A stretch of DNA of 64,000 bases from NCBI GenBank assembly GCA_012719535.1, contig JAAYAC010000023.1, forward strand, positions 1-64,000, given 5' to 3'. The notes beneath the pieces were generated by a model, which saw nothing but the letters and a program-made list of their open reading frames with translations, searched no databases and was not told the origin of the DNA. The translations under genes were made by a program, and so were the position numbers. The DNA is from Syntrophomonadaceae bacterium (lineage in GTDB: Bacteria > Bacillota > Syntrophomonadia > Syntrophomonadales > Syntrophothermaceae). This document shows positions 1-64,000 of this stretch, one piece after another (position 1 is the stretch's first letter; the number at the start of each line of letters is the position of its first letter).

Positions 1-580
1 CCTTAATCTCCTCCCCTCCCGCCTTGATACGGTAGCCACCCGCTTCCTGGTCGATGGCCATTACCGGACAGGCGAACACCGCCATCACCCCCCGCTCCAC
101 CGCTTGCCGGTACAAACACTGCATGAGGTGGTGAGTGTCAACTATACCGGTATGTGGCGACAGGACACCTGCCTCACCATGGATCTGGGGTTCAAGCCGG
201 CAGACCTCCCTCTTTTCCAGCCACACCAGTTCCACCCCGTTCTCCAGCCCCTGCCTGTACACCTTCTCGAGCAAGGGGATCTCCTTTCCATCGGAGGCAA
301 CGATGACCTTGCCCAGAGAAAGATGTCTGACTCCGTATCGCCTGCAATACTCGTACAACAACCTGTTCCCCTCCAGGCACAGCCTGGCCTTCAACGAACC
401 CGTGGGGTAATAGATCCCGGCATGGATGACCTCACTGTTACGGCTGGACACTTCTTGCCCGAAACGGCGGTGTTGCTCTACCAGAAAAATATCCCGGTCC
501 GGGAACCTCATAGCCAGTTCGCGGGCAATCGCCAGGCCGACTACCCCGGCCCCGATTATGAAAATGTCGGCTTTATCCAT
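1..580 (-). CDS. FAD-dependent oxidoreductase, LhgO-like (3' end outside window)
   Basis: Translating the minus strand from the ATG at 580 gives about 193 residues with no stop before the window edge. The N-terminus carries a dinucleotide-binding fold, IIGAGVVGLAIAREL (about residues 7-21). It is followed by the SSRNSEVIHAGIYYP segment typical of the DAO-fold family that includes L-2-hydroxyglutarate dehydrogenase/oxidase. A GGGGTGG-like ribosome site lies just upstream of the ATG. The family oxidises 2-hydroxy acids using FAD, but the substrate cannot be fixed from this fragment. The C-terminal substrate-binding half is missing. The gene is divergent from the small lipoprotein gene and hydA. 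Confidence 0.8.
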   Translation of the reverse strand, partial: MDKADIFIIGAGVVGLAIARELAMRFPDRDIFLVEQHRRFGQEVSSRNSEVIHAGIYYPTGSLKARLCLEGNRLLYEYCRRYGVRHLSLGKVIVASDGKEIPLLEKVYRQGLENGVELVWLEKREVCRLEPQIHGEAGVLSPHTGIVDTHHLMQCLYRQAVERGVMAVFACPVMAIDQEAGGYRIKAGGEEIK

Positions 581-699
581 GGTATCCACCCCGTTTCCGG
601 ATCACCTTATATCTTGCCGGGTTTCGTGAGCAAGCCACTGGCATAACAAGCCTGGTAATAGTTGCCTATCATAGATGGTGCATTAAGGAGTTGGCAGAA

Positions 700-912
700 A
701 TGAACCTCGAGCGTTTGATTCTTGTACCGCTCCTGCTGCTGGCGACCGGTCTTCCAGCCGGATGTACTCAATCGGAGCAAGCCCATCCCCAGATCCAATC
801 TTATCACAGAAAAGGTCAAACTTTTTATGGTAGTTCCGGCAACGAGAACCGGGGTCGGGAAAACGATAGTCTTCTTATCCATAATGTATTATGGCTGGTA
901 AAGAGAGCATAA
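700..912 (+). CDS. Small putative lipoprotein
   Basis: A 70-residue product of unknown function. It has a short N-terminus, a hydrophobic stretch LILVPLLLLATGLPAGC and a good lipobox (LPAGC, Cys at about 22), so a lipid-anchored extracytoplasmic peptide is likely. I chose ATG 700 because AAGGAG at 685-690 sits nine bases upstream; an in-frame TTG at 691 is too close to that site. The remaining 48 residues are polar with no recognisable domain. The reverse strand also has an ORF here without signal features. The lipobox and ribosome site are the only support. Confidence 0.45.
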   Translation: MNLERLILVPLLLLATGLPAGCTQSEQAHPQIQSYHRKGQTFYGSSGNENRGRENDSLLIHNVLWLVKRA

Positions 913-955
913 ACATGACTTAAAGATCGCTTGAAAATCATGACAAATTATAGGC

Positions 956-984
956 TTGACCGACGTAAACAAAAAAAATAAACT
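956..984 (+). promoter_or_regulatory. Probable sigma-A promoter of hydA
   Basis: TTGACC (956-961) and TAAACT (979-984) are separated by 17 bases in an A-rich tract about 50 bases upstream of the hydA start. The match and spacing are good, but the site is predicted only from sequence. Confidence 0.5.
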
Positions 985-1034
985 GGCCTTAGGGGACGCG
1001 TAGTTTAAAGTATTAGAGGGAGAGGAGAGATCTT

Positions 1035-2726
1035 ATGGTCAGCGTTGTGGTCAACGGTAACAAAGTAGAAGTTCCGGAAAGCTACACCATAATGCAGGCT
1101 GCTGCGCAAGCAGGATTCGCAATACCCTCACTCTGCAGCCACCCCGACCTGAAGGTTAAGGATAACTGCAAGGTATGTGTGGTTGATGTTAACGGGGAAT
1201 TGAAATCGGCCTGTGCGGAAACGGTAGCTCCCGGAATGATGATCAAGACTTTTACCCCACGGGTTCTGGAGGAAAAAAGGAAAAATCTTAAGAAAATCCT
1301 CCAGGTTCATCCCCAGGATTGTCTGAACTGTGCCCGCAACCAGAACTGCGAACTGCAATCCCTATCTGAAGTCCTCGCGATTCGGTCCTTTGAAAACAAG
1401 CCCCTGCAGATCCCTAAAGACACCTCCACCCCGTCTCTGGTTCGTGACTCTTCCAAGTGTACCTTGTGCGGAAGATGCGTGGAAGTGTGCAATGACATCC
1501 AAACCGTTGGCGCCCTGGAAATTAAGGACGGAATAGTGCGCACGGTGGATGGCAAACCACTGGCCGAGACCAAGTGCGTGGTGTGTGGCCAATGCGCGCT
1601 GGCCTGCCCGGTCGGGGCTATCACAGAAAAGGAAGATATTGACAGGTTCCTGGCGGCAGTAGCCGACCCGGACAAGATCGTAGTAACCCAGATTGCCCCG
1701 GCAGTACGCGTAGCGGTAGCCGAAGAAGTGGGCATGGAAACCGGTTCACTGGATATGTTGAAGTTTGCGGCCGGCTTGAGGCAGCTTGGCTTTGATTATG
1801 TCTTCCATACAAATTTTACCGCTGACCTCACCATCATCGAGGAAGGAAACGAACTGCTCAAGCGGCTTAAAGAAGGCGGCACCCTGCCGATGATAACTTC
1901 CTGCAGCCCAGGCTGGATAAACTTCTGCGAAACCTTTTATCCCAGCGAGTTAGACCATCTTTCCACCTGCAAGTCGCCACAGCAAATGTTTGGCGCTCTG
2001 GTAAAGACCTACTGGGCGGACAAGATGGGTGTCGATCCGTCCAAGGTATTTTCCGTATCCATAATGCCGTGCACGGCCAAGAAGTATGAATGTACCCGCC
2101 CTGAAATGAGGGATAGCGGTTATCAAGACGTAGACCTGGTACTTACCACCCGCGAGGTAGGAAGGTTGTTCCGGATGTGTGGGGTTGGCTTTGATAAGCT
2201 TGAACCCACTCCTTTCGATTCCTTGTTAGGCGCATATACTGGTGCCGCCGTTATCTTCGGTGCTTCCGGCGGCGTTATGGAGGCGGCCCTGCGGACAGTT
2301 TACGAAGTAGTTACCGGCAAGACCCTCGAAGATGTCAACTTCACCATGGTACGTGGCTTCGATGGCATGAAAGAGGCGGAAGTCGACCTCGACGGAACCA
2401 AGGTCAAAGTGGCGGTAGCCAACTCTCTGGGCTGTGCCAGAAAGATAATGGACGAAGTCAAGGCAGGTACTTCTCCCTACCACTTCATCGAGATCATGTG
2501 CTGTCCCGGTGGCTGCATCGGCGGCGGCGGACAACCTATTCCCTCTACTGTCGCCAAGAGAGTCGAGCGCATCAACGCTATCTACGAGGAGGATGCCGGG
2601 TTACCGCTGCGCAAATCGCATGAAAATCCCGAAGTCAAACTTCTCTATGAAGACTTCCTCAAGGAACCCCTGGGACACAAATCCCACGAACTGTTGCATA
2701 CCCATTACACTCCGAAGAACAAGTAG
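1035..2726 (+). CDS. hydA: [FeFe] hydrogenase, CpI-like multi-cluster form
   Basis: This 563-residue cytoplasmic enzyme reversibly reduces protons to H2. In order it has an N-terminal [2Fe-2S] domain (Cys34, 45, 48, 60), a His-ligated [4Fe-4S] motif (His92, Cys96, 99, 105), two [4Fe-4S] ferredoxin repeats (CTLCGRC and CVVCGQC, about 140-195) and the H-cluster domain. The H-cluster domain carries TSCSPGW (about 288), MPCTAKK (about 343) and CCPGGCIGGGG (about 490). All catalytic motifs are intact and the length suits a CpI-type enzyme. No C-terminal [2Fe-2S] extension or adjacent NuoE/NuoF-like subunits are present, so ferredoxin-linked H2 metabolism is more likely than the electron-bifurcating HydABC complex. 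The gene is monocistronic, with its own promoter, a GGGAGAGGAG ribosome site and a terminator. Confidence 0.96.
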   Translation: MVSVVVNGNKVEVPESYTIMQAAAQAGFAIPSLCSHPDLKVKDNCKVCVVDVNGELKSACAETVAPGMMIKTFTPRVLEEKRKNLKKILQVHPQDCLNCARNQNCELQSLSEVLAIRSFENKPLQIPKDTSTPSLVRDSSKCTLCGRCVEVCNDIQTVGALEIKDGIVRTVDGKPLAETKCVVCGQCALACPVGAITEKEDIDRFLAAVADPDKIVVTQIAPAVRVAVAEEVGMETGSLDMLKFAAGLRQLGFDYVFHTNFTADLTIIEEGNELLKRLKEGGTLPMITSCSPGWINFCETFYPSELDHLSTCKSPQQMFGALVKTYWADKMGVDPSKVFSVSIMPCTAKKYECTRPEMRDSGYQDVDLVLTTREVGRLFRMCGVGFDKLEPTPFDSLLGAYTGAAVIFGASGGVMEAALRTVYEVVTGKTLEDVNFTMVRGFDGMKEAEVDLDGTKVKVAVANSLGCARKIMDEVKAGTSPYHFIEIMCCPGGCIGGGGQPIPSTVAKRVERINAIYEEDAGLPLRKSHENPEVKLLYEDFLKEPLGHKSHELLHTHYTPKNK

Positions 2727-2748
2727 TATAATTAGAACACGGATAGAT

Positions 2749-2777
2749 CTTAGGCGGGGTTGTAAACCCCGCCTAAG
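2749..2777 (+). terminator. Terminator-like hairpin after hydA
   Basis: A perfect 13-bp inverted repeat (CTTAGGCGGGGTT / AACCCCGCCTAAG) with a 3-base loop lies 22 bases after the hydA stop. Only a short TTATT follows, so the U-tract is weak. Confidence 0.75.
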
Positions 2778-2847
2778 TTATTCACGGCCCCTCGGAGGGA
2801 TCTTCTGGAAAAGGCTTGACTCTGTTTAAGAAAGAGGTATCCGGGAC

Positions 2848-3561
2848 ATGGACCGAACGGAAAAGGTTTTCGAGTTGCGCCAGGTGACCCGTGTTTACCA
2901 GATGGGGGAAATAGAGGTCCGGGCCCTGGATGAGATCAACCTGGACATATTCAGGGGAGAATTTACCGTGATATTAGGGCCAAGCGGTTCCGGCAAGAGT
3001 ACCCTGCTCAACCTCATCGGCGGGCTGGACCGGCCTACCCGGGGAATAATCACATACCGGGGAAACGATATTACCCGGTACTCTGACGAGGAGCTAACCT
3101 CCTTTCGGCGTGAGCACATCGGGTTCGTGTTCCAGTTTTTCAACCTGGTTCCCACCCTGACGGCTCTCGAAAACATTGAACTGGCGGCGGCCATTGCCGG
3201 GAAACAGGCCGATTCCCGTAAATATCTTGAGCTGGTGGGTCTGGCCGAACGGGCTGCTAGTTTCCCCGCCAGCCTTTCTGGAGGGGAACAACAGCGGGTA
3301 GCTATCGCCCGCGCTCTGGTTAAACAGCCGGAGATCATCCTCTGCGACGAACCTACCGGCGCCCTGGATTACGAGACCGGTATCATGGTTCTGCGGGTAC
3401 TTCATGACATTAACCGCCAGGCCGGTCATAATGTTATGGTTATAACTCATAACGCCGCTATTGCCGATATGGCCGACCGGGTTATCTACCTGCGCAGCGG
3501 CAGGGTTGACAGGGCAGAGGACAACAATTGCCCGGTGGCACCAGAAGAGGTGAGATGGTGA
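2848..3561 (+). CDS. ABC transporter ATP-binding protein (MacB/LolD type)
   Basis: A 237-residue ATPase with Walker [10 protein letters not shown] (44-52), signature SLSGGEQQR (about 142-150) and Walker B ILCDEPTG (about 163-170). Length and motifs match the LolD/MacB class, which powers FtsX-like permeases in extrusion or mechanotransmission rather than import. Its stop overlaps the permease start (TGATG at 3559-3563), and an HlyD/MacA-like adaptor follows, so the three genes form one operon. Substrate unknown; exported peptides, antibiotics or lipids are the usual possibilities for this family. Confidence 0.92.
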   Translation: MDRTEKVFELRQVTRVYQMGEIEVRALDEINLDIFRGEFTVILGPSGSGKSTLLNLIGGLDRPTRGIITYRGNDITRYSDEELTSFRREHIGFVFQFFNLVPTLTALENIELAAAIAGKQADSRKYLELVGLAERAASFPASLSGGEQQRVAIARALVKQPEIILCDEPTGALDYETGIMVLRVLHDINRQAGHNVMVITHNAAIADMADRVIYLRSGRVDRAEDNNCPVAPEEVRW

Positions 3562-5924
3562 TGAAGGGCCTGCGGGCCGTACTATGGCGGGATCTGCTTA
3601 TGTACCGTGGCCAGTTTATGGCGGTGACGGTGGTCGTGGTCTTGGGCATAGCCCTGTTTGCCGGGGTCTACGCCTCCTTTCAGAACCTGCGCCATTCGGC
3701 CAGCTACTCCTACGAACAGCTTCGGTTCGGAGACGCTTGGTTCTCAGTTTACCAGGCCCCTGCTTCCATCGTGAGCAACATCCGTCAACTTAACGGGGTT
3801 GAATCAGCTGAAGGGCGGGTGGTTGAGGATGTCTCCCTCAAGCTTCCCTTCAAGGTTAAAGACAAGGTTACCTGTCGCATAATCTCCATGCCTTCTCCCG
3901 AGCCACAGGTTAACCGGGTCCTGATTTTGGACGGTTCCTATCCCCGCCACCGTTGGAGCGGCCTTATTCATGAAGACTTCTACAAGTACTACCGGCTTGC
4001 CGTGGGCGACCAGCTGCGTGTCGAGGTTCAGGGTAGGGAATATGAAATAAATATAGCCGGGGTGGTAAGAACCGCCGAGTATCTTTACCCCATGAAGGAC
4101 CAGTTGGACATGACCCCCAGCACCCGCAATTTCGCCATACTGTATATGCCGCAGGAACAGGCTCAGGATCTGCTGGGGTATGGTAACAGCTATAATGATA
4201 TCAGCATCCGGTTTAAACCGGGGGTTGACCAGCAGGAGACAATAAAGAACATCGAGAAGATGTTGCAGCCCTATGGCTTTCTGCAGACCATCCCCCGCAA
4301 GTACCAGCCCTCGGCTATGACTATTGAAATGGAAATGATGGGCCTGGAGCAGATGGCCATAATGTTTCCGTTCCTGTTTCTTTCAGTGGCAGGCTTTACC
4401 ATATACATCCTGCTTTTCCGGCTGGTCAACCAGCAGAAACAGCGTATCGGGTTGTTCATGGCCCTGGGCGTTCCACCCCGGGGCATATTCGCACACTACC
4501 AAGGCTTTGCCTTCATAATAGGATTGGTCGGGGCGGTGCTGGGTATATTGCTGGGGCAACTCAGTTCTGTCGGAATAACTGCCGTTTACGCCGACGTGTA
4601 TAACTTACCCTTTGTGGTACACCGGTTCAGCTTGAGCACCATTGTCATTGGTATAGCAATTGCCTGGATTTCGCTGGGGGTAGCCGCTTACAGCGCTGCC
4701 CGCCTGGCCAGCCGCTTACCCCCTGCACAGGCCATGCGCCCGGAATCGCCAGAAACCCTGAAAGTGAATTATTCTACCCACATACTGCGCCTGACCGAAA
4801 ACCTGGGCCTCGTAACCAGGATGGCCGTGCGTAATGTAATTCGCACGCGGCGCCGCTCCCTTTTGACAGCCCTGGGGATGTCGTTTGCCGTACTGTTATT
4901 AATCGTGTCGCTGTCCTTCTGGGACCAAATCGACTTCATGATAACCAGATATTTCGAAGAGATTCAGGCCTATAACCTGAAGGTCTACTTCAACCGCCCC
5001 CTAGATGAGGAGGCCATCAAGGAGATCGCCCGCCTGCCGGGAGTAAGCCGGGCCGAACCCGTTCTGGAGATTCCCTGCCAGTATTCTCACCAGGGAGAGA
5101 GTATAGACTCACTGGCAGTAGCACTGGTTCCCGGCAGCTCGCTGCACCAGCTCTATGACAAAGACGGTAGACCGGTCCCGGTTAAGGAAGACGGTATAGT
5201 TTTAACCGAGACTCTGAAGAACAAGCTTAAAGTTGAGGAGGGCGATTACATTGTGGCCAAACCCCTGGTGTTGGAGGCCCAACCCCGGTCATTCAGGGTC
5301 ATTGGTTTTGCCGACGAACTGGTAGGCCACGGAGGCTACCTGACTTTCCACCAAACATGGCGGCTGTTAAACCGGGGGGAAAGTTACAGTTCATGTATGG
5401 TCGCAGTTGATCCCGCCTACCGCCTCCAGGTCAAAAACTACCTGGCTGATTCACCCAGAGTCCTGTATATTCAAGATCAGGTTTTCGCCCGGGGCGACTT
5501 TAAGCAATACATGAAGTTCTTTTACGCCTTCCTGGGGTTTATGGTAAGTTTTGCCTCAGTTATGGGGATTGCCATCGTTTTCAATACCACCACCATCAAT
5601 ATCTGGGAGCGCAAGAAGGAGTTGTCCCTGTTAAAGATACTGGGAATGAGCAACAGCATCATCAAACGTATCGTTCAAGTAGAGAACACATCAGTGGCGC
5701 TGCTGGGAGCGGCCATTGGTTTTCCACTCGGGGCCTGGGTGTCCCGGGCCTTTACTCAAAGCTACTCCACCGAAATCATGCAGTTGCCGTTTGTAATCTA
5801 CCCCCGGACTTTTATCATATCACTGGCGGCAGTGCTCTTGATGCTATGGGCATCACAAGCCATTGCCCTGCGCAATTTGGAGCACTGGGACCTGGTAGAG
5901 GTACTAAAGGAAAGGGAGGGTTGA
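3561..5924 (+). CDS. FtsX-like ABC permease, duplicated-repeat form
   Basis: A membrane protein of 787 residues. The N-terminal helix (FMAVTVVVVLGIALFAGVY) is followed by a large extracytoplasmic domain, a cluster of helices near residues 265-390, a second long helix near 440, another extracytoplasmic domain and a final set of C-terminal helices. This is the two-FtsX-domain layout of the large exporter permeases. Start codons ATG 3555, GTG 3558 and ATG 3561 are all possible. I chose 3561 because the AAGAGG site at 3545-3550 is best spaced and TGATG coupling to the ATPase is typical. It partners the preceding ATPase and the following adaptor. Confidence 0.9.
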   Translation: MKGLRAVLWRDLLMYRGQFMAVTVVVVLGIALFAGVYASFQNLRHSASYSYEQLRFGDAWFSVYQAPASIVSNIRQLNGVESAEGRVVEDVSLKLPFKVKDKVTCRIISMPSPEPQVNRVLILDGSYPRHRWSGLIHEDFYKYYRLAVGDQLRVEVQGREYEINIAGVVRTAEYLYPMKDQLDMTPSTRNFAILYMPQEQAQDLLGYGNSYNDISIRFKPGVDQQETIKNIEKMLQPYGFLQTIPRKYQPSAMTIEMEMMGLEQMAIMFPFLFLSVAGFTIYILLFRLVNQQKQRIGLFMALGVPPRGIFAHYQGFAFIIGLVGAVLGILLGQLSSVGITAVYADVYNLPFVVHRFSLSTIVIGIAIAWISLGVAAYSAARLASRLPPAQAMRPESPETLKVNYSTHILRLTENLGLVTRMAVRNVIRTRRRSLLTALGMSFAVLLLIVSLSFWDQIDFMITRYFEEIQAYNLKVYFNRPLDEEAIKEIARLPGVSRAEPVLEIPCQYSHQGESIDSLAVALVPGSSLHQLYDKDGRPVPVKEDGIVLTETLKNKLKVEEGDYIVAKPLVLEAQPRSFRVIGFADELVGHGGYLTFHQTWRLLNRGESYSSCMVAVDPAYRLQVKNYLADSPRVLYIQDQVFARGDFKQYMKFFYAFLGFMVSFASVMGIAIVFNTTTINIWERKKELSLLKILGMSNSIIKRIVQVENTSVALLGAAIGFPLGAWVSRAFTQSYSTEIMQLPFVIYPRTFIISLAAVLLMLWASQAIALRNLEHWDLVEVLKEREG

Positions 5925-5927
5925 GAA

Positions 5928-7154
5928 GTGGCCACGCGGAAGCATTACTGGCAGAAATGCAAATGGTGGCTCGTCCCGGCCGCCTTGCTGATACCGTTGG
6001 TTGCCTACTACTGGAACGCTGGGACCAAGGTTGCAGTCGGAACAGTGGAGAGAAGGAATCTGGTCAGTGAGGTTGAGGCCACCGGCGAGATTGAACCCCG
6101 GGATAAGGTGGTTCTATACAGTAAAGCAGCCGGAAAGATTGAGACCGTTGCCGTGAAGGCCGGAGACGTGGTACGGGAAGGAGAGGTCCTGGCCCGGCTG
6201 GATACTGTTGAACTGCAACTGGAGGCCCGGGAGGCTGAGGCGCACTACCGGGTACTGGTGGCCCAGCTAGCAGGGTTAACCGGTGCCGTGCACGAACAGG
6301 CCCGGGCCCGACTGGAGGAAGCCCAGGCATCTTACCGGGCCGCAGAAAGAAGTTATGAACGGGCTAAACAGCTGTATGCACGAGGCTCGATAGCCAAGGT
6401 TGAGCTGGAAGCGGCGGAACTTGCCTGGCAACAGGCCCGCAGCACTCTTACCGTTGCCGAGCAGGAACTTCGCAAGCTGGAGAAGCGTGAAGGCACAGAA
6501 GTTAAGGCTCTTCAGGCTCAGGTAGACGAAGCCCGGGCCCAACTAGAACTGGCTGAAGCCAGGTTGCAATCCGCAGTGATTACTGCTCCCATCACCGGGA
6601 CGGTATTCTTCCGCTACGTCGAGCCGGGGTCCTACGTAAACCCCGCCGAGCCACTGTTCATGCTGGGAAGCCGGGAGCAAATGGTGGTCAAGGTATATGT
6701 ACTCCAAGATGACATCGGCCAGGTAAGAAAAGGACAAGCAGTCCGCTTAAGCGGTGAAATCCTGGGTAAGAGAGAAATTCAGGGTAGAGTCGACTACATC
6801 GCCCCTGCCGCCGAGAAGATAACCTCCAGCCTGGGAGTCGAACAAACCCGGGTTCTCACCAAGATAGTCCCCGCATCGCAAGGTGAACTGAAACCAGGTT
6901 TCAAGGTGGACGTCGCCATAATAACCGCTCGCCGCCAGCAAGCGCTGGCCATTCCGGCTACCGCCCTTATTGAAAGCGCTTCAGGCCCGCAAGTGTTGGT
7001 GGTAAGAAAGGACACAGCAGTGCTCAAAAGGGTGGAAACCGGCCTTTCTACCGGTGAGTACGTGGAAATCGTTAGAGGATTGAGGGCAGGGGAAAAAGTG
7101 ATATTGGAGCCAGGCAAAGTCAAACCCGGTGAGCGGGTCAAGGCACGAGCCTGA
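5928..7154 (+). CDS. HlyD/MacA-like efflux adaptor protein
   Basis: A 408-residue membrane-fusion/adaptor protein. It has one N-terminal helix (LIPLVAYYW, about 20-30), a barrel-sandwich (lipoyl-like) half at about 45-95, a long alpha-helical hairpin rich in Ala, Glu and Arg (about 95-205), the second lipoyl half (ITAPITGTVFFRYVEPGSYV, about 215-235), then beta-barrel and membrane-proximal domains. In Gram-negatives such proteins bridge MacB to an outer-membrane channel. Here the protein probably acts outside the membrane with the ABC exporter. GTG at 5928 has AAAGGGAGGG 7-17 bases upstream and follows the permease stop by three bases. Confidence 0.9.
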   Translation: MATRKHYWQKCKWWLVPAALLIPLVAYYWNAGTKVAVGTVERRNLVSEVEATGEIEPRDKVVLYSKAAGKIETVAVKAGDVVREGEVLARLDTVELQLEAREAEAHYRVLVAQLAGLTGAVHEQARARLEEAQASYRAAERSYERAKQLYARGSIAKVELEAAELAWQQARSTLTVAEQELRKLEKREGTEVKALQAQVDEARAQLELAEARLQSAVITAPITGTVFFRYVEPGSYVNPAEPLFMLGSREQMVVKVYVLQDDIGQVRKGQAVRLSGEILGKREIQGRVDYIAPAAEKITSSLGVEQTRVLTKIVPASQGELKPGFKVDVAIITARRQQALAIPATALIESASGPQVLVVRKDTAVLKRVETGLSTGEYVEIVRGLRAGEKVILEPGKVKPGERVKARA

Positions 7155-7260
7155 CACGTCCACCGGGTAGCACTCCTCGGCAGAGCCTCATACCCCTGGC
7201 GGGGTCACCACCAGAAGTCGTGCAAAAGTCAATAAATTCAGGCAAGGCTTCAGGAAATTA

Positions 7261-7503
7261 TTACTTCCCCTTCTGGGAGGCTTCTATGTCCAGGATTTCT
7301 AGGAAGCGCTGGCACAATTTCATGTCTGCTGAACGGCCCTTAAGTTTTCCCAGTTCTACGATCCTTTTCTTTAAGACGAATCGCATGGCTGTTGCATCCA
7401 GCATGTGCGTGACCCTCATCCCCATTTCGTGGCCTCTAATCAGCTCTTCCAGGGTACTGTAAAAGTGCCTGTCATTGACATCATCGATATCGATGTCCAC
7501 CAT
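7261..7503 (-). CDS. Hypothetical protein
   Basis: An 80-residue, acidic-then-basic, probably all-helical soluble protein I do not recognise. It starts MVDIDIDDVND and ends in a Lys/Glu-rich helix. ATG 7503 was chosen because GGAAGGGGG lies directly upstream at proper spacing; a GTG at 7524 would place the ribosome site inside the gene. It is convergent with the exporter operon. A TATAAT box lies about 45 bases upstream on the minus strand with only a weak -35 element. Confidence 0.6.
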   Translation of the reverse strand: MVDIDIDDVNDRHFYSTLEELIRGHEMGMRVTHMLDATAMRFVLKKRIVELGKLKGRSADMKLCQRFLEILDIEASQKGK

Positions 7504-7703
7504 GGTTTTTCCCCCTTCCGCCACCGCTTATTCCCTTCCCTATAATTATATGCTTTTCCCCGGGTAAAGAGAAGAAACGGCAACCCTGCCGGCAACCGGG
7601 GCCTTCCATCGCCATAAATGTCCCATTCTTATTTCCCGGCCGTTCTCTTGGTGTTGGTATGGCGGCGTCAAAAACAGCGACCTGAGTTATAACCGGATGC
7701 CTA

Positions 7704-8123
7704 TCATTCGCCCATGACCTTAATTAACAGCCGCTTGCGACGCCGACCATCAAACTCGGCATAGAACACTTGCTGCCAGGGACCTAAATCTAGCCGGCCA
7801 TCTGTAACCGGGACTATGACCTGGTGATGAAAAAGTATGCTCTTAAGATGGGCATCCCCGTTGTTCTCTCCGGTCCGGTGATGCTGGTAGTCGGGCCTGA
7901 AAGGTGCCAGCTTTTCCGCCCATTCCATGAAGTCCGTCTTTATCCCCTCTTCTTCGTCGTTCACAAAGACTCCCGAGGTTATGTGCATCGCACTAACCAG
8001 GGCCATGCCCTCACTTATTCCGGCAGCACGCACAGCGTCACTTACCAGTCCGGTAATGTTTATGAACTCCCTTTGCCTTCTGGTATTAAACCAGTGATAC
8101 TCTGTATGCCACTTCATTCCCAT
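7704..8123 (-). CDS. YjbQ/UPF0047 family protein
   Basis: A 139-residue protein matching the compact YjbQ beta-sandwich family, some members of which show thiamine-phosphate synthase activity in E. coli genetics. Diagnostic segments are [12 protein letters not shown] at the N-terminus, [20 protein letters not shown] in the middle, [15 protein letters not shown] (His-rich metal/active site) and [14 protein letters not shown] near the end. The reading frame is open to 8330, but family length and a GAGAAAGGA site support ATG 8123 (8117 also possible). Physiological role uncertain. Confidence 0.9.
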
Positions 8124-8257
8124 CTTCATTCCTTTCTCGTCAGGTATGCCGGGGTTCACTGTGGCACCCCTCGTTAAGTTTTTTCCAATATCCCATGATA
8201 GATGCAGTATTAGCTTGCTTTTTCCCGGTAACATTATCGTCGTTTGGGCTGGGGTTC

Positions 8258-8288
8258 TTGACAGGGCGCAAGGTCCAATTATTATAAT
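8258..8288 (+). promoter_or_regulatory. Probable promoter of the zinc-ribbon gene
   Basis: A consensus TTGACA (8258-8263) and TATAAT (8283-8288) lie 36 bases upstream of the next start codon. The 19-base spacer is slightly long. Confidence 0.6.
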
Positions 8289-8323
8289 TTGGGTGACTAT
8301 TACAGTTGAAAGGAGCGAGTCAT

Positions 8324-8554
8324 ATGCCAACTTACCTTTACGAATGCCCCAAGTGTGGAAAGTTCGACAAGTTTCAGCGTATCAGCGACCCGGCTCTTGA
8401 TGAATGCCCAACCTGTTCTAGCCCCGTCAAGCGTATCATTACGGGCGGGTCGGTACTGATAAAAGGAGCCGGTGCATTAAAAGGCGGCGACTGGGACGGC
8501 AAGAAAGCAGTGGAGGATTATTACAGGCGACAGGAAAGTGAATCGGAAGAATAA
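8324..8554 (+). CDS. FmdB-family zinc-ribbon protein
   Basis: This 76-residue protein has the signature N-terminus [20 protein letters not shown] and a second knuckle [17 protein letters not shown], so four cysteines form one zinc ribbon. The family is named after the FmdB regulator near methanogen formylmethanofuran dehydrogenase genes, but most members are uncharacterised. The acidic C-terminal tail (QESESEE) is common. GAAAGGAGCG at 8308-8317 fixes the ATG at 8324. It sits between its own promoter and a strong terminator. Confidence 0.9.
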
Positions 8555-8595
8555 ACCCGACCATAAGCCCGGTATCTCGGTTGGCACCGGTAAAG

Positions 8596-8628
8596 AAATA
8601 ACTCGCCAGGATATGGCGAGTTATTTTT
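8596..8628 (+). terminator. Intrinsic terminator after the zinc-ribbon gene
   Basis: AATAACTCGCCA / TGGCGAGTTATT form a 12-bp perfect stem with a 5-base loop followed by TTTTT. The A-rich 5' flank lets it also work in reverse for the convergent Mop/TOBE gene. Confidence 0.88.
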
Positions 8629-8692
8629 ACCGTCCGGCAATGAACGCAACCCGTCACCCCGGGCCTTTCCTTGAACTGGTTTACCGGGATTC

Positions 8693-9067
8693 CTACTTCA
8701 TGACGGTGACGTTGATGGCTTTAACGGCAACAGTTACGGTATCTCCTTCTCTGATTCCCGTCTCCAGAAACCTGTCCAAGGTCATAACCGACATAATATA
8801 GTTATCGCCTGTGCGGATGGTAACCTGAACCGTCAGTTCCCCCTTACTTATGTTTGCGACCTGGCCCTGGAGCCTGTTAATCCAGCCACTCGTATTTGCC
8901 GGGTATTCTACGGTCTTTTTCTCTACGGGGCTAGCGGGATTAAGAGCCGAGGACGTATGTACCTTGTCCAAGTCAAAGTACCGGTAATACACATCGCATT
9001 CGTCCTGGGTCTTCCTACAAATGGCCGTGACTTCACAAAACCTGCAGCCGGGATATAGATGCTGCAC
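8693..9067 (-). CDS. Mop/TOBE-domain protein with Cys-rich N-terminus
   Basis: A 124-residue protein. Residues about 60-124 (INRLQGQVANISKGELTVQV ... REGDTVTVAVKAINVTVMK) match the Mop/TOBE molybdate- or tungstate-binding fold of molbindins and ModE/ModC C-termini. The first 30 residues contain four cysteines (CRFC, C17, C24) that could bind a metal or Fe-S cluster, and a polar linker joins the two parts. GTG start with GGAGGT seven bases upstream. The N-terminal extension is unusual for a molbindin. Role inferred: oxyanion storage or sensing. A broken single-domain molbindin gene lies 1.4 kb away. Confidence 0.8.
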   Translation of the reverse strand: MQHLYPGCRFCEVTAICRKTQDECDVYYRYFDLDKVHTSSALNPASPVEKKTVEYPANTSGWINRLQGQVANISKGELTVQVTIRTGDNYIMSVMTLDRFLETGIREGDTVTVAVKAINVTVMK

Positions 9068-9225
9068 TTTCCTTACCTCCGTTTTTTCAAGATTGTCTCT
9101 TTGACAGCAAAAGCACTCATTTCGAATCCTCTTGAATTATATACCAAAGTCCCCCTTCATGGTATATTTAACATTGGCAAGGTTGACCATTAAAGGTTAA
9201 CCTACCTCAAGGTAATGGAATAATC

Positions 9226-9339
9226 ATGATAAAAAATACCTTGTAGCAGGTTTTAGAGGAAGTGGTCAGGAAGAAATATGAGGAATTGGAAATGCCAACT
9301 TTAGAAGGGTCTGACAAGATACAAATTCTTAACTCTTAG
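9226..9339 (+). pseudogene. Possible ComFB-like ORF remnant
   Basis: Reading from ATG 9226 gives MIKNTL, a TAG at codon 7, then QVLEEVVRKKYEELEMPTLE and a stop at codon 38. The start resembles the N-terminus of late-competence ComFB-family proteins (M-[IL]-KN-x-x-E-x-[IV]-x-EEV). The rest of the family, including its Cys motif, is absent. The remainder of 9068-9367 holds the upstream region of the Mop/TOBE gene and nothing else I can recognise. Weak assignment. Confidence 0.25.
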
Positions 9340-9367
9340 TGCCGCCACCGTTTGAAAGCTCGACAGC

Positions 9368-10390
9368 TTAGACGATATAGTCTATACCAGCTTCCGGAAA
9401 AAACTCGTGAATTGCTTGAGTGAAGAAGCAGCGGATGGCTTCCATCTGTTCCGGCGGATATACATACTTGCCGTAACCAAACTGGCCATGCTTGAACCTG
9501 CGTTTTTCTTCATCCATGGGAAGAGTGGTGGCAGGAAAGACCCGGGTTATAATCTTTTTTGCCCTGGCGGTAAAACGGTGAGAGATTATTTCAAAGAAGA
9601 GCGGCTGGATAGCATCTTCAATTAACCGGCCCAGGCAATCGAACATGGAACGGTACTGTTGCTCCCACCCGTCAAACAATATCACCGGGCCGACTATGAA
9701 TCCCAGAGGATAACCCGCCCGAGCCACTCTTGTGGCTGCCTCCAAGCGCTTAGCAAGGCTGGGGGTACTGTGTTCATAGGCTTTGATGACCTGCTCGGCA
9801 TTGATGCTGAAGCGGACGGTCGTCCGCCTCCCGTGGTCGATGTCGAGGAGCGAGTCAATTTCAGTATACTTGGTGACAAACCTGAACCGTCCAAATTCCT
9901 GCTGGGCAAAAAAACGGACGGTAGAGGCCAGGGCTCCGGTATAAGGTTCAACAGGCACCGGATCCGAAGTCGCCGCCCCCTCAAAGAAGGTAATGGCTGG
10001 CTTCCGCTCTTCGATATATCGAGCCGTTTGCTCCAGAATATCGTCCAGGTTCACGTAGATGCGAACATAAGGCTTGTCGCCCAGACGGGTATTCAGGTAG
10101 CAATATTCGCATTCCCCGGTGCATCCTGTAATCAGCGGCAATTGATAATGGGCCGAGGGTTTGCAGCTCTGAAACTGCAGGGTCTTTCTAACTCCTACCC
10201 ATACGGTTCTTTTTCCTTCACGGTAGGCCTCGAGGGGAGTTCCGCCTGGGATGCCCGCAACCCTTTGGCCCGGCTTCAGCACCCGCACGCTAACCCCTTG
10301 CCGGCTCCGAAACAATTCCCACATTCTGCGACCGATGGGGTAGTTCAGAGCCATTTCCTCAAAAAAAACCCTGTGCGGCACAAAGGGCAT
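9368..10390 (-). CDS. splB: Spore photoproduct lyase
   Basis: A 340-residue radical SAM enzyme that reverses the spore photoproduct thymine dimer in DNA during germination. The cluster motif is Cys90-x3-Cys94-x2-Cys97 (CTGECEYCYL), the spacing specific to SplB. Full family length, with the conserved KPSAHYQLPL before the motif. At the position where Bacillus enzymes have the hydrogen-donor cysteine (EAACTSD) this protein reads EGAATSD, with Ala140, but it has a Cys at 76 (FQSCKPSA). GGGAGGAAAG precedes the ATG. It lies alone between a terminator and an intergenic region. It marks the organism as a sporeformer. Confidence 0.95.
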   Translation of the reverse strand: MPFVPHRVFFEEMALNYPIGRRMWELFRSRQGVSVRVLKPGQRVAGIPGGTPLEAYREGKRTVWVGVRKTLQFQSCKPSAHYQLPLITGCTGECEYCYLNTRLGDKPYVRIYVNLDDILEQTARYIEERKPAITFFEGAATSDPVPVEPYTGALASTVRFFAQQEFGRFRFVTKYTEIDSLLDIDHGRRTTVRFSINAEQVIKAYEHSTPSLAKRLEAATRVARAGYPLGFIVGPVILFDGWEQQYRSMFDCLGRLIEDAIQPLFFEIISHRFTARAKKIITRVFPATTLPMDEEKRRFKHGQFGYGKYVYPPEQMEAIRCFFTQAIHEFFPEAGIDYIV

Positions 10391-10431
10391 GTTCTTTCCT
10401 CCCGGGCGTCAGGCTTGATATTTGTAACACA

Positions 10432-10460
10432 CAAAAAGGTGGGCGCGATCGCCCAACCTC
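10432..10460 (-). terminator. Minus-strand terminator after the molbindin remnant
   Basis: On the minus strand AGGTTGGGCG / CGCCCACCT form a stem with one bulge and an ATCG loop, followed by TTTTTG. It lies just downstream of the remnant's stop and separates it from splB. Confidence 0.7.
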
Positions 10461-10470
10461 TTGCCCGTGG

Positions 10471-10689
10471 TTATTTGACAAAAACCACGTTGATAGCCTT
10501 GATCAGGGCAGTCACGGGCTCGCCTTCAACAAAACCCGCCTCTTCAAGAGATTCTCGCGTCATCACGGACGTGAGTTCGACGTCTCCCATTCACATGGTG
10601 ACCTGGGCCATAACGCCGTCGGCTTTAATCCTTCAAATGTTACCGCGCAACCTGTTTCTAACACCCGCTTCTATGATAATCACCTCCAT
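10471..10689 (-). pseudogene. Decayed molbindin (Mop-domain) gene
   Basis: The minus-strand frame 10689-10471 (73 codons) reads as a single Mop domain: VRNRLRGNI, stop, RIKADGVMAQVTM, stop, MGDVELTSVMTRESLEEAGF, then EGEPVTALIKAINVVFVK. Both interruptions are TGA (codon 19 at 10635-10633, codon 33 at 10593-10591), each one transition from CGA. The SD-like GGAGGTGAT is followed by ATA (codon 6) where the original start would be expected, so the start may have decayed too. It is followed by its own terminator. Molbindins store molybdate or tungstate. An intact product is unlikely unless UGA is read through. Confidence 0.75.
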
Positions 10690-10833
10690 GGCACTAGTTG
10701 TTCCCAGCTTACCCCGGAGCTGTTCTTATTATTCGCCCTTGGCACCAATAATAACAGGGAGACCATTGACAAGGTTGTGAGCTAAGATTGCAGCACCTAA
10801 AGCACACCCTGGAGAGGATTGGCAGCGACAGCA

Positions 10834-11715
10834 TTACTTAGCTGGCAGGGGAAAACTGTCTGGTAAGTCCGGCATATAGCGCCAAATCTGGCCAGGTTTG
10901 ATAATACCTGCTTCGGTAATAATCCCACCGCTTAACAGTTCGGGCGAAACCAGGTCAAAACCTTCTTCCTGATTCGCCAGCCGGTCTCGAGGGTAGAACT
11001 TGGTGGATTCACAAACAGAATAGACCGGCACGGGCGGAACGTGTTTCGCAGCAGCCCTAACCAACTCCAGGCTGGGGTAGCCATTGACGAGGGTACCGTC
11101 ATACAGGATGGTATCGGCCCCTAACAGAACAAAATCAACCCCTGAGAGGTGGTTATCAACGCGGTCGTCCGGGATTACCCGGCAGCGGATGCCGTACTCT
11201 ACCAGCCGGGAGGCGGTCATATCCCCGTAACTTCGCCCCGCCCATTTTGATTGCATGACCAGTACTGCAAACGACCTGCCTTGGCCCGCGGCACACTTCA
11301 GCGTCTGAATCACGCTAGAACTATAGCTGCAACTGGCCAAAAGGTCACCATCCTTGACAAGGGAGGCGCCGTTACGGATCGCCCTGTCTCTAGCTGCGCT
11401 CACGCTGGCAATGAGGTCATCCCCTGCCTGAACCGACAGAGCCTTCAGTTCCTCAAGATTGCGCGCCACCCGGGAGCAATTGATAAACTCGGTTAGGAAG
11501 CGGTACGTACAGTTGCAGATGGCAGCCATCGCCGGCCGGCAGTGAATCAGTTGCCCGGCTGTATCCTGTATTTCTTGCATAAACCCGGCGGTATCCACCG
11601 CTTGGGTAAACCTAGCCGCATCCCGGAGTATTTCCAGGGCCTGGCAGGCCAGCTCACTGGCCCCGCGGCTTCGATCCGTGCGGATGGCGGCAATTCTGCG
11701 CTCAATTTCATTCAT
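10834..11715 (-). CDS. eIF-2B alpha/beta/delta-like protein
   Basis: A 293-residue member of the eIF2B/MtnA/ribose-1,5-bisphosphate isomerase superfamily. The C-terminal half shows family features: SSSVIQTLKCA, VMQSKWAGRSYGDMTASRL, GVDFVLLGADTILYDGTLVN (with the Asp of the sugar-phosphate isomerase site) and PVPVYSVCESTKFYP. Bacterial members isomerise phosphorylated pentoses; the exact substrate here is unknown. ATG 11715 overlaps the NUDIX stop (ATGA), so the two are translationally coupled and probably act on related nucleotide/sugar-phosphate metabolites. Confidence 0.82.
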   Translation of the reverse strand: MNEIERRIAAIRTDRSRGASELACQALEILRDAARFTQAVDTAGFMQEIQDTAGQLIHCRPAMAAICNCTYRFLTEFINCSRVARNLEELKALSVQAGDDLIASVSAARDRAIRNGASLVKDGDLLASCSYSSSVIQTLKCAAGQGRSFAVLVMQSKWAGRSYGDMTASRLVEYGIRCRVIPDDRVDNHLSGVDFVLLGADTILYDGTLVNGYPSLELVRAAAKHVPPVPVYSVCESTKFYPRDRLANQEEGFDLVSPELLSGGIITEAGIIKPGQIWRYMPDLPDSFPLPAK

Positions 11716-12116
11716 CTTACCCGCTCCCAGGCGTCATCCAACCTTGGCACGGTATCGTACAACCTGATTTCATCCGGATCAACCCAGCGGCACTCCGTAT
11801 GTTCCCAGTCAGTCTTTATCTTGGCGGAACCGGCCAGGCGGAAACGAAACGGGTGCACGATCCACTTTTTACCCAGGTCACCATCGACTACCTCCAGAGG
11901 TACGCCTTCCTTTTCCAGAATCACATCGGCTTCTCCCAGGCCGACTTCTTCTTTCAGTTCTTGTCGTGCCTGTTCCAGGGGAGTGATGCCGGGTTCAATG
12001 TAGCCGCTTACTGCCGCCCATCGTTGTTGGTAGGAACCAACCCGGCCACTTCTTTTCAACAGCAGTATCTTGAAATTGTTTTCTATAAAGCACGTGACTA
12101 CATGGCTCTCTTCCAT
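11712..12116 (-). CDS. NUDIX hydrolase
   Basis: A 134-residue NUDIX-fold protein (MEESHVVTCFIENN...). The box GYIEPGITPLEQARQELKEEVGL keeps the catalytic Glu residues of the x-E-L-x-E-E-x-G core. It deviates at two consensus positions: Ile instead of Glu at box position 7 and Gln instead of Arg at position 15. Hydrolysis of a nucleoside-diphosphate-linked substrate is the family activity; specificity is unknown. The start overlaps the MFS gene end by 19 bases and the stop overlaps the eIF2B-like start. Confidence 0.85.
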   Translation of the reverse strand: MEESHVVTCFIENNFKILLLKRSGRVGSYQQRWAAVSGYIEPGITPLEQARQELKEEVGLGEADVILEKEGVPLEVVDGDLGKKWIVHPFRFRLAGSAKIKTDWEHTECRWVDPDEIRLYDTVPRLDDAWERVR

Positions 12117-13321
12117 TCTTTACCCTCCTTTTCATTAGTAACCGAACTGGATCCGGCTCGCTCCGGTATGAAACGCGCAGCCAGCAGGTTCAAGAGGGCT
12201 ATGACAGCCGCCCCCATAAACACCCATGAATAACCGTACCGCGCCCATAACAACCCGCCCCCCAATGGAATAAGCATTGATACGGCGTGGTCCAGGGTAA
12301 GACCCATTGACAAAGTTGGAGCCACGGCATCGGGGCTGGGGGCAATCCGGTTCAGGTAGGTAATGCGGGCCATACGTACGGCGAATAAGAGCTGATCGCC
12401 GATGTAGCAGGCCATGATTACCAGCAGAGCAGCATGACCGGGAAACCAGCGCGGGGAAAAACCATACAAAATGCAGATTGCGATCAGGGTCAACGATTCC
12501 ACGGTGATAATCGTTCTTTCTCCCAGCATGTCGATAGCCCGTCCCACTAACGGTCTAAAAACAAGGCTTAATACCGTGCCAATGAAGCCCAGCAGGGCGA
12601 AGGTTGCCACATTGCAGGCAAAAACCTTGATAAGCACCCAGGGGGCGAAGGTTAGAAAAATTTGTTTACGGGCTCCAAACAGTATGTTCAGGATATAGAA
12701 AAGTGAATATCTTTGCTCAAATACCAGGCGGCGCCGGGGTTCAACGACTGGCTCGGGTTGGATGAGGCTGAGACAGGCAGCAGCCAAAAGCGCACAGGTC
12801 CCGGAAATACCAAAGATAACCCCAAAAGTAAAATGCCAGCGGGAAGCCCCCCAGTAAACAGTAGCCATCCCGAGGAGTGCCCCCAGGGATTCCAGGAAAC
12901 CAAGCTGTCCCAGGCGCCGGCCTTCCTGCCCGGCCAGGGCCAGACGCAAGCCGATGGAAGGTGAAATGGCCATAAAAAGATGGGCCCCGGCACTCCAGAG
13001 CAGCATCCACACGACCACGGTCGCCATATTCGGAGTTAGATAGCCCTGCCCCCATAGGGCAACACCCACTAACAACGCAGCCAGGGCGGCAATGCGGGTA
13101 TCGGCAAGGAAAAGCAACGCAGTTAAAATAAAAACCACCAGAAATCCCGGTAGCTCACGAGGAAATTCCAGGCTTCCGCGGGCCACTTCACTTACATGAT
13201 GAACCTGGGCCAGGTAATTGTTGAAAGAAGGGTCATACATCCCCCCGTAAAGCCCCATCAGCAGGCTGGCCAGTCCAAACAGCCATAAAGATGTTTTCAG
13301 AGATGTCCTGCTTGAGTTCAT
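12098..13321 (-). CDS. MFS transporter
   Basis: A 407-residue major facilitator superfamily protein with about twelve hydrophobic helices and a central cytoplasmic loop (IQPEPVVEPRRRLVFEQR). Motif-A-like FRPLVGRAIDMLGER follows in the second half. Substrate unknown. It is the first gene of a three-gene minus-strand operon with the NUDIX and eIF2B-like genes. It diverges from the cobalamin-riboswitch operon. Confidence 0.85.
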   Translation of the reverse strand: MNSSRTSLKTSLWLFGLASLLMGLYGGMYDPSFNNYLAQVHHVSEVARGSLEFPRELPGFLVVFILTALLFLADTRIAALAALLVGVALWGQGYLTPNMATVVVWMLLWSAGAHLFMAISPSIGLRLALAGQEGRRLGQLGFLESLGALLGMATVYWGASRWHFTFGVIFGISGTCALLAAACLSLIQPEPVVEPRRRLVFEQRYSLFYILNILFGARKQIFLTFAPWVLIKVFACNVATFALLGFIGTVLSLVFRPLVGRAIDMLGERTIITVESLTLIAICILYGFSPRWFPGHAALLVIMACYIGDQLLFAVRMARITYLNRIAPSPDAVAPTLSMGLTLDHAVSMLIPLGGGLLWARYGYSWVFMGAAVIALLNLLAARFIPERAGSSSVTNEKEGKEWKRAM

Positions 13322-13429
13322 TTCCGCTTTGCTCCTTTAGCGTCTCGGCTTCAATTGTACCACAGTTGCCGGATATAAAATAACACAATCCTATTCGTTT
13401 CACCCATGCGCGCATGGCAAACCAAGACT

Positions 13430-13459
13430 TTGCCAAGTGTGGGCCCAATGTGGTATAAG
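13430..13459 (+). promoter_or_regulatory. Candidate promoter of the cobalamin operon
   Basis: TTGCCA (13430-13435), an 18-base spacer and TATAAG (13454-13459) lie about 110 bases upstream of the riboswitch on the same strand. Moderate match only. A small hairpin (TGGCAAA / TTTGCCA, 13415-13435) overlaps the -35. Confidence 0.35.
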
Positions 13460-13469
13460 GGAATTAACA

Positions 13470-13548
13470 ATTTCACTGCAAAAATCTCTAGCCGGGTATC
13501 TCCCGGACAAGTAGGCAGAATACGCACTTTTGGTTTCAGCAGTGAAAT
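13470..13548. repeat. Separated inverted repeat upstream of riboswitch
   Basis: ATTTCACTGC (13470-13479) and GCAGTGAAAT (13539-13548) are perfect 10-base inverted arms 59 bases apart, between the candidate promoter and the cobalamin aptamer. They could pair in the leader RNA or be a relic of a small element. No function known. Confidence 0.5.
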
Positions 13549-13567
13549 CACAAGTCAATAGGATGTT

Positions 13568-13795
13568 CCTTGGGTGCTCCTGTTCCGTTGCCGGGCAGGG
13601 GATAATAGGGAACCAGGTGAGAATCCTGGACGGTCGCGCCACTGTGAGCGGGGAGCCACGTTCCCAAACAGGCCACTGTCTATCACTGAGTCAATCCCGT
13701 TGAGATTTCTGATACTGCGTACGGATTGATTGAGTGCCGGATGGGAAGGCGGGAACGAGCTGAGATCCGTGAGTCAGGAGACCTGCCCAAGGAAC
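13568..13795 (+). promoter_or_regulatory. Cobalamin (AdoCbl-type) riboswitch
   Basis: The expected elements occur in order: GGGTGCTCC at the 5' side, AATAGGGAA-CCAGGTGAGAATCCTGG (about 13603-13629), the conserved GCCACTGTGA (13638-13647), a variable arm, and the B12 box GTCAGGAGACCTGCC (about 13772-13786) near the 3' end. The aptamer is followed by a terminator and then a transport operon, so cobalamin is expected to switch the operon off by transcription attenuation. Ends are approximate. Confidence 0.95.
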
Positions 13796-13861
13796 CGCAT
13801 CTGCAACCTTCCGCGTGAGAGGGGGAATGCGCTTTGTACAGCTCTGTAGTGTACCGAAGCT

Positions 13862-13895
13862 AGACCTCATTTCCTCAGTGGAAATGGGGTCTTTT
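13862..13895 (+). terminator. Riboswitch expression-platform terminator
   Basis: AGACCTCATTTCC / GGAAATGGGGTCT form a 13-bp stem (one A-G/wobble position) with a TCAGT loop, followed by TTT. It lies between the cobalamin aptamer and the first gene, as expected for attenuation control. Confidence 0.8.
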
Positions 13896-14001
13896 GGTTG
13901 GTGGAGGCGGCGGGCATGGATGCATCCATCTGCATGCCTCAGCCTTATCTCAAGCATTTTGCAACAAGACACACGCAAAATGCGCACAAGGATGAGGAGG
14001 T

Positions 14002-16848
14002 ATGGGTTTGTTTCACAAAACTAAGGTAGCAGTCTCTCTGTCAGTCATCATCAGCCTTTTAGTAACCTTGTTTTGGCCATCCATCGTTCCCAACATAGCA
14101 ACGGCCGACACCTCCAGCGCTGAACTTGCGACCAGGGCCGTGCGCAACAACTACCAGTTGTACCGGGCGGGAAGCCCTGTCGATGACGGTTGGGGAAATT
14201 TCAGCGCTTACGATGCCTACGTATTGGCTGAGGCCGGCGCCCAACTGGATAGTTGGGTGTACGGGGACGAGAGCTTTAAGACTAAAGTCCTTGCTAGAAC
14301 TTATGCTACACTAGCTGAGCCTAACTGTAAGATCACTAACTCGTGGGGACAAGATGTCTACGCTTATTCCTCCAAACTGCTGGCCCAGCACCTGCTGGCA
14401 GCGCAGGCTTTCGACGAGACGGAAAAAGCAGCACAGTTATTGCAAGCGTTAAATGCTCGACAGGCAGCTTCCGCCAACGGGTCCTTTGACGGCAACCCTT
14501 TCAGCGACATTCCGGCTTTAGATCTGTTAGGAAGAGGCAGGGTAATAGACCAGGTCTATGACCCGGCGGCAGCAATCAACTATGTTCTGGACGAAAGGGA
14601 TGTCTATACCGGCGCCTGGACCAGCTCTTGGAACGACGTGATGGCTACCGCCCAGGCGGTGAGGGCTTTAGAATATTTAAGAGAATATGCCAGCCCTGAG
14701 CAGGCTGCTACTGTCACCGGAGCCATTTACCAGGGCCTGGCATGGCTACAGGCCCGGCAGCAAGCCAACGGCAGTTTTCAGGATGACTCAGGTTGGGATG
14801 ATCCGGCGGTGGACACGGCGGAAATTATCTCCACCTTGAAACTGCTGGGCATCGATCCTGCTAGCTGGGTCAGTTCAGAAGGGAAAAGCCCGGTGGACTA
14901 TATGGAAGGTGAAGTCCTGAACCAGGACGGCACCTTTGGCAGCTGCGGGAACATCGCGGACAATACCTGGGTTTTGGACGCCTATCTCATGCTGGGCGGA
15001 CAGCCCAACGCCGATGCAGCCTTGGACGTAACCGTAAGCCCGGCGGTGGCGAGTGTAGCTGTTGGAGAAACCCGTTCTTTTACTGCCACGGCCTACAAAG
15101 TCGGCGGCGGGAAAGTAGAGATAACCGACCGGGCAAGCTGGTCGGTGCTTGAACCTAGTATAGCAGCCATAAATGATGGCGGCGTTCTGACGGGTATTGC
15201 CCAGGGGAGCACAGAGGTAACAGCCAGTTACGAAAATCTGGCTGGCAGGGCCACGGTTACGGTCACCGGAACTCTTAACCCCGGGACCCAAACAGGAGAA
15301 ACGCCTCAAGCGCAAAACATAACCGTAAACATCGCGGTGGTGGGGAAGGCCGGGAACCTCCTGTTTGGCCCGGGTTCGGTCACCATCTCTTCCACAGACC
15401 CGTTCGGCCTGACCGCTATGGGAGCCCTGGCCAAGACGGGCTTGAGCTGGGAACTTTCACAGCAATGGGACGGGTTTATTGTTGCCATCGCCGGCGAAAG
15501 GAATGAAGGAATGAACGGCTGGTGTTATACTTTAAACGGAAACATGCCCAGTGTGCTGGCCCGCGATAGAATCGTGAGCGAAAACGACAATATCATCTTC
15601 TGGTACAGCACCAGCGCCCCGTCTTCCGGTCCCAAATGGGAAGATCTGAACAGCGGCAGGTACTCCCAACAAGAGGTGAAAACAACGACCATCAGCCCAG
15701 AGATGGTGAAGGCGGTCAAGGAAACCGTTGCCGGTTACAGGAATGAGCTGGCGCAGGTGCTGACCGGAACTAGAATCCTTAATGCCGAAAAGGTCATGTC
15801 CAAGTCTGAAGCCGAGGCCTTAAAAAAGGAGCTCGATGACAACCAGGTATCCGTAACCGTGAAGGCAGGGGCGGAAGAGTCCGTGCTGGCAGATGCCAGG
15901 CAAGAGGTGTCGCTCTTCATCCCGGCCAAGGCCTTGACCGAGACGGTAGAAATATCGGTTAAGGAGTTGACTTCGTCCCAGGTTGAGGGACAGGCCCCGG
16001 GTAAAATCGCTTCATCCCTTTACGAGTTCGGGCCGAGCGGCACCAAATTTGCGTTACCAGTAAATATTACCATTAAGGTACCGATAACCGAGGAAATAAA
16101 ACTTGAGTCCCTGACCCCGGCCTGGTACGACGAAAGCAAAAAAGAATGGATCCCGATTCCCGGAGTGATAGACGCGAAAAAGGGATTAGCCTTTTTCGAA
16201 ACCGACCACTTCACCAAGTTCGCGGTAATCGAGCTTAAAGCGGCAGTAGAGAAGACTCCTGGCAAGGACGAGGTCAGAGTCACGTTCCCCGACCTGGGAG
16301 AGAAGTTTGCCTGGGCCCGGCCGGCAATAGAATCTTTGGCCGCTAAGGGGCTGGTTCGGGGGACCGGCAGGGGCTTCGAGCCCGGCCGCCCGGTGACCAG
16401 GGCCGAATTCGCGGCCATGGTGGCCAACGCCTTGTCTCTAACCCCAAACCAGGTCGCAGGTACCTATTTTAAGGACGTCAGGTTTGACGACTGGTATGCA
16501 GGAAGTATTGGTGCCGCTTGGGCACGAGGGCTTGTAGCCGGGTACGGTGACGGGAGTTTTCGGCCCACCTGTAACCTGACTCGCAATGAAATGGCCTGCA
16601 TTCTCGCCCGCCTGCCTAAGATGGTCGCGGGTACAACCCCAGAACAGGTCTTTATCATAGATATGGAGGCAGTACCGGTTTGGGCACAGAGCGGGGTTGT
16701 CTATGTTCTCCAGCACGGGCTTATGAGAGGACACGAGGATCACACCTTTAGAGGCGCTCAGCTAGCCACCAGGGCAGAAGCAGCGGTTGTTGTGCACCGG
16801 TATCTCACTTCTTGCCCCACCAGCCCTGATATGCCGGCTTCGCAATAA
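14002..16848 (+). CDS. SLH-anchored transcobalamin-like surface protein
   Basis: A 948-residue secreted protein. The signal peptide ends near residue 36 (NIATAD). Domains in order: an alpha/alpha-toroid of the prenyltransferase/squalene-cyclase-repeat type (about 40-335, with ARQQANGSFQDD-like repeats), a Big_2 Ig-like domain (about 343-425), a DUF4430/transcobalamin C-terminal-like domain (about 437-545, GMNGWCYTLNG ... DNIIFWYS), a ZU5-like beta region (about 600-745) and three SLH repeats (about 765-940) for cell-wall anchoring. The toroid plus DUF4430 pair mirrors the two domains of intrinsic factor and transcobalamin, which clamp cobalamin between them. First gene behind the cobalamin riboswitch. 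GAGGAGGT abuts ATG 14002; TTG 14008 has better spacing and may be the true start. Confidence 0.88.
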   Translation: MGLFHKTKVAVSLSVIISLLVTLFWPSIVPNIATADTSSAELATRAVRNNYQLYRAGSPVDDGWGNFSAYDAYVLAEAGAQLDSWVYGDESFKTKVLARTYATLAEPNCKITNSWGQDVYAYSSKLLAQHLLAAQAFDETEKAAQLLQALNARQAASANGSFDGNPFSDIPALDLLGRGRVIDQVYDPAAAINYVLDERDVYTGAWTSSWNDVMATAQAVRALEYLREYASPEQAATVTGAIYQGLAWLQARQQANGSFQDDSGWDDPAVDTAEIISTLKLLGIDPASWVSSEGKSPVDYMEGEVLNQDGTFGSCGNIADNTWVLDAYLMLGGQPNADAALDVTVSPAVASVAVGETRSFTATAYKVGGGKVEITDRASWSVLEPSIAAINDGGVLTGIAQGSTEVTASYENLAGRATVTVTGTLNPGTQTGETPQAQNITVNIAVVGKAGNLLFGPGSVTISSTDPFGLTAMGALAKTGLSWELSQQWDGFIVAIAGERNEGMNGWCYTLNGNMPSVLARDRIVSENDNIIFWYSTSAPSSGPKWEDLNSGRYSQQEVKTTTISPEMVKAVKETVAGYRNELAQVLTGTRILNAEKVMSKSEAEALKKELDDNQVSVTVKAGAEESVLADARQEVSLFIPAKALTETVEISVKELTSSQVEGQAPGKIASSLYEFGPSGTKFALPVNITIKVPITEEIKLESLTPAWYDESKKEWIPIPGVIDAKKGLAFFETDHFTKFAVIELKAAVEKTPGKDEVRVTFPDLGEKFAWARPAIESLAAKGLVRGTGRGFEPGRPVTRAEFAAMVANALSLTPNQVAGTYFKDVRFDDWYAGSIGAAWARGLVAGYGDGSFRPTCNLTRNEMACILARLPKMVAGTTPEQVFIIDMEAVPVWAQSGVVYVLQHGLMRGHEDHTFRGAQLATRAEAAVVVHRYLTSCPTSPDMPASQ

Positions 16849-16923
16849 GCAAAGCCACCAGTCCTCGTGTACCGGGACGCAAGGACAAGGAATTGAAAAT
16901 CTAGCACAGGCGGGGATGATTTG

Positions 16924-18129
16924 ATGAACAAAAGCCGGTTGAGGTTTCTGGTGCTTCTCGTCATGCTGGTGCTGACCGTCGCTGCCGGTTGTGGCAGCAG
17001 GGCAACCCATGACACTGGCAGCCAGAAGTCCGTTGCCAACAGTACCACAACAGGTGAAAAGACGAGAGTTACCTCACCCTCTTGGGCAGAAGACAGTACG
17101 GGACAGAAAAGCAGGGATACTCCAGCGCAAGATGGGGTCCCGGCGGTTCAAACCCTGGCATCACCCCAGACCGCCAGCACCAGGGTTGCCGACAAGTCCC
17201 GCGGCCCACAAGCACTTGCGGACAAAGGCACTCTGGTTGACGGCAGCCCTGGAGAGACTGCCGGTGCCGCTGCCACCTCGGTAAAACTGCTAGTAACCCG
17301 GGATTTTGGCAACACGACCTTACTGGAAAAACAGGCGCCACTGAAAAAAGGCTGGACTGTGTTAGATATTCTGCACTCCAATGCCGAAGTGAAAACTGCA
17401 TACAGCGGCGGTCTGGTTACCGGAATCAACGGGGTGGAATCTCGCAGCGGGGGGCTTTCGTCCCCACGGCATGATTGGTTTTACTTCGTCAACGGTATCT
17501 GTGCGGATACAGGCGCATCAGATTACGAACCGCAACCTGGAGAATCGGTGTGGTGGGACTACCATCCCTGGGACAATACCGGGCTCATGAACTCAGCCGT
17601 CATCGGTTCTTATCCTGAACCGTTTCTCCACGGCTACCGGGGCAGGGTCAAAACCACTATTGTTCTGAGCCCGGCGAACACCCTTGAGCTGGCGACAAGC
17701 CTGCAGGCAGCATTAAGGGCGAAGGGCGTCGCAAGCGTGTGTATTAGAGAGTTAAACGAAAACCTGTTGGCAGAAAGAGCGGGGCCTACCATTGTCGTCG
17801 GCGAATGGAAGGATCTAGAAAAATTTTCCTGGTTAGCCCATCTGAACCAGGGGTACAAGAGAAATGGCACCAACGTACACTTTACCGGTGATTCCGTGGA
17901 ACTGCTCGATTATCGAGGACAGCCCCGGCGGAGTTTCACCGAAAACACTGGGGTCATTGCCGCTACCGGCGAAGGACTGGGAGATGACAGCCCGCTCTGG
18001 TTGGTGGCAGGTGTGGACCGTAAAGGCTTGGAAGGGGCGGTCGCAGTCCTGGCCCGGGATCCTGAAAAAGTCTGCGGGATGTACAGTGCAGCAATAATAT
18101 CGGGAAAGGCCATCAGTTTACCCCTCTAG
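16924..18129 (+). CDS. DUF4430 (transcobalamin C-domain-like) lipoprotein
   Basis: A 401-residue lipoprotein with lipobox TVAAGC (Cys near 24), then a low-complexity Ser/Thr/Gln-rich linker to about 115. A DUF4430 domain at about 118-230 runs SVKLLVTRDFGNTTLLEK ... GWTVLDIL ... HDWFYFVNG ... WWDYHPWDN. The last 170 residues are an unrecognised alpha/beta domain. The domain is the membrane-side counterpart of the one in the preceding SLH protein. A likely role is passing cobalamin to the ECF transporter encoded next. ATG 16924 chosen with GGCGGGGA upstream. In operon, 75 bases after the SLH gene. Confidence 0.85.
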   Translation: MNKSRLRFLVLLVMLVLTVAAGCGSRATHDTGSQKSVANSTTTGEKTRVTSPSWAEDSTGQKSRDTPAQDGVPAVQTLASPQTASTRVADKSRGPQALADKGTLVDGSPGETAGAAATSVKLLVTRDFGNTTLLEKQAPLKKGWTVLDILHSNAEVKTAYSGGLVTGINGVESRSGGLSSPRHDWFYFVNGICADTGASDYEPQPGESVWWDYHPWDNTGLMNSAVIGSYPEPFLHGYRGRVKTTIVLSPANTLELATSLQAALRAKGVASVCIRELNENLLAERAGPTIVVGEWKDLEKFSWLAHLNQGYKRNGTNVHFTGDSVELLDYRGQPRRSFTENTGVIAATGEGLGDDSPLWLVAGVDRKGLEGAVAVLARDPEKVCGMYSAAIISGKAISLPL

Positions 18130-18148
18130 CCAAAAGGAGAGAAAAGTT

Positions 18149-19063
18149 ATGCTGGTATACCGGCAAAAAGACAACCTGATCCACAGGCTTCATCCTTTGA
18201 CCACGGTGGCCTTTGTTGGGGTTATATTCTTTTTGTCCCTGTTATTCTCTCACCCCTTTTTCCTTTTGGGTCTATTCGTAGCCTTAGGGGCGGTAATCCT
18301 GGCCTCCGACAGCTATCGTGAATGGAAAGGTTATCTGAAGTGTACGCTGGGGATGATGGCGCTGCTTATGCTTATCAATGCGTGCGTAGCCCAGGCCGGT
18401 TCCACCGTGCTGATGGCTGGCCCGAGGGTGCCGGGCTTAGGTAACGTCAGGATAACCCTGGAGGAATTGGCTTTTGGAGCTGGAATGGGCCTGAGGCTGC
18501 TGGTGATAGTGAGCGTTTTCTGCCTGTACACGCACGCACTCCATCCGGACAAGGTCTTGAAACTACTCAGCCGGTGGGGGAGCAGATCGGTCCTGGCTGT
18601 AACTCTGGCTACCCGCCTTTTTCCTTTAATGATAGAGGATTTTCACCGGGTAACCGACGTCCAGCGCTGCCGGGGAGTAAAATTTGCCACTGGTAAGTTT
18701 CAGGAGCGCGTTCATAACCTCGGCCCGGTGGCCAGCGTGCTCCTGCTATCTTCGTTAGAGCGTTCCTGGCAGCTCGCGGAGTCAATGTACGCCAGGGGCT
18801 ACGGATCCGGCCCCCGCACCTGCTACACCTCGGAGCTGTGGCGCCCTCGGGACCATCTGGTAATTCTGGCCCTGCTGGTGGCCATGGTCATTGCGGTCGG
18901 AGCCGCCTGGCACGGTTGGTCCGCCTACAACTACTATCCCAGGCTGGCAAGCGTCAGCCGGGACGAACTGAAGACGGCAGCTGCCTTTACCTTTTTTCTT
19001 TCCGTTCCTGCCATTCTGAACCGGGGGTGGAAGAAGTGGCCGTGGTTACAATCGAGGATCTAA
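18149..19063 (+). CDS. ecfT: ECF transporter T component
   Basis: A 304-residue membrane protein of the CbiQ/EcfT family. It has several N-terminal helices, then the long cytoplasmic coupling region with the two Arg motifs: RCRG near 172 and the canonical Ala-Arg-Gly at 215-217 (SMYARGYG). It couples ATP hydrolysis to movement of the S component. AAAAGGAGAG precedes ATG 18149 and the 3' end overlaps the ATPase gene by 28 bases. Operon context points to cobalamin or a related corrinoid rather than cobalt ion; no CbiN or CbiM is present. Confidence 0.92.
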   Translation: MLVYRQKDNLIHRLHPLTTVAFVGVIFFLSLLFSHPFFLLGLFVALGAVILASDSYREWKGYLKCTLGMMALLMLINACVAQAGSTVLMAGPRVPGLGNVRITLEELAFGAGMGLRLLVIVSVFCLYTHALHPDKVLKLLSRWGSRSVLAVTLATRLFPLMIEDFHRVTDVQRCRGVKFATGKFQERVHNLGPVASVLLLSSLERSWQLAESMYARGYGSGPRTCYTSELWRPRDHLVILALLVAMVIAVGAAWHGWSAYNYYPRLASVSRDELKTAAAFTFFLSVPAILNRGWKKWPWLQSRI

Positions 19064-20742
19064 CCTACTACTACCCCGGGACGGAAAAGCCGGCCCTGGA
19101 AAACATCAACCTGGTCATTCCCGAGGGACAGTTTGTTCTGGTAGTCGGAGCATCCGGAAGTGGAAAATCAAGCTTGATCCGGGCTGTAGCTGGGTTGATT
19201 CCTGATTTTTTCGGCGGGACATGTGGAGGCAGCATCCTCCTCGACAACATCGAATTGCGACGGCTTGACCGGCGATCCCTGGTACAAAAGGTGGGAACGG
19301 TTTTTCAAGACCCGGAGGCACAGATGGTGATGACCAGTGTTGAACAGGAGATAGCTTTCGGGCTGGAAAACCTGGGCTTACCACCTAGCCTTATGCAACG
19401 GAGAATGATGGAGGTCTCCAGTGCCCTGTCCTTGTCAAAATCTTGGCACCGTTTCGTCCCCGAGCTGTCAGGGGGCGAAAAACAGAAGGTGGCTCTGGCT
19501 TCGGTGTTGGCAATGCAGCCGGAAATACTGTTGCTCGACGAGCCCACCTCCCAGCTTGATCCCGTTGCCGGTGAGGAGATACTGACCACGTTGAGGCGAT
19601 TAAACGAAGAAACCGGTATGACCGTCATTCTCAGCGAGCAGCGGCTGGAACGCTGTTTCCACCTAGCTGACCGGATACTGGTCATGGAGGAAGGACACAT
19701 CGTGTGGGACCATTGCGTTTCTCAACCTATGACTGAGTTGACCTCCAGAGCTGGAAATTCCTTTCTTCCTCCGGTGGCGAGGCTTTTTGCCAGCGCAGGC
19801 TGCCTGGAGGTACCGCTGACCGTCAAGCAAGGGCGCCGCCTCCTGAAGTCATATAACTGTGCTTCCGTGTTTCCTGCGCCAGCCACCGTCCATCCCCAAA
19901 AGAAGCCAGCAGCAGTGCAAACAAGCTGCAGCCAGGACCTACTGGACATACAGGACCTGTGGTTTACCTATCCCCAGGCAACCGAAGCACTGCGGGGAGT
20001 CAATCTCCGCATCCAACCGGCCGAGTTCGTGGTGCTGATGGGAGAAAACGGAGCAGGCAAGACTACTCTGCTGAAGAACATCAACGGGTTGTTGCGGCCC
20101 AGCCGGGGGCAGGTGCGGATCCTGGGCCGCAATACCCGCAAGGTGCCGGTTGAAGAGCTGGCGGCTACAGTTGGGTACCTGTCCCAGTATCCCGGCGACT
20201 ACCTGTTCCTGCCCACGGTGGAGAAGGAAATAGCTTTTACCTTGCACAACCTGGGCCTCAGGGATGATGGTATCGGCCAGCAACTTCTAACCCGGCTTAA
20301 TTTGACCGGTTGCGTAACCAGAAATCCCCGCGATCTGAGCAGCGGAGAACGCCAGCGGGTGGCGCTGGCGTCAGTCCTGGCGGCAAGGCCAAAACTGCTG
20401 CTTCTGGATGAACCCACCCGGGGCTTGGATTACCGGCTAAAGGAAGAACTGGGGAATATTCTTTTGGAGCTCAAGGCCGAGGGAACAGCTATACTTATGG
20501 TAACCCATGATGTGGAATTTGCCGCTGAATATGCAGATGATATAGTGTTAATGGCCAACGGGAGCATCATTGGCAGGGGAAGCAAATACGAGATGCTCAC
20601 GGGGTCAACCTTTTATTCACCCCAGGTCAGCAAGCTGTTTAACAACATTGTTCCCGGAGTGGTAACCTTGGACCAGGCTCGAGAAGTGCTAACTCATTTG
20701 ACCGGGTTTGGCAAAAATAGAGCCCTGGTAATGCTCAGATGA
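19036..20742 (+). CDS. Fused ECF transporter ATPase (EcfA-EcfA')
   Basis: A 568-residue protein with two complete ABC ATPase domains. Domain 1 has Walker A GASGSGKSS (38-46), signature LSGGEKQK (144-151) and Walker B LLLDEPTSQLDP (about 165-176). Domain 2 has Walker A GENGAGKTT (336-344), signature LSSGERQR (434-441) and Walker B LLLLDEPTRGLD. Most ECF systems encode these as two subunits, so this is a natural fusion. The frame is open to 18838, but homology begins at VVTIEDLTYYYPG. GTG 19036 (or 19042) inside the ecfT 3' end is the start, with GGGGGTGG upstream. Confidence 0.92.
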   Translation: MAVVTIEDLTYYYPGTEKPALENINLVIPEGQFVLVVGASGSGKSSLIRAVAGLIPDFFGGTCGGSILLDNIELRRLDRRSLVQKVGTVFQDPEAQMVMTSVEQEIAFGLENLGLPPSLMQRRMMEVSSALSLSKSWHRFVPELSGGEKQKVALASVLAMQPEILLLDEPTSQLDPVAGEEILTTLRRLNEETGMTVILSEQRLERCFHLADRILVMEEGHIVWDHCVSQPMTELTSRAGNSFLPPVARLFASAGCLEVPLTVKQGRRLLKSYNCASVFPAPATVHPQKKPAAVQTSCSQDLLDIQDLWFTYPQATEALRGVNLRIQPAEFVVLMGENGAGKTTLLKNINGLLRPSRGQVRILGRNTRKVPVEELAATVGYLSQYPGDYLFLPTVEKEIAFTLHNLGLRDDGIGQQLLTRLNLTGCVTRNPRDLSSGERQRVALASVLAARPKLLLLDEPTRGLDYRLKEELGNILLELKAEGTAILMVTHDVEFAAEYADDIVLMANGSIIGRGSKYEMLTGSTFYSPQVSKLFNNIVPGVVTLDQAREVLTHLTGFGKNRALVMLR

Positions 20743-20765
20743 TACTTCAAGCAGGAGGGATTCAG

Positions 20766-22313
20766 GTGAAAACAAAAAAAGCAGCTACCCGTCTCTGTTT
20801 GCCGGTCTTGCTTGTTTTCCTTATCACCAGCACGGCTTTTGCTGGTGCTTCGGGTGCCGGTGCACAGGCGATGCCAAGCATCAGCAAGGCTATCGGTTTT
20901 CTACATCGCATACAGAACCCGGACGGCGGCTTCCCCAGTAAACCTGGGGGCCCAAGCAATCCAGCCGTTACCAGCTGGGTCATTTTAGCCCTGAAAGCTG
21001 CCCAGGAAGACGTAACCAGCCCCTCCTGGGCGCCATCCGGGAAAAGCCCGGTTGACTACCTGAAGACTTGTGAGTATCCCTTGCAGCAAACCTGCGACTA
21101 TGCCCGGTTGCTGCTGGCTCTCTCGGCCTCACAACAGGGAACGAAATACCGGGGCATTGACCTGGTAGAAAAGATAACCTCCTTTCAACAACCTGGGGGA
21201 GAGTTTCTCCAGCCTGCCCAGGGGGAAAAGGGGATGATTAACGCTCACATGTGGTCTTGCCTGGCACTGGCTTCAGCGGGGAAAAAGGTTCCCAACAGCC
21301 AGAAAGCGCGGGAATGGCTGCTTGCTCGCCAGAACGAGGACGGGGGCTTTGGCTGGCTGGAAGGCGGGCTGAGTGACACGGATGATACCGGGGTAGCCTT
21401 ACAAACCCTAGTCTTGCTGGGAGAAGACCCCAAGACTTCTCCAGCGATAAAGAAAGCGCTCAATTACTTGCAGGGGTGCCGGGAACAAGACGGCGGATTC
21501 AACAGCGGCGATGCGTGGAAAATAACTGGCGCCAATGCCGCTTCCGATGCCTGGGTTCTGCAGGGCTTGATAGCTGTAGGGGAAAACCCTCAAAGCACCA
21601 AGTGGTCAATGAACGGCAGGAATGCGATAAGCCATCTCGTCAGCCTGCAAAACAGCGATGGCTCTTTCAATTGGAAGGCGGGCACGCCCTCCTCTCTGGT
21701 TACGATGACCGCCTATGCCATAATGGCTCTGGCCGGAAAGCCTTTCCCATTGCAGGCTGATGGCGGCATTCAATTTCCGGCTTCCGTCCCGACCCGCTTT
21801 TGCGACCTTCCTTCCGAACACTGGGCATATGAGCCCATCATGAAACTGGTGCAGGCGAAGGCTCTGAGCGGTTACCCGGATGGCAGCTTCAGGCCGCAGA
21901 ATCCCGTGACCAGAGCTGAGTTCGCGGTTTTTCTGGTGCGCGGCCTGGGATGGGAAGAAAACTCAGGCAGCACTTCTTCGCCTGGATTTGCAGACGTTTC
22001 GCCGAACCACTGGGCTTATAGGGCCATCTCCACCGTTGCCAGCAAGGGTTATGTTAAGGGCAAACCTGGGGGTGTATTCGATGCCAACGGCAAGATAACC
22101 GGAGCTGAAGTAGCGAGCATACTGGTAAGGGCTCTGCCCAGCTGCCAGACAACCGCCCTCGCCAAAGGTCCTTACTGGTATTCGGGTTATGTGCAACTTG
22201 CCCAGGAAAACGCCTTGTTGTATCCAGGCTTTCGCGCTGACCAGCGCGCTACGAGGGCGCAGTGCGCGTACAGCCTCGAGCGGCTGAGACAACTTCTGCG
22301 GCTGGAACAGTAA
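20766..22313 (+). CDS. SLH-anchored alpha/alpha-toroid surface protein
   Basis: A 515-residue secreted protein with a signal peptide (MKTKKAATRLCLPVLLVF... STAFAGA, about 1-27). A prenyltransferase/squalene-oxidase-repeat toroid spans about 32-330, with QW-like repeats IQNPDGGFPS, ARQNEDGGFGW, CREQDGGFNSG and LQNSDGSFNWK. Two to three SLH modules lie at about 345-510. It resembles the toroid half of transcobalamin without a DUF4430 domain, so it may pair in trans with the DUF4430 lipoprotein. GTG 20766 chosen because GCAGGAGGGA ends five bases upstream; the in-frame ATG at 20739 would overlap the ATPase stop and lacks this site. Confidence 0.85.
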   Translation: MKTKKAATRLCLPVLLVFLITSTAFAGASGAGAQAMPSISKAIGFLHRIQNPDGGFPSKPGGPSNPAVTSWVILALKAAQEDVTSPSWAPSGKSPVDYLKTCEYPLQQTCDYARLLLALSASQQGTKYRGIDLVEKITSFQQPGGEFLQPAQGEKGMINAHMWSCLALASAGKKVPNSQKAREWLLARQNEDGGFGWLEGGLSDTDDTGVALQTLVLLGEDPKTSPAIKKALNYLQGCREQDGGFNSGDAWKITGANAASDAWVLQGLIAVGENPQSTKWSMNGRNAISHLVSLQNSDGSFNWKAGTPSSLVTMTAYAIMALAGKPFPLQADGGIQFPASVPTRFCDLPSEHWAYEPIMKLVQAKALSGYPDGSFRPQNPVTRAEFAVFLVRGLGWEENSGSTSSPGFADVSPNHWAYRAISTVASKGYVKGKPGGVFDANGKITGAEVASILVRALPSCQTTALAKGPYWYSGYVQLAQENALLYPGFRADQRATRAQCAYSLERLRQLLRLEQ

Positions 22314-22332
22314 GAACTCTGCCGTAAAGGGC

Positions 22333-23061
22333 GTGAAAGGCAAATTGTGGAAAAAAGGTTTCTGGCTAATTGTCATTGCCATAGCTTCAATACTCGTGGT
22401 CAGCTTAGTGCCTGGAAGTATGCCCGGCGGCGCCAGCTGGGCTTTGCTTGCTACTCTCATCGTGTCCCTGGCGATTACGGCTTTTTTCTGGCGTTTTGAA
22501 AAAAGCACTAACTCTTCTCTTGAGGTAGCCCTGATCGCGACTATGGCTGCTCTGGCCGCCGTATCACGAGTGCCGTTTGCCATTATCTCGGGACTTCAGC
22601 CCACCACATTCATAGTCATGATCACCGGGTATGTTTTTGGAGCGCAAACCGGGTTTGTAGTGGGGGCAGTGGCTGGATTAGTGTCCAATTTCTTTCTGGG
22701 CCAAGGCCCCTGGACACCCTGGCAGATGTTCGCCTGGGGTATGTGTTGAGTGGCCGCGTCAATACTGGCAGGCATGCAGCGCGAGTTTAGATTGGCCGCT
22801 TTCACGCTGTTGGGGGGGCTGTGTGGCTTCCTCTTCGGGTGGATAATGAACTTCTGGCACTGGGCAGCCTTCGTTTTCCCGCTGACCTGGAAGACATTCC
22901 TTGCTACTTATGCTGCCAGCTTTCCTTTCGACACCTTGCATGCAGCAGGAAATATCCTTTTTTCAGTTTTATTTGGCAAGCGATTCTACTTGGTTCTAAA
23001 CAGGTTCAAGAAGAAGGCGTTATGGCACCCTCTCCCCAGTCAGAACCCTGATGAGAAATGA
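22333..23061 (+). pseudogene. ECF S component interrupted by one in-frame TGA
   Basis: One continuous frame encodes 138 residues, a TGA at 22747-22749, then 103 more starting GTG 22750. Both halves are one protein: helices near 10-28 and 34-52, then an S-component core (LQPTTFIVMITGYVFGAQTG ... GQGPWTPWQMFAWGMC, stop, VAASILAG ... FDTLHAAGNILFSVLFGKRF). As the last gene of the cobalamin-riboswitch operon it should be the substrate-binding subunit. A GGA-to-TGA change (Gly expected after WGMC) would explain the stop. Alternatives are a sequencing error, stop-restart at TGAGTG giving two half-proteins, or readthrough. SD before GTG 22333 is weak. Confidence 0.8.
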
Positions 23062-23456
23062 AGAGAGTCGGCTTCACGTACAGAGCCCCTCATCCGGCAC
23101 TCAAGCCCGCCACTCATCCATGCCGGCAGCAGCACCTTTAGGCATGAATGTGCACTCGTTCTTTCATTGGCTAGAACCAGTTGAGTGTCGGACACGAAAA
23201 TGCTGCTGTTTGGGGCTGTGGGCTCCATAATTTGGGCCGCAAACCTGCGCCCACCAGGGTACGTCTGCGGCTTCAAAAGCCGGGCGTGGCCACCACCAGA
23301 GGGCAAAAATGCCCGCGCTATCACAAGAGGCCCTTAAATGATTTAGCAGCGGCCACCGGCGGCTAGCAGTGGTTTTGCTTCAGGGCAGATTAGCGCTGAA
23401 AGGTTCGGGGAAGAAGGGCTTTTCTTGTTGGCAGCAAGAGATACCAGAAGGATGCC
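23062..23456. other. Non-coding stretch
   Basis: About 395 bases lie between the S component and the convergent amino acid ABC operon. I see no convincing ORF, RNA structure or strong terminator. A short open frame near 23384-23459 (ISAERFGEEGLFLLAARDT) has no start signals. Confidence 0.5.
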
Positions 23457-24224
23457 CTAGCGCGCCATAAGCACCTTGCTCAAGAAGGCCCGGGTTCTTT
23501 CGTGCTGCGGGCGCAGGAGGACGTCTTCGGCCTTGCCCTGTTCCACAATAACCCCTTCATCCATGAAAATGACCCGGTTGGCGACTTCACGGGCAAAGCC
23601 AATTTCATGGGTGACCACAATCATGGTCATGTGCTCCAGGGCGAGGTCCTTCATTACTTTCAAGACCTCGCCGGTCAGTTCCGGATCCAGGGCCGAGGTC
23701 GGTTCATCGAAGCACATAATATCCGGGTTCATGGCCAAGGCCCTGGCGATGGCCACCCGCTGCTGCTGCCCGCCGGAGAGCTGGTAGGGATACTGGTCAG
23801 CCTTGTGGGACAAGCCTACCTTATCCAGCAATGCCCTGGCCGTCTTTTCCGCCAGCACTGCATCTGTCTTTTGTACTATTACCGGCGCCAACATCAGATT
23901 TTCCAGTACCGATTTATGGGGAAAAAGGTTAAAGTCCTGAAACACCATACCCATCTTGCGGCGCAGGCGCGCAATATCTCTTTCATCGCTGTATAGCGCC
24001 TTACCGTCCGGCCCGTTGCGGACCATAACCTCCCCCTCGATTTCGATCATGCCGCGGTCAACCGTTTCCAGGCGGTTCAGGCAGCGGAGAAAAGTGCTCT
24101 TACCGGAGCCGGAAGGACCTATAATGGCTATGACCTCTCCCTTTTCCACCCGTAAAGAAATACCCCGCAAGACCTCGGTACGGTGGAACCTCTTGTAGAT
24201 ATCCAGGGCTTGCAACATATACAT
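23457..24224 (-). CDS. Polar amino acid ABC transporter ATPase (GlnQ-like)
   Basis: A 255-residue ATPase of the PAAT family: Walker [10 protein letters not shown] (about 32-40), [15 protein letters not shown] after the Q-loop, signature [15 protein letters not shown] and Walker [12 protein letters not shown]. It energises import of polar amino acids such as glutamine, cystine or arginine. I started at ATG 24224 ([13 protein letters not shown]) because AGGAG overlapping the permease stop is eight bases upstream; the longer frame to 24269 overlaps the permease. Last gene of the three-gene operon. Confidence 0.93.
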
Positions 24225-24235
24225 AACCGCCACTC

Positions 24236-24877
24236 CTAGCGATAATAATCGTATTTTGCCTCGAGCCACTTAAAAAACTGCTGGATGCCGCCGTTCATAA
24301 CCAGGTAGAACAAGGCTGCCACTATAAAGGGGGTAAAAGAGAAATCCCGCACCGCCGCGGTCTTGGCCACCCTCAGCAATTCACTTTCCCCGATGGCATA
24401 AATCAAGGCCGTGTCCTTAACCAGGTTGATAACCTCGTTGCTGATGGGAGGTAGGACTCGCTTAAACATCTGCGGCAAGATGATCTTGGACATGGTCTGG
24501 AAATACGTCAGCCCCAGCACGTCTGCTGCTTCATACTGGCCCCTATCGATGGATTGAATACCCGAACGGTAAATCTCCGCCAGGTATGCCGAATAGTTGA
24601 GGACAAAAGCCAGGACTGCCGCCGTGAAACGCTCAAGGCGGATTCCTACAATACCAAGGCCGTAGTAGATAAACAGGAGCTGCAAAAGCAGGGGAGTCCC
24701 CCGAAACAACCAGACATAAAACTGCATCAACAGGTTCAAAGGCTTAAATCGCGAGATACGGGCGATGGCCATAATAACGCCCAGGGGCAGTGACATAACC
24801 AGAGTTAGAGCGAAAAGCTCCACAGTAATAACGGTTCCTTCCAACATAGTTGGAAGCAGCGAAGCTAAATACTGCAT
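24236..24877 (-). CDS. Polar amino acid ABC transporter permease
   Basis: A 213-residue inner-membrane subunit of the HisMQ/GlnP type. It begins [21 protein letters not shown], has about five helices, and has the EAA coupling segment [22 protein letters not shown] near 135-160 that docks on the ATPase. AAAGGGGA lies upstream of ATG 24877. It works as a homodimer with the adjacent ATPase and binding protein. Confidence 0.93.
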
Positions 24878-24921
24878 ATGAATCCCCTTTGCCGGCTGAT
24901 AAGGACTGTTCTCATAAACAT

Positions 24922-24952
24922 ACAGGCTAACAGCAGCACGCTATTAGCCTGT
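24922..24952 (-). promoter_or_regulatory. Intercistronic hairpin in the amino acid operon
   Basis: ACAGGCTAA / TTAGCCTGT form a perfect 9-bp stem with a 13-base loop between the binding-protein stop and the permease start on the minus strand. There is no U-run. Such hairpins often stabilise the upstream mRNA so that the binding protein is made in excess; that role is inferred. Confidence 0.5.
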
Positions 24953-24984
24953 CTTAAACCACATTAATTATAATCCAGCCCGAC

Positions 24985-25833
24985 CTATTTGATAATATCT
25001 TCTCCGAACCATTTCCGAGAAATGTTCGCCGCAGTCCCGTCAGCCTTCATGGCATCCAGGGTCTTTTCCAGCTCGGCCAGGAAGGTCTTATCGCCCTTTC
25101 TCACACCTACCCCGAACTCTTCTTTACCAAAATGCTCGGTAAGTACCCTGTAGTCACCCGGTTTCTTGGCAATGTAGTATCTTCCTACTACTTCGTCGAC
25201 TACTACCGCATCCAGTCTCCCCGCCTTGAGGTCGAGAAGAGCCTCATCGTTGCTGGCGAACTCGACCAGCTTGCCGATAGACTTGTAGGTAGCTTCATCT
25301 TTCTTCAGTGCATCCATAGCACTGCTTTCGGCCTGCAGGCCCACCGTCTTACCAGCCAGATCCTTCTTGCTGTTGATCTTGGAATTTTTCTGTACTACGA
25401 TGATCTGCTTATCCTCGGTATAGGGTTTGGTAAACGCTATTTTCTTTTTTCTGTCTTCGGTGATGGTCAAGCCGTTCCAGATGACATCGATATTCCCACT
25501 GTTCAATTCTTCAATAACCGTGTCCCAGATGACCGGTTGGAACTTGACCTCCACACCCATTCTTTTGGCTGCCTCTTTGGCCAGGTCAATGTCAAAACCA
25601 ACTATTTCGTGGGTCCCCTCTTCTCTGAATCCCATGGGCGGGAAGGCGTCATCGAGACCGACGACAAAGTAACCCTTCTCCTTTATCTCCTGCCACGAGG
25701 TGTCGGCCGGAGCCGATGCCGGTGCAGTAGTTCCCTTATCATCCGCCTTGTCGGTAGCTTTGGAACCGCAGCCCGTAAGTACAAGCATCATAGAGAAACA
25801 TAATAACAGGATGAGGGCTAATTTTCTTTTCAA
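24985..25833 (-). CDS. Amino acid ABC transporter substrate-binding lipoprotein
   Basis: A 282-residue family-3 (PAAT) solute-binding lipoprotein with signal and lipobox LVLTGC (Cys about 22), a short linker and the bilobed domain (about 48-282). Typical motifs are GYFVVGLDDAFPPMGFRE, GFDIDLAKEAAKRMGVEVKF, VIEELNSGNIDVIWNGLTIT and LDAVVVDEVVGRYY. The ligand class is polar amino acids; exact ligand unknown. The start is TTG 25833, fixed by GGGGAGGT seven bases upstream. First gene of the operon. Confidence 0.93.
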   Translation of the reverse strand: MKRKLALILLLCFSMMLVLTGCGSKATDKADDKGTTAPASAPADTSWQEIKEKGYFVVGLDDAFPPMGFREEGTHEIVGFDIDLAKEAAKRMGVEVKFQPVIWDTVIEELNSGNIDVIWNGLTITEDRKKKIAFTKPYTEDKQIIVVQKNSKINSKKDLAGKTVGLQAESSAMDALKKDEATYKSIGKLVEFASNDEALLDLKAGRLDAVVVDEVVGRYYIAKKPGDYRVLTEHFGKEEFGVGVRKGDKTFLAELEKTLDAMKADGTAANISRKWFGEDIIK

Positions 25834-26085
25834 CCTAACAACCTCCCCTTTCGGTGATGAATTTTCATATCTTACTTTAATACAAACTTATAGCCTAGTA
25901 AACAAATAAATCGGCAGCGCATCCCAGAGGTACCGGTCAGACTTGTTCCGGAGGCCGCAACTCCGTTCCGAAGTCCTTGGCTGTCAGGATACACAAAGGT
26001 AAACCTGTCACTTACACCTGCGTCCCAAACGGCTTCTGTCGAGGCCCGGTTCCCCGCCGGCAGGCGTATAGAGCCCGGAAGAAAG

Positions 26086-26109
26086 AAGGGTGGGGAATCC
26101 CCCACCCTT
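26086..26109 (-). terminator. Terminator of the tungstate-binding operon
   Basis: On the minus strand AAGGGTGGGG / CCCCACCCTT form a 10-bp stem with a GATT loop, 13 bases after the tupA stop, followed by CTTTCTTCC. The U-tract is imperfect. The 25834-26085 region upstream of the amino acid operon shows no other feature I can support. Confidence 0.65.
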
Positions 26110-26121
26110 AATGGTGTCCAG

Positions 26122-27213
26122 TTACTTTTTTACCGACTTGGCATATATATACCCGGTTTTATTACCATACTTGACGCGGTACCAGGACCCCTTTTTTCCC
26201 AGAACGGGGAGCTTAACACCCTTTTTGACTATGCCTATCCTTTTGTATTTGACGCCCGGCCCGGTCCGCACACTGGCCTGAGCGACGATCACCGTGCAGG
26301 TTTCCGCCTTGGCAGAAGAAACAGAGGCGCTCGTGCTCTTTGGAGCAACAGCGGCTGCCAGTTGGCTGGTTGGTATGGCGTCAGGTGTAAACAACGGTTT
26401 GCCGTATTTATCCTTGCCAAACGTGTAAATGATGGACTGCCCTTTGACACCGGTAATGAAGTCTATAAAGGCCATCGCCGCTTTATGGTGGATACCTGGG
26501 TACTTGGCGGGGTTAACCGCGATTACCCCGTACGGGTTGAAAAGCAACTTGTCTCCCCTGACCATCTCTTTTAGGTCGGTTTTGTTACGCCAGCTCAGGT
26601 AAGTAGCTTCATCGGTGAGGGTATAAGCGTTCATCTCATTAGCCATCATGAGGGTGTCGCCCATTCCCTGGCCTGACTCGAGATACCAGCGCCCTTGCGG
26701 GGTTATGCCGGCAGCTTTCCAAATGTCCAGCTCCTTCTTGTGAGTGCCCGACTGGTCGGCACGCGAGACAAACCTGGCTTTGGCTCCGGCGATTTGCTTG
26801 AAAGCCCCTACTACATCCTTCATCCCCTTTATTTTGGCCGGATCGTTAGCCGGTCCCACGATTAGGAACTCGTTGTGCATTACATCCTTGCGGTTGATGC
26901 CAAAGCCGCTTGCCACGAATTCATCCTCAGCCTTACGGGAGTGCACCAGCAGTACATCGGCGTCGCCCCTCTTGCCCATCTCTATGGCCTGGCCGGTCCC
27001 AACCGCTACCACTTTCACCTTGGTATTGTATTCCTTCTCAAAGACCGGAACCAGTACGTCCAGAAGCCCAGAATCCTGGGTACTGGTCGTGGTGGCCAGC
27101 GTCATGGTACTCTCCACCGTTTCCGCACCGGCTACCGCTGGAAACAGGGTTAAGGCAAACAAGGCCAGCACTATTGCCGCTATAACATATCTGTTACGCT
27201 TTATGCCCTTCAT
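26122..27213 (-). CDS. tupA: Tungstate-binding protein TupA with SH3b tail
   Basis: A 363-residue secreted protein with signal peptide MKGIKRNRYVIAAIVLALFALT... VAGA (about 1-30). Then comes a TupA-type oxyanion-binding domain (about 34-270) with the diagnostic LATTTSTQDSGLLD, VAVGTGQAIEMGKRGDADVL, and SRADQSGTHKKELDIW. A Ser/Ala linker leads to a bacterial SH3 domain (about 300-363, VRTGPGVKYKRIG ... GKKGSWYRVKYGNKTGYIYA) that probably binds the cell wall. An SH3b tail on TupA is unusual. No transmembrane anchor or lipobox is visible. It follows the second binding protein in a Moco-riboswitch operon. Confidence 0.92.
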   Translation of the reverse strand: MKGIKRNRYVIAAIVLALFALTLFPAVAGAETVESTMTLATTTSTQDSGLLDVLVPVFEKEYNTKVKVVAVGTGQAIEMGKRGDADVLLVHSRKAEDEFVASGFGINRKDVMHNEFLIVGPANDPAKIKGMKDVVGAFKQIAGAKARFVSRADQSGTHKKELDIWKAAGITPQGRWYLESGQGMGDTLMMANEMNAYTLTDEATYLSWRNKTDLKEMVRGDKLLFNPYGVIAVNPAKYPGIHHKAAMAFIDFITGVKGQSIIYTFGKDKYGKPLFTPDAIPTSQLAAAVAPKSTSASVSSAKAETCTVIVAQASVRTGPGVKYKRIGIVKKGVKLPVLGKKGSWYRVKYGNKTGYIYAKSVKK

Positions 27214-27233
27214 CTTCTCCCACTCTCCTTTCT

Positions 27234-28520
27234 TTACTTCAGTCCGGCCGGAACCTTGCTGGCATCATTAAACTGAGCCGGCACTATGGGTATTTGTCCC
27301 GCTTTAGTCATGATGTCCTGGCCGTCCTGGCCCAGCATCATTTTGGCAAACTCCAGGGCCAGCACCTTATTAGGGGCATTGTTGGGTATGGTTATAGCAT
27401 AGACAATGGGCTGCCCCACCTGTTCAACCTTGGTCCCAGGTGATGTTCCCACCGTGGCAACTCTGGCATTTTTATAGAAATCTGCATACTTGGTACTGGA
27501 AAGGTTGACCTCCTCCGGCAGAACAACATACCTGAGGTTGTTTTGCCTGGCCACGGAGAGGTATTCAAAGGCGTAGTCCACCTTACCCGCCTGCAAAGCG
27601 GCGATAAGGTCGCCGGCTGCGTCGTAAACTTGTTCGGCAGGGCAACCTTTGACCAGTCGGTCATACAGGCCGGGAACATTATAGTGCTTCTCAGCCAGTT
27701 GCCATACCAGCAAAGCCCGGTAGCCAGCTGGATCCTTGTCGGGGTTGGTGTGACAGTAAGTAACTCCGGGACGTAAGAGCACCTCATACCAGTTAGTAGC
27801 GTTTACCTCGTTACTATACTTCGACTTGTCGGTGTAGCACAGGACTATTTCGTTTCTGGCAAACATGGCGTACCAGTCCGTGTACCTGGGGATCATTAGC
27901 TGGTCGAACACCGAGTAGTCAGCTGAAGCAATCAGGTCGGCCTTCCTGCCCTGCTCGGTCACCTTGCGGGCACAATCCAGCGAACCGGAAGATTCGTAGT
28001 AGATGCGGGCTCGCGGGTACATCTCCTGGAATTTGGCTTTAAGGTCAGCCAACGGAGCCTTAAGGCTGCCGGCGTGGAATATCGTCAGGGTATTGGTGTC
28101 GGCGGGAACAGTGACAGAAACAGTATTAGTGTTCTTATCCCAGGACACGCTCCCCCCCAGACCTTCCGCTACCGGGCGCAGGGGTACGTACGCTCGGTTG
28201 CCGATGATCCTGATAAGGCCCTGGAGACTTGCAGCCTGCCCGCTTACCTTTATCTCATTCGCCGCTAAATTCAACTGCACGTCTTTGTCATTCTTGCTTA
28301 GAAGAATGGTCTGCGCCGTTGAATTGCATTTCGCGTCAATATCAAACATGTCAACGATGGCAGACACCGGAACCAGTAATGTCCCCTTTTCCAGTACCGG
28401 CTGAGGAAAAGGAGTATAGCTTTGTCCCCCAACTGTAAAGTTCGGGCTGGCGGCGTTCGCCACCGCTGCCGTGGCCAGAACTATTAGAACCGCCAGCATT
28501 ATGCTTAGACTCTTCTTCAC
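27234..28520 (-). CDS. WtpA/ModA-like oxyanion-binding protein with stalk domain
   Basis: A 428-residue secreted protein. The signal peptide is about 1-24 (MKKSLSIMLAVLIVLATA). A copper-amine-oxidase-N-like (stalk) domain at about 27-135 reads TLLVPVSAIVDMFDID ... GNRAYVPLRPVAEGLGGSVSWD. A WtpA/ModA-type binding domain follows (about 142-428, TLTIFHAGSLKAPLADLKAKF, ESSGSLDCARKVTEQGRKAD, ARNEIVLCYTDKSKY). The family binds tungstate or molybdate. The added domain probably holds it in the cell wall. GTG 28520 is fixed by GGGAGGT six bases upstream. First gene behind the riboswitch; no permease or ATPase gene lies nearby. Confidence 0.9.
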   Translation of the reverse strand: MKKSLSIMLAVLIVLATAAVANAASPNFTVGGQSYTPFPQPVLEKGTLLVPVSAIVDMFDIDAKCNSTAQTILLSKNDKDVQLNLAANEIKVSGQAASLQGLIRIIGNRAYVPLRPVAEGLGGSVSWDKNTNTVSVTVPADTNTLTIFHAGSLKAPLADLKAKFQEMYPRARIYYESSGSLDCARKVTEQGRKADLIASADYSVFDQLMIPRYTDWYAMFARNEIVLCYTDKSKYSNEVNATNWYEVLLRPGVTYCHTNPDKDPAGYRALLVWQLAEKHYNVPGLYDRLVKGCPAEQVYDAAGDLIAALQAGKVDYAFEYLSVARQNNLRYVVLPEEVNLSSTKYADFYKNARVATVGTSPGTKVEQVGQPIVYAITIPNNAPNKVLALEFAKMMLGQDGQDIMTKAGQIPIVPAQFNDASKVPAGLK

Positions 28521-28589
28521 CACTAAACCTCCCTGTATGATAAATAATTGCTGCCTGCCGCATCGCAGTGAACCCCATTTCCCGGCTAC

Positions 28590-28621
28590 AAAAAACGGGC
28601 TAAGCAAGGAAAGCTTAGCCC
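28590..28621 (-). terminator. Expression-platform terminator of the Moco riboswitch
   Basis: On the minus strand GGGCTAAGC / GCTTAGCCC form a perfect 9-bp stem with a TTTCCTT loop followed by GTTTTTTG, placed between the aptamer and the first binding-protein gene. Confidence 0.88.
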
Positions 28622-28642
28622 GATCGTGAACGTACCAACACG

Positions 28643-28745
28643 ATTAGCCCTCCTTTCCAAACACGGGAGGCACGAGCGTTTCCCCTCGCACCCTATCGGC
28701 CCACGAACCATGATCGCGAGATTTTAGGTTACGTGGGCTCGGAGA
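28643..28745 (-). promoter_or_regulatory. Molybdenum/tungsten cofactor (Moco-type) riboswitch
   Basis: The minus strand reads CCGAGCCCACGTAACC, TCATGGTTCGTGGG, GTGCGAGGGGAAACGCTCGT, GCCTCCC, GGAAAGGAGGGC in order. These are the helices and GNRA-capped stems of the Moco RNA motif. Position and downstream terminator suggest shut-off of tungstate/molybdate uptake when cofactor is abundant. The P3 hairpin appears to be present, which would favour Moco over the P3-less Tuco form, although tupA suggests tungsten. Ends approximate. Confidence 0.82.
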
Positions 28746-28986
28746 ACGTAGTTTTTATTTAATTGATTATTGTTGTAAGTTGTTCGCTATACTTAGCCAA
28801 ATTCCTCCCCCACCCCTGCATTTTTTCTTATTTATCGGGGTGGTGTTTCTGGAAACAAGCTCGGTACGTATGCCAAATCAATCCCGTGCGGGCCTGATAA
28901 ATAAGTTTTCTGGAGCCCTCGGTCCAACCTATGAAACCGCTTGGCCCGCCCTGCTGGTACAGAAATTAACAGCCGCAGGAGGAATT

Positions 28987-29190
28987 ATGATTGAAGCCAC
29001 CATGCTGTTCCTGGGGATTACCGGTCTCATTCACAACACCCGATATGGCACCATAATTGAACTTATGGTATACGTGCTCTTCCTACTGGTCAAAGGAAGG
29101 TTCTTGTTCCACTTGACTATTGGTAAAAAAGATAGTACAGTCAATAAAACCAGCAATGTCTGTCGCCGAAGGTGGAGGAGGGGACTATGA
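28987..29190 (+). CDS. Possible small membrane protein
   Basis: A 67-residue frame with a hydrophobic centre (TIIELMVYVLFLLVKGRFLF) and a basic tail (CRRRWRRGL). GCAGGAGGA ends three bases upstream of ATG 28987. The frame opens further upstream without a good start. I do not recognise a family. The surrounding 28746-29419 region contains no other supportable gene. Confidence 0.35.
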   Translation: MIEATMLFLGITGLIHNTRYGTIIELMVYVLFLLVKGRFLFHLTIGKKDSTVNKTSNVCRRRWRRGL

Positions 29191-29318
29191 TGATCGAGCA
29201 GTGTCTGACTTAGGTGTTTCCTCCCTCTCATGCATGACGGTGAATACCATGACCAGGTGTCGCTCATCCCGAGGCATGACCCATGTGGAAACTTATTGGT
29301 CCAACTGCAAATTTGGGT

Positions 29319-29364
29319 AATTCGGGGCAATAATATAGCTGGGGATATATTCTACAGCCGAATT
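29319..29364. repeat. Inverted repeat in leader of the radical SAM gene
   Basis: AATTCGG (29319-29325) and CCGAATT (29358-29364) enclose an AT-rich 32-base loop about 55 bases upstream of the GTG start. It could be an operator or leader hairpin. No known riboswitch consensus fits. Confidence 0.35.
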
Positions 29365-29419
29365 GGTACAAACAGGTTAAGAAGCCGCCCCCGCATTACC
29401 TTACAGGAGGTTTATACCC

Positions 29420-31168
29420 GTGAAGATAACTTTGATTGAGCCGAAACCACCGGGCAAGCACGTATTCAATACAGTTAAAATGCCGCGGCTGGGACTTCCC
29501 ATCTTGGGGACTATCCTGCAGCAACAGGGTCACGAGGTGAACATTGTCTATGGGACCCATCGTAATGTGCGTGTGTCCGACCTGGCTGGATGTCATCTGA
29601 TAGGTATATCTTCTACCACCTCGACTGCTCCCCTGGCCTATCATCTGGCTGATTTCGTCCGTTCGCAGGGAATACCTGTGGTAATGGGGGGACCACATGT
29701 CAGCTTCCAGGTGGAGGAAGCTCTCCAGCACTGTGATTACGTTATAAGAGGAGAGGGAGACACAACCTTTCCTGCCCTGGTAGAATCTCTGGCCAGGGGA
29801 GAAGCGCCCCTGGGTGTCCGCGGCGTTAGCTTTTACCATAACGGCGAACTTATACACACTCCTTCCGGTCCCTGGGCAGATGTTGGTGGTATCCCTTATC
29901 CGGAAATATCAATATTCGGGGGAGTAAAGCTATCTACCTATCCCGTAATGACCTCGCGGGGTTGTCCATATAACTGCACCTTCTGCAGCGTAACTCCTAT
30001 GTTCGGTCACAAGACCCGCTGCCGCAGTATAGATGCAATCCTTCAGGAATTGGAGCAGTATAAAGGCAAACAGGTATTCTTTGTAGACGACAATTTTACT
30101 GCCAATTCCGCCCGAGCCAAGGCCTTGATGCGGGCTATTATTGAACACAATGTTGTTCCCAGGCGCTGGTTCGCACAGGTGCGTACCGAGGCGGCCCGGG
30201 ATGACGAACTTCTCAAGCTGATGCGCGACAGCGGTTGCGGTTACGTTTATGTGGGTATGGAGTCGGTCAACCCGAAAACATTGCAAAGCTACAACAAGCA
30301 TCAGCAGGTTTCCGATATCGAATACTGTATCAAGCGTTTTCATGATTACGGAATAATGGTGCACGGCATGTTTGTTTTCGGCAGCGATGAAGATACGGCG
30401 CAGACCATAGAACAGACTGTAAAGTTCGCGTGCGAAAACAAGATTGATACCGTCCAATTCCTTATCCTCACTCCCTTGCCCGGTACCCGGACTTTTACCG
30501 ACCTTAAGGAAACAGGTCGCATACTCACCTACGATTGGAGCAATTACGATGCCCACCACGTAGTCTTCAATCCGTTGAACATGTCGCCGCAAGAACTTCA
30601 GGTAGAGACGGTGAAGGCTTTCAAGCAGTTTTATTCATTTGCCAACATTTTTAAGAATGTCTGGGTGAGCGGTTGGAGGTCCGTGGCCTTCCGCGCCTTG
30701 GGTTACTGGCTGGTAAGGCAGTGGGAAAAAGAAAACAAGTGGTATTACCAGGCTCTTGATGACATGTGTTCTTCCAACACCTTTTCAAACCCGCTTAATC
30801 AGCAGCCCCATGTAATCAAAGTAATCAAGAACCGGCTTTTGAGTATCGAGCTTGTCAGTGAAGGTACCGCCGCTGTGGCCAAAGTAACCGGCAAGCTTGG
30901 AGATACGTCTATGAGCAAAACCATTAAGTCCTTCCTGAAAGCGCTGAACAGCACTTATCAGAACCTGTTAATCGATGCGGGAGACCTAACCTTCGTTTCG
31001 GAAACAGCTCTCGTTCGTTTTATGAATGCCTTGAATAGAGCGACCGTTAAAGCACACCAAACCATAGTCAGGCTGCCGCTCTCCCATAAACGCCTGTTCG
31101 AGCTGATGGCTATGTATGACATCGAAATACCCACCTACGTCATAAGGGAAGCTGTGCCTGAGCCATGA
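29420..31168 (+). CDS. B12-binding-type radical SAM protein with STAS domain
   Basis: A 582-residue protein. An N-terminal cobalamin-binding-like Rossmann domain spans about 1-140 (MPRLGLPILGTILQQQGHEV ... VVMGGPH). A radical SAM domain follows with Cys-x3-Cys-x2-Cys in SRGCPYNCTFCSV near 180-190 and VFFVDDNF and GMESVNPKTL downstream, then a DUF4070-like region (about 370-450). A C-terminal STAS-type domain at about 475-575 reads VAKVTGKLGDTSMSKTIKSF ... NLLIDAGDLTFVSETALVRF. Substrate unknown; related enzymes methylate or rearrange lipids and antibiotics. GTG start with CAGGAGG upstream. Its last six codons coincide with a glycosidase-like gene fragment, so the native 3' end may be lost. 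Confidence 0.85.
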   Translation: MKITLIEPKPPGKHVFNTVKMPRLGLPILGTILQQQGHEVNIVYGTHRNVRVSDLAGCHLIGISSTTSTAPLAYHLADFVRSQGIPVVMGGPHVSFQVEEALQHCDYVIRGEGDTTFPALVESLARGEAPLGVRGVSFYHNGELIHTPSGPWADVGGIPYPEISIFGGVKLSTYPVMTSRGCPYNCTFCSVTPMFGHKTRCRSIDAILQELEQYKGKQVFFVDDNFTANSARAKALMRAIIEHNVVPRRWFAQVRTEAARDDELLKLMRDSGCGYVYVGMESVNPKTLQSYNKHQQVSDIEYCIKRFHDYGIMVHGMFVFGSDEDTAQTIEQTVKFACENKIDTVQFLILTPLPGTRTFTDLKETGRILTYDWSNYDAHHVVFNPLNMSPQELQVETVKAFKQFYSFANIFKNVWVSGWRSVAFRALGYWLVRQWEKENKWYYQALDDMCSSNTFSNPLNQQPHVIKVIKNRLLSIELVSEGTAAVAKVTGKLGDTSMSKTIKSFLKALNSTYQNLLIDAGDLTFVSETALVRFMNALNRATVKAHQTIVRLPLSHKRLFELMAMYDIEIPTYVIREAVPEP

Positions 31169-31289
31169 AGTCTTCCTGTGGATTCCTAACAACGCATATC
31201 GTTTGCCGATATTGAGCTGGGCCGGTTGCAGCACGGAAACACCGCTCCCGAGTCCGAATATACGACAGCCTGGCCGACTTCGATGCCGA
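31147..31289 (+). pseudogene. Fragment of a paralog of the 32.3-34.4 kb lipoprotein gene
   Basis: This segment aligns with 34003-34146 inside the glycosidase-like lipoprotein gene. It shares an exact 18-base run (GGAAGCTGTGCCTGAGCC) at the 5' edge and long matching blocks such as GCACGGAAACACCG and ACGACAGCCTGGCCGACTTC. It encodes QRISFADIELGRLQHGNT against QRIPFEDIEVGRLRHGNT, then loses one base and shifts frame. Overall identity by eye is about 80%, so it is an old paralog relic. Its 5' edge supplies the end of the radical SAM gene. From 31290 to 31552 I see nothing recognisable. Confidence 0.75.
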
Positions 31290-31552
31290 GGGAAGCACGG
31301 GGATGTTCTGTTGGCTTCCTTCGCTGGCTTCGGGAAGAAGCAAGCTGCACCGGTTGACACCCCGGTATCGGGCAACAGTTCTTAATACTTGGACAAGTTC
31401 TTGGAAAGATTAGAGTGACCAAGGGTTTGAGGTGTTAAAGTCGTCAGTACCTTCGAGCTGTATTCAAGCAGAGGAAGTAGCCGGCAGTCATCTGTCCACT
31501 GCCCCGAGCGCACAGCCGTGACCAGGGGATCTTTTCCCGCGACCGACACGGT

Positions 31553-31696
31553 TTAAAGAGTAAACTTGTTGCGGCACTTGCTGCACACTATCTCCTGCCC
31601 TTTTTTCTTGATCCAGACATAATGTCCGCACCGTGGACAGCGAACACGATGTTCGATAAAGGCCCGTATGACGGCGCCGAAAATGGGATTACCCAT
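31553..31696 (-). CDS. Small zinc-ribbon protein
   Basis: A 47-residue protein with two cysteine knuckles, CPRCG (about 20-24) and CSKC (about 38-41), separated by a basic strand (HYVWIKKKGQEIVC). This is the pattern of a rubredoxin-like zinc ribbon. ATG 31696 has GGAGG about ten bases upstream. It overlaps the end of the TrkA-C remnant by eight bases, so the two probably formed one operon. Function unknown. Confidence 0.65.
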   Translation of the reverse strand: MGNPIFGAVIRAFIEHRVRCPRCGHYVWIKKKGQEIVCSKCRNKFTL

Positions 31697-31921
31697 GCTG
31701 GAATGTCCTCCCGTTCATTCTGGTAAGCTGTAGCAGTTGAGATGAGGTCCCCATGACGATTACCGCATCACCCACCTGAAGAACTCCACGGCTGGAGAGT
31801 TCAGGATGACTACACCATTAGCCTTCTTGATGGTCACCAGGCTGCATCCCGTGGAGCCTCTTATTCTAGAATACAAGCTGTTTTTCAGCTATTAGCAAAT
31901 TTTCACCGAGCAAAAACTCCC
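31689..31921 (-). pseudogene. Frameshifted TrkA-C (RCK_C) domain remnant
   Basis: Fragments of one domain appear in different minus-strand frames: VREFLLGENLLIAEKQLVF, then RIRGSTGCSLVTIKKANGVVILNS, then VLQVGDAVIVMGTSSQLLQL ending at TAA 31691-31689. Joined, they follow the TrkA C-terminal fold (GATILAI-GG-VILNP-VLQ-GD-LIVLG). At least two or three frame changes break it. The intact family senses ligands in K+ channels and cation antiporters. The ORF at 31922-32149 may be its 5' part. Confidence 0.6.
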
Positions 31922-32149
31922 TCACTTTACCAGTACGCTCCCGGTTATTTCCACAGCTCTGTTTCTGATAATATCATAATAATCCTTCACCTGTATTGTC
32001 TTCACTGGCAGCAAGGGGACGATCTTTTTGCTTCCTTCGTTGGTCCAAAATCCTAAGTCTCCTTGCACAGCAAATGTCGCAAAAGGTAGTTCCAAAGCCG
32101 CACTACTAGGCCAGGCTATTGACCGTATGTTGGTGGAGTTGTGAGTCAT
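31922..32149 (-). CDS. Hypothetical protein, possibly 5' part of the TrkA-C gene
   Basis: A 75-residue frame beginning MTHNSTNIRSIAW and ending ITGSVLVK, with a good GGGAGGG site seven bases upstream of ATG 32149. I recognise no domain. The stop is reached just where the TrkA-C remnant begins in another frame (VREFLLG), so this may be the truncated start of that broken gene rather than an independent one. Confidence 0.4.
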   Translation of the reverse strand: MTHNSTNIRSIAWPSSAALELPFATFAVQGDLGFWTNEGSKKIVPLLPVKTIQVKDYYDIIRNRAVEITGSVLVK

Positions 32150-32285
32150 CTGAGTGCCCTCCCGGGATGCCTGTCTTTGCCTTATTCATTCTAATGCATT
32201 GCCGTCGAATATATTCCTTTGACTCAGGGGCCCAACCATGTGAGAATGAAGATATACCATATTCGGGGGCAAGGGGGGATTATTC

Positions 32286-34445
32286 TTGCGGCGACTGGTA
32301 ACCGCCGGGTTGTGCTTGATGCTGGTGCTCTTTTCCGGGTGTTCCGGAAAACCCAGACCGGAGCAAGACTTTTACCAGGCCGGCAATGGCATAAAGATGG
32401 TCAGCCGAGTACAGGGAGATGATATCGAATTCTATTCACACGGTACCTGGCAAAAACGGTTCTGGGCGGGAGTTAACCTCGGGGCTACCACACCCGGACA
32501 CCACCCCGGCGAATTTAGCCCCACCTACCAAGACTATCGCCGCTGGTTTACCGATATAGAAGAGCTCGGAGCCAAGGTAGTCAGGGTTTACACCATCCTG
32601 CCACCTGATTTTTACCGCGCCCTGGCCGACCATAACCGCACCGCTAAAAACAAGTTATGGCTGATTCAGGGTATATGGTCCCCGGAAGAGGAGCTTATCA
32701 GCCAGAAAAACGCCTTTCTACCCTCGATTACCCGGAAATTTCACCGGGAGATATCCCTGGCCGTCCGGGCGGTTTACGGGCAGGGAGTGATTTCCCCCAG
32801 CCCCGGCAAGGCCAGCGGAAAATTCATCGTTAACGTCGCCCCCTACCTGCTAGGATGGATGGTGGGGTCGGAGTGGTATCCATACATGGTAAAGGAAACC
32901 GACCGCCTCAACCCGGGAAAATCCGCCTTCCACGGAAAGTATTTTTCTACTGTCCCCGGCGCCAGCCCTTTCGAAGCATGGCTGGCCGCCTGTTTGGAGG
33001 AACTGGCTCGGACCGAAACCGTGATGGGATGGCAGCATCCCATTGCTTTCGTCAACTGGGTAACCACCGATCCCCTGCCTCACCCGGATGAGCCCCTGGA
33101 ACAGGAAGACCTGGCCACGGTTGATCCCCAGCATATACGCCCCACCGGGGAATGGCTGGCCGGCTATTATGCTGCCTATCATGTTTACCCCTACTACCCG
33201 GACAGCTTGCGGTTCCAGCAAGACTACCAGAAATACATCAACCAATATGGTCGGCCTGACCCTTTTGAAGGGTATCTCCGGCAGCTCAAGCAACATCATG
33301 CCGGAATACCTCTGGTCATTGCCGAGTTCGGTGTACCTTCCTCCCGGGGTATGGCCCACCGGGGGCCCCTGGGGCGAAACCAGGGCATGCACACGGAAAA
33401 AGAACAAGGGGAAATGGATGTAGCCATGTTCAAGGCCATAAAAAACGTTGGAGCGGCAGGAGGGATCCTGTTTGAGTGGCATGATGAGTGGTTTAAATTC
33501 ACCTGGAACACCTGGGACCTGGAGATTCCTGGGGATAGGCGTCCCATGTGGATGAACCGGCTTACCAATGAAGAAAACTTCGGTCTTCTCGCGGTCGAAC
33601 CGGGAGAAAAGATGCGGGTTGTGTTGGATGGCCGCGGCAACGATTGGAATGAAATCGACGACCTGTATGAACACAGGTTTGACGACAGGAGCAAAATCAT
33701 GATCACCAATGATGAAGGATACCTGTATATCTCGTTATTTAAGCCCGGGGGCTGGGACTGGAATAAAGATGACCTCTACATCGGTTTTGACACTCTGCCA
33801 GGAGGCAACAGGTTTGCCAGCGGGATTCCCGCCCGTTTTGACCAGGGACTGGAGTTCTTACTGAAGATATCTGATAAGGACCATGCCACCCTGGAAGTAG
33901 CCAGCGCCTATGACCAGCACACCTTCCTGTACGGTCAGCAAAAAAAGATGATACCGTGGAAAGAAGAATGGTCACGGGAAGAAAACGGCATCTTCTTGCC
34001 CTGGAAGCTGTGCCTGAGCCGTGAACTTTTCCTGCCGGTTTCCCAACAACGTATACCTTTTGAAGATATCGAGGTTGGACGGTTGCGGCACGGAAACACC
34101 GATCCCGAGTCAGAAGAATACGACAGCCTGGCCGACTTCTATGCCGGACCCGAGCTATTGGAAATTCGTATCCCCTGGATGATGCTGGGGTTTACCGACC
34201 CCAGCAGCCACCAGGTATGGGCTTACCCGTACCGTTCAAGGCTTCCTTACTTCACCAGCACCACTTCACCCGGCTTAAACCTCCAGGTGCTTCAGGTCAA
34301 TCAGGCAGAACGCCCGACTATTCGAGTAGAACCGCCGGTATCCTATAACTGGTGCAACTGGGATCACCCAACCTCCCACGAACGCAAGAAACAGAGCTAC
34401 CACATTGTCAAGTCCTATTTGGGCGGGCTGTACCGGAACCAATAA
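32286..34445 (+). CDS. Lipoprotein with glycosidase-like barrel and CBM9-like domain
   Basis: A 719-residue lipoprotein (lipobox LVLFSGC, Cys19). Residues about 55-420 look like a TIM-barrel glycosidase of the GH2/GH5 type: FWAGVNLGATTPGH, ELGAKVVRVYTILPP, VGSEWYPYM, PLVIAEFGVPSSRG (a plausible catalytic Glu) and GGILFEWHDEW. Residues about 440-660 resemble a CBM9/DOMON-like beta-sandwich (VVLDGRGNDWNEIDD). No enzyme class can be assigned with certainty. The start is TTG 32286 with AAGGGGGGAT upstream. It neighbours a GT2-GtrA gene and the XrtG operon, so a role in surface polysaccharide turnover is likely. A paralog relic lies at 31147-31289. Confidence 0.7.
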   Translation: MRRLVTAGLCLMLVLFSGCSGKPRPEQDFYQAGNGIKMVSRVQGDDIEFYSHGTWQKRFWAGVNLGATTPGHHPGEFSPTYQDYRRWFTDIEELGAKVVRVYTILPPDFYRALADHNRTAKNKLWLIQGIWSPEEELISQKNAFLPSITRKFHREISLAVRAVYGQGVISPSPGKASGKFIVNVAPYLLGWMVGSEWYPYMVKETDRLNPGKSAFHGKYFSTVPGASPFEAWLAACLEELARTETVMGWQHPIAFVNWVTTDPLPHPDEPLEQEDLATVDPQHIRPTGEWLAGYYAAYHVYPYYPDSLRFQQDYQKYINQYGRPDPFEGYLRQLKQHHAGIPLVIAEFGVPSSRGMAHRGPLGRNQGMHTEKEQGEMDVAMFKAIKNVGAAGGILFEWHDEWFKFTWNTWDLEIPGDRRPMWMNRLTNEENFGLLAVEPGEKMRVVLDGRGNDWNEIDDLYEHRFDDRSKIMITNDEGYLYISLFKPGGWDWNKDDLYIGFDTLPGGNRFASGIPARFDQGLEFLLKISDKDHATLEVASAYDQHTFLYGQQKKMIPWKEEWSREENGIFLPWKLCLSRELFLPVSQQRIPFEDIEVGRLRHGNTDPESEEYDSLADFYAGPELLEIRIPWMMLGFTDPSSHQVWAYPYRSRLPYFTSTTSPGLNLQVLQVNQAERPTIRVEPPVSYNWCNWDHPTSHERKKQSYHIVKSYLGGLYRNQ

Positions 34446-34667
34446 AGAAAGTAAATCCCCAATACTTTCAACTCCCTACCTGGCCTTGTGCTTTAGAACA
34501 AGCAGCACTTTTGCACATGGGAATTATCGATATCTTAATCGTAGTCGGCTTTATTCTCCCCAGACTTTAAGATATTCCTTACTGAGTTGGCAGGAAATGC
34601 ATAGCGCGTGTGGAAAGTAAAACTATTACCATGACCAGTACGGTTGGAATGGAGATTTGGCGTCGCT

Positions 34668-35798
34668 ATGCTAAGCATTGTCATACCCACATACAACGAA
34701 GGAGATAACGTCGCCAGAATAGCCGGCCGCATCCGGGAAGTCCTTAGAGATAAGCCCTATGAGGTTGTGTTTGTTGATGACAGTACCGACAATACCCCCG
34801 AACTGTTGTCGAGTTTGGCGCGTCAAGACCCGCATGTGGTATATCGACACCGGGCAGGTAAAAGAGGACTGGCCACAGCTGTTCTCAGGGGATTTCAAGT
34901 GGCAGAGGGCGACATCATTGCTGTAATGGACGCAGATTTGCAGCACCCCCCGGAAATACTGGTGCCCATGTTGTGGGCAATAGAACAGGGAGCGGACATC
35001 GCGATTCCCAGCCGCTTTATTCCCGGTGGAAATGATGGCGGGCTCAGCCTTAAACGCAAAATCGTCTCCGCTACAGCCCGATATATGGGTAAAGCCTTGC
35101 TTAGAAGACTTCGGAATATTACCGATGTGACGAGCGGATATTTTATGTTTCGGCGCCGCGTAATCGAAGGTGTGAATCTTAAGCCAATCGGGTGGAAGAT
35201 ACTAATTGAAATACTGGTCCGCGGTACCTATACTCGGGTTGTGGAAATCCCGTACGGTTTTAAAGCACGTTCCGATGGTTTTTCGAAAATGTCGGTTCAG
35301 GAGCAACTGAACTATGTTCGCCATTTGATTGGTCTTGTCAAGGACAGCCCGGAGGACAGGCGGTTCTATTGCTTCGCACTGGTTGGCCTGTCGGGTGTTT
35401 TCGTCAACATGTTCGTGTACTATTCCTTGACACTCATGGGGGTGGAAGTAAGAACAGCGGGCACCACATCCGCTCTGGTGGCAATGACTTCGAACTTTAT
35501 TCTAAATGATCGGATAACCTGGTATAATGCACGAAGGGGACCCATTTGGCTGCGAAGCTTAAGGTTTTTTCTCGTTTCAAGTCTTGGTATTGTCCTCAAT
35601 GTTGAAGTCCTATCTTTGCTTTACTACCACCACCAACTCAACCATTTGCTAGCCAATTTCATGGGAATTCTTGCGGCGGTTTTCTGGAACTTCACAATGA
35701 ACAATATCTGGACGTGGCCCTCCAAGACCAACTCCATAAGTGTGGAGAGGTGGCCTCAGGAACTCGTAATACAGTATCTGGTCCAGGAAAATGAATAA
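34668..35798 (+). CDS. Polyprenol-phosphate glycosyltransferase (GT2) fused to GtrA
   Basis: A 376-residue protein. Residues 1-230 are a DPM1-like GT2 domain (SIVIPTYNEGDNV, VVFVDDSTDN, DADLQHPPEILVPM, TSGYFMFRR) that moves a sugar from a nucleotide onto polyprenyl phosphate. Residues about 245-365 are a four-helix GtrA domain (CFALVGLSGVFVNMFVYYSL ... SNFILNDRITWYN ... FWNFTMNNIWTW) thought to flip the lipid-linked sugar. I took ATG 34668 because the conserved N-terminus starts there, though its ribosome site is weak; TTG 34644 is the alternative. Confidence 0.9.
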   Translation: MLSIVIPTYNEGDNVARIAGRIREVLRDKPYEVVFVDDSTDNTPELLSSLARQDPHVVYRHRAGKRGLATAVLRGFQVAEGDIIAVMDADLQHPPEILVPMLWAIEQGADIAIPSRFIPGGNDGGLSLKRKIVSATARYMGKALLRRLRNITDVTSGYFMFRRRVIEGVNLKPIGWKILIEILVRGTYTRVVEIPYGFKARSDGFSKMSVQEQLNYVRHLIGLVKDSPEDRRFYCFALVGLSGVFVNMFVYYSLTLMGVEVRTAGTTSALVAMTSNFILNDRITWYNARRGPIWLRSLRFFLVSSLGIVLNVEVLSLLYYHHQLNHLLANFMGILAAVFWNFTMNNIWTWPSKTNSISVERWPQELVIQYLVQENE

Positions 35799-35833
35799 TC
35801 CTTCAATAGAAAAGGCCCGTGTCTCGTGCACCA

Positions 35834-37201
35834 TTATGACTGCTTGCTTCGGTGCCCCGACCAGCCTGTTACCCACCCTTTTACCTTTTCCACATAGCCC
35901 TTAACCACCCCGGATAGCTGGGTGACCGGGTTTTCTACCCGCCAGCTCTGGGGTTCGGTGAGGGCGCAGATGATACCCCCCACCCGGAACCAGTAGGACA
36001 AGTAGCGGTAAAAGGGTAAGATGAAAATGACCCACCAGATTTTTTTCAGTTCTTCCCGGTAGGAAGGCGCGCTGCCCTTATAAGCCACCAGGAAAGAAAT
36101 GCCGTCCAGCAACATGTAACAGACGAACAGCCCCACCATGGCCACCATTAACATCGGCAATGGATACCCGAGAAAATAAAGGAAAGGAATCAAGAAAGTC
36201 CACGCCAGCCTCATGAAGGCCATGGTGTGGTCGGATATAAGGATTCGCCCGGTAAAATCCACCAGTGCCTTCATCACCCCGGGCACCCGGTCATAATACA
36301 TGGCGGTAACCTCTATTTCTCCCCGCTGCCAGCGCACCCGCTGCGAATAGAGCCGACCAAGGGATTCAACCGGTTCCACATAGGCGATGGCGCGGGAAAT
36401 ACAGCCGATTCTTCCCCCGCGGGTCCTGGCAGCCTTTCTAATGTCAAAGGTCAGGTCAGTGTCCTCGGATACCGTCCGTTCCTGGTACAGATACGACTGC
36501 AGCAAAACATCGCGGCGAAAAGCGGAAAAAGCGCCGGAAAGGGTGAACACACTGTTGGTCAGATTCTGGTAACGCCGGCCGATGTCAAAAGCGATGAGAT
36601 ACTCTATCACTTCACAGTAGTTGATTACATCGATGAGACTAAAGCTCCCGCCCAAAACTTTATCCACCCGGATGGAGCCGGTGGCGGCCACCAGCGAGTC
36701 ATCGTTCTCAAAGGCCAGTACCACCTGCCGGATGGCATCGCGGTCCAACCAGGTATCGGCATCGACATTAATCAGGTAGGAACCCTCCCCTGAATAAATG
36801 CCGGAATTAAGGCCGATTGATTTTCCCGCCCTTTCCACTGAGGTCCACATCAACCGTATCTCAGGGTGCCGGTACTGAAAACGCTGGAAGACATCGAAAC
36901 TGTTGTCTTTACTCCCGTTATCCGCACAGACCACCTGAATCAAGTGCCCGGGGTAAGTCTGTTGGCTGATGGAATACAAACACTTATAGAGAGTATCCGC
37001 CGAATTATGGACCGGTACCACCACGGTTACGATGGGATAGTAACTCAGTTCGGTTTTTCTCTCCTCGTTTTTTTCCCGATGGGTTAACAGGCTGACAAAA
37101 TAGACCAGGGCGGTGGAAATATCTATCAACAGCGGCGCCAGAAGCCACACCCCCCAGAAAAGGAGGAAGCCAAGAGCTCTTTCCATGAAGGCTTCAAGCA
37201 T
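35834..37201 (-). CDS. XrtG-associated glycosyltransferase
   Basis: A 455-residue membrane GT2 enzyme. It has one N-terminal hairpin of helices (about 8-40), a catalytic domain (VTVVVPVHNSADTLYKCLYS, VCADNGSKDNSF, INVDADTWLDRDAI, SEDTDLTFDIRK, QRVRWQRGE giving the processive-type Q-x-x-R-W) and four to five C-terminal helices. Together with the two upstream genes it matches the exosortase-G-associated glycosyltransferase family. The start overlaps the xrtG stop by eight bases. Likely builds an extracellular glycan. Confidence 0.88.
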   Translation of the reverse strand: MLEAFMERALGFLLFWGVWLLAPLLIDISTALVYFVSLLTHREKNEERKTELSYYPIVTVVVPVHNSADTLYKCLYSISQQTYPGHLIQVVCADNGSKDNSFDVFQRFQYRHPEIRLMWTSVERAGKSIGLNSGIYSGEGSYLINVDADTWLDRDAIRQVVLAFENDDSLVAATGSIRVDKVLGGSFSLIDVINYCEVIEYLIAFDIGRRYQNLTNSVFTLSGAFSAFRRDVLLQSYLYQERTVSEDTDLTFDIRKAARTRGGRIGCISRAIAYVEPVESLGRLYSQRVRWQRGEIEVTAMYYDRVPGVMKALVDFTGRILISDHTMAFMRLAWTFLIPFLYFLGYPLPMLMVAMVGLFVCYMLLDGISFLVAYKGSAPSYREELKKIWWVIFILPFYRYLSYWFRVGGIICALTEPQSWRVENPVTQLSGVVKGYVEKVKGWVTGWSGHRSKQS

Positions 37202-38390
37202 TGTCCAGATACTCCCTTACCTTTTTTAAGGAGGGTCGGGTAAGGATCTGCCAGTATAGGGCCACAATGAATACGAAAAAGAACAATCTTCCCAGCAGGG
37301 TATGAGCCACAAAGTACATGTTACGACCCCCCCAGTGTATGGCAGCAATAACCAGCACCAGACGGAAAAGATTAATGACATATACCGCTGCCACACCTCC
37401 CAAAGAAAACAACACCCTTTTGCCGGGACTGAAAGCAGGGTAAAAGAGGACCAGGGCCAGAAGGACGCACGCCTCCAACAGTCCGGAACTCTCGATATCT
37501 ATGTCCATGGTGGTCCAACTGTTGTCCACCTTGATGAGAACTAGCAAGGTCCCGGGAGCCTTATCGAAAACATAGGTAATTATGTCAAAATAGCCGAAGA
37601 GGTAGTGGAGTACTAGCGCGGTTTGGTATCCGAGTTTATATTCTACCAATGAACCATGCAAAAGCAATACCAGAAGGAAAGTGCATCCCACCACCGCCCA
37701 TATGTAATAGAATATCCAGATACGGTGGTGGTAGAACATAACGGTGATAACCAGCCAAAATAAGCAGAAGACGGCTATGGGCAGTCGGTCCTTCACTGCC
37801 ACCGGGAAAGGTGCCCACTGGATGTCACCATTATCGGGCAAGCAGTCGGCAGCTGAGCCAATGCCGCAAAGATAGAACCTTAAAGGCTGGGCCGGGTAAA
37901 CGTTAAGGTCTTTCATCGGTACGCCAAACTCAAACCGTCGTCCTCCATCCCGGCCATCCTCTCCCCATCTCCCCCCATAGGAGGCCAGTAGGTTGCCTTC
38001 AATGGAATACAGGTGAACGCTTACCCGCCCGCGCTCCCCGCTTCCCGGTTTATAGGAAATTTCTAAGAACTTGTCAATGCGGTCTTGATAACTGCCATTC
38101 CCGTTGATATCAAAGAATAAGCGGCAGTTCATAGGAGCTTCACCGGCAGGCAAATACCTTTCGATCATGAAGTAAAGCTTTTGTTGGTTTGCGTTGGTAC
38201 CCCAGCAAACCTTCTCAAAGTCCTGACCGGCGGTACCATCATCCTCAGCATCGGAAAGAAAGGCTCTCCCCTGCCAGTCCCCAAATTGGCCGTCCACTTC
38301 GAGTTTAGAGACCATCCAGGAGCCCGGAGGCCAGTACCAAATTCCCAGTATGGCCAACAAGAATCCTATCACCAGCAGAATTCGTTTCAT
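37194..38390 (-). CDS. xrtG: Exosortase family protein XrtG with extracellular N-domain
   Basis: A 398-residue protein. It has an N-terminal anchor helix, a CBM9-like extracellular domain at about 30-195 (LEVDGQFGDWQGRAFLSDAE ... NCRLFFDINGNGSYQDR), then about seven helices with exosortase motifs. The Arg motif is VINLFRLVLV and the His motif YFVAHTLLGR. At the nucleophile position the protein reads DIESSGLLEAC, with Ser where exosortases usually have Cys (x-CSG-x); a Cys follows six residues later. Exosortases are membrane cysteine transpeptidase-like enzymes that sort surface proteins. ATG 38390 overlaps the upstream stop (ATGA). Confidence 0.88.
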   Translation of the reverse strand: MKRILLVIGFLLAILGIWYWPPGSWMVSKLEVDGQFGDWQGRAFLSDAEDDGTAGQDFEKVCWGTNANQQKLYFMIERYLPAGEAPMNCRLFFDINGNGSYQDRIDKFLEISYKPGSGERGRVSVHLYSIEGNLLASYGGRWGEDGRDGGRRFEFGVPMKDLNVYPAQPLRFYLCGIGSAADCLPDNGDIQWAPFPVAVKDRLPIAVFCLFWLVITVMFYHHRIWIFYYIWAVVGCTFLLVLLLHGSLVEYKLGYQTALVLHYLFGYFDIITYVFDKAPGTLLVLIKVDNSWTTMDIDIESSGLLEACVLLALVLFYPAFSPGKRVLFSLGGVAAVYVINLFRLVLVIAAIHWGGRNMYFVAHTLLGRLFFFVFIVALYWQILTRPSLKKVREYLDNA

Positions 38391-41300
38391 AGCCCCTGCT
38401 CTTTCTGACAGCGATTATAATAGCCCAACCAGGCCGCAATTAGCAAAATTGACAGAAGGGACAAAACTGTACCCCATTGGTAAACAGGAGTTCTGGTAAA
38501 AGTGATGGTTATACTATGTCTCCCCGCCGGCAAAGATAATTGCACCAGGTTTTCAAACCGACCCGGAGTATGATAGACACCATCGACCTGCACCTTGGTA
38601 CCATCCAGGAAGGCCACGGGGATTATCCCTTCAAAGTCATGGTCTGACTGGTAGACCATAGAATAACCCTGTTCCGAGGCCCGGTAATCCTCCAGGGGAA
38701 TGACGGGGCCCCGCCGGTAATCCATCCTCAAATCCAGGATATCCTGGAGCAACTTGCCGACAATGGGGTCACCCGTTTTATAGGCATGGAAGAGCAGGTT
38801 ACCTCCCAGAAACCAGACCTTCTCGCCAGCCACCAGTTTGTACCCAACAATGGGAGCCTGGTTGCCGTAATAGGAGAATTCCAGGTCCACATGGTCCAAA
38901 CCCATGGGTACATAGGATTTCCATGAAGGATTCTGGGGGGCAAAAGGCTGCAGCCAAAACCTCCTTCCTCCGCCAAAAACCTCAATACCACCCCGTACCG
39001 TGACCGGTTCCCCATACACACCAAGAAATTCAGGCTGCTTGGCCAGGACATTTTCCGGCATACCGCCCAGTTCAATATAGACCTTACCCCCCGAAGCCGC
39101 ATACTGAGAAATTATTCTCTCAGCCCGGGTTTGGGAAAGCCACCGCGCTCCGCTCAGTATAACCCTGGGAAATTTTCTCAGGTAATTAACTGAGTATTTG
39201 TCTATACAGTCAGAAAATCCCATTTCGGCCTGAGGAAACTGGAGGACCACGGTTCCGGCATATTTACCGATAACCAGGCATTCAGGCTTTTTCTCCAACA
39301 GGTACGGTTGGTCAAGACTATGCCAGACACTGATTCCCCCAAAGGTAGCCTGGTGGCTGTACCCTGCCTGGTGCGCCGCCTGGCGGAAGGCCTCCGGCCG
39401 CTTGATCACGTCATCCTTGACCACCAGTTCGGTGGCCCCCAAGTTTGTACAGGAACGGAATAAAAACGGGTAACACTGGTTTTCCAGGCCGGTGTTAAGC
39501 AACATTATGTTCTTGGAAGTTACTGCGCCCTGCCAGGCCCAACCGAAGACCTGTTCCATGCCATTGGTCTCGGAAAAGATGAAAGAGGGGGCTGACCCGA
39601 GTTGGCTCAAATCAATGGTGGCAATCCTCCACCCGGGAGTATTCTTCACAAATTGAGCCGTTTGCATCAGGTTGAACGACCTGGCTCCGGTGTGGGCCAG
39701 CAGCCTGGTCGAAAACACACAATCAACCATCAAAGCCAGGAATACTGCCAGCATAAGTCCCCCGGCAGCCAGGGGTGAGCGCAGCCAAGGCTGGCGGTGA
39801 TCCGGTACGCTCAGAGTAAAACTTCCCGCCAGAATCCCCAGAGCGGCAAAAGTAGTAAAACGCAAAGGCCAGAGCAGGTGGCTTAACGGCAGAATAACAT
39901 AGAATCCTCGCATCAAGGGGAAGGTAATAATCATCAGCATCAGGGAACAGATGATAAGACTCCTGGCCCAGGGCGGCTTGGAACGCCAACTAATGAAGCT
40001 GGCTGCTAGCGCCAGCAGGATACTGGTCCCCCAGTAAAATGTCTCCGGGTTGCTGAACCGGTACAGGGGATTCAGCGAAATATGAGCAGGAACAAACTGA
40101 AAGGAGGCTCTCACCGCCTCGGCATCCACCCCGGTAATTCCCCCAGTCAGGCTGGGCAGCAACCACCAGGATGACGTGACTACCCCGGCGGCCAGGACTA
40201 CCACCCCACGGGCCGCATCCTTTAATTCGCAGCCGCGCAATACCCATAGCCAGAAGGCAAACCAGAACAGGCACAAGCAATAAACGGCACCGATCATGGC
40301 ATGGCAGAGGATGACCAGGTGAACCAGTATAACCGTGAAAAGGATGCTGGCAATGGACCTCTTTTCCTCCAGCACCTGCAGAAAAACCGTAAATAACAGT
40401 GGTAACAGGGCGGTTGCCAGTACCCGGGGGAGGTTTCCCTCGGCAAAGGCTACGCGTACATTGTCCAGCCACACCACCCATATAGCTCCGGCCATAACCG
40501 CGGGCCAAAGGCCCATCCGTCGTGCCAGAAACAACCATGAAAGTCCCCCGAACAGGGCGCAGACAAAAACATACCAGGTACCTGCCCGGAAGATATCGCA
40601 GGTCACGGCCCGCAACCCGGCCAGCACATAATAGGGCAAGGGAGCCCAGTAACGGAAAGGCTGGCTACCGTTATACCAGTACTCGGTAAATTGAGGGTAA
40701 ATGTTTCCCTGCAGGATTTGGTGGTAAAGATAATCAGCTTTGAAGAGGTGCCCCCATGTATCTGAGCCCCAGGGAAACCGAAGTGCAGACAGGGCAGATA
40801 GGACATTGTAGTAAGCCAGCAAGGCGGTTAAACTGATAATAACCACGCCGGCCAGGTATTGGCGCCAGGAATATTGGTGAACCGGCTCCGGTTCCCATTT
40901 AACCGGTTGAACATCTTTCCTATCAGGGTCACCAGGATCATCGTTCAACAGGCTGTGAATTCTTTCTTGTTCCCAATCTTCAAATGCCGAAGCGGCTTCA
41001 GCCCGGGCAGCTACAGTTTCACCAATCTTTTCACCACCGGCAGTCAGGGCATCGAACTCTTCCCGGCGGCTGTCGACCTCGATCCCCCGAGTAGGGGTCT
41101 CCCACAGGGTTAGCCGGCCCAAACCAAGCCCCAAGCTGGATAATACATCTTCCAGCCGATTAAAGAAATACATGGCTATATTCTCGGTAGTAGGCTGAAT
41201 CAGGTTGAAAGGGTGAATATCGTTTAGAACCGTATTCTCATAAGGAGCAACCACTGATTTGATGCCGTCGGAAATACTGGTAAACGCTACCAGGTCGGCG

Positions 41301-41872
41301 CTTTGAGAGGGTATCTTTACTTCAATGGCAACCTGCCAGGAGTGAGCGTGTACCGGACCCTGCTTGCCCCCCAAGGTCACAAAATGGCGGGCATTAAGAA
41401 AGGAAGTGAGCTTGATGGTATAGGCAGTCTTTTCTACGGTTACCGGTAAATTCAGAGCTTCCCCCGGCCCCATTTCGCCGGCTCTTGTCTCTTCTTCCCG
41501 GCGGGTGTTGGAACCCGGCCCGGAAGGTTCCCCACTCCGCTTGGTGGGCGCGGCGGCCTCGCTCCTGGGCATTTCACAGGCGCGTAATTCTTCCTTTAGT
41601 GACTCGATTTCCATAAGAATGGCCGCCAACTGAGCTTTTTGAGAAGCCACCACCGCCTCCGCGTCCGCCAAAATTTCTTCGGCCCGGGCTCGCGCCTGGT
41701 TTTCCGATTCCCCGGCAGTCTTCTGGCTTTCTTCCAGAGAATTTTCAATTACTTGGTTTTCACTTTGCCAGGCGGCGATCTTCTGGGCTAGAGCCTCGAT
41801 AAGCAGCTGGTTCTTCCCAATCTGCGAGCGTAGTTCTTCAAGCTGTTTTTCCAGGAATGTGGCCCGGCTCAT
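38387..41872 (-). CDS. PTPS-related large membrane protein of the XrtG system
   Basis: About 1161 residues from ATG 41872 (open to TTG 41968). In order: an N-terminal coiled coil (about 1-95, FLEKQLEELRSQIGKNQLL), a disordered Ser/Glu linker, and a 6-pyruvoyl-tetrahydropterin-synthase-related domain (about 138-270). The PTPS domain keeps a zinc-type His set (NARHF, VHAHSW). A long membrane region of roughly 12 helices (about 345-740) resembles GT-C glycosyltransferases, followed by an extracellular domain and a final helix. PTPS-related domains are known to accompany XrtG in Firmicutes; fusion to this scaffold makes one giant protein. First gene after the c-di-GMP riboswitch. Start uncertain. 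Confidence 0.85.
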   Translation of the reverse strand: MSRATFLEKQLEELRSQIGKNQLLIEALAQKIAAWQSENQVIENSLEESQKTAGESENQARARAEEILADAEAVVASQKAQLAAILMEIESLKEELRACEMPRSEAAAPTKRSGEPSGPGSNTRREEETRAGEMGPGEALNLPVTVEKTAYTIKLTSFLNARHFVTLGGKQGPVHAHSWQVAIEVKIPSQSADLVAFTSISDGIKSVVAPYENTVLNDIHPFNLIQPTTENIAMYFFNRLEDVLSSLGLGLGRLTLWETPTRGIEVDSRREEFDALTAGGEKIGETVAARAEAASAFEDWEQERIHSLLNDDPGDPDRKDVQPVKWEPEPVHQYSWRQYLAGVVIISLTALLAYYNVLSALSALRFPWGSDTWGHLFKADYLYHQILQGNIYPQFTEYWYNGSQPFRYWAPLPYYVLAGLRAVTCDIFRAGTWYVFVCALFGGLSWLFLARRMGLWPAVMAGAIWVVWLDNVRVAFAEGNLPRVLATALLPLLFTVFLQVLEEKRSIASILFTVILVHLVILCHAMIGAVYCLCLFWFAFWLWVLRGCELKDAARGVVVLAAGVVTSSWWLLPSLTGGITGVDAEAVRASFQFVPAHISLNPLYRFSNPETFYWGTSILLALAASFISWRSKPPWARSLIICSLMLMIITFPLMRGFYVILPLSHLLWPLRFTTFAALGILAGSFTLSVPDHRQPWLRSPLAAGGLMLAVFLALMVDCVFSTRLLAHTGARSFNLMQTAQFVKNTPGWRIATIDLSQLGSAPSFIFSETNGMEQVFGWAWQGAVTSKNIMLLNTGLENQCYPFLFRSCTNLGATELVVKDDVIKRPEAFRQAAHQAGYSHQATFGGISVWHSLDQPYLLEKKPECLVIGKYAGTVVLQFPQAEMGFSDCIDKYSVNYLRKFPRVILSGARWLSQTRAERIISQYAASGGKVYIELGGMPENVLAKQPEFLGVYGEPVTVRGGIEVFGGGRRFWLQPFAPQNPSWKSYVPMGLDHVDLEFSYYGNQAPIVGYKLVAGEKVWFLGGNLLFHAYKTGDPIVGKLLQDILDLRMDYRRGPVIPLEDYRASEQGYSMVYQSDHDFEGIIPVAFLDGTKVQVDGVYHTPGRFENLVQLSLPAGRHSITITFTRTPVYQWGTVLSLLSILLIAAWLGYYNRCQKEQGL

Positions 41873-42078
41873 GTCGCTATCTGATTTCCTGCTCTGCTCG
41901 CCAGCTTTGCCCGTAATGGTAATCGACCTCTCATAAGAAGAAACCTCTCGGGCCTTGCCCGGCCCCAAAGCCTTTTGATAACACCGACAGGACTTGGTAG
42001 AAAACCCCCGATTCTGCGGCCTTTATCTATGGTTGGGGTTTAAAGTTAAGTCTTGTTAAGGGAAAACTGGTCAACCTA

Positions 42079-42125
42079 GCAAAAAATCCCAAAGAACCTT
42101 AATACTTAGGAGCTCTGGGATTATT
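42079..42125 (-). terminator. Expression-platform terminator of the c-di-GMP riboswitch
   Basis: On the minus strand AATCCCAGAG / CTTTGGGATT form a 10-bp stem with one mismatch followed by TTTTG. An alternative pairing CTTAGGA / TCCTAAG uses bases at the 3' edge of the aptamer and inside the terminator loop, giving a plausible switch between two structures. Confidence 0.75.
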
Positions 42126-42128
42126 CCT

Positions 42129-42202
42129 AAGGCAACCCGGCCACCCTGGACTCTGTCCGTAGGCCCGTGGTTTTGCGTCCTTCCCTTTCGGAAAGTTTGC
42201 CT
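42129..42202 (-). promoter_or_regulatory. Cyclic di-GMP-I (GEMM-I) riboswitch
   Basis: The minus strand reads GGCAAAC, TCCGAAAGGGAAGGACGCAAA, CCACGGGCCTACGGAC, then GGTGGCCGGGTTGCC. The GAAA tetraloop of P2, its receptor region with GGACGCAAA-CCACGGGCCTA, and the closing stem match the GEMM-I consensus. It lies about 330 bases upstream of the PTPS-related gene, followed by a terminator, so it should control the XrtG operon. Confidence 0.9.
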
Positions 42203-42374
42203 TCAAGTTTTCATTTGTGAATTATATGTCTTAATAATAGCAACCAAACAATCAATTGGCAATATGTTTGTTTTCTCCCCGGACTTCCTTATTTGCTGCC
42301 TATTTGCGCTCAACCGTGCTATAACTTCCCGGAACCTGAGGAATGCTACAAGAAAAAGCAAGGTGGTGTTGTAC

Positions 42375-42560
42375 TTGCAAACCGAAAGGGCCAGGGAGAT
42401 CGTTGACTCGCTGGGAGTTATCGAAGTCTTGCACCAGGGTTCTCCCATATGGATCGAACAACTGGATGGTGAGTTTGCCGAGATCCGCTACCTGGAAACC
42501 GGGCGACGGACCCGGGTACCGGTGCACGAACTGGTGGAAAACAGCCCCCTTATTGGATAA
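42375..42560 (+). CDS. sspH: H-type small acid-soluble spore protein
   Basis: A 61-residue protein matching the SspH family: TERAREIVDSLGVIEVLHQG, SPIWIEQLDG and a C-terminal VPVHELVE. These minor spore proteins are made in the forespore and degraded on germination. TTG 42375 is chosen because AAGGTGGTG ends six bases upstream and family members start next to the RA motif; the longer frame to 42264 adds non-homologous sequence. Confidence 0.88.
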   Translation: MQTERAREIVDSLGVIEVLHQGSPIWIEQLDGEFAEIRYLETGRRTRVPVHELVENSPLIG

Positions 42561-42566
42561 GGCAAA

Positions 42567-42612
42567 AGGAAGACTCCCGACCCTTAACACGAGGCTGGGG
42601 TCGGGCTGCCTT
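42567..42612. terminator. Bidirectional terminator between sspH and the RHH gene
   Basis: CCCGACCC (42576-42583) and GGGTCGGG (42598-42605) form a perfect 8-bp stem, extended by an outer GGAAG / CTTCC pairing, with TTTT on the minus-strand side. It can serve both convergent genes. Confidence 0.7.
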
Positions 42613-42618
42613 CCCTGT

Positions 42619-42810
42619 TTACTCTTTTTCCTGCCGCTCGCTTTCTTCTCCGCGTTTGCCGCCCGGCCAGCGCCCGGCCCTAATCGCCGCTTCACGCAAG
42701 AGGAATTCTATCTGGGCGTTGACGCTACGGAACTCGTCAGCCGCCCAGCGTTCCAGGATTTCGTAGAGTTTTGGCTCAATACGCAGGGGAAAACCTTTCT
42801 TTGCCGCCAT
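42619..42810 (-). CDS. Arc-like ribbon-helix-helix protein
   Basis: A 63-residue protein: the first 45 residues (FPLRIEPKLYEILERWAADE, FRSVNAQIEFLLREAAIRAG) form a ribbon-helix-helix DNA-binding fold, followed by a charged tail. ATG 42810 has AAAGGGA upstream. It follows the SPFH gene by 14 bases and is probably co-transcribed; no toxin gene is adjacent. May autoregulate the pair. Confidence 0.82.
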   Translation of the reverse strand: MAAKKGFPLRIEPKLYEILERWAADEFRSVNAQIEFLLREAAIRAGRWPGGKRGEESERQEKE

Positions 42811-42824
42811 TTTTCCCTTTACCG

Positions 42825-43667
42825 CTAGTACAGACTCCCGGTGTTCATGACCGGTTGAGCACCCCGCTCGGAAATGATGGCCACCATAAGGTTGTTGATC
42901 ATCGCCATCTTCCGTTCCTCGTCCAGCTCAACGATACCGTTTTCCTGCAGTTGAGCGATGGCCATTTGAGCCATGCCTACGGCTCCTTCTACAATCTTCT
43001 GGCGTGCCGCCAGGATAGCTGTTGCCTGCTGGCGCTGCAACATAGCGCTGGCAATCTCAGTGGCATAGGCCAGGTGTGTTAAACGTGCTTCGAGTACCTC
43101 CACCCCAGCTACTGCCAGGCGTTCCTGAAGTTCCCGGGCCAGTTCACTGGCGACTTCCTCCGCGTTACCGCGCAGTGAATACCCTTCTTCTTCGAAGGTG
43201 TCGTAGGGGTACTTGGTCGCAACATGCCGCAGGGCGGTTTCGCTTTGAATCTCAACAAACTCCTCGTAGTCGTTCACATCGAATATGGCCTTGGCGGAAT
43301 CCACCACTTTGAACACCACCACGGCGGCGATCTCGACCGGGTTGCCTTCGACGTCATTTACCTTCAGCGTCTTGCTGTTAAAATTCCTTACTCGCAGTGA
43401 GATCTTGGGCCGGACCGTAACCGGCACGGTTAGCCACATCCCACTATCCCTCACGCTACCGACATAGCGACCAAAAAACGTCAACACCCTGGCTTCATTG
43501 GGCTGAACGATAGTAACGCCGGTAGCCAGAAAGGAAGCCACCACGGCCAGGACAATGCCTGTAACAAAGCTCTGCCTCGCGAATAAATAGATTGCCCCCA
43601 CGGTCAGCAGCAAAATCAGCAAAATCCCCACAAACCCGTTGACCTTCCATGCTTTCGTCTCCCTCAT
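42825..43667 (-). CDS. SPFH-domain membrane protein
   Basis: A 280-residue membrane scaffold protein with two N-terminal helices (about 10-48) and an SPFH domain (about 48-230, [19 protein letters not shown] ... [20 protein letters not shown] ... [20 protein letters not shown]). A short helical C-terminus follows. SPFH proteins form oligomeric rings that organise membrane proteases or microdomains. ATG 43667 with GAGGGAG six bases upstream. Confidence 0.9.
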
Positions 43668-43775
43668 CACCCGCTCCCTCCTTGCGCCAATTCCTTAGAT
43701 ATTATAATGATATCATATTGATAGCAAGAAATCCACGGCAAGACCTAAAAGCGTGTCAGGAGAACCGTCGCCTTG

Positions 43776-45395
43776 TCACGCTTTGGTCAGTATTACCACC
43801 AGCAGCAGGCCGCTCAAGGCAAACCCGTAGCGGGCCTCGATGACCAGGTTATTGACCAGAAGGTAAGCGGATGTTACCACGGAGAATCCGAAAACCAGCG
43901 CCCAGGCAAGAAACTTTACAGCCCGGGTGTTCTCCTCCACGGCTTCCCGCAGCGAGTGTAAAGGAACCTTTACCACCAGGTCTCCTCGTTTCGCGCGCCG
44001 CATAACTCTGTCGGCCAGGATAGGCAGTTCCACCAGCGAGCCGAGCAGCGCAGCTCCTTTATCCCGGAACGCTTCCCACAACCCGCCGGTTTCCCGGGTA
44101 AGCTCCGCCAGGTAAGGTTTTGCTTCATCCAGGAAGTTTATGGCCGGGTCCAACCCTATACACAACCCGTACAAGGTTCCCAGAGCCCGTCCCAGAAAGG
44201 TGAAGTCGGCCGGAATTTGAAAAGGGTACTCGTAAAGGAGTTGTTCGAGGTCTTTAAGTAGCGCTCCCAGGTCGGCGTTCAGGAATTTCTGCCCGGAACC
44301 CAGAAACTTTTCCATCAGGACTCCTAGGGCCCGTGCCACCAGCTCATCATCGGCGTGGGGGTGCAGGAATCCCACCTGTTTCAGGTACGAAACCACCTGC
44401 AGGTGCTCCCGCTTTACCATAGCCAGGGCCATCTTGACCAGCGTTTCGCGCAGCGGAGGCGGGATGGTTCCAACCATTCCAAAATCGAGCACCACCAGCC
44501 TGCCGGAGGGGGTAACAAACAGGTTGCCGGGGTGTGGGTCGGCATGGAAAAAACCGTCGACCAGAACCTGCTTGACGTAGGTCTGGACCAGCTTGCGCGC
44601 CACCGCTTTCCGGCTTACTCCCGCTCGTTCCAGCCCCGCATAATCAGTTATTTTTATCCCTTCCTCAAATTCCATGGTAAGTACCCGCCGGGTGGTATAC
44701 TCCCAATAAATCCCGGGGATGATGAGGTCTGCATCACCGGCACTGTTGCGGGCAATGGTTTCCGCGTTGTGACCTTCGTTGATATAATCCAGTTCAGCCT
44801 GCACGGTGTCCGCAAACTCGCGGTAGATGGCCTCGACGTCGACCCGCCGGGCCAGGTTGGTGGTGGCCTTCAGGACATCGAGCACCCGCCGGATAGCCCT
44901 CAGGTCAATCTGGATCAGCTCCTCGATTCCGGGGCGCTGGATCTTTACGGCTACGGGTGTCCCGTCGGTCAAGGAGCCAAGATGGACCTGTCCCAGGGAA
45001 GCGGAGGCCAGGGGAGTCTCCTCCAGGCGGGCAAAAACCTCGCTGCCCGGGCGACCAAACTCGGACTCCACCACCTGGCACAGCTCCTGGAAAGCCACCG
45101 GTTCAACCTCATCCTGGAGCTTGGCCAGCTCGCGGGTGGCGGCCTGGGGCAGCATGTCCACCCGGGTGCTGAAGAATTGTCCCAATTTGATAAGAAGCCC
45201 GCCCAGCCTTACCGCCGTGTCCCGAAAACGCCTCGCCTGGCTGGTGTACAGTTGTTCCTGCCGGGCTTTCATCCAGGACTCCGAATGCCACAATCTCTTT
45301 ATCTTGAGCGAGTAGAAAGACCAGATAACGCTGATGAAGAGATGTAAGACGGTCAGGAACCGAACCAGACCTGCCCATGACCTGATGCGCGTCAT
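43776..45395 (-). CDS. AarF/UbiB (ABC1) family kinase-like protein
   Basis: A 539-residue atypical kinase. The N-terminal KxGQ motif is IKLGQFFSTR. Other motifs are the Ala-rich loop ASASLGQVH, VAVKIQRPG (ATP Lys), FHADPHPGNLF (catalytic Asp/Asn region) and VVLDFGMVG. Two hydrophobic helices near the C-terminus anchor it. The family supports ubiquinone or isoprenoid-lipid metabolism; in an anaerobe the role is unclear, perhaps menaquinone or lipid handling. AAGGAAGGGGG precedes the ATG. Confidence 0.9.
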   Translation of the reverse strand: MTRIRSWAGLVRFLTVLHLFISVIWSFYSLKIKRLWHSESWMKARQEQLYTSQARRFRDTAVRLGGLLIKLGQFFSTRVDMLPQAATRELAKLQDEVEPVAFQELCQVVESEFGRPGSEVFARLEETPLASASLGQVHLGSLTDGTPVAVKIQRPGIEELIQIDLRAIRRVLDVLKATTNLARRVDVEAIYREFADTVQAELDYINEGHNAETIARNSAGDADLIIPGIYWEYTTRRVLTMEFEEGIKITDYAGLERAGVSRKAVARKLVQTYVKQVLVDGFFHADPHPGNLFVTPSGRLVVLDFGMVGTIPPPLRETLVKMALAMVKREHLQVVSYLKQVGFLHPHADDELVARALGVLMEKFLGSGQKFLNADLGALLKDLEQLLYEYPFQIPADFTFLGRALGTLYGLCIGLDPAINFLDEAKPYLAELTRETGGLWEAFRDKGAALLGSLVELPILADRVMRRAKRGDLVVKVPLHSLREAVEENTRAVKFLAWALVFGFSVVTSAYLLVNNLVIEARYGFALSGLLLVVILTKA

Positions 45396-45451
45396 ATTGG
45401 CCCCCTTCCTTCTGCAGTCTAAGTTTTATTGGTTGAAGTTGACCTTCCGGC

Positions 45452-45479
45452 AAAAAACCGGCCCGGGAAGGACCGGTTT
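45452..45479 (-). terminator. Terminator downstream of ligA
   Basis: On the minus strand AAACCGG / CCGGTTT form a stem followed by TTTT; the 11-base loop is TCCTTCCCGGG. A second hairpin (CCGGCTCT / AGAGCCGG, 45502-45521) lies directly after the ligA stop. Confidence 0.75.
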
Positions 45480-45538
45480 ACTCCGCTATTCCTCCGGGGT
45501 TCCGGCTCTTGGCAGAGCCGGTTTGCCACGGCCGTTGG

Positions 45539-47539
<2,001 letters not shown>

Positions 47540-47661
47540 TCACACCCCCGAAAGCCAATGAGTAAGCTATGTTTATTATACCGAACCAACCCCGGTTTAA
47601 ATCAATGTTTTCCATCGCCTGCCGATCTTAACACATGTGGGTACAACCGGTTCAAAAAAAA

Positions 47662-49803
47662 TCAAAGGGGCCTGACCCTGGTCAATGGAGCGATATCGGT
47701 CTTCAGGACTTTGGTTCCAGCCTGGTCGAAGTCAATCACGGCAATATCGTCCGCTGTCACTTCCACTACCACGCCCCGACCGAACTTGCGGTGTTGAACC
47801 ACGTCTCCCATCTCGAGCGCCAGCGGTTCCGACCGGTCCAAGTTGTCCGCGGAGACAGCCCGCCCGGAACCGGGTGTCACCTCCCGGGGCGGAGCAAACA
47901 GCTCGTCCGGAATCTCATTCAAGAAACGGGAAGGCAGGTTGCGCATCTCATAACCGTATAACAACCTGTTCACGGCGCTGGTAAGGTACAACCGTTCACA
48001 GGCCCGGGTAATACCTACGTAGCATAACCTTCGTTCTTCCTCCATACCCGCCTCGGTTTCGGTACGGTGGGAGGGGAAAATCCCTTCCTCCATTCCCGTC
48101 ATGAAGACAACAGGAAATTCCAGGCCCTTGGCGCTGTGGAAAGTCATGAGGGCCACCGCGTCGGAGTAATCGGTGTCATCCGCCTCCTGGGTCAAGGCCA
48201 CCTCGGAGAGAAAGTCCCCCAGATTGCCGGGGCGGGACCGCTCAAACTCCAGCGCTACCGACCTTAATTCCTTCAGGTTGCCCATCCTCTCCTCGGCATC
48301 CAACGGGTCCCTCTTGAGCAGGTCCTGTACATAACCGGAAAGCTCCAGCGTCTGGTCGATGAGCTCGGTCATGGGAGCATTTTCGCCCAGATTTTGCAGG
48401 TACTTGATGAACCCGTAGAAGTCCTCCAGTACCCCGGCCAGTTTCCTGGAAATACCCGGAATCCGCCCGGGACCGGCCAGGGCCTCCAGCACAGGAAGAT
48501 TATGGGTTGCCGCGTATTCCTCAATCTTTTTAAGGGTGGCCTCCCCGACACCGCGGCGAGGCAGGTTGATCACTCGCCGGAAGCTAATGATATCCGCAGG
48601 GTTGGCCGCCAGCTTCAAGTATGCTAATATATCCCGGACTTCCTTGCGCTGGTAGAAGCCACGCGCTCCCACTACATAATAAGGGATGAAACCGTGCCGG
48701 AAAACGTCTTCCAGGTAGCGGGACTGAGCATGAGTACGGTAGAAAACCGCCATGTCCCGGTAGCGGTAACCCTGTTCTCGCACCAGGTGGTTGATGGTAC
48801 TGGCTATGAATTCGGCTTCCTGGTAGCTGTCCGCCGCCCGGAAGCGTACCAGCCTCTCCCCGGCGGGGTTGCTGGTAACGAGTGTTTTTTCCTCGCGGTC
48901 CAGGTTGTTGCTGATGACCGCATTGGCCGCAGCCAGGATAAAGCGGGTCGAACGGTAATTGGTCTCCAGCTTGATCACCCTGGCCTCCGGGTAATCCCGG
49001 AGGAACCGCTTGATGTTTTCCGGTTCCGCTCCCCGCCAGCTGTAAATGGACTGGTCCGGATCCCCCACAATAAACAGGTTGTGGTGCCGGGCGGCCAGCA
49101 GGTTGGCCCATACGTACTGGCTGTAGTTGGTGTCCTGGTACTCGTCGATCATGATATATTGAAATCTGTCCTGATAGGCAATCAGGACATCTTCGTTTTC
49201 TCTGAACAACTTTATGGTCAGACCAATGAGGTCCTCAAAATCGAGCGCGTTCATCTCCTTCAACCGGGCCTGGTACAGGCGAAAAACCTTGAGATACAAC
49301 TCGACGGCCGCCGCCGGCACCTGGGAACCTCTAAAGTATGCGGCCGGTGAGCGCAGGCTGTTCTTAATCTGTTTGAAATAAAAGCCGACCACCTCGGGCT
49401 TTGTCTGGTACTCCTGTATATCGTGCAGGCATTCCTTAATGAGTGCCTTCTGCTCCCCCTCGTCGACGATGGTAAATTCCCGGTGGTAGCCCAGGCGTTC
49501 GATTTCCTGGCGAAGGATCCGGTAGCAGGCAGCGTGAAAGGTCTGTACCCACTGGCCGCTGAAGCCGGGCACGAACTGGTTCACTCTTTCCCGCATCTCC
49601 CGGGCCGCTTTGTTGGTAAAGGTAATGGCCAGTATATTGCCCGGGCGAACCCCGCGGCCAACCAAGTAAGCCACTCTTTTAGTCAAGACCCGGGTCTTGC
49701 CGCTTCCCGCTCCCGCCAGTACCAGGCATGGCCCGTCAAGGTGCAGTACCGCTTCCTTCTGCTCATCATTTAACCCTTCTAGTATATTCATATCTATATT
49801 CAT
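47662..49803 (-). CDS. pcrA: ATP-dependent DNA helicase PcrA/UvrD
   Basis: About 713 residues, SF1A 3'-to-5' helicase used in repair and rolling-circle replication. Motifs: LNDEQKEAVLH (Q motif), GAGSGKTRVLT (Walker A), MIDEYQDTNYSQY (II), FIVGDPDQSIYSWRGAEP (III), LETNYRSTRFIL (IV), MTFHSAKGLEFPVVFMTGME (V) and CYVGITRACERLYL (VI). The C-terminal domain ends RVRPL. Three in-frame ATGs (49815, 49803, 49791) in a short ATGAATATAGAT repeat make the start ambiguous; homology begins at MNILEGL. Located between the his operon and ligA. Confidence 0.96.
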   Translation of the reverse strand: MNIDMNILEGLNDEQKEAVLHLDGPCLVLAGAGSGKTRVLTKRVAYLVGRGVRPGNILAITFTNKAAREMRERVNQFVPGFSGQWVQTFHAACYRILRQEIERLGYHREFTIVDEGEQKALIKECLHDIQEYQTKPEVVGFYFKQIKNSLRSPAAYFRGSQVPAAAVELYLKVFRLYQARLKEMNALDFEDLIGLTIKLFRENEDVLIAYQDRFQYIMIDEYQDTNYSQYVWANLLAARHHNLFIVGDPDQSIYSWRGAEPENIKRFLRDYPEARVIKLETNYRSTRFILAAANAVISNNLDREEKTLVTSNPAGERLVRFRAADSYQEAEFIASTINHLVREQGYRYRDMAVFYRTHAQSRYLEDVFRHGFIPYYVVGARGFYQRKEVRDILAYLKLAANPADIISFRRVINLPRRGVGEATLKKIEEYAATHNLPVLEALAGPGRIPGISRKLAGVLEDFYGFIKYLQNLGENAPMTELIDQTLELSGYVQDLLKRDPLDAEERMGNLKELRSVALEFERSRPGNLGDFLSEVALTQEADDTDYSDAVALMTFHSAKGLEFPVVFMTGMEEGIFPSHRTETEAGMEEERRLCYVGITRACERLYLTSAVNRLLYGYEMRNLPSRFLNEIPDELFAPPREVTPGSGRAVSADNLDRSEPLALEMGDVVQHRKFGRGVVVEVTADDIAVIDFDQAGTKVLKTDIAPLTRVRPL

Positions 49804-49854
49804 ATCGACTTTCATCCCCCCAGGAAGCAAAAAGAACGTCCCCTTGCTTCCTTG

Positions 49855-50517
49855 CTACCTGCGGGACTTTAACTCCCCAAAGACATCCCCCAACTCGATG
49901 TCGTGATAGACCATCAATACCAAGAGATGGTACAAGAGGTCGCCTATCTCGTAGATTATTTCTTCTCCCCGGGTGTTCTTGGCGGCGATAATAACCTCGG
50001 CGGCTTCTTCCCCTACTTTTTTGAGTATCTTATCCAGCCCTTCGTTGAAAAGATAGCTAGTGTAAGACCCCTGGGGACGAATCTCCTTTCTAAGCCGTAT
50101 GACATCGTAAAGCTCGTACAGGATGGCGGGGCTACTACTGCGTCTGGGGTAAGTCTGTTCGGGAGCAAAGACCTTATCTGATGTCTCTTCCCCTTCCCAG
50201 GTTCGGTAAAAGCAGGAGAAATGCCCGCTATGGCATGCCGCACCTTCCTGCTTTACCAGGAACAGCAAAGTATCCTCGTCACAGTCATAAAATACCTGTT
50301 TGACCTTCTGCACATGACCCGACGTCTCGCCCTTCATCCAGAGCGACTGCCGGCTACGGGAATAAAACCAGGTATACCCGGTTTCCAGGGTCTTCTGCAG
50401 CGAATTCCGGTTCATGTATGCCAGCATAAGTACCTGCTTGCTGTCAGCATCCTGGATAATGGCGGGCACCAGCCCTTGCTCGTCAAACCTTATCTTGTCC
50501 AATAAGCCTTCACTCAT
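49855..50517 (-). CDS. hisIE: Bifunctional phosphoribosyl-AMP cyclohydrolase / PR-ATP pyrophosphatase
   Basis: A 220-residue fusion. The HisI half (about 1-110) has [20 protein letters not shown], a [15 protein letters not shown] metal motif and [11 protein letters not shown]. The HisE half (about 125-220) has [14 protein letters not shown] and [15 protein letters not shown]. It catalyses steps 2 and 3 of histidine synthesis. ATG 50517 overlaps the hisF stop (ATGA). Last gene of the his operon. Confidence 0.96.
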
Positions 50518-51272
50518 AGTCTTACCGTTACTCCCCTTCCCTGCAGGAACTCCTTGGCTTCTCTAACCGTATACTCCCGGTAATGGAATATGGAGGCACA
50601 TAGCGCCGCGTCCGCCTTACCTTCCACCAGCGCCTCGCGGAGATGTTCGAGGTTGCCTGCTCCTCCTGAAGCGATGACCGGTATATTGACTGTCTCACTG
50701 ATGGCTCGGGTTAACTCTATGTCATACCCGTCTTTGGTCCCATCCTTGTCCATGCTGGTCAGGAGTATTTCTCCCGCTCCCAGCGATTCTACCCGTTGGG
50801 CCCACCACACGGCGTCAATTCCGGTGGAGGTACGCCCGCCGTTGATGTAAACCTCCCACTCTTCCAGTCCAACCTTACGGGCATCGATAGCCACCACTAT
50901 ACATTGACTGCCATAGCGGCGAGCACTCTCCATCACGATGGACGGGGTCTTTATGGCAGCCGTGTTTATGGATACCTTGTCAGCTCCCGCCTGCAGCATG
51001 CGGCGGATATCCTCCAGGGTACGGATGCCCCCGCCCACGGTAAAAGGGATGAAGACATTGGCTGCCGTTCTTCGCACTACATCCACCATGGTGTCCCGCT
51101 CCTCGTAGGAAGCGGTTATGTCCAGGAAAACCAGTTCATCCGCCCCTTCCCGGTCGTAGAACTCGGCCAGCTCCACCGGATCCCCGGCATCCCTGAGATT
51201 GACAAAATTAACTCCCTTGACTACCCTGCCATCATGAACGTCCAGGCAGGGGATGATCCGCTTGGCTAACAT
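50514..51272 (-). CDS. hisF: Imidazole glycerol phosphate synthase subunit HisF
   Basis: A 252-residue (beta/alpha)8 barrel cyclase that joins HisH to make IGP and AICAR. It begins [20 protein letters not shown] (with the catalytic Asp) and contains [29 protein letters not shown] and [12 protein letters not shown] (second catalytic Asp). ATG 51272 lies inside the hisA 3' end (41-base overlap) with GGGGGAAGAGG upstream. AICAR links it to the purine genes nearby. Confidence 0.97.
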
Positions 51273-52023
51273 CCTCTTCCCCCGTTTCAGACTCCCGCGC
51301 CAGCCACAGGGCCTCCTGCAGGCTAACTTTTCCGTCATAAATGGCCTTGCCTATTATTGCTCCTTCGACTCCCAGGCGACCCAAAGAGCTGAGCCGCTGA
51401 ATATCTTCCCGGCTGGACACCCCGCCCGAGGCGATTATTTTCAAACCCGATTGACAGGCTGCTTCTTCAATGGCCGTAAAATTGGGCCCCTTGAGGAGCC
51501 CGTCCTGGGCTATGTCCGTGTAGACCGCGCGGGTGACTCCAATACCCTTCATTTGCTGCAACAGGTCGAGGGCCCGGACCGCGGATACCTCAGCCCATCC
51601 CTGTATGGCCACCAGCCCGTCACGGGCGTCTACCCCCAGCACAATTCTTTCCGGCCCAAAACGCCCCAACAGCTCCCGCACGAAATCCGGGCTTTGCAGG
51701 GCCCTGGTGCCGATAATGACCCGCGTGGCCCCCAGGGATAGGACCTTTTCAACGTCCTGAATAGTACGCAAGCCTCCCCCAACCTGGAAGGGGATACTCA
51801 CTTGCCCGGCTATCTCCTCGATAACGGCCAGGTTCCGCGGAGTCCCGGCAAAAGCTCCATCCAGGTCCACCACGTGTAGCCAGCGAGCTCCGCAATCTTC
51901 AAATGACCGGGCCACCTCCGCCGGCCGTTCCGAGTAGACGGTCTCGTTCTCCGGCTTTCCCTGTACCAGGCGCACGCAGAGCCCGCCTCTTATATCAATG
52001 GCTGGAAAAATGATCATGGTCAT
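51232..52023 (-). CDS. hisA: HisA, ProFAR isomerase
   Basis: A 263-residue barrel isomerase: [17 protein letters not shown] (catalytic Asp), [31 protein letters not shown] and [15 protein letters not shown] (second Asp). It converts ProFAR to PRFAR. ATG 52023 overlaps the hisH stop (ATGA). The last residues extend beyond the usual end and overlap hisF. Confidence 0.97.
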
Positions 52024-52622
52024 AACTCCCCAAAACTTTTGAGCATTCTTAAGCCCAGGCTACTGGACTTTTCCGGGTGAAACTGAGTGGCAAAAAGGTT
52101 ACCCCTGGCGATGGCACAGGTGAACCGAAGGCCATAGTCACTAACCGCAGCCGTTACCCGTTCATCGTCGGGCACCACGTAATATGAGTGCACGAAATAA
52201 AAATACGACCCTGCGGGAATGTCATTGAAGATCGGCACCTGCTGGCGGTATTCCACCTGGTTCCAGCCCATGTGCGGCACCTTTCCTACCGCAGGCGGCA
52301 GCCGGGTAACCCGACCCCTTATAATATCCAGGCCCTGATGCCGGCCATCCTCTTCACTCTCGGTGAAAAGCAGTTGCAGCCCCAGGCAAATACCCAGAAA
52401 CGGCTTGCCTTCCCGGATAACCTGGTGAATGGCTTCATCCAACCCCAATCTTTTTAGATTCTTAATGGCATCGGCAAAAGCTCCCACCCCGGGAAGGATG
52501 ACCTTCTCGGCTCCCGCCACCTGGTTGGCATCCGAGGTTACCGTCACCTGGAAACCGAGCTTCTCCATGGCTTTATGCACACTGCGCAGGTTACCCATCC
52601 CATAGTCGATTATCGCTATCAA
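52020..52622 (-). CDS. hisH: Imidazole glycerol phosphate synthase subunit HisH
   Basis: A 200-residue class I glutamine amidotransferase that supplies ammonia to HisF. It begins IAIIDYGMGNLRSVHKAMEK, with nucleophile Cys in GKPFLGICLGLQLLF and the His/Glu dyad in ATQFHPEKS. The start is TTG 52622, with GAGAAGGGA upstream, overlapping the stop of a small upstream ORF (TTGA). Confidence 0.97.
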   Translation of the reverse strand: MIAIIDYGMGNLRSVHKAMEKLGFQVTVTSDANQVAGAEKVILPGVGAFADAIKNLKRLGLDEAIHQVIREGKPFLGICLGLQLLFTESEEDGRHQGLDIIRGRVTRLPPAVGKVPHMGWNQVEYRQQVPIFNDIPAGSYFYFVHSYYVVPDDERVTAAVSDYGLRFTCAIARGNLFATQFHPEKSSSLGLRMLKSFGEL

Positions 52623-52819
52623 ACTGCTTTCCCTTCTCCCCTATCCCATAAATCTGGTATGCAAATAGACGCTGACAACTTATTCATCACGCACGCGACT
52701 ACACCAATCTTTACCAGGAATGTGTTTACCGAGGCAAGCGACTTATAAACGAGTCCGGCACTCAGCTGTCTCTGCTCAAACGACAGAACAAACGCACCTT
52801 GACGGCCAGACATTGCCAT
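52619..52819 (-). CDS. Doubtful small ORF between hisB and hisH
   Basis: A 66-residue frame (MAMSGRQGAFVLSFEQRQLS ... LWDRGEGKAV) whose TGA overlaps the hisH TTG. It lies in the only long gap (52623-52943, about 320 bases) of the operon. No clear ribosome site, no recognised domain, and composition is not obviously coding. The rest of the gap (52820-52943) shows nothing. The overlap could be chance. Confidence 0.25.
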   Translation of the reverse strand: MAMSGRQGAFVLSFEQRQLSAGLVYKSLASVNTFLVKIGVVACVMNKLSASICIPDLWDRGEGKAV

Positions 52820-52943
52820 TATTAGGCACGAGTAAGGGGCTGTGATCCGACATAAGTGTCTGAGGTACGCAAGTTATCACCAAACTCTCCTGCCCCTCGG
52901 GGTACCGCGAAAGGATGAGAACTACATGCTTGAGTTATGCCGT

Positions 52944-53540
52944 TTACAGTTTACCCTTGGTAGACCAAACGCCTTCGATACGGGGTTCATAGGAGACCGC
53001 CTCTTTGAGGGCCCGGGCAAACGCCTTGAAAACCGCCTCCAGGATGTGGTGGCTGTTGCTCCCCCGAATCAGATCGATGTGCACGGTTACGCCGGCATTA
53101 TTCACCACCGCCCGGAAGAATTCCTCCACCAGTTCGGTGGCAAAGCTGCCCACCCGCTCGCTGGGAACCGGCACGGAATAGGAGAGGTACGGACGTCCGG
53201 AAAGATCTACCACCACTCTCGCCAGGGCCTCGTCCATAGGCACGGTGGCATAACCGTAGCGGCTTATACCCCTTTTGTCCCCCAGGGCCTGCTGCAGGGC
53301 CAGGCCGAAACATACCCCGATGTCCTCTACCGTATGGTGATCATCAACTTCGGTGTCACCCCGCGCCCACACCTTAAAGTTGCACAGGCTATGCGTGGCA
53401 AAAAGTGCCAGCATATGACCCAGAAACGGCATCTCAATGTCGATCTGATAGTTGCCGGTTCCGTCCAGTTCCAATTGCAGCAATATCTCGGTCTCGTTGG
53501 TCTTACGGTGAATTTCTGCACTCCTGAGTTCATCACTCAT
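52944..53540 (-). CDS. hisB: Imidazoleglycerol-phosphate dehydratase
   Basis: A 198-residue monofunctional HisB with the two pseudo-repeats and metal-binding histidines: MPFLGHMLALFATHSLCNF, DDHHTVEDIGVCFG, LVEEFFRAVVNNAGVTVHID and SNSHHILEAVFKAFARAL. It dehydrates IGP to imidazole-acetol phosphate. ATG 53540 overlaps the hisD stop (ATGA). The following aminotransferase gene hisC is not in the window. Confidence 0.97.
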   Translation of the reverse strand: MSDELRSAEIHRKTNETEILLQLELDGTGNYQIDIEMPFLGHMLALFATHSLCNFKVWARGDTEVDDHHTVEDIGVCFGLALQQALGDKRGISRYGYATVPMDEALARVVVDLSGRPYLSYSVPVPSERVGSFATELVEEFFRAVVNNAGVTVHIDLIRGSNSHHILEAVFKAFARALKEAVSYEPRIEGVWSTKGKL

Positions 53541-54829
53541 TCCGGAATATCCTCCCTTCTCACCCTGATTGAATTAGCATGGGCGGTTAGCCCCTCTACC
53601 TCCGCCAGGGTAATTATGTCCTGCCGGGAAGCCTGCAGACCCTTGCGGGAATAGAAAAGCACACTGGACTTTTTCAAGAAGGTGTCGACCGTTACCGGCG
53701 AATAGAAGCGGGCCGTTCCCCCGGTAGGCAGGATATGATTGGGCCCGGCATAGTAGTCTCCCACCGGTTCCGGGGTATTTTCTCCCAGGAAAATAGCTCC
53801 AGCATTCTTAATATTCCCTAACCAGGCAAAAGGATGCTCCACCACGACCTCCAGGTGCTCGGGAGCCACCCGGTTGGCAACCTGGCAGGCTTCTTCCAGG
53901 TTCTCCACCAGGATGAAGGCTCCGTAATCGCGCAAGGCTTGTTCAATTATCGAACGGCGAGAGAGGGATGGCAACTGCTGTTTAATCTCCGCTTCCACCT
54001 GGTCAATTATCTCTTCACTGTCGGTAACCAGCACCGCACGCGCCAGCACATCATGCTCCGCCTGGGACATCATGTCTGCCGCCAGGTAGGCGGGGTTGGC
54101 CGTTTGGTCGGCTATAATCAAGATCTCGCTGGGGCCGGCCAGCATGTCAATGTCGGCATCGCCATAGACGGCTTTCTTAGCCAGGGTTACGTATATGTTG
54201 CCCGGGCCGGTAATCTTGTCCACCCTGGGAACCGTACCCGTCCCCCAGGCCAGGGCAAAGACAGCCTGAGCCCCGCCCATCTTGTAAATCTCATCTACCC
54301 CCGCTTCGGAAGCTGCCACCAGAGTATACGGGTTGACTTTCCCGCTGGCGTCCGGAGGGGTCACCATTACGATTTCTTCCACCCCGGCCACAGCGGCGGG
54401 AATGGCGTTCATCAAGACCGAAGAAGGGTAGGCCGCCGTTCCTCCCGGAACGTAAATACCCACTCGCCGAAGGGGACGATAGAGCTGCCCGACAATGTTT
54501 CCCATTTCATCCGGTTCCATCCACGAGTTTCTTAATTGTTTTTGGTGAAACAGGCTTATGTTTTCGAGCGCCGCCAGCAGGGCGGACAGAAACCTATCGT
54601 CCACCGCAGCGTAAGCCTCGTCAATCTCGCGCTCGGTCACCCGGAAATTATGCGGCCCGATCTCAGCCCCATCAAACTTGCGGGTGAATTCAAAGACGGC
54701 CTCGTCGCCCCGGGCCCGGATCTCCTTCCCAATGTCGTCCACCCGGGCCTGGATATCCTCCAACCCCGCGTACGACATGGCCAGAAATTCTTCCAGTTCG
54801 GGTGTACCAGCCTTTAAACGCCTAATCAT
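53537..54829 (-). CDS. hisD: Histidinol dehydrogenase
   Basis: A 430-residue zinc enzyme for the last two oxidations to histidine: RRVGIYVPGGTAAYPSSVLM, KITGPGNIYVTLAKKAVYG, DMLAGPSEILIIAD, MSQAEHDVLARA and YYAGPNHILPTGGTARFYSP. Full family length. ATG 54829 overlaps the hisG stop and the 3' end overlaps hisB, both ATGA. Confidence 0.97.
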   Translation of the reverse strand: MIRRLKAGTPELEEFLAMSYAGLEDIQARVDDIGKEIRARGDEAVFEFTRKFDGAEIGPHNFRVTEREIDEAYAAVDDRFLSALLAALENISLFHQKQLRNSWMEPDEMGNIVGQLYRPLRRVGIYVPGGTAAYPSSVLMNAIPAAVAGVEEIVMVTPPDASGKVNPYTLVAASEAGVDEIYKMGGAQAVFALAWGTGTVPRVDKITGPGNIYVTLAKKAVYGDADIDMLAGPSEILIIADQTANPAYLAADMMSQAEHDVLARAVLVTDSEEIIDQVEAEIKQQLPSLSRRSIIEQALRDYGAFILVENLEEACQVANRVAPEHLEVVVEHPFAWLGNIKNAGAIFLGENTPEPVGDYYAGPNHILPTGGTARFYSPVTVDTFLKKSSVLFYSRKGLQASRQDIITLAEVEGLTAHANSIRVRREDIPE

Positions 54830-55485
54830 TTTTTCACTCCCTCATTCTTGACTACTTCGCTTATTTTTTCTATGAGAGGTTGCAGTTGTTGATGGTTTAC
54901 CCGGTAGCTTATGCGATTAACGATCAGACGGGCGGTGGATTCCATTATCTCCACCAGTTCTACCAGATTGTTCTCACGGAGGGTCCGGCCCGATGACACG
55001 ATATCCACAATCATGTCCGCGATACCCATTAAGGGCGCCAGCTCAATATTCCCATGCAGTTTAACTACCTCGACCTGCAACCCCTGGCTGCGAAAGAACT
55101 CCTCGGCCACCCTGGGAAACTTGGTAGCCACCCGCCGGTAATTGAACCTGGTCAGTGGAGCACCCTTTTTCTTTGTGGGTACCGCCACCACGAAACGGCA
55201 GTAGCCAAACCCCAGATCCACCATCTCAAAGACGTCCTTTCCCTGCTCAACGATAATATCTTTACCGACTATACCCAGGTCGGCGGCCCCGTGTTCCACA
55301 TAGGCCGGGACATCAGTCGGACGACACATAATGTACCGCAGTTTATGTTCAGGAAACTCATATACGAGTGTCCGGGACTCCTCATCAACCCCCTGGGTGG
55401 GGAGTCCCAAAGAGCCCAGTAATTTCATACATGGCTCTAACAGCCGGCCCTTGGGCAGGGCAATGGTCAGGGCATCAGTTAGCAT
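54826..55485 (-). CDS. hisG: ATP phosphoribosyltransferase, short form
   Basis: A 219-residue short HisG catalysing the first committed step. It starts MLTDALTIALPKGRLLEPCM and contains HGAADLGIVGKDIIVEQG, LHGNIELAPLMGIADMIVDI (PRPP site) and SSGRTLRENNLVE. The regulatory C-terminal domain of long HisG is absent, matching the adjacent hisZ. ATG 55485 preferred over GTG 55509, which lacks a ribosome site. Confidence 0.96.
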   Translation of the reverse strand: MLTDALTIALPKGRLLEPCMKLLGSLGLPTQGVDEESRTLVYEFPEHKLRYIMCRPTDVPAYVEHGAADLGIVGKDIIVEQGKDVFEMVDLGFGYCRFVVAVPTKKKGAPLTRFNYRRVATKFPRVAEEFFRSQGLQVEVVKLHGNIELAPLMGIADMIVDIVSSGRTLRENNLVELVEIMESTARLIVNRISYRVNHQQLQPLIEKISEVVKNEGVKK

Positions 55486-55525
55486 TTTATAGATTGCCCC
55501 CTTATTCACTTAGCTTATTATCATT

Positions 55526-56680
55526 CTAATCGACAAGTACGAGCCTGCAGTTACGCTGCCGGCAAAGCATCTCCAATTCTTCGCGGGTCTGCCCCTGCAC
55601 GTCGAGCCCCACTATCCAACCTTCGTTCCGCAGGCGCTTGGCCGCCTCCATAACCCTGGCCAGGTCTCGGCCCGCCACGATGCACTTGGGCTCAGCCAGG
55701 GCCGGTGGTTCCTGCATAGCCAGTAATACCCTTTCCACTCCGATGGCAAAACCGGTGGCCGGGTTGGGCCAGCCAAAACGTTCCATGACATTGTCGTATC
55801 TTCCCCCACCCAGCAAGGGGTAACCCAGGTTGGATGAGTATCCTTCGAACACCACGCCGGTGTAATAATCAAGACCTCTCAGCACCCCCAGGTCGATCAC
55901 CACCCGGTCCTCGACCCCAAAAGCCTGCAGGGCGTGGAAAAGTCTCTGCAACTCGTGTACCCCGGCCACAGCACCGGGCACCCGGGAAATACCGGGAACG
56001 CGCTCGAGTATCTCCAATCCTCCGTGCAAAACCGGAAGCATGAGGAAGGCCTCCCTTATATCGCCCGGCAGGGCCCAACCGGCGAGTTCCTTCTCCAAAG
56101 TCACCAGGTCTTTCTTGATTACCAGTAACTTAAGTTCTTCCTGCTCATCGCGCAGCAAGCCACTCTCTTGTAGCAAGCCGTTGAAAATGCCAATGTGGTT
56201 TAGGCTTAACTGGAAATCAGTTACCCCCAGCAGGTTCATGGTCTCGACCGCCAGGGCTATGACTTCCGCATCTGCCCTTTCACCGGAGGCCCCCACCATT
56301 TCCACCCCAATCTGCCAGAATTCATTGTACTTTCCCCGCTGGGGGGAATTGCACCTGAACACGTTAGCCTGGTAAAAAAGCCGCAGGGGCAGGGGCTCCT
56401 CTCTCAGCTTGGTAGAGGCCAACCTGGCAATCGGAATGGTCATGTCAGGGCGCAAGGCCAGCAAACGCCCGTCACGGTTCTGGAACAGAAAGAGTTCTTG
56501 CTGGTCTGCGCCGGTGCCGGCTGATTCGATCGCATCAAGGTATTCCACTATCGGGGTAATTACCTCCTGGTAACCCCAGCTGGCAAAAAGCGCAGCAGCT
56601 TGTTCTTCTACTTTTCTTTTCAACTTTACCTCCCCGGGCAGGAAATCCTTGAACCCGGGCGGTATTTCCCTGGTTTTCAT
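55526..56680 (-). CDS. hisZ: ATP phosphoribosyltransferase regulatory subunit
   Basis: A 384-residue HisRS-like paralog that activates short HisG and confers histidine feedback. Class II motifs: PPGFKDFLPGEVKLKR, LRPDMTIPIARLASTKL, QANVFRCNSPQRGKYNEFWQ, GLDYYTGVVFEGYS and GGGRYDNVMERFG. No anticodon-binding domain, which separates it from true HisRS. ATG 56680 overlaps the yerC stop. Confidence 0.95.
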   Translation of the reverse strand: MKTREIPPGFKDFLPGEVKLKRKVEEQAAALFASWGYQEVITPIVEYLDAIESAGTGADQQELFLFQNRDGRLLALRPDMTIPIARLASTKLREEPLPLRLFYQANVFRCNSPQRGKYNEFWQIGVEMVGASGERADAEVIALAVETMNLLGVTDFQLSLNHIGIFNGLLQESGLLRDEQEELKLLVIKKDLVTLEKELAGWALPGDIREAFLMLPVLHGGLEILERVPGISRVPGAVAGVHELQRLFHALQAFGVEDRVVIDLGVLRGLDYYTGVVFEGYSSNLGYPLLGGGRYDNVMERFGWPNPATGFAIGVERVLLAMQEPPALAEPKCIVAGRDLARVMEAAKRLRNEGWIVGLDVQGQTREELEMLCRQRNCRLVLVD

Positions 56681-56979
56681 TCGGCTTTTTTCTCCTTTAA
56701 ACGTTCTAGGACGAGCTGGTAACCTTTGGCCCCGTAATGCAGGTATCTTTTTACCCTGCTGATGGTGGCAGTGCTGGCGCCGGTCTGCCCGGCAATACTG
56801 GTGTAAGTGTAGTTCTCACTCAGCATGCGCGCCACTTCCATCCGTTGGGCCATGGCCTTGACCTCGGAGATGGTGCACAAGTCGTCTAGCAGCCGGTAGC
56901 ACTCGTCTTCGTTCTTGATGCTTACCAACGCCTTCACCAGTTGGTCTGTATGCTCATCCCTCCAATTCGGTTGATACAT
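56677..56979 (-). CDS. yerC: YerC/YecD family TrpR-like regulator
   Basis: A 100-residue protein of the TrpR-related YerC family, with a helix-turn-helix near 60-85 (TYTSIAGQTGASTATISRVK). It begins MYQPNWRDEHTDQLVKALVS. GGGGGAGGAG precedes ATG 56979. Its ATGA coupling to hisZ suggests regulation of the histidine operon it heads, by an effector not known to me. Confidence 0.9.
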   Translation of the reverse strand: MYQPNWRDEHTDQLVKALVSIKNEDECYRLLDDLCTISEVKAMAQRMEVARMLSENYTYTSIAGQTGASTATISRVKRYLHYGAKGYQLVLERLKEKKAE

Positions 56980-57001
56980 AACAACTCCTCCCCCACAAAC
57001 C

Positions 57002-57682
57002 TCATAGTAGTTTAACATCATTGATTATGAGTTCAAACTTGCACTGAAGAAACTCCGCTGCTCTTTTACACATAAGCATCTTGGTCAGAAATATTTCAAA
57101 GTATTCCATAACTGAACAGTAGCGGGTGTCAATCTTGAGCCGCAAGGTGATAACCCGCTTGTCAGCATCCACTAGCAAAGCCGATTCCGTGGCCGCAAAA
57201 TTCACCCGGTCGCGGGTAGTAAAAGATGCTTGGGCCGTTTTCCTAACCCTGGTCTGGTGAACATCGGACTTATCAGCTAAAATAACCGCCGCCGCTACCG
57301 TGTTGACCGACTGTCCCTGAGCATGCTCCTCGTGGTTGCCTATCGCAGCGATTATCGTGGCGATCTCCTCCCCGTCCATACCCAAGTCCACCAGCATCTC
57401 AAACACCATGATGGCCCCGGACATACCGTGACCATACCGGTTAACCACATTCCCTATATCGTGCAAATAGCCAGCAATAGCGGCTAGTTCGGCATCCCGT
57501 TGCGGATAGCCCAGGGTGTTAAGGATATCATAGCTCAAGAAAGATACCAGCTCGGCATGACGCTGGTTATGCTCTATGGCCCCGATGTGTCCGATAAAGG
57601 CATTGCCTTGGTTCATGTATGCTCCCAGAATTGAGTTGCGTTTGATGGCTTCCAGAGTAACGATAGCTCCTGGTTGTTTCAC
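57002..57682 (-). CDS. HD-domain phosphohydrolase
   Basis: A 226-residue HD-superfamily protein: HAELVSFLSYDILNTLGYP, AIAGYLHDIGNVVNRYGHGM (His-Asp metal pair), IIAAIGNHEEHAQG and AVILADKSDVHQTRVR. Hydrolysis of a phosphomonoester or nucleotide is the family activity; substrate unknown. GTG 57682 directly follows the upstream gene's stop with AAGGAGG spanning it, so the two are coupled. Confidence 0.88.
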   Translation of the reverse strand: MKQPGAIVTLEAIKRNSILGAYMNQGNAFIGHIGAIEHNQRHAELVSFLSYDILNTLGYPQRDAELAAIAGYLHDIGNVVNRYGHGMSGAIMVFEMLVDLGMDGEEIATIIAAIGNHEEHAQGQSVNTVAAAVILADKSDVHQTRVRKTAQASFTTRDRVNFAATESALLVDADKRVITLRLKIDTRYCSVMEYFEIFLTKMLMCKRAAEFLQCKFELIINDVKLL

Positions 57683-58222
57683 TTATACATCCTCCTTGAG
57701 CCTGGACAGGAGTTTTTGAGCCTGATTATGCACATGAGCGGTATGGGGAATGGCTTGCAGGAGTTGTATCGCCTTCTGGCGGGCACCCCGTTCCGCCAGT
57801 TCCTTGGCCGCCAGGTAGGTCCGGTAATATTCTTTCTGGGCCTCGGCAGCCTCTATCTTTTTACGGGCCTTATCTCGCTCCAGGGGCTCCAACTCACGGT
57901 ACTTGTCGATGGCCTGATCATACCTGCCTTCCGCCAGCAAGACATCACCAGCCCTGGTTATCTGCTTTATCTGCAGTCTCTCCTGGAAATTGTATACCAG
58001 GATACCGTAGACCCCGAGAAGGCTCACCAGTACTACTCCGGACAGCACCCAGGCAACACTGTACCGGGGCTGACGTCGCCACCAGGCAAACACAAGTACG
58101 AAGGGACCCCCAACCAGGATAGTCATCTTGATAAAGAACCTGGTAGGTGTGTAAACAAGCAGGGCTCCTACCAGTATTAGTAAAAAGAAAAACGCCGGTT
58201 TTCGGAAAGCGGAGTTGCCCAT
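57683..58222 (-). CDS. Membrane protein with helical repeat-like tail
   Basis: A 179-residue protein with three hydrophobic segments (about 10-26, 33-46, 57-80) followed by a cytoplasmic or external helical region (about 95-179, LLAEGRYDQAIDKYRELEPL, GARQKAIQLLQAIPHTA) that resembles tetratricopeptide-like repeats. ATG 58222 has GAGGTG six bases upstream. It is transcribed with purD upstream and the HD gene downstream. Function unknown. Confidence 0.75.
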   Translation of the reverse strand: MGNSAFRKPAFFFLLILVGALLVYTPTRFFIKMTILVGGPFVLVFAWWRRQPRYSVAWVLSGVVLVSLLGVYGILVYNFQERLQIKQITRAGDVLLAEGRYDQAIDKYRELEPLERDKARKKIEAAEAQKEYYRTYLAAKELAERGARQKAIQLLQAIPHTAHVHNQAQKLLSRLKEDV

Positions 58223-58232
58223 ATAAGTCACC

Positions 58233-59522
58233 TCACCGTTCCAGGGCTTTGCGGCCTATATCGGTCCGGTAATGCACTCCGGGAAACTGAACCTTGGGGA
58301 CTTCAGCGTATACTCTGTCAATCGCCGTACGGATATCCGGTCCTTTGGAGACGATGCCAAGTACCCGCCCCCCGTCCGTAACCAGGCTCTCCCCTATTCT
58401 CTTGGTCCCGGCATGGAAAACCAGGGTTTCGGGGGACAGGCTATCCAGCCCACTTATCTCCAGTCCCCTGGAGTAGTCACCCGGGTAACCACCAGATGCC
58501 AGTACCACACAAACACAAGCCTCCGCACTGAAAGAAACGGCTGCCTTGTCCAGAGCACCATCCACCACGGCCTCCAGGAGGGGCAGCAGATCACAATCCA
58601 GGCGGGGGATCACTACCTGGGTTTCCGGGTCCCCGAACCGGGCATTAAATTCCAGTACCCTGGGACCTTCCGCGGTGACCATCAATCCCGCGTAGAGAAC
58701 TCCTTGATAAGGACAGCCCTCCGCGGCCATGGCTCTTACGGTAGGTACCAGTATGTCATGCAACACCGTTTGGTGCAGCTCTGGGGTGTAAACCGGCGCG
58801 GGTGAATAAGCCCCCATGCCCCCGGTGTTGGGTCCCTGATCATTATCAAACACCCTTTTGTGATCCTGGGCCGCTACCAGAGGAACCACATGCTCCCCAT
58901 CAACCAGGGCAAACACGCTGACCTCTTCCCCTACCAGGCATTCCTCTATCACCACCCGGTCCCCGGCCTCGCCGAAAACCCGTTTTACCATCATATCCTG
59001 AAGGGCTTCCACCGCTTCCGCCTCGCTGTGGACAACCACCACACCCTTGCCGGCAGCCAGGCCATCGGCTTTGATAACTACGGGAGCTTGGCTCCCGCCC
59101 AAGAAGCAGGCCCGGGCATAGGAAACAGCCTCCTCGATGCGGTCAAAAACCCGGTATGCTGCCGTGGGAATTCCATACTTCTGCATCAGGTTCTTACTGA
59201 ACACCTTGCTTCCCTCTATACGGGCGGCCAAACCGGAAGGGCCGAATATCCTGAGGTGGTTGGCTTTAAAGACGTCAACCAGCCCGGCCATGAGGGGCGC
59301 TTCCGGCCCCACCACCGTAAGGTCAATTTGCTGCTCGCGGGCAAACTGCAGGAGTCCCTCGATATCTGTGGGGCTGATGGCCACACACTCCGCCTGCCCG
59401 GCAATACCGGCATTGCCTGGGGCGGCAAACACCTGGCCCACTTCCGGGCTCGCGGCCAGCTTCCAGACCAGGGAATGTTCTCGTCCCCCCTGACCCACTA
59501 CCAGTACCTTCTTCTTACCCAT
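58233..59522 (-). CDS. purD: Phosphoribosylamine-glycine ligase
   Basis: A 429-residue ATP-grasp enzyme for purine step 2: VVGQGGREHSLVWKLA, VFAAPGNAGIAG, VIKADGLAAGKGVVVV (ATP-grasp), QDHKRVFDNDQGPNTGGMGA and EFNARFGDPETQV. Full length. Last member of the pur operon. Confidence 0.97.
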   Translation of the reverse strand: MGKKKVLVVGQGGREHSLVWKLAASPEVGQVFAAPGNAGIAGQAECVAISPTDIEGLLQFAREQQIDLTVVGPEAPLMAGLVDVFKANHLRIFGPSGLAARIEGSKVFSKNLMQKYGIPTAAYRVFDRIEEAVSYARACFLGGSQAPVVIKADGLAAGKGVVVVHSEAEAVEALQDMMVKRVFGEAGDRVVIEECLVGEEVSVFALVDGEHVVPLVAAQDHKRVFDNDQGPNTGGMGAYSPAPVYTPELHQTVLHDILVPTVRAMAAEGCPYQGVLYAGLMVTAEGPRVLEFNARFGDPETQVVIPRLDCDLLPLLEAVVDGALDKAAVSFSAEACVCVVLASGGYPGDYSRGLEISGLDSLSPETLVFHAGTKRIGESLVTDGGRVLGIVSKGPDIRTAIDRVYAEVPKVQFPGVHYRTDIGRKALER

Positions 59523-59584
59523 ATTTCACCCCTGCTATGAAAATAGTTTGAAACCGCAGATGCACGCTAATCAACGCACGAACT

Positions 59585-61108
59585 TCAGTGTTTGAAGTGA
59601 CGAATACCGGTAAACACCATGGCAATGCCATGGCGATTGCATTCTTCAATGCTTTCCTCGTCACGGATGGAGCCGCCGGGCTGGATGATGGCGGTTATGC
59701 CGTAACGCGCCGCCAGCTCCACGGTATCTTTAAACGGGAAAAAAGCATCCGAAGCCAGGACCGCTCCGGCGGCCTTTTCTCCAGCCTGCTCCAGGGCCAG
59801 ACGGGCAGCTCCCACCCGGTTCATCTGCCCCGCACCGACACCCAGCGTCATCCCGTCCTTGGCCACCACGATGGCGTTTGACTTTACGTGTTTGACCACC
59901 TTCCAGGCAAAGAAAAGTTCCCTGAGTTCTTCTCCAGACGGTTGCCGGGCAGTGACAACCGTGAGGTCCTCCGTCCTCAGCCGGTGACGGTCCATCTCCT
60001 GTACCACAAAACCGCCCTCCACCGATTTCACCTGCAAGTCGGCCGCGCCGGCGAGAGGCAGTGACAGCACCCGCAGGTTTTTCTTGGTTCTCAGGATTTC
60101 CAGGGCCTCCGCGTCGTAATCCGGAGCAATCACTACTTCCATAAAGGGCCCGGTTATTTTCACGGCTGTCTCGACATCGACCTTGCGGTTGAGGGCAATT
60201 ATGCCCCCGAAGGCGGATACCGGGTCAGCAGCGAAGGCCCTCTCGTAAGCTTCGGCGAGGCTGGAACCCAGGGCAGTCCCGCACGGATTGGTATGCTTGA
60301 TTATGACGCAGGCCGGTTCATCGAACTCCCGGACCAACGCCCAGGCCGCTTCAGTATCAATTATGTTATTATATGAAAGTTCCTTGCCATTCAACTGGCG
60401 GGCATTGGGCAGTCCTGTTCCTGCCAGAGCTTGGCGATAAAAAGCCGCTTTCTGGTGAGGGTTCTCCCCGTATCTCAGCTCATAGACCTTTTCTCCCGCC
60501 AGGGACAGCACGTCCGGGAATTGAACATTCAGAAGGCCGGCAAGATATGACGAGATCATGGCATCGTAAGCGGCGGTGTGGCTGAAAGCCTCCATGGCCA
60601 GCCGGAGACGGAACTCGGGAGCCAGGTCGCCTTTGCTTTCCAATTCTTTAAGCACTGAGGCGTAGTTGGCCGGCTTGACCACCACGATAACATTCTGGTG
60701 GTTTTTGGCTGCCGCCCTCACCATGGCCGGTCCTCCAATGTCAATGTTTTCAATAGCCTCTTCCAGGGTCACTCCCGGCCGCGAAACCGTCTCCCGGAAC
60801 GGGTAAAGGTTAACGGCTACAATATCGATGGGGGTAATGTTATTTTCCTCCAGCTGGTGCAGGTGGTCCGGAGTACGCCTGGCCAGGATGCCTCCGTGGA
60901 TGGCCGGGTGCAGGGTTTTTACCCTCCCGTCCAGTATCTCCGGGAACCCGGTAACCCCGGCCACCTTGGTAACTTTAACTCCCGCTTCCTGTAACACCTG
61001 AAAGGTGCCACCGGTGGAAATAATCTCGTAGCCCAGTCTCTCCAATCCCCGGGCGAACTCTATCACTCCCTCTTTGTTTGACACGCTTATCAAAGCTCGC
61101 TTGGCCAT
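59585..61108 (-). CDS. purH: AICAR transformylase / IMP cyclohydrolase
   Basis: A 507-residue bifunctional enzyme for the last two purine steps. The N-terminal MGS-like cyclohydrolase (about 1-200) reads [45 protein letters not shown]. The C-terminal transformylase (about 200-507) reads [47 protein letters not shown] and [15 protein letters not shown]. The start is ATG 61108 with AAAGGAGGT upstream; the longer frame to 61165 lacks homology. The 250-base gap to purN (61109-61360) shows no feature. Confidence 0.97.
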
Positions 61109-61360
61109 GGTCGAAACCTCCTTTAATAGTAGAACCCCAATTTTCTTGATTAAGGCCGACGCCATTATCGTTCACCCATGAAAACAAGTCTGGGCCCGTA
61201 CCCCCATGGCATCTCGGGTGCCATCATTAAGCCTGAAAATAAAACATAAGTTAATCAATTGAATAATTCGCCCTCACAGTAAAAGAACAATAGTGTCGCC
61301 CAGCCAGCAAATAAAACAAATTTCAGCGCTACTCTGCGTCCATCAGCTGTATCAGCGGTT

Positions 61361-61990
61361 TCATTTCGGGGACAGTATTCTTACTTTCCTGCCCTCGATT
61401 ACCACCCGGCCGGAAGCGATTAACTGCAAGGCTTCCGGGTAAAGGCGGTGCTCCTCCTCAAGAATGCGCGCGGACAGGGTGTCCTCAGTATCATCAAAAT
61501 AGACGGGTACCACTGCCTGCAGGATAATGGGGCCGGTGTCCACCCCTTCATCTACAAAGTGTACGGTACACCCGCTATAGCGCACCCCGTATTCCACGGC
61601 CTGTAGCTGGGCGTGCAGCCCGGGGAACGCGGGAAGTAGAGCGGGATGAATGTTAACCGTTTTGTGGCGAAACTCGCGCAGGAAGGTTTGGCCCAGAATT
61701 CGCATGTATCCGGCCAGGACCACCAGATCGGCCCCTGCCTCCTGGCAGGCTTTAACCATGGCCTGTTCGTAAGCCTCGCGGCTCGTAAATGAAGCCGGAA
61801 CAATAAGGCGGCTCTCAATACCCCGCCGGTGGGCCTTCTCCAGGGCCGGAGCACCCGGTTTGTCGCTGATCAGTATCACCACTTCGGCATGCAACCGGTT
61901 TTCGTCAATTGCCTGGCATATGGCTTCAAAGTTGCTGCCCCGTCCCGAGGCCAGCACTGCCAGGCGCAATTTGGGGGAACCGGTACTCAT
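61361..61990 (-). CDS. purN: GAR formyltransferase PurN
   Basis: A 209-residue folate-dependent phosphoribosylglycinamide formyltransferase: [45 protein letters not shown] and [18 protein letters not shown] (catalytic Asn, His, Asp). ATG 61990 overlaps the purM stop (ATGA). Confidence 0.97.
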
Positions 61991-63021
61991 TTGATGATTA
62001 CTCCTTTTTCTCCGGTAATTATCTTACCTATTACTATAGGTTTTTCTCCCCCGGACTGCAATAATCTACAGGCCCGGTCGGCATCTGTCTCCTCAACCAC
62101 CAGGATAAAACCAATGCCCATGTTAAAGGTTCGGAACATCTCCGCATCGTCCACCGCGCCGGCTTTCTGCAGCAGTTGAAAAACAGGAACCGGTGGTAGT
62201 TGACATTTACGGATGAGTGCCGCGTGCCCGTCGGGAAGAATGCGTTTCAGGTTTTCCGGTATTCCGCCGCCGGTAATATGAGCCATCCCTTTGACTTCGA
62301 TTTCATTTACCAGCCTGAGGACACTCTTTACATAGATTCGGGTAGGAGTAAGAAGCTCTTCTCCCAGAGTTTTATCCAGTTCGGCCACTCTCTCTTCCAG
62401 CTTCAACCCGGCATGGTCCAGTAGTATCTTGCGCACCAGTGAATAACCGTTGGAGTGGATTCCGGAAGAAGCCAGTCCAATGATGACCTGGTTATCCCTG
62501 ATACAGCTGCCGTCGATGAGCCGGTCCCGGTTGACCGCTCCCACGGCAAAACCGGCCATATCGTACTCGTCTTCCGCATAAAAGCCCGGCATTTCCGCGG
62601 TCTCGCCCCCCACCAGGGCGCAACCCGCTTCCAGGCATCCCCGGGCTATACCCCTGACCAGTCCCTCCACCATCTCGGGAACGAGTCTACCCACCGCCAG
62701 GTAATCCAGAAAAAAAAGCGGTTCGGCGCCGTGTACCAGAATATCATTAACACACATGGCCACCAGATCAATGCCTACCGTGTCGTGAACCCCGGCCATC
62801 TGGGCAATTCGCAACTTGGTACCTACCCCATCAGTCCCCGATACCAGCACCGGGTCGGTAAACTTCTTCGTATCCAGTGCAAAAAAGCCGCCAAACGACC
62901 CGATATCGGCCAGAACCTCCGCCCGCCTGGTCTGCCTGACCCACGGTTTGATAAGTTCTACCGACCGCTCAGCGGCATCAATGTCCACTCCGGCCGCTTT
63001 GTAACTCATGCCACCGGACAC
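61987..63021 (-). CDS. purM: Phosphoribosylformylglycinamidine cyclo-ligase
   Basis: A 344-residue AIR synthetase: [78 protein letters not shown] and [19 protein letters not shown] 63021 has GAGGG nine bases upstream; ATG 63009 is the alternative. Follows purF by 18 bases. Confidence 0.96.
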
Positions 63022-63039
63022 CGCTCCACACCCTCTTTC

Positions 63040-64000
63040 TTAGTCGTCTACCGGAATGGGATAGTTGCCGTTAAAACAGGCGGCACAAAACCAGTCCTTG
63101 TCAGTGTTAAACACCGAAAACATCCCTTCCACACTCATATAATGAAGACTGTCTGCCCCGATAAAGTTACGGATGCCTTCCACATCCATCTTGGCAGCAA
63201 TGAGTTCATCCCGCCGTGAGGTATCGATACCGTAAAAGCACGGATAAATGGTGGGCGGAGACGCCACTCTCATGTGCACTTCGGTAGCCCCAGCTTCTTT
63301 CAGCATGTTGACGATCTTCTTGCTGGTAGTACCCCGGACAATGGAATCGTCAACCATTATGACCCGCTTGCCCTTTACCGCTTCTACCACCGGATTGAGT
63401 TTCAGTCTCACCCCCAGATCGCGCATCTGCTGGGTAGGCTGGATAAAGGTTCGCCCGATATAACGGTTTTTCATCAGTCCTTCCTCGAAGGGGATCCCGG
63501 ACTCCTCCGCAAAACCGAGTGCGGCCGAGGTTCCCGAGTCGGGAACCGAAATGACTATGTCCGCCGCCGTACTGCTTTCCCGGGCCAACTGGCGGCCCAT
63601 GGCACGCCGGGCCCGGTTTACGTTGATGCCATCAATAGTACTGTCCGGACGGGCAAAGTATATATACTCAAATATGCAGTGCGCACAGTTTGGGCACGTC
63701 AATCCCTGAATAGACCTCAAGCCCCGGGAGTCGACAACTACGATTTCCCCCGGCGCGATATCCCGCACAAACCTGGCTCCCACCGTATCCAGAGCACACG
63801 TTTCGGAGGCCAGTACGTAGTTCCCGCCAATCTCTCCCAGGCACAGCGGCCGGATGCCAAATGGGTCCCTGAATCCTACCAGCTTGTCTTCCGTCGTGAG
63901 GACTACCGAATACGCCCCCCTAATATCGATCATCGCTTTAACCAGGGCATCTTCCAGCCGATCCTGGGAATAACGGGCCAAAAGGTTGGCTATAACCTCG
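63040..64000 (-). CDS. purF: Amidophosphoribosyltransferase PurF (5' end outside window)
   Basis: About 319 C-terminal residues. The remaining glutaminase part (GAYSVVLTTEDKLVGFRDP, GIRPLCLGE) is followed by the PRPP transferase domain with cysteines CPNCAHC near a probable Fe-S site (and CAACFNG at the end), and VIMVDDSIVRGTTSKKIVNM (PRPP loop). It makes phosphoribosylamine, purine step 1. The N-terminal nucleophile Cys lies beyond the window. Confidence 0.95.
   Translation of the reverse strand, partial: EVIANLLARYSQDRLEDALVKAMIDIRGAYSVVLTTEDKLVGFRDPFGIRPLCLGEIGGNYVLASETCALDTVGARFVRDIAPGEIVVVDSRGLRSIQGLTCPNCAHCIFEYIYFARPDSTIDGINVNRARRAMGRQLARESSTAADIVISVPDSGTSAALGFAEESGIPFEEGLMKNRYIGRTFIQPTQQMRDLGVRLKLNPVVEAVKGKRVIMVDDSIVRGTTSKKIVNMLKEAGATEVHMRVASPPTIYPCFYGIDTSRRDELIAAKMDVEGIRNFIGADSLHYMSVEGMFSVFNTDKDWFCAACFNGNYPIPVDD

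Follow-up and report, generated by a model that had tools for sequence, protein, structure and literature searches.

A predicted corrinoid scavenging operon combining transcobalamin-like surface proteins with a CbrT-type ECF transporter in a Syntrophomonadaceae bacterium

Little is known of how Gram-positives and other anaerobes that lack an outer membrane capture scarce B12 before importing it, and by the textbook account ECF transporters work without a soluble or separate binding protein. A locus of a Syntrophomonadaceae bacterium (GenBank assembly GCA_012719535.1, contig JAAYAC010000023.1, positions 1 to 64,000; this stretch of 64,000 nucleotides is the window) raises the question whether an ECF transporter might be served by capture proteins of its own at the cell surface. 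The initial annotation proposed that an operon in the window encodes such a system. All operon parts that it named were found where it had placed them, with one correction, an in-frame TGA in the S gene. A riboswitch and a hairpin are followed by six plus-strand genes, which were checked against Pfam:

13555..13804, + strand, cobalamin riboswitch aptamer RF00174 (cmscan 116 bits, gathering threshold 31.5, E=2.2e-28)
13862..13892, + strand, hairpin resembling an intrinsic terminator, located ahead of the first gene and after the aptamer (13 bp stem, loop of 5, T-run)
14002..16848, + strand, SLH-anchored transcobalamin-like protein, 948 aa (Pfam, AF2, Foldseek)
16921..18129, + strand, DUF4430 lipoprotein, 402 aa (PF14478, 59.4 bits)
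18149..19063, + strand, EcfT of the CbiQ family PF02361 (77 bits), CbrV in the cbrUVT naming
about 19042..20742 (start codon approximate), + strand, fused EcfA-EcfA' ATPase, CbrU in the cbrUVT naming (TIGR04521/TIGR04520 above cut-off, two copies in tandem)
20739..22313, + strand, second SLH protein, 524 aa, with signal peptide, toroid and SLH and without DUF4430 (Prenyltrans, SQHop_cyclase_C and SLH above cut-off)
22333..23061, + strand, S component of CbrT type with an in-frame TGA at 22747-22749 (an ECF S component by Pfam; family profile to 6fnp_A)

The aptamer score and the 13-pair stem with its T-run agree with the earlier claim that a riboswitch and a terminator lead the operon; in the region, 3 terminator-like sites were observed versus 0.7 expected. 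The aptamer is the sole cobalamin riboswitch of the genome (2.49 Mb, 203 contigs, 98.4% complete). As the genome encodes no more than two DUF4430 domains, both of them inside the operon, and as the riboswitch-linked set recurs, with a cobalamin riboswitch present at 18 of 20 loci from related genomes (class-level set), the gene set is more than a chance assembly. The fused ATPase carries two full ABC motif sets, both with Walker A/B and signature motifs.

Judging from sequences and structure models, the operon most probably is repressed by B12 and allows a corrinoid-auxotrophic anaerobe of the Syntrophomonas-Syntrophothermus group to scavenge corrinoids, with surface capture ahead of dedicated ECF import (probability of roughly 0.85). 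When cobalamin is scarce, the riboswitch would allow transcription through the terminator, as its family suggests. The S-layer-anchored protein, composed of toroid, Ig linker and beta-grasp DUF4430 domain, would then bind a cobamide outside the membrane and close on it between toroid and beta-grasp. The DUF4430 lipoprotein and the second SLH toroid protein might act as further half-clamps relaying the ligand to the membrane, where the dedicated EcfT, the fused EcfA-EcfA' and the CbrT-type S component would import it with ATP.

The S component points to the substrate. A profile built from 13 intact relatives had its closest match among all solved structures in CbrT of Lactobacillus delbrueckii (6fnp_A) at E=8.8e-21, and no other S component scored better than 0.08. 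The first half of the S protein of the window alone retrieved CbrT at E=2.7e-9 and no other match up to E=1, and two further single S sequences reached it at E=5.9e-14 and 1.1e-13. CbrT is a proven importer of cobalamin (Cbl) and cobinamide (Cbi) (PMC5997447). This kinship, taken with the riboswitch, makes a corrinoid the likely substrate of the operon on sequence grounds; it would presumably be a complete cobamide. ECF-CbrT of L. delbrueckii likewise combines an S component of the same family with EcfT and two ATPases; however, its ECF module also serves other S components and its description includes no capture protein (PMC5997447), whereas the window operon has a dedicated module, fused ATPases and co-encoded surface proteins.

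The genome appears to need what such a system would deliver. Four B12-binding domains score above cut-off in it, including one encoded on the same contig as the window. A radical SAM protein with a B12-binding domain (window 29420-31168, + strand) is a likely user of the imported cobamide. Searches of the draft genome with one marker family each found no CbiD, no CobS and no BtuF-type binding protein (Peripla_BP_2); the genome therefore looks cobamide-auxotrophic, apparently unable to make or to complete cobamides, and seems to have no BtuCDF route.

The in-frame TGA of the S gene weighs against the scavenging reading, as an intact S frame is present in 13 relatives and absent from the window assembly. 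The importer may be broken in the window organism, either by a real nonsense mutation accompanied by operon decay or with uptake taken over by another S component, and we regard this as unlikely while taking it seriously. The TGA falls on a Gly codon that is invariant (13/13 aligned relatives), and the codon directly after it is GTG, hence two fragments could be made at best. On the other hand, the frame is open on both sides of the TGA without any other lesion, the remaining operon genes are intact, B12-binding enzymes are present although no BtuF-type route was found, and the assembly, a draft in 203 contigs, may contain a base-call error at this position. A genuine TGA would mean a truncated importer in this strain; given that no BtuF-type route was found and that the assembly is a draft, an error of sequencing is no less likely. 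Readthrough as selenocysteine was also considered and is unlikely, since the relatives have Gly at this codon; as to a recoding signal, the region 3' of the TGA folds no better than shuffled sequences (z=-1.3).

The predicted coupling of riboswitch, DUF4430 and ECF genes was borne out well beyond this genome. A relative of the toroid-DUF4430 region of the first protein occurs in 21 of 63 genomes of the class. Across the 20 related loci the gene order is mostly kept; identity of the ECF genes is 42-70% at most loci and drops to 34-42% at the most distant ones (42-63% and 34%, respectively, for EcfT). Among 300 genomes of the phylum, DUF4430 is encoded in 88 of the 91 with the S component versus 6 of the 209 without it (Fisher p about 1e-64, genomes being counted as if unrelated). 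Searching a single genome of each species with the S-component alignment yielded 443 relatives. The best 80 of these come from Clostridia, Moorella, Dehalococcoidia, Thermoplasmatota, an Armatimonadetes bin and Latilactobacillus, and they provide 55 loci at which EcfT is present and the upstream sequence extends for 2.5 kb or more. These encode the ATPase in 55/55 cases, DUF4430 in 54/55, a toroid in 51/55, and toroid and DUF4430 within one protein in 37/55. With the covariance model, a riboswitch was detected no more than 1.2 kb from the first gene of the operon at 33 of the 42 loci (again from the best 80 of 443) with a visible 5' region. The other nine, archaeal and Dehalococcoidia loci included, gave no riboswitch match, which leaves a corrinoid ligand less certain there.

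Several loci depart from the common arrangement. In three (L036, L043 and L044), two tandem toroids precede DUF4430 in the first protein. At five loci from Moorella and related organisms (L082, L085, L090, L095 and L132), another cobalamin riboswitch lies downstream of the S gene, at a distance of about 0.5-7 kb. Four loci from archaeal bins of Thermoplasmatota and of the DHVE2 group (L112, L114, L119 and L131) encode the DUF4430 lipoprotein with EcfT, EcfA and S, and no toroid or riboswitch matched within the stretch examined.

The putative capture proteins differ in their domain content. The 948-aa SLH protein consists of a signal peptide, an alpha6/alpha6 toroid (aa 34-333), Big_2 (aa 343-421), a DUF4430 beta-grasp domain (aa 460-545), a ZU5-like segment and three SLH domains. 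Its DUF4430, Big_2 and three SLH domains exceed the Pfam cut-offs; the toroid received no Pfam call and is instead recognized by 12 helices in the structure model. The DUF4430 domains of this protein and of the lipoprotein score 39.7 and 59.4 bits, respectively, versus the curated cut-off of 23.8. The Gly-Cys of the lipobox is kept across an alignment of 15 relatives. The C-terminal part of the lipoprotein (aa 215-402), which matched no Pfam family, forms a further conserved domain, found across phyla at 36 of the 55 loci (from the best 80 of 443 S relatives). The idea that a two-domain clamp is anchored both to the S-layer and to the membrane may apply to the first SLH protein, which has both halves, but not in full to the others: the lipoprotein has DUF4430 only and the second SLH protein the toroid only. 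The broader proposal of corrinoid capture coupled to ECF import has its backing from the CbrT-like S component, the B12 riboswitch, the B12 enzymes alongside missing CbiD, CobS and BtuF, and the carrier-like fold, with the whole putative clamp confined to the first protein.

The fold comparison with human transcobalamin suggested for this protein was run on residues 34-555. In the AlphaFold2 model (pLDDT 91.5), twelve helices are followed by an Ig-like domain and then by a beta-grasp domain, whose helix (439-444) precedes two short strands (450-452 and 460-463). Such a post-helix hairpin insert is the defining feature of the transcobalamin clade within the SLBB superfamily (Burroughs et al. 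2007, PMC1796856), and according to the model it is present in the DUF4430 beta-grasp. In a Foldseek search against all PDB chains, the best match was human transcobalamin (7qbf, E=3.1e-9), with haptocorrin and intrinsic factor next; the top 17 matches comprise 12 vertebrate B12 carriers and 5 matches to Big_2. For a relative without Big_2 (L074, model pLDDT 89), the top 15 of 15 PDB matches are vertebrate B12 carriers (2.2e-10 to 2.9e-7), followed by RabGGTase at 1.3e-4. The alignments to the carriers cover both domains, and the isolated transcobalamin beta domain matches at a target-normalised TM of 0.67-0.77; the global rmsd is 11-15 Å, so that the likeness is one of domain by domain and a corrinoid-sized cleft shared by the two domains is only a possibility, and this value weighs against the scavenging reading. 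Vertebrate transcobalamin, intrinsic factor and haptocorrin likewise have a 12-helix alpha6/alpha6 toroid followed by a beta-grasp domain. The bacterial forms differ from them by an Ig-like Big_2 that most of them have between the two domains, by an SLH or lipid anchor and by the lack of a detectable sequence match.

At the sequence level, transcobalamin was not reached in searches of the PDB with the toroid-DUF4430 profile or with the lipoprotein profile, and a profile of 41 diverse DUF4430 domains retrieved there only the DUF4430-like 3u7z (E=0.006), again without reaching transcobalamin. PF01122, the Cobalamin_bind family, matched none of 21 members at E<=1. A link to the animal carriers drawn from sequence alone was consequently rejected, and the missing match also counts against the scavenging reading.

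An improbable alternative is that the operon imports B12 while the surface toroid and DUF4430 proteins are no corrinoid clamps and instead serve as an S-layer tether or bind a polysaccharide or other ligand. The mutual orientation of the domains may differ from that of the carriers, SLH and Big_2 are generic surface modules, the toroid fold is common to terpene cyclases and prenyltransferases, and a reviewer of the 2007 paper cautioned that SLBB ligands may be diverse (PMC1796856). Nevertheless, the B12 carriers come first among the toroid folds of the PDB, by a wide E-value gap and over both domains; the beta-grasp appears to possess the hairpin of the transcobalamin clade; and DUF4430 tracks the CbrT-type S component nearly one to one.

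Cobalt transporters too can be under cobalamin riboswitches, and an EcfT of the CbiQ family and an ATPase with matches to cbiO models would suit one, but a CbiMNQO-type cobalt transporter is highly improbable and was rejected, as CbiM and CbiN are absent from the operon genes, EcfT scores 50.1 bits versus the CbiQ equivalog cut-off of 111.8, the S component is CbrT-like, and cobalt would be of no use for B12 synthesis in a draft genome in which no CbiD was found. The cobalt reading could also draw on Burroughs et al. (2007), where such operons are called CbiO/CbiQ; that paper predates CbrT, and the S component is not named there.

Corrinoid scavenging by proteins of this kind has precedents. 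Bacterial toroid-SLBB proteins in CbiO/CbiQ-like operons, with members named from Desulfotomaculum, Moorella and Syntrophomonas, were predicted to be B12 scavengers and proposed as the source, by transfer, of the animal carriers (Burroughs et al. 2007, PMC1796856). Those proteins (DUF4430, PF14478) share with the present one the fusion of a toroid to a beta-grasp with post-helix hairpin, as well as the CbiO/CbiQ-like gene neighbours. CbrUVT is a recognised B12 uptake assignment in excerpts of PMC6593275 and PMC8123684, and one entry in a table of Lacticaseibacillus proteins reads "additional lipoprotein component of putative cobalamin ECF transporter" (PMC9963975, proteome data). The predicted CbrUVT system of these excerpts has apparently the same gene set (i.e., duplicated ATPase, T component, CbrT and lipoprotein); they give names only and draw no link to transcobalamin (PMC6593275, PMC8123684, PMC9963975). 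B12 is likewise captured at the surface or in the periplasm before import by the BtuG, BtuH and DUF4465 binders of Bacteroides and by BtuB/BtuF; BtuG, BtuH and DUF4465, however, serve BtuB and BtuCDF across an outer membrane, and are set apart from the window proteins by name and literature. No ligand-binding experiment on DUF4430 was found in the open-access literature searched, where the domain is mentioned by name in six papers.

While the scavenger idea and the animal connection of toroid-SLBB proteins thus date from 2007, the link to CbrT, the coupling to the riboswitch, the model-based fold matches and the nearly one-to-one co-occurrence numbers are new. The last of these provides a concrete, testable function for a domain still called one of unknown function. 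Corrinoid binding by the capture proteins would make them working bacterial counterparts of the animal B12 carriers and would open the idea of a bacterial origin, put forward in 2007, to biochemistry and phylogeny. A wider generalization, which we favour by a narrow margin, is that a whole group of ECF transporters depends on extracellular transcobalamin-type clamps, sometimes split in two proteins, whose ancestry is common with the animal carriers.

A split arrangement is seen in Latilactobacillus fragifolii (L133, 4937-7351), where the toroid resides on a protein ending in LPQTG and DUF4430 on a separate membrane-anchored protein. The pair adjoins EcfT, EcfA-EcfA' and a CbrT-type S component, and the separation of the two domains in this operon suggests that the halves could work in trans.

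The window contains two further riboswitches, both on the minus strand. A molybdenum/tungsten (Moco) riboswitch (28634-28756, 79.4 bits) adjoins two same-strand genes for solute-binding proteins (26122-28607, - strand), one with a copper-amine-oxidase-N domain and the other with SH3_3. The second is a c-di-GMP-I-GGC riboswitch (42127-42210, 64.6 bits).
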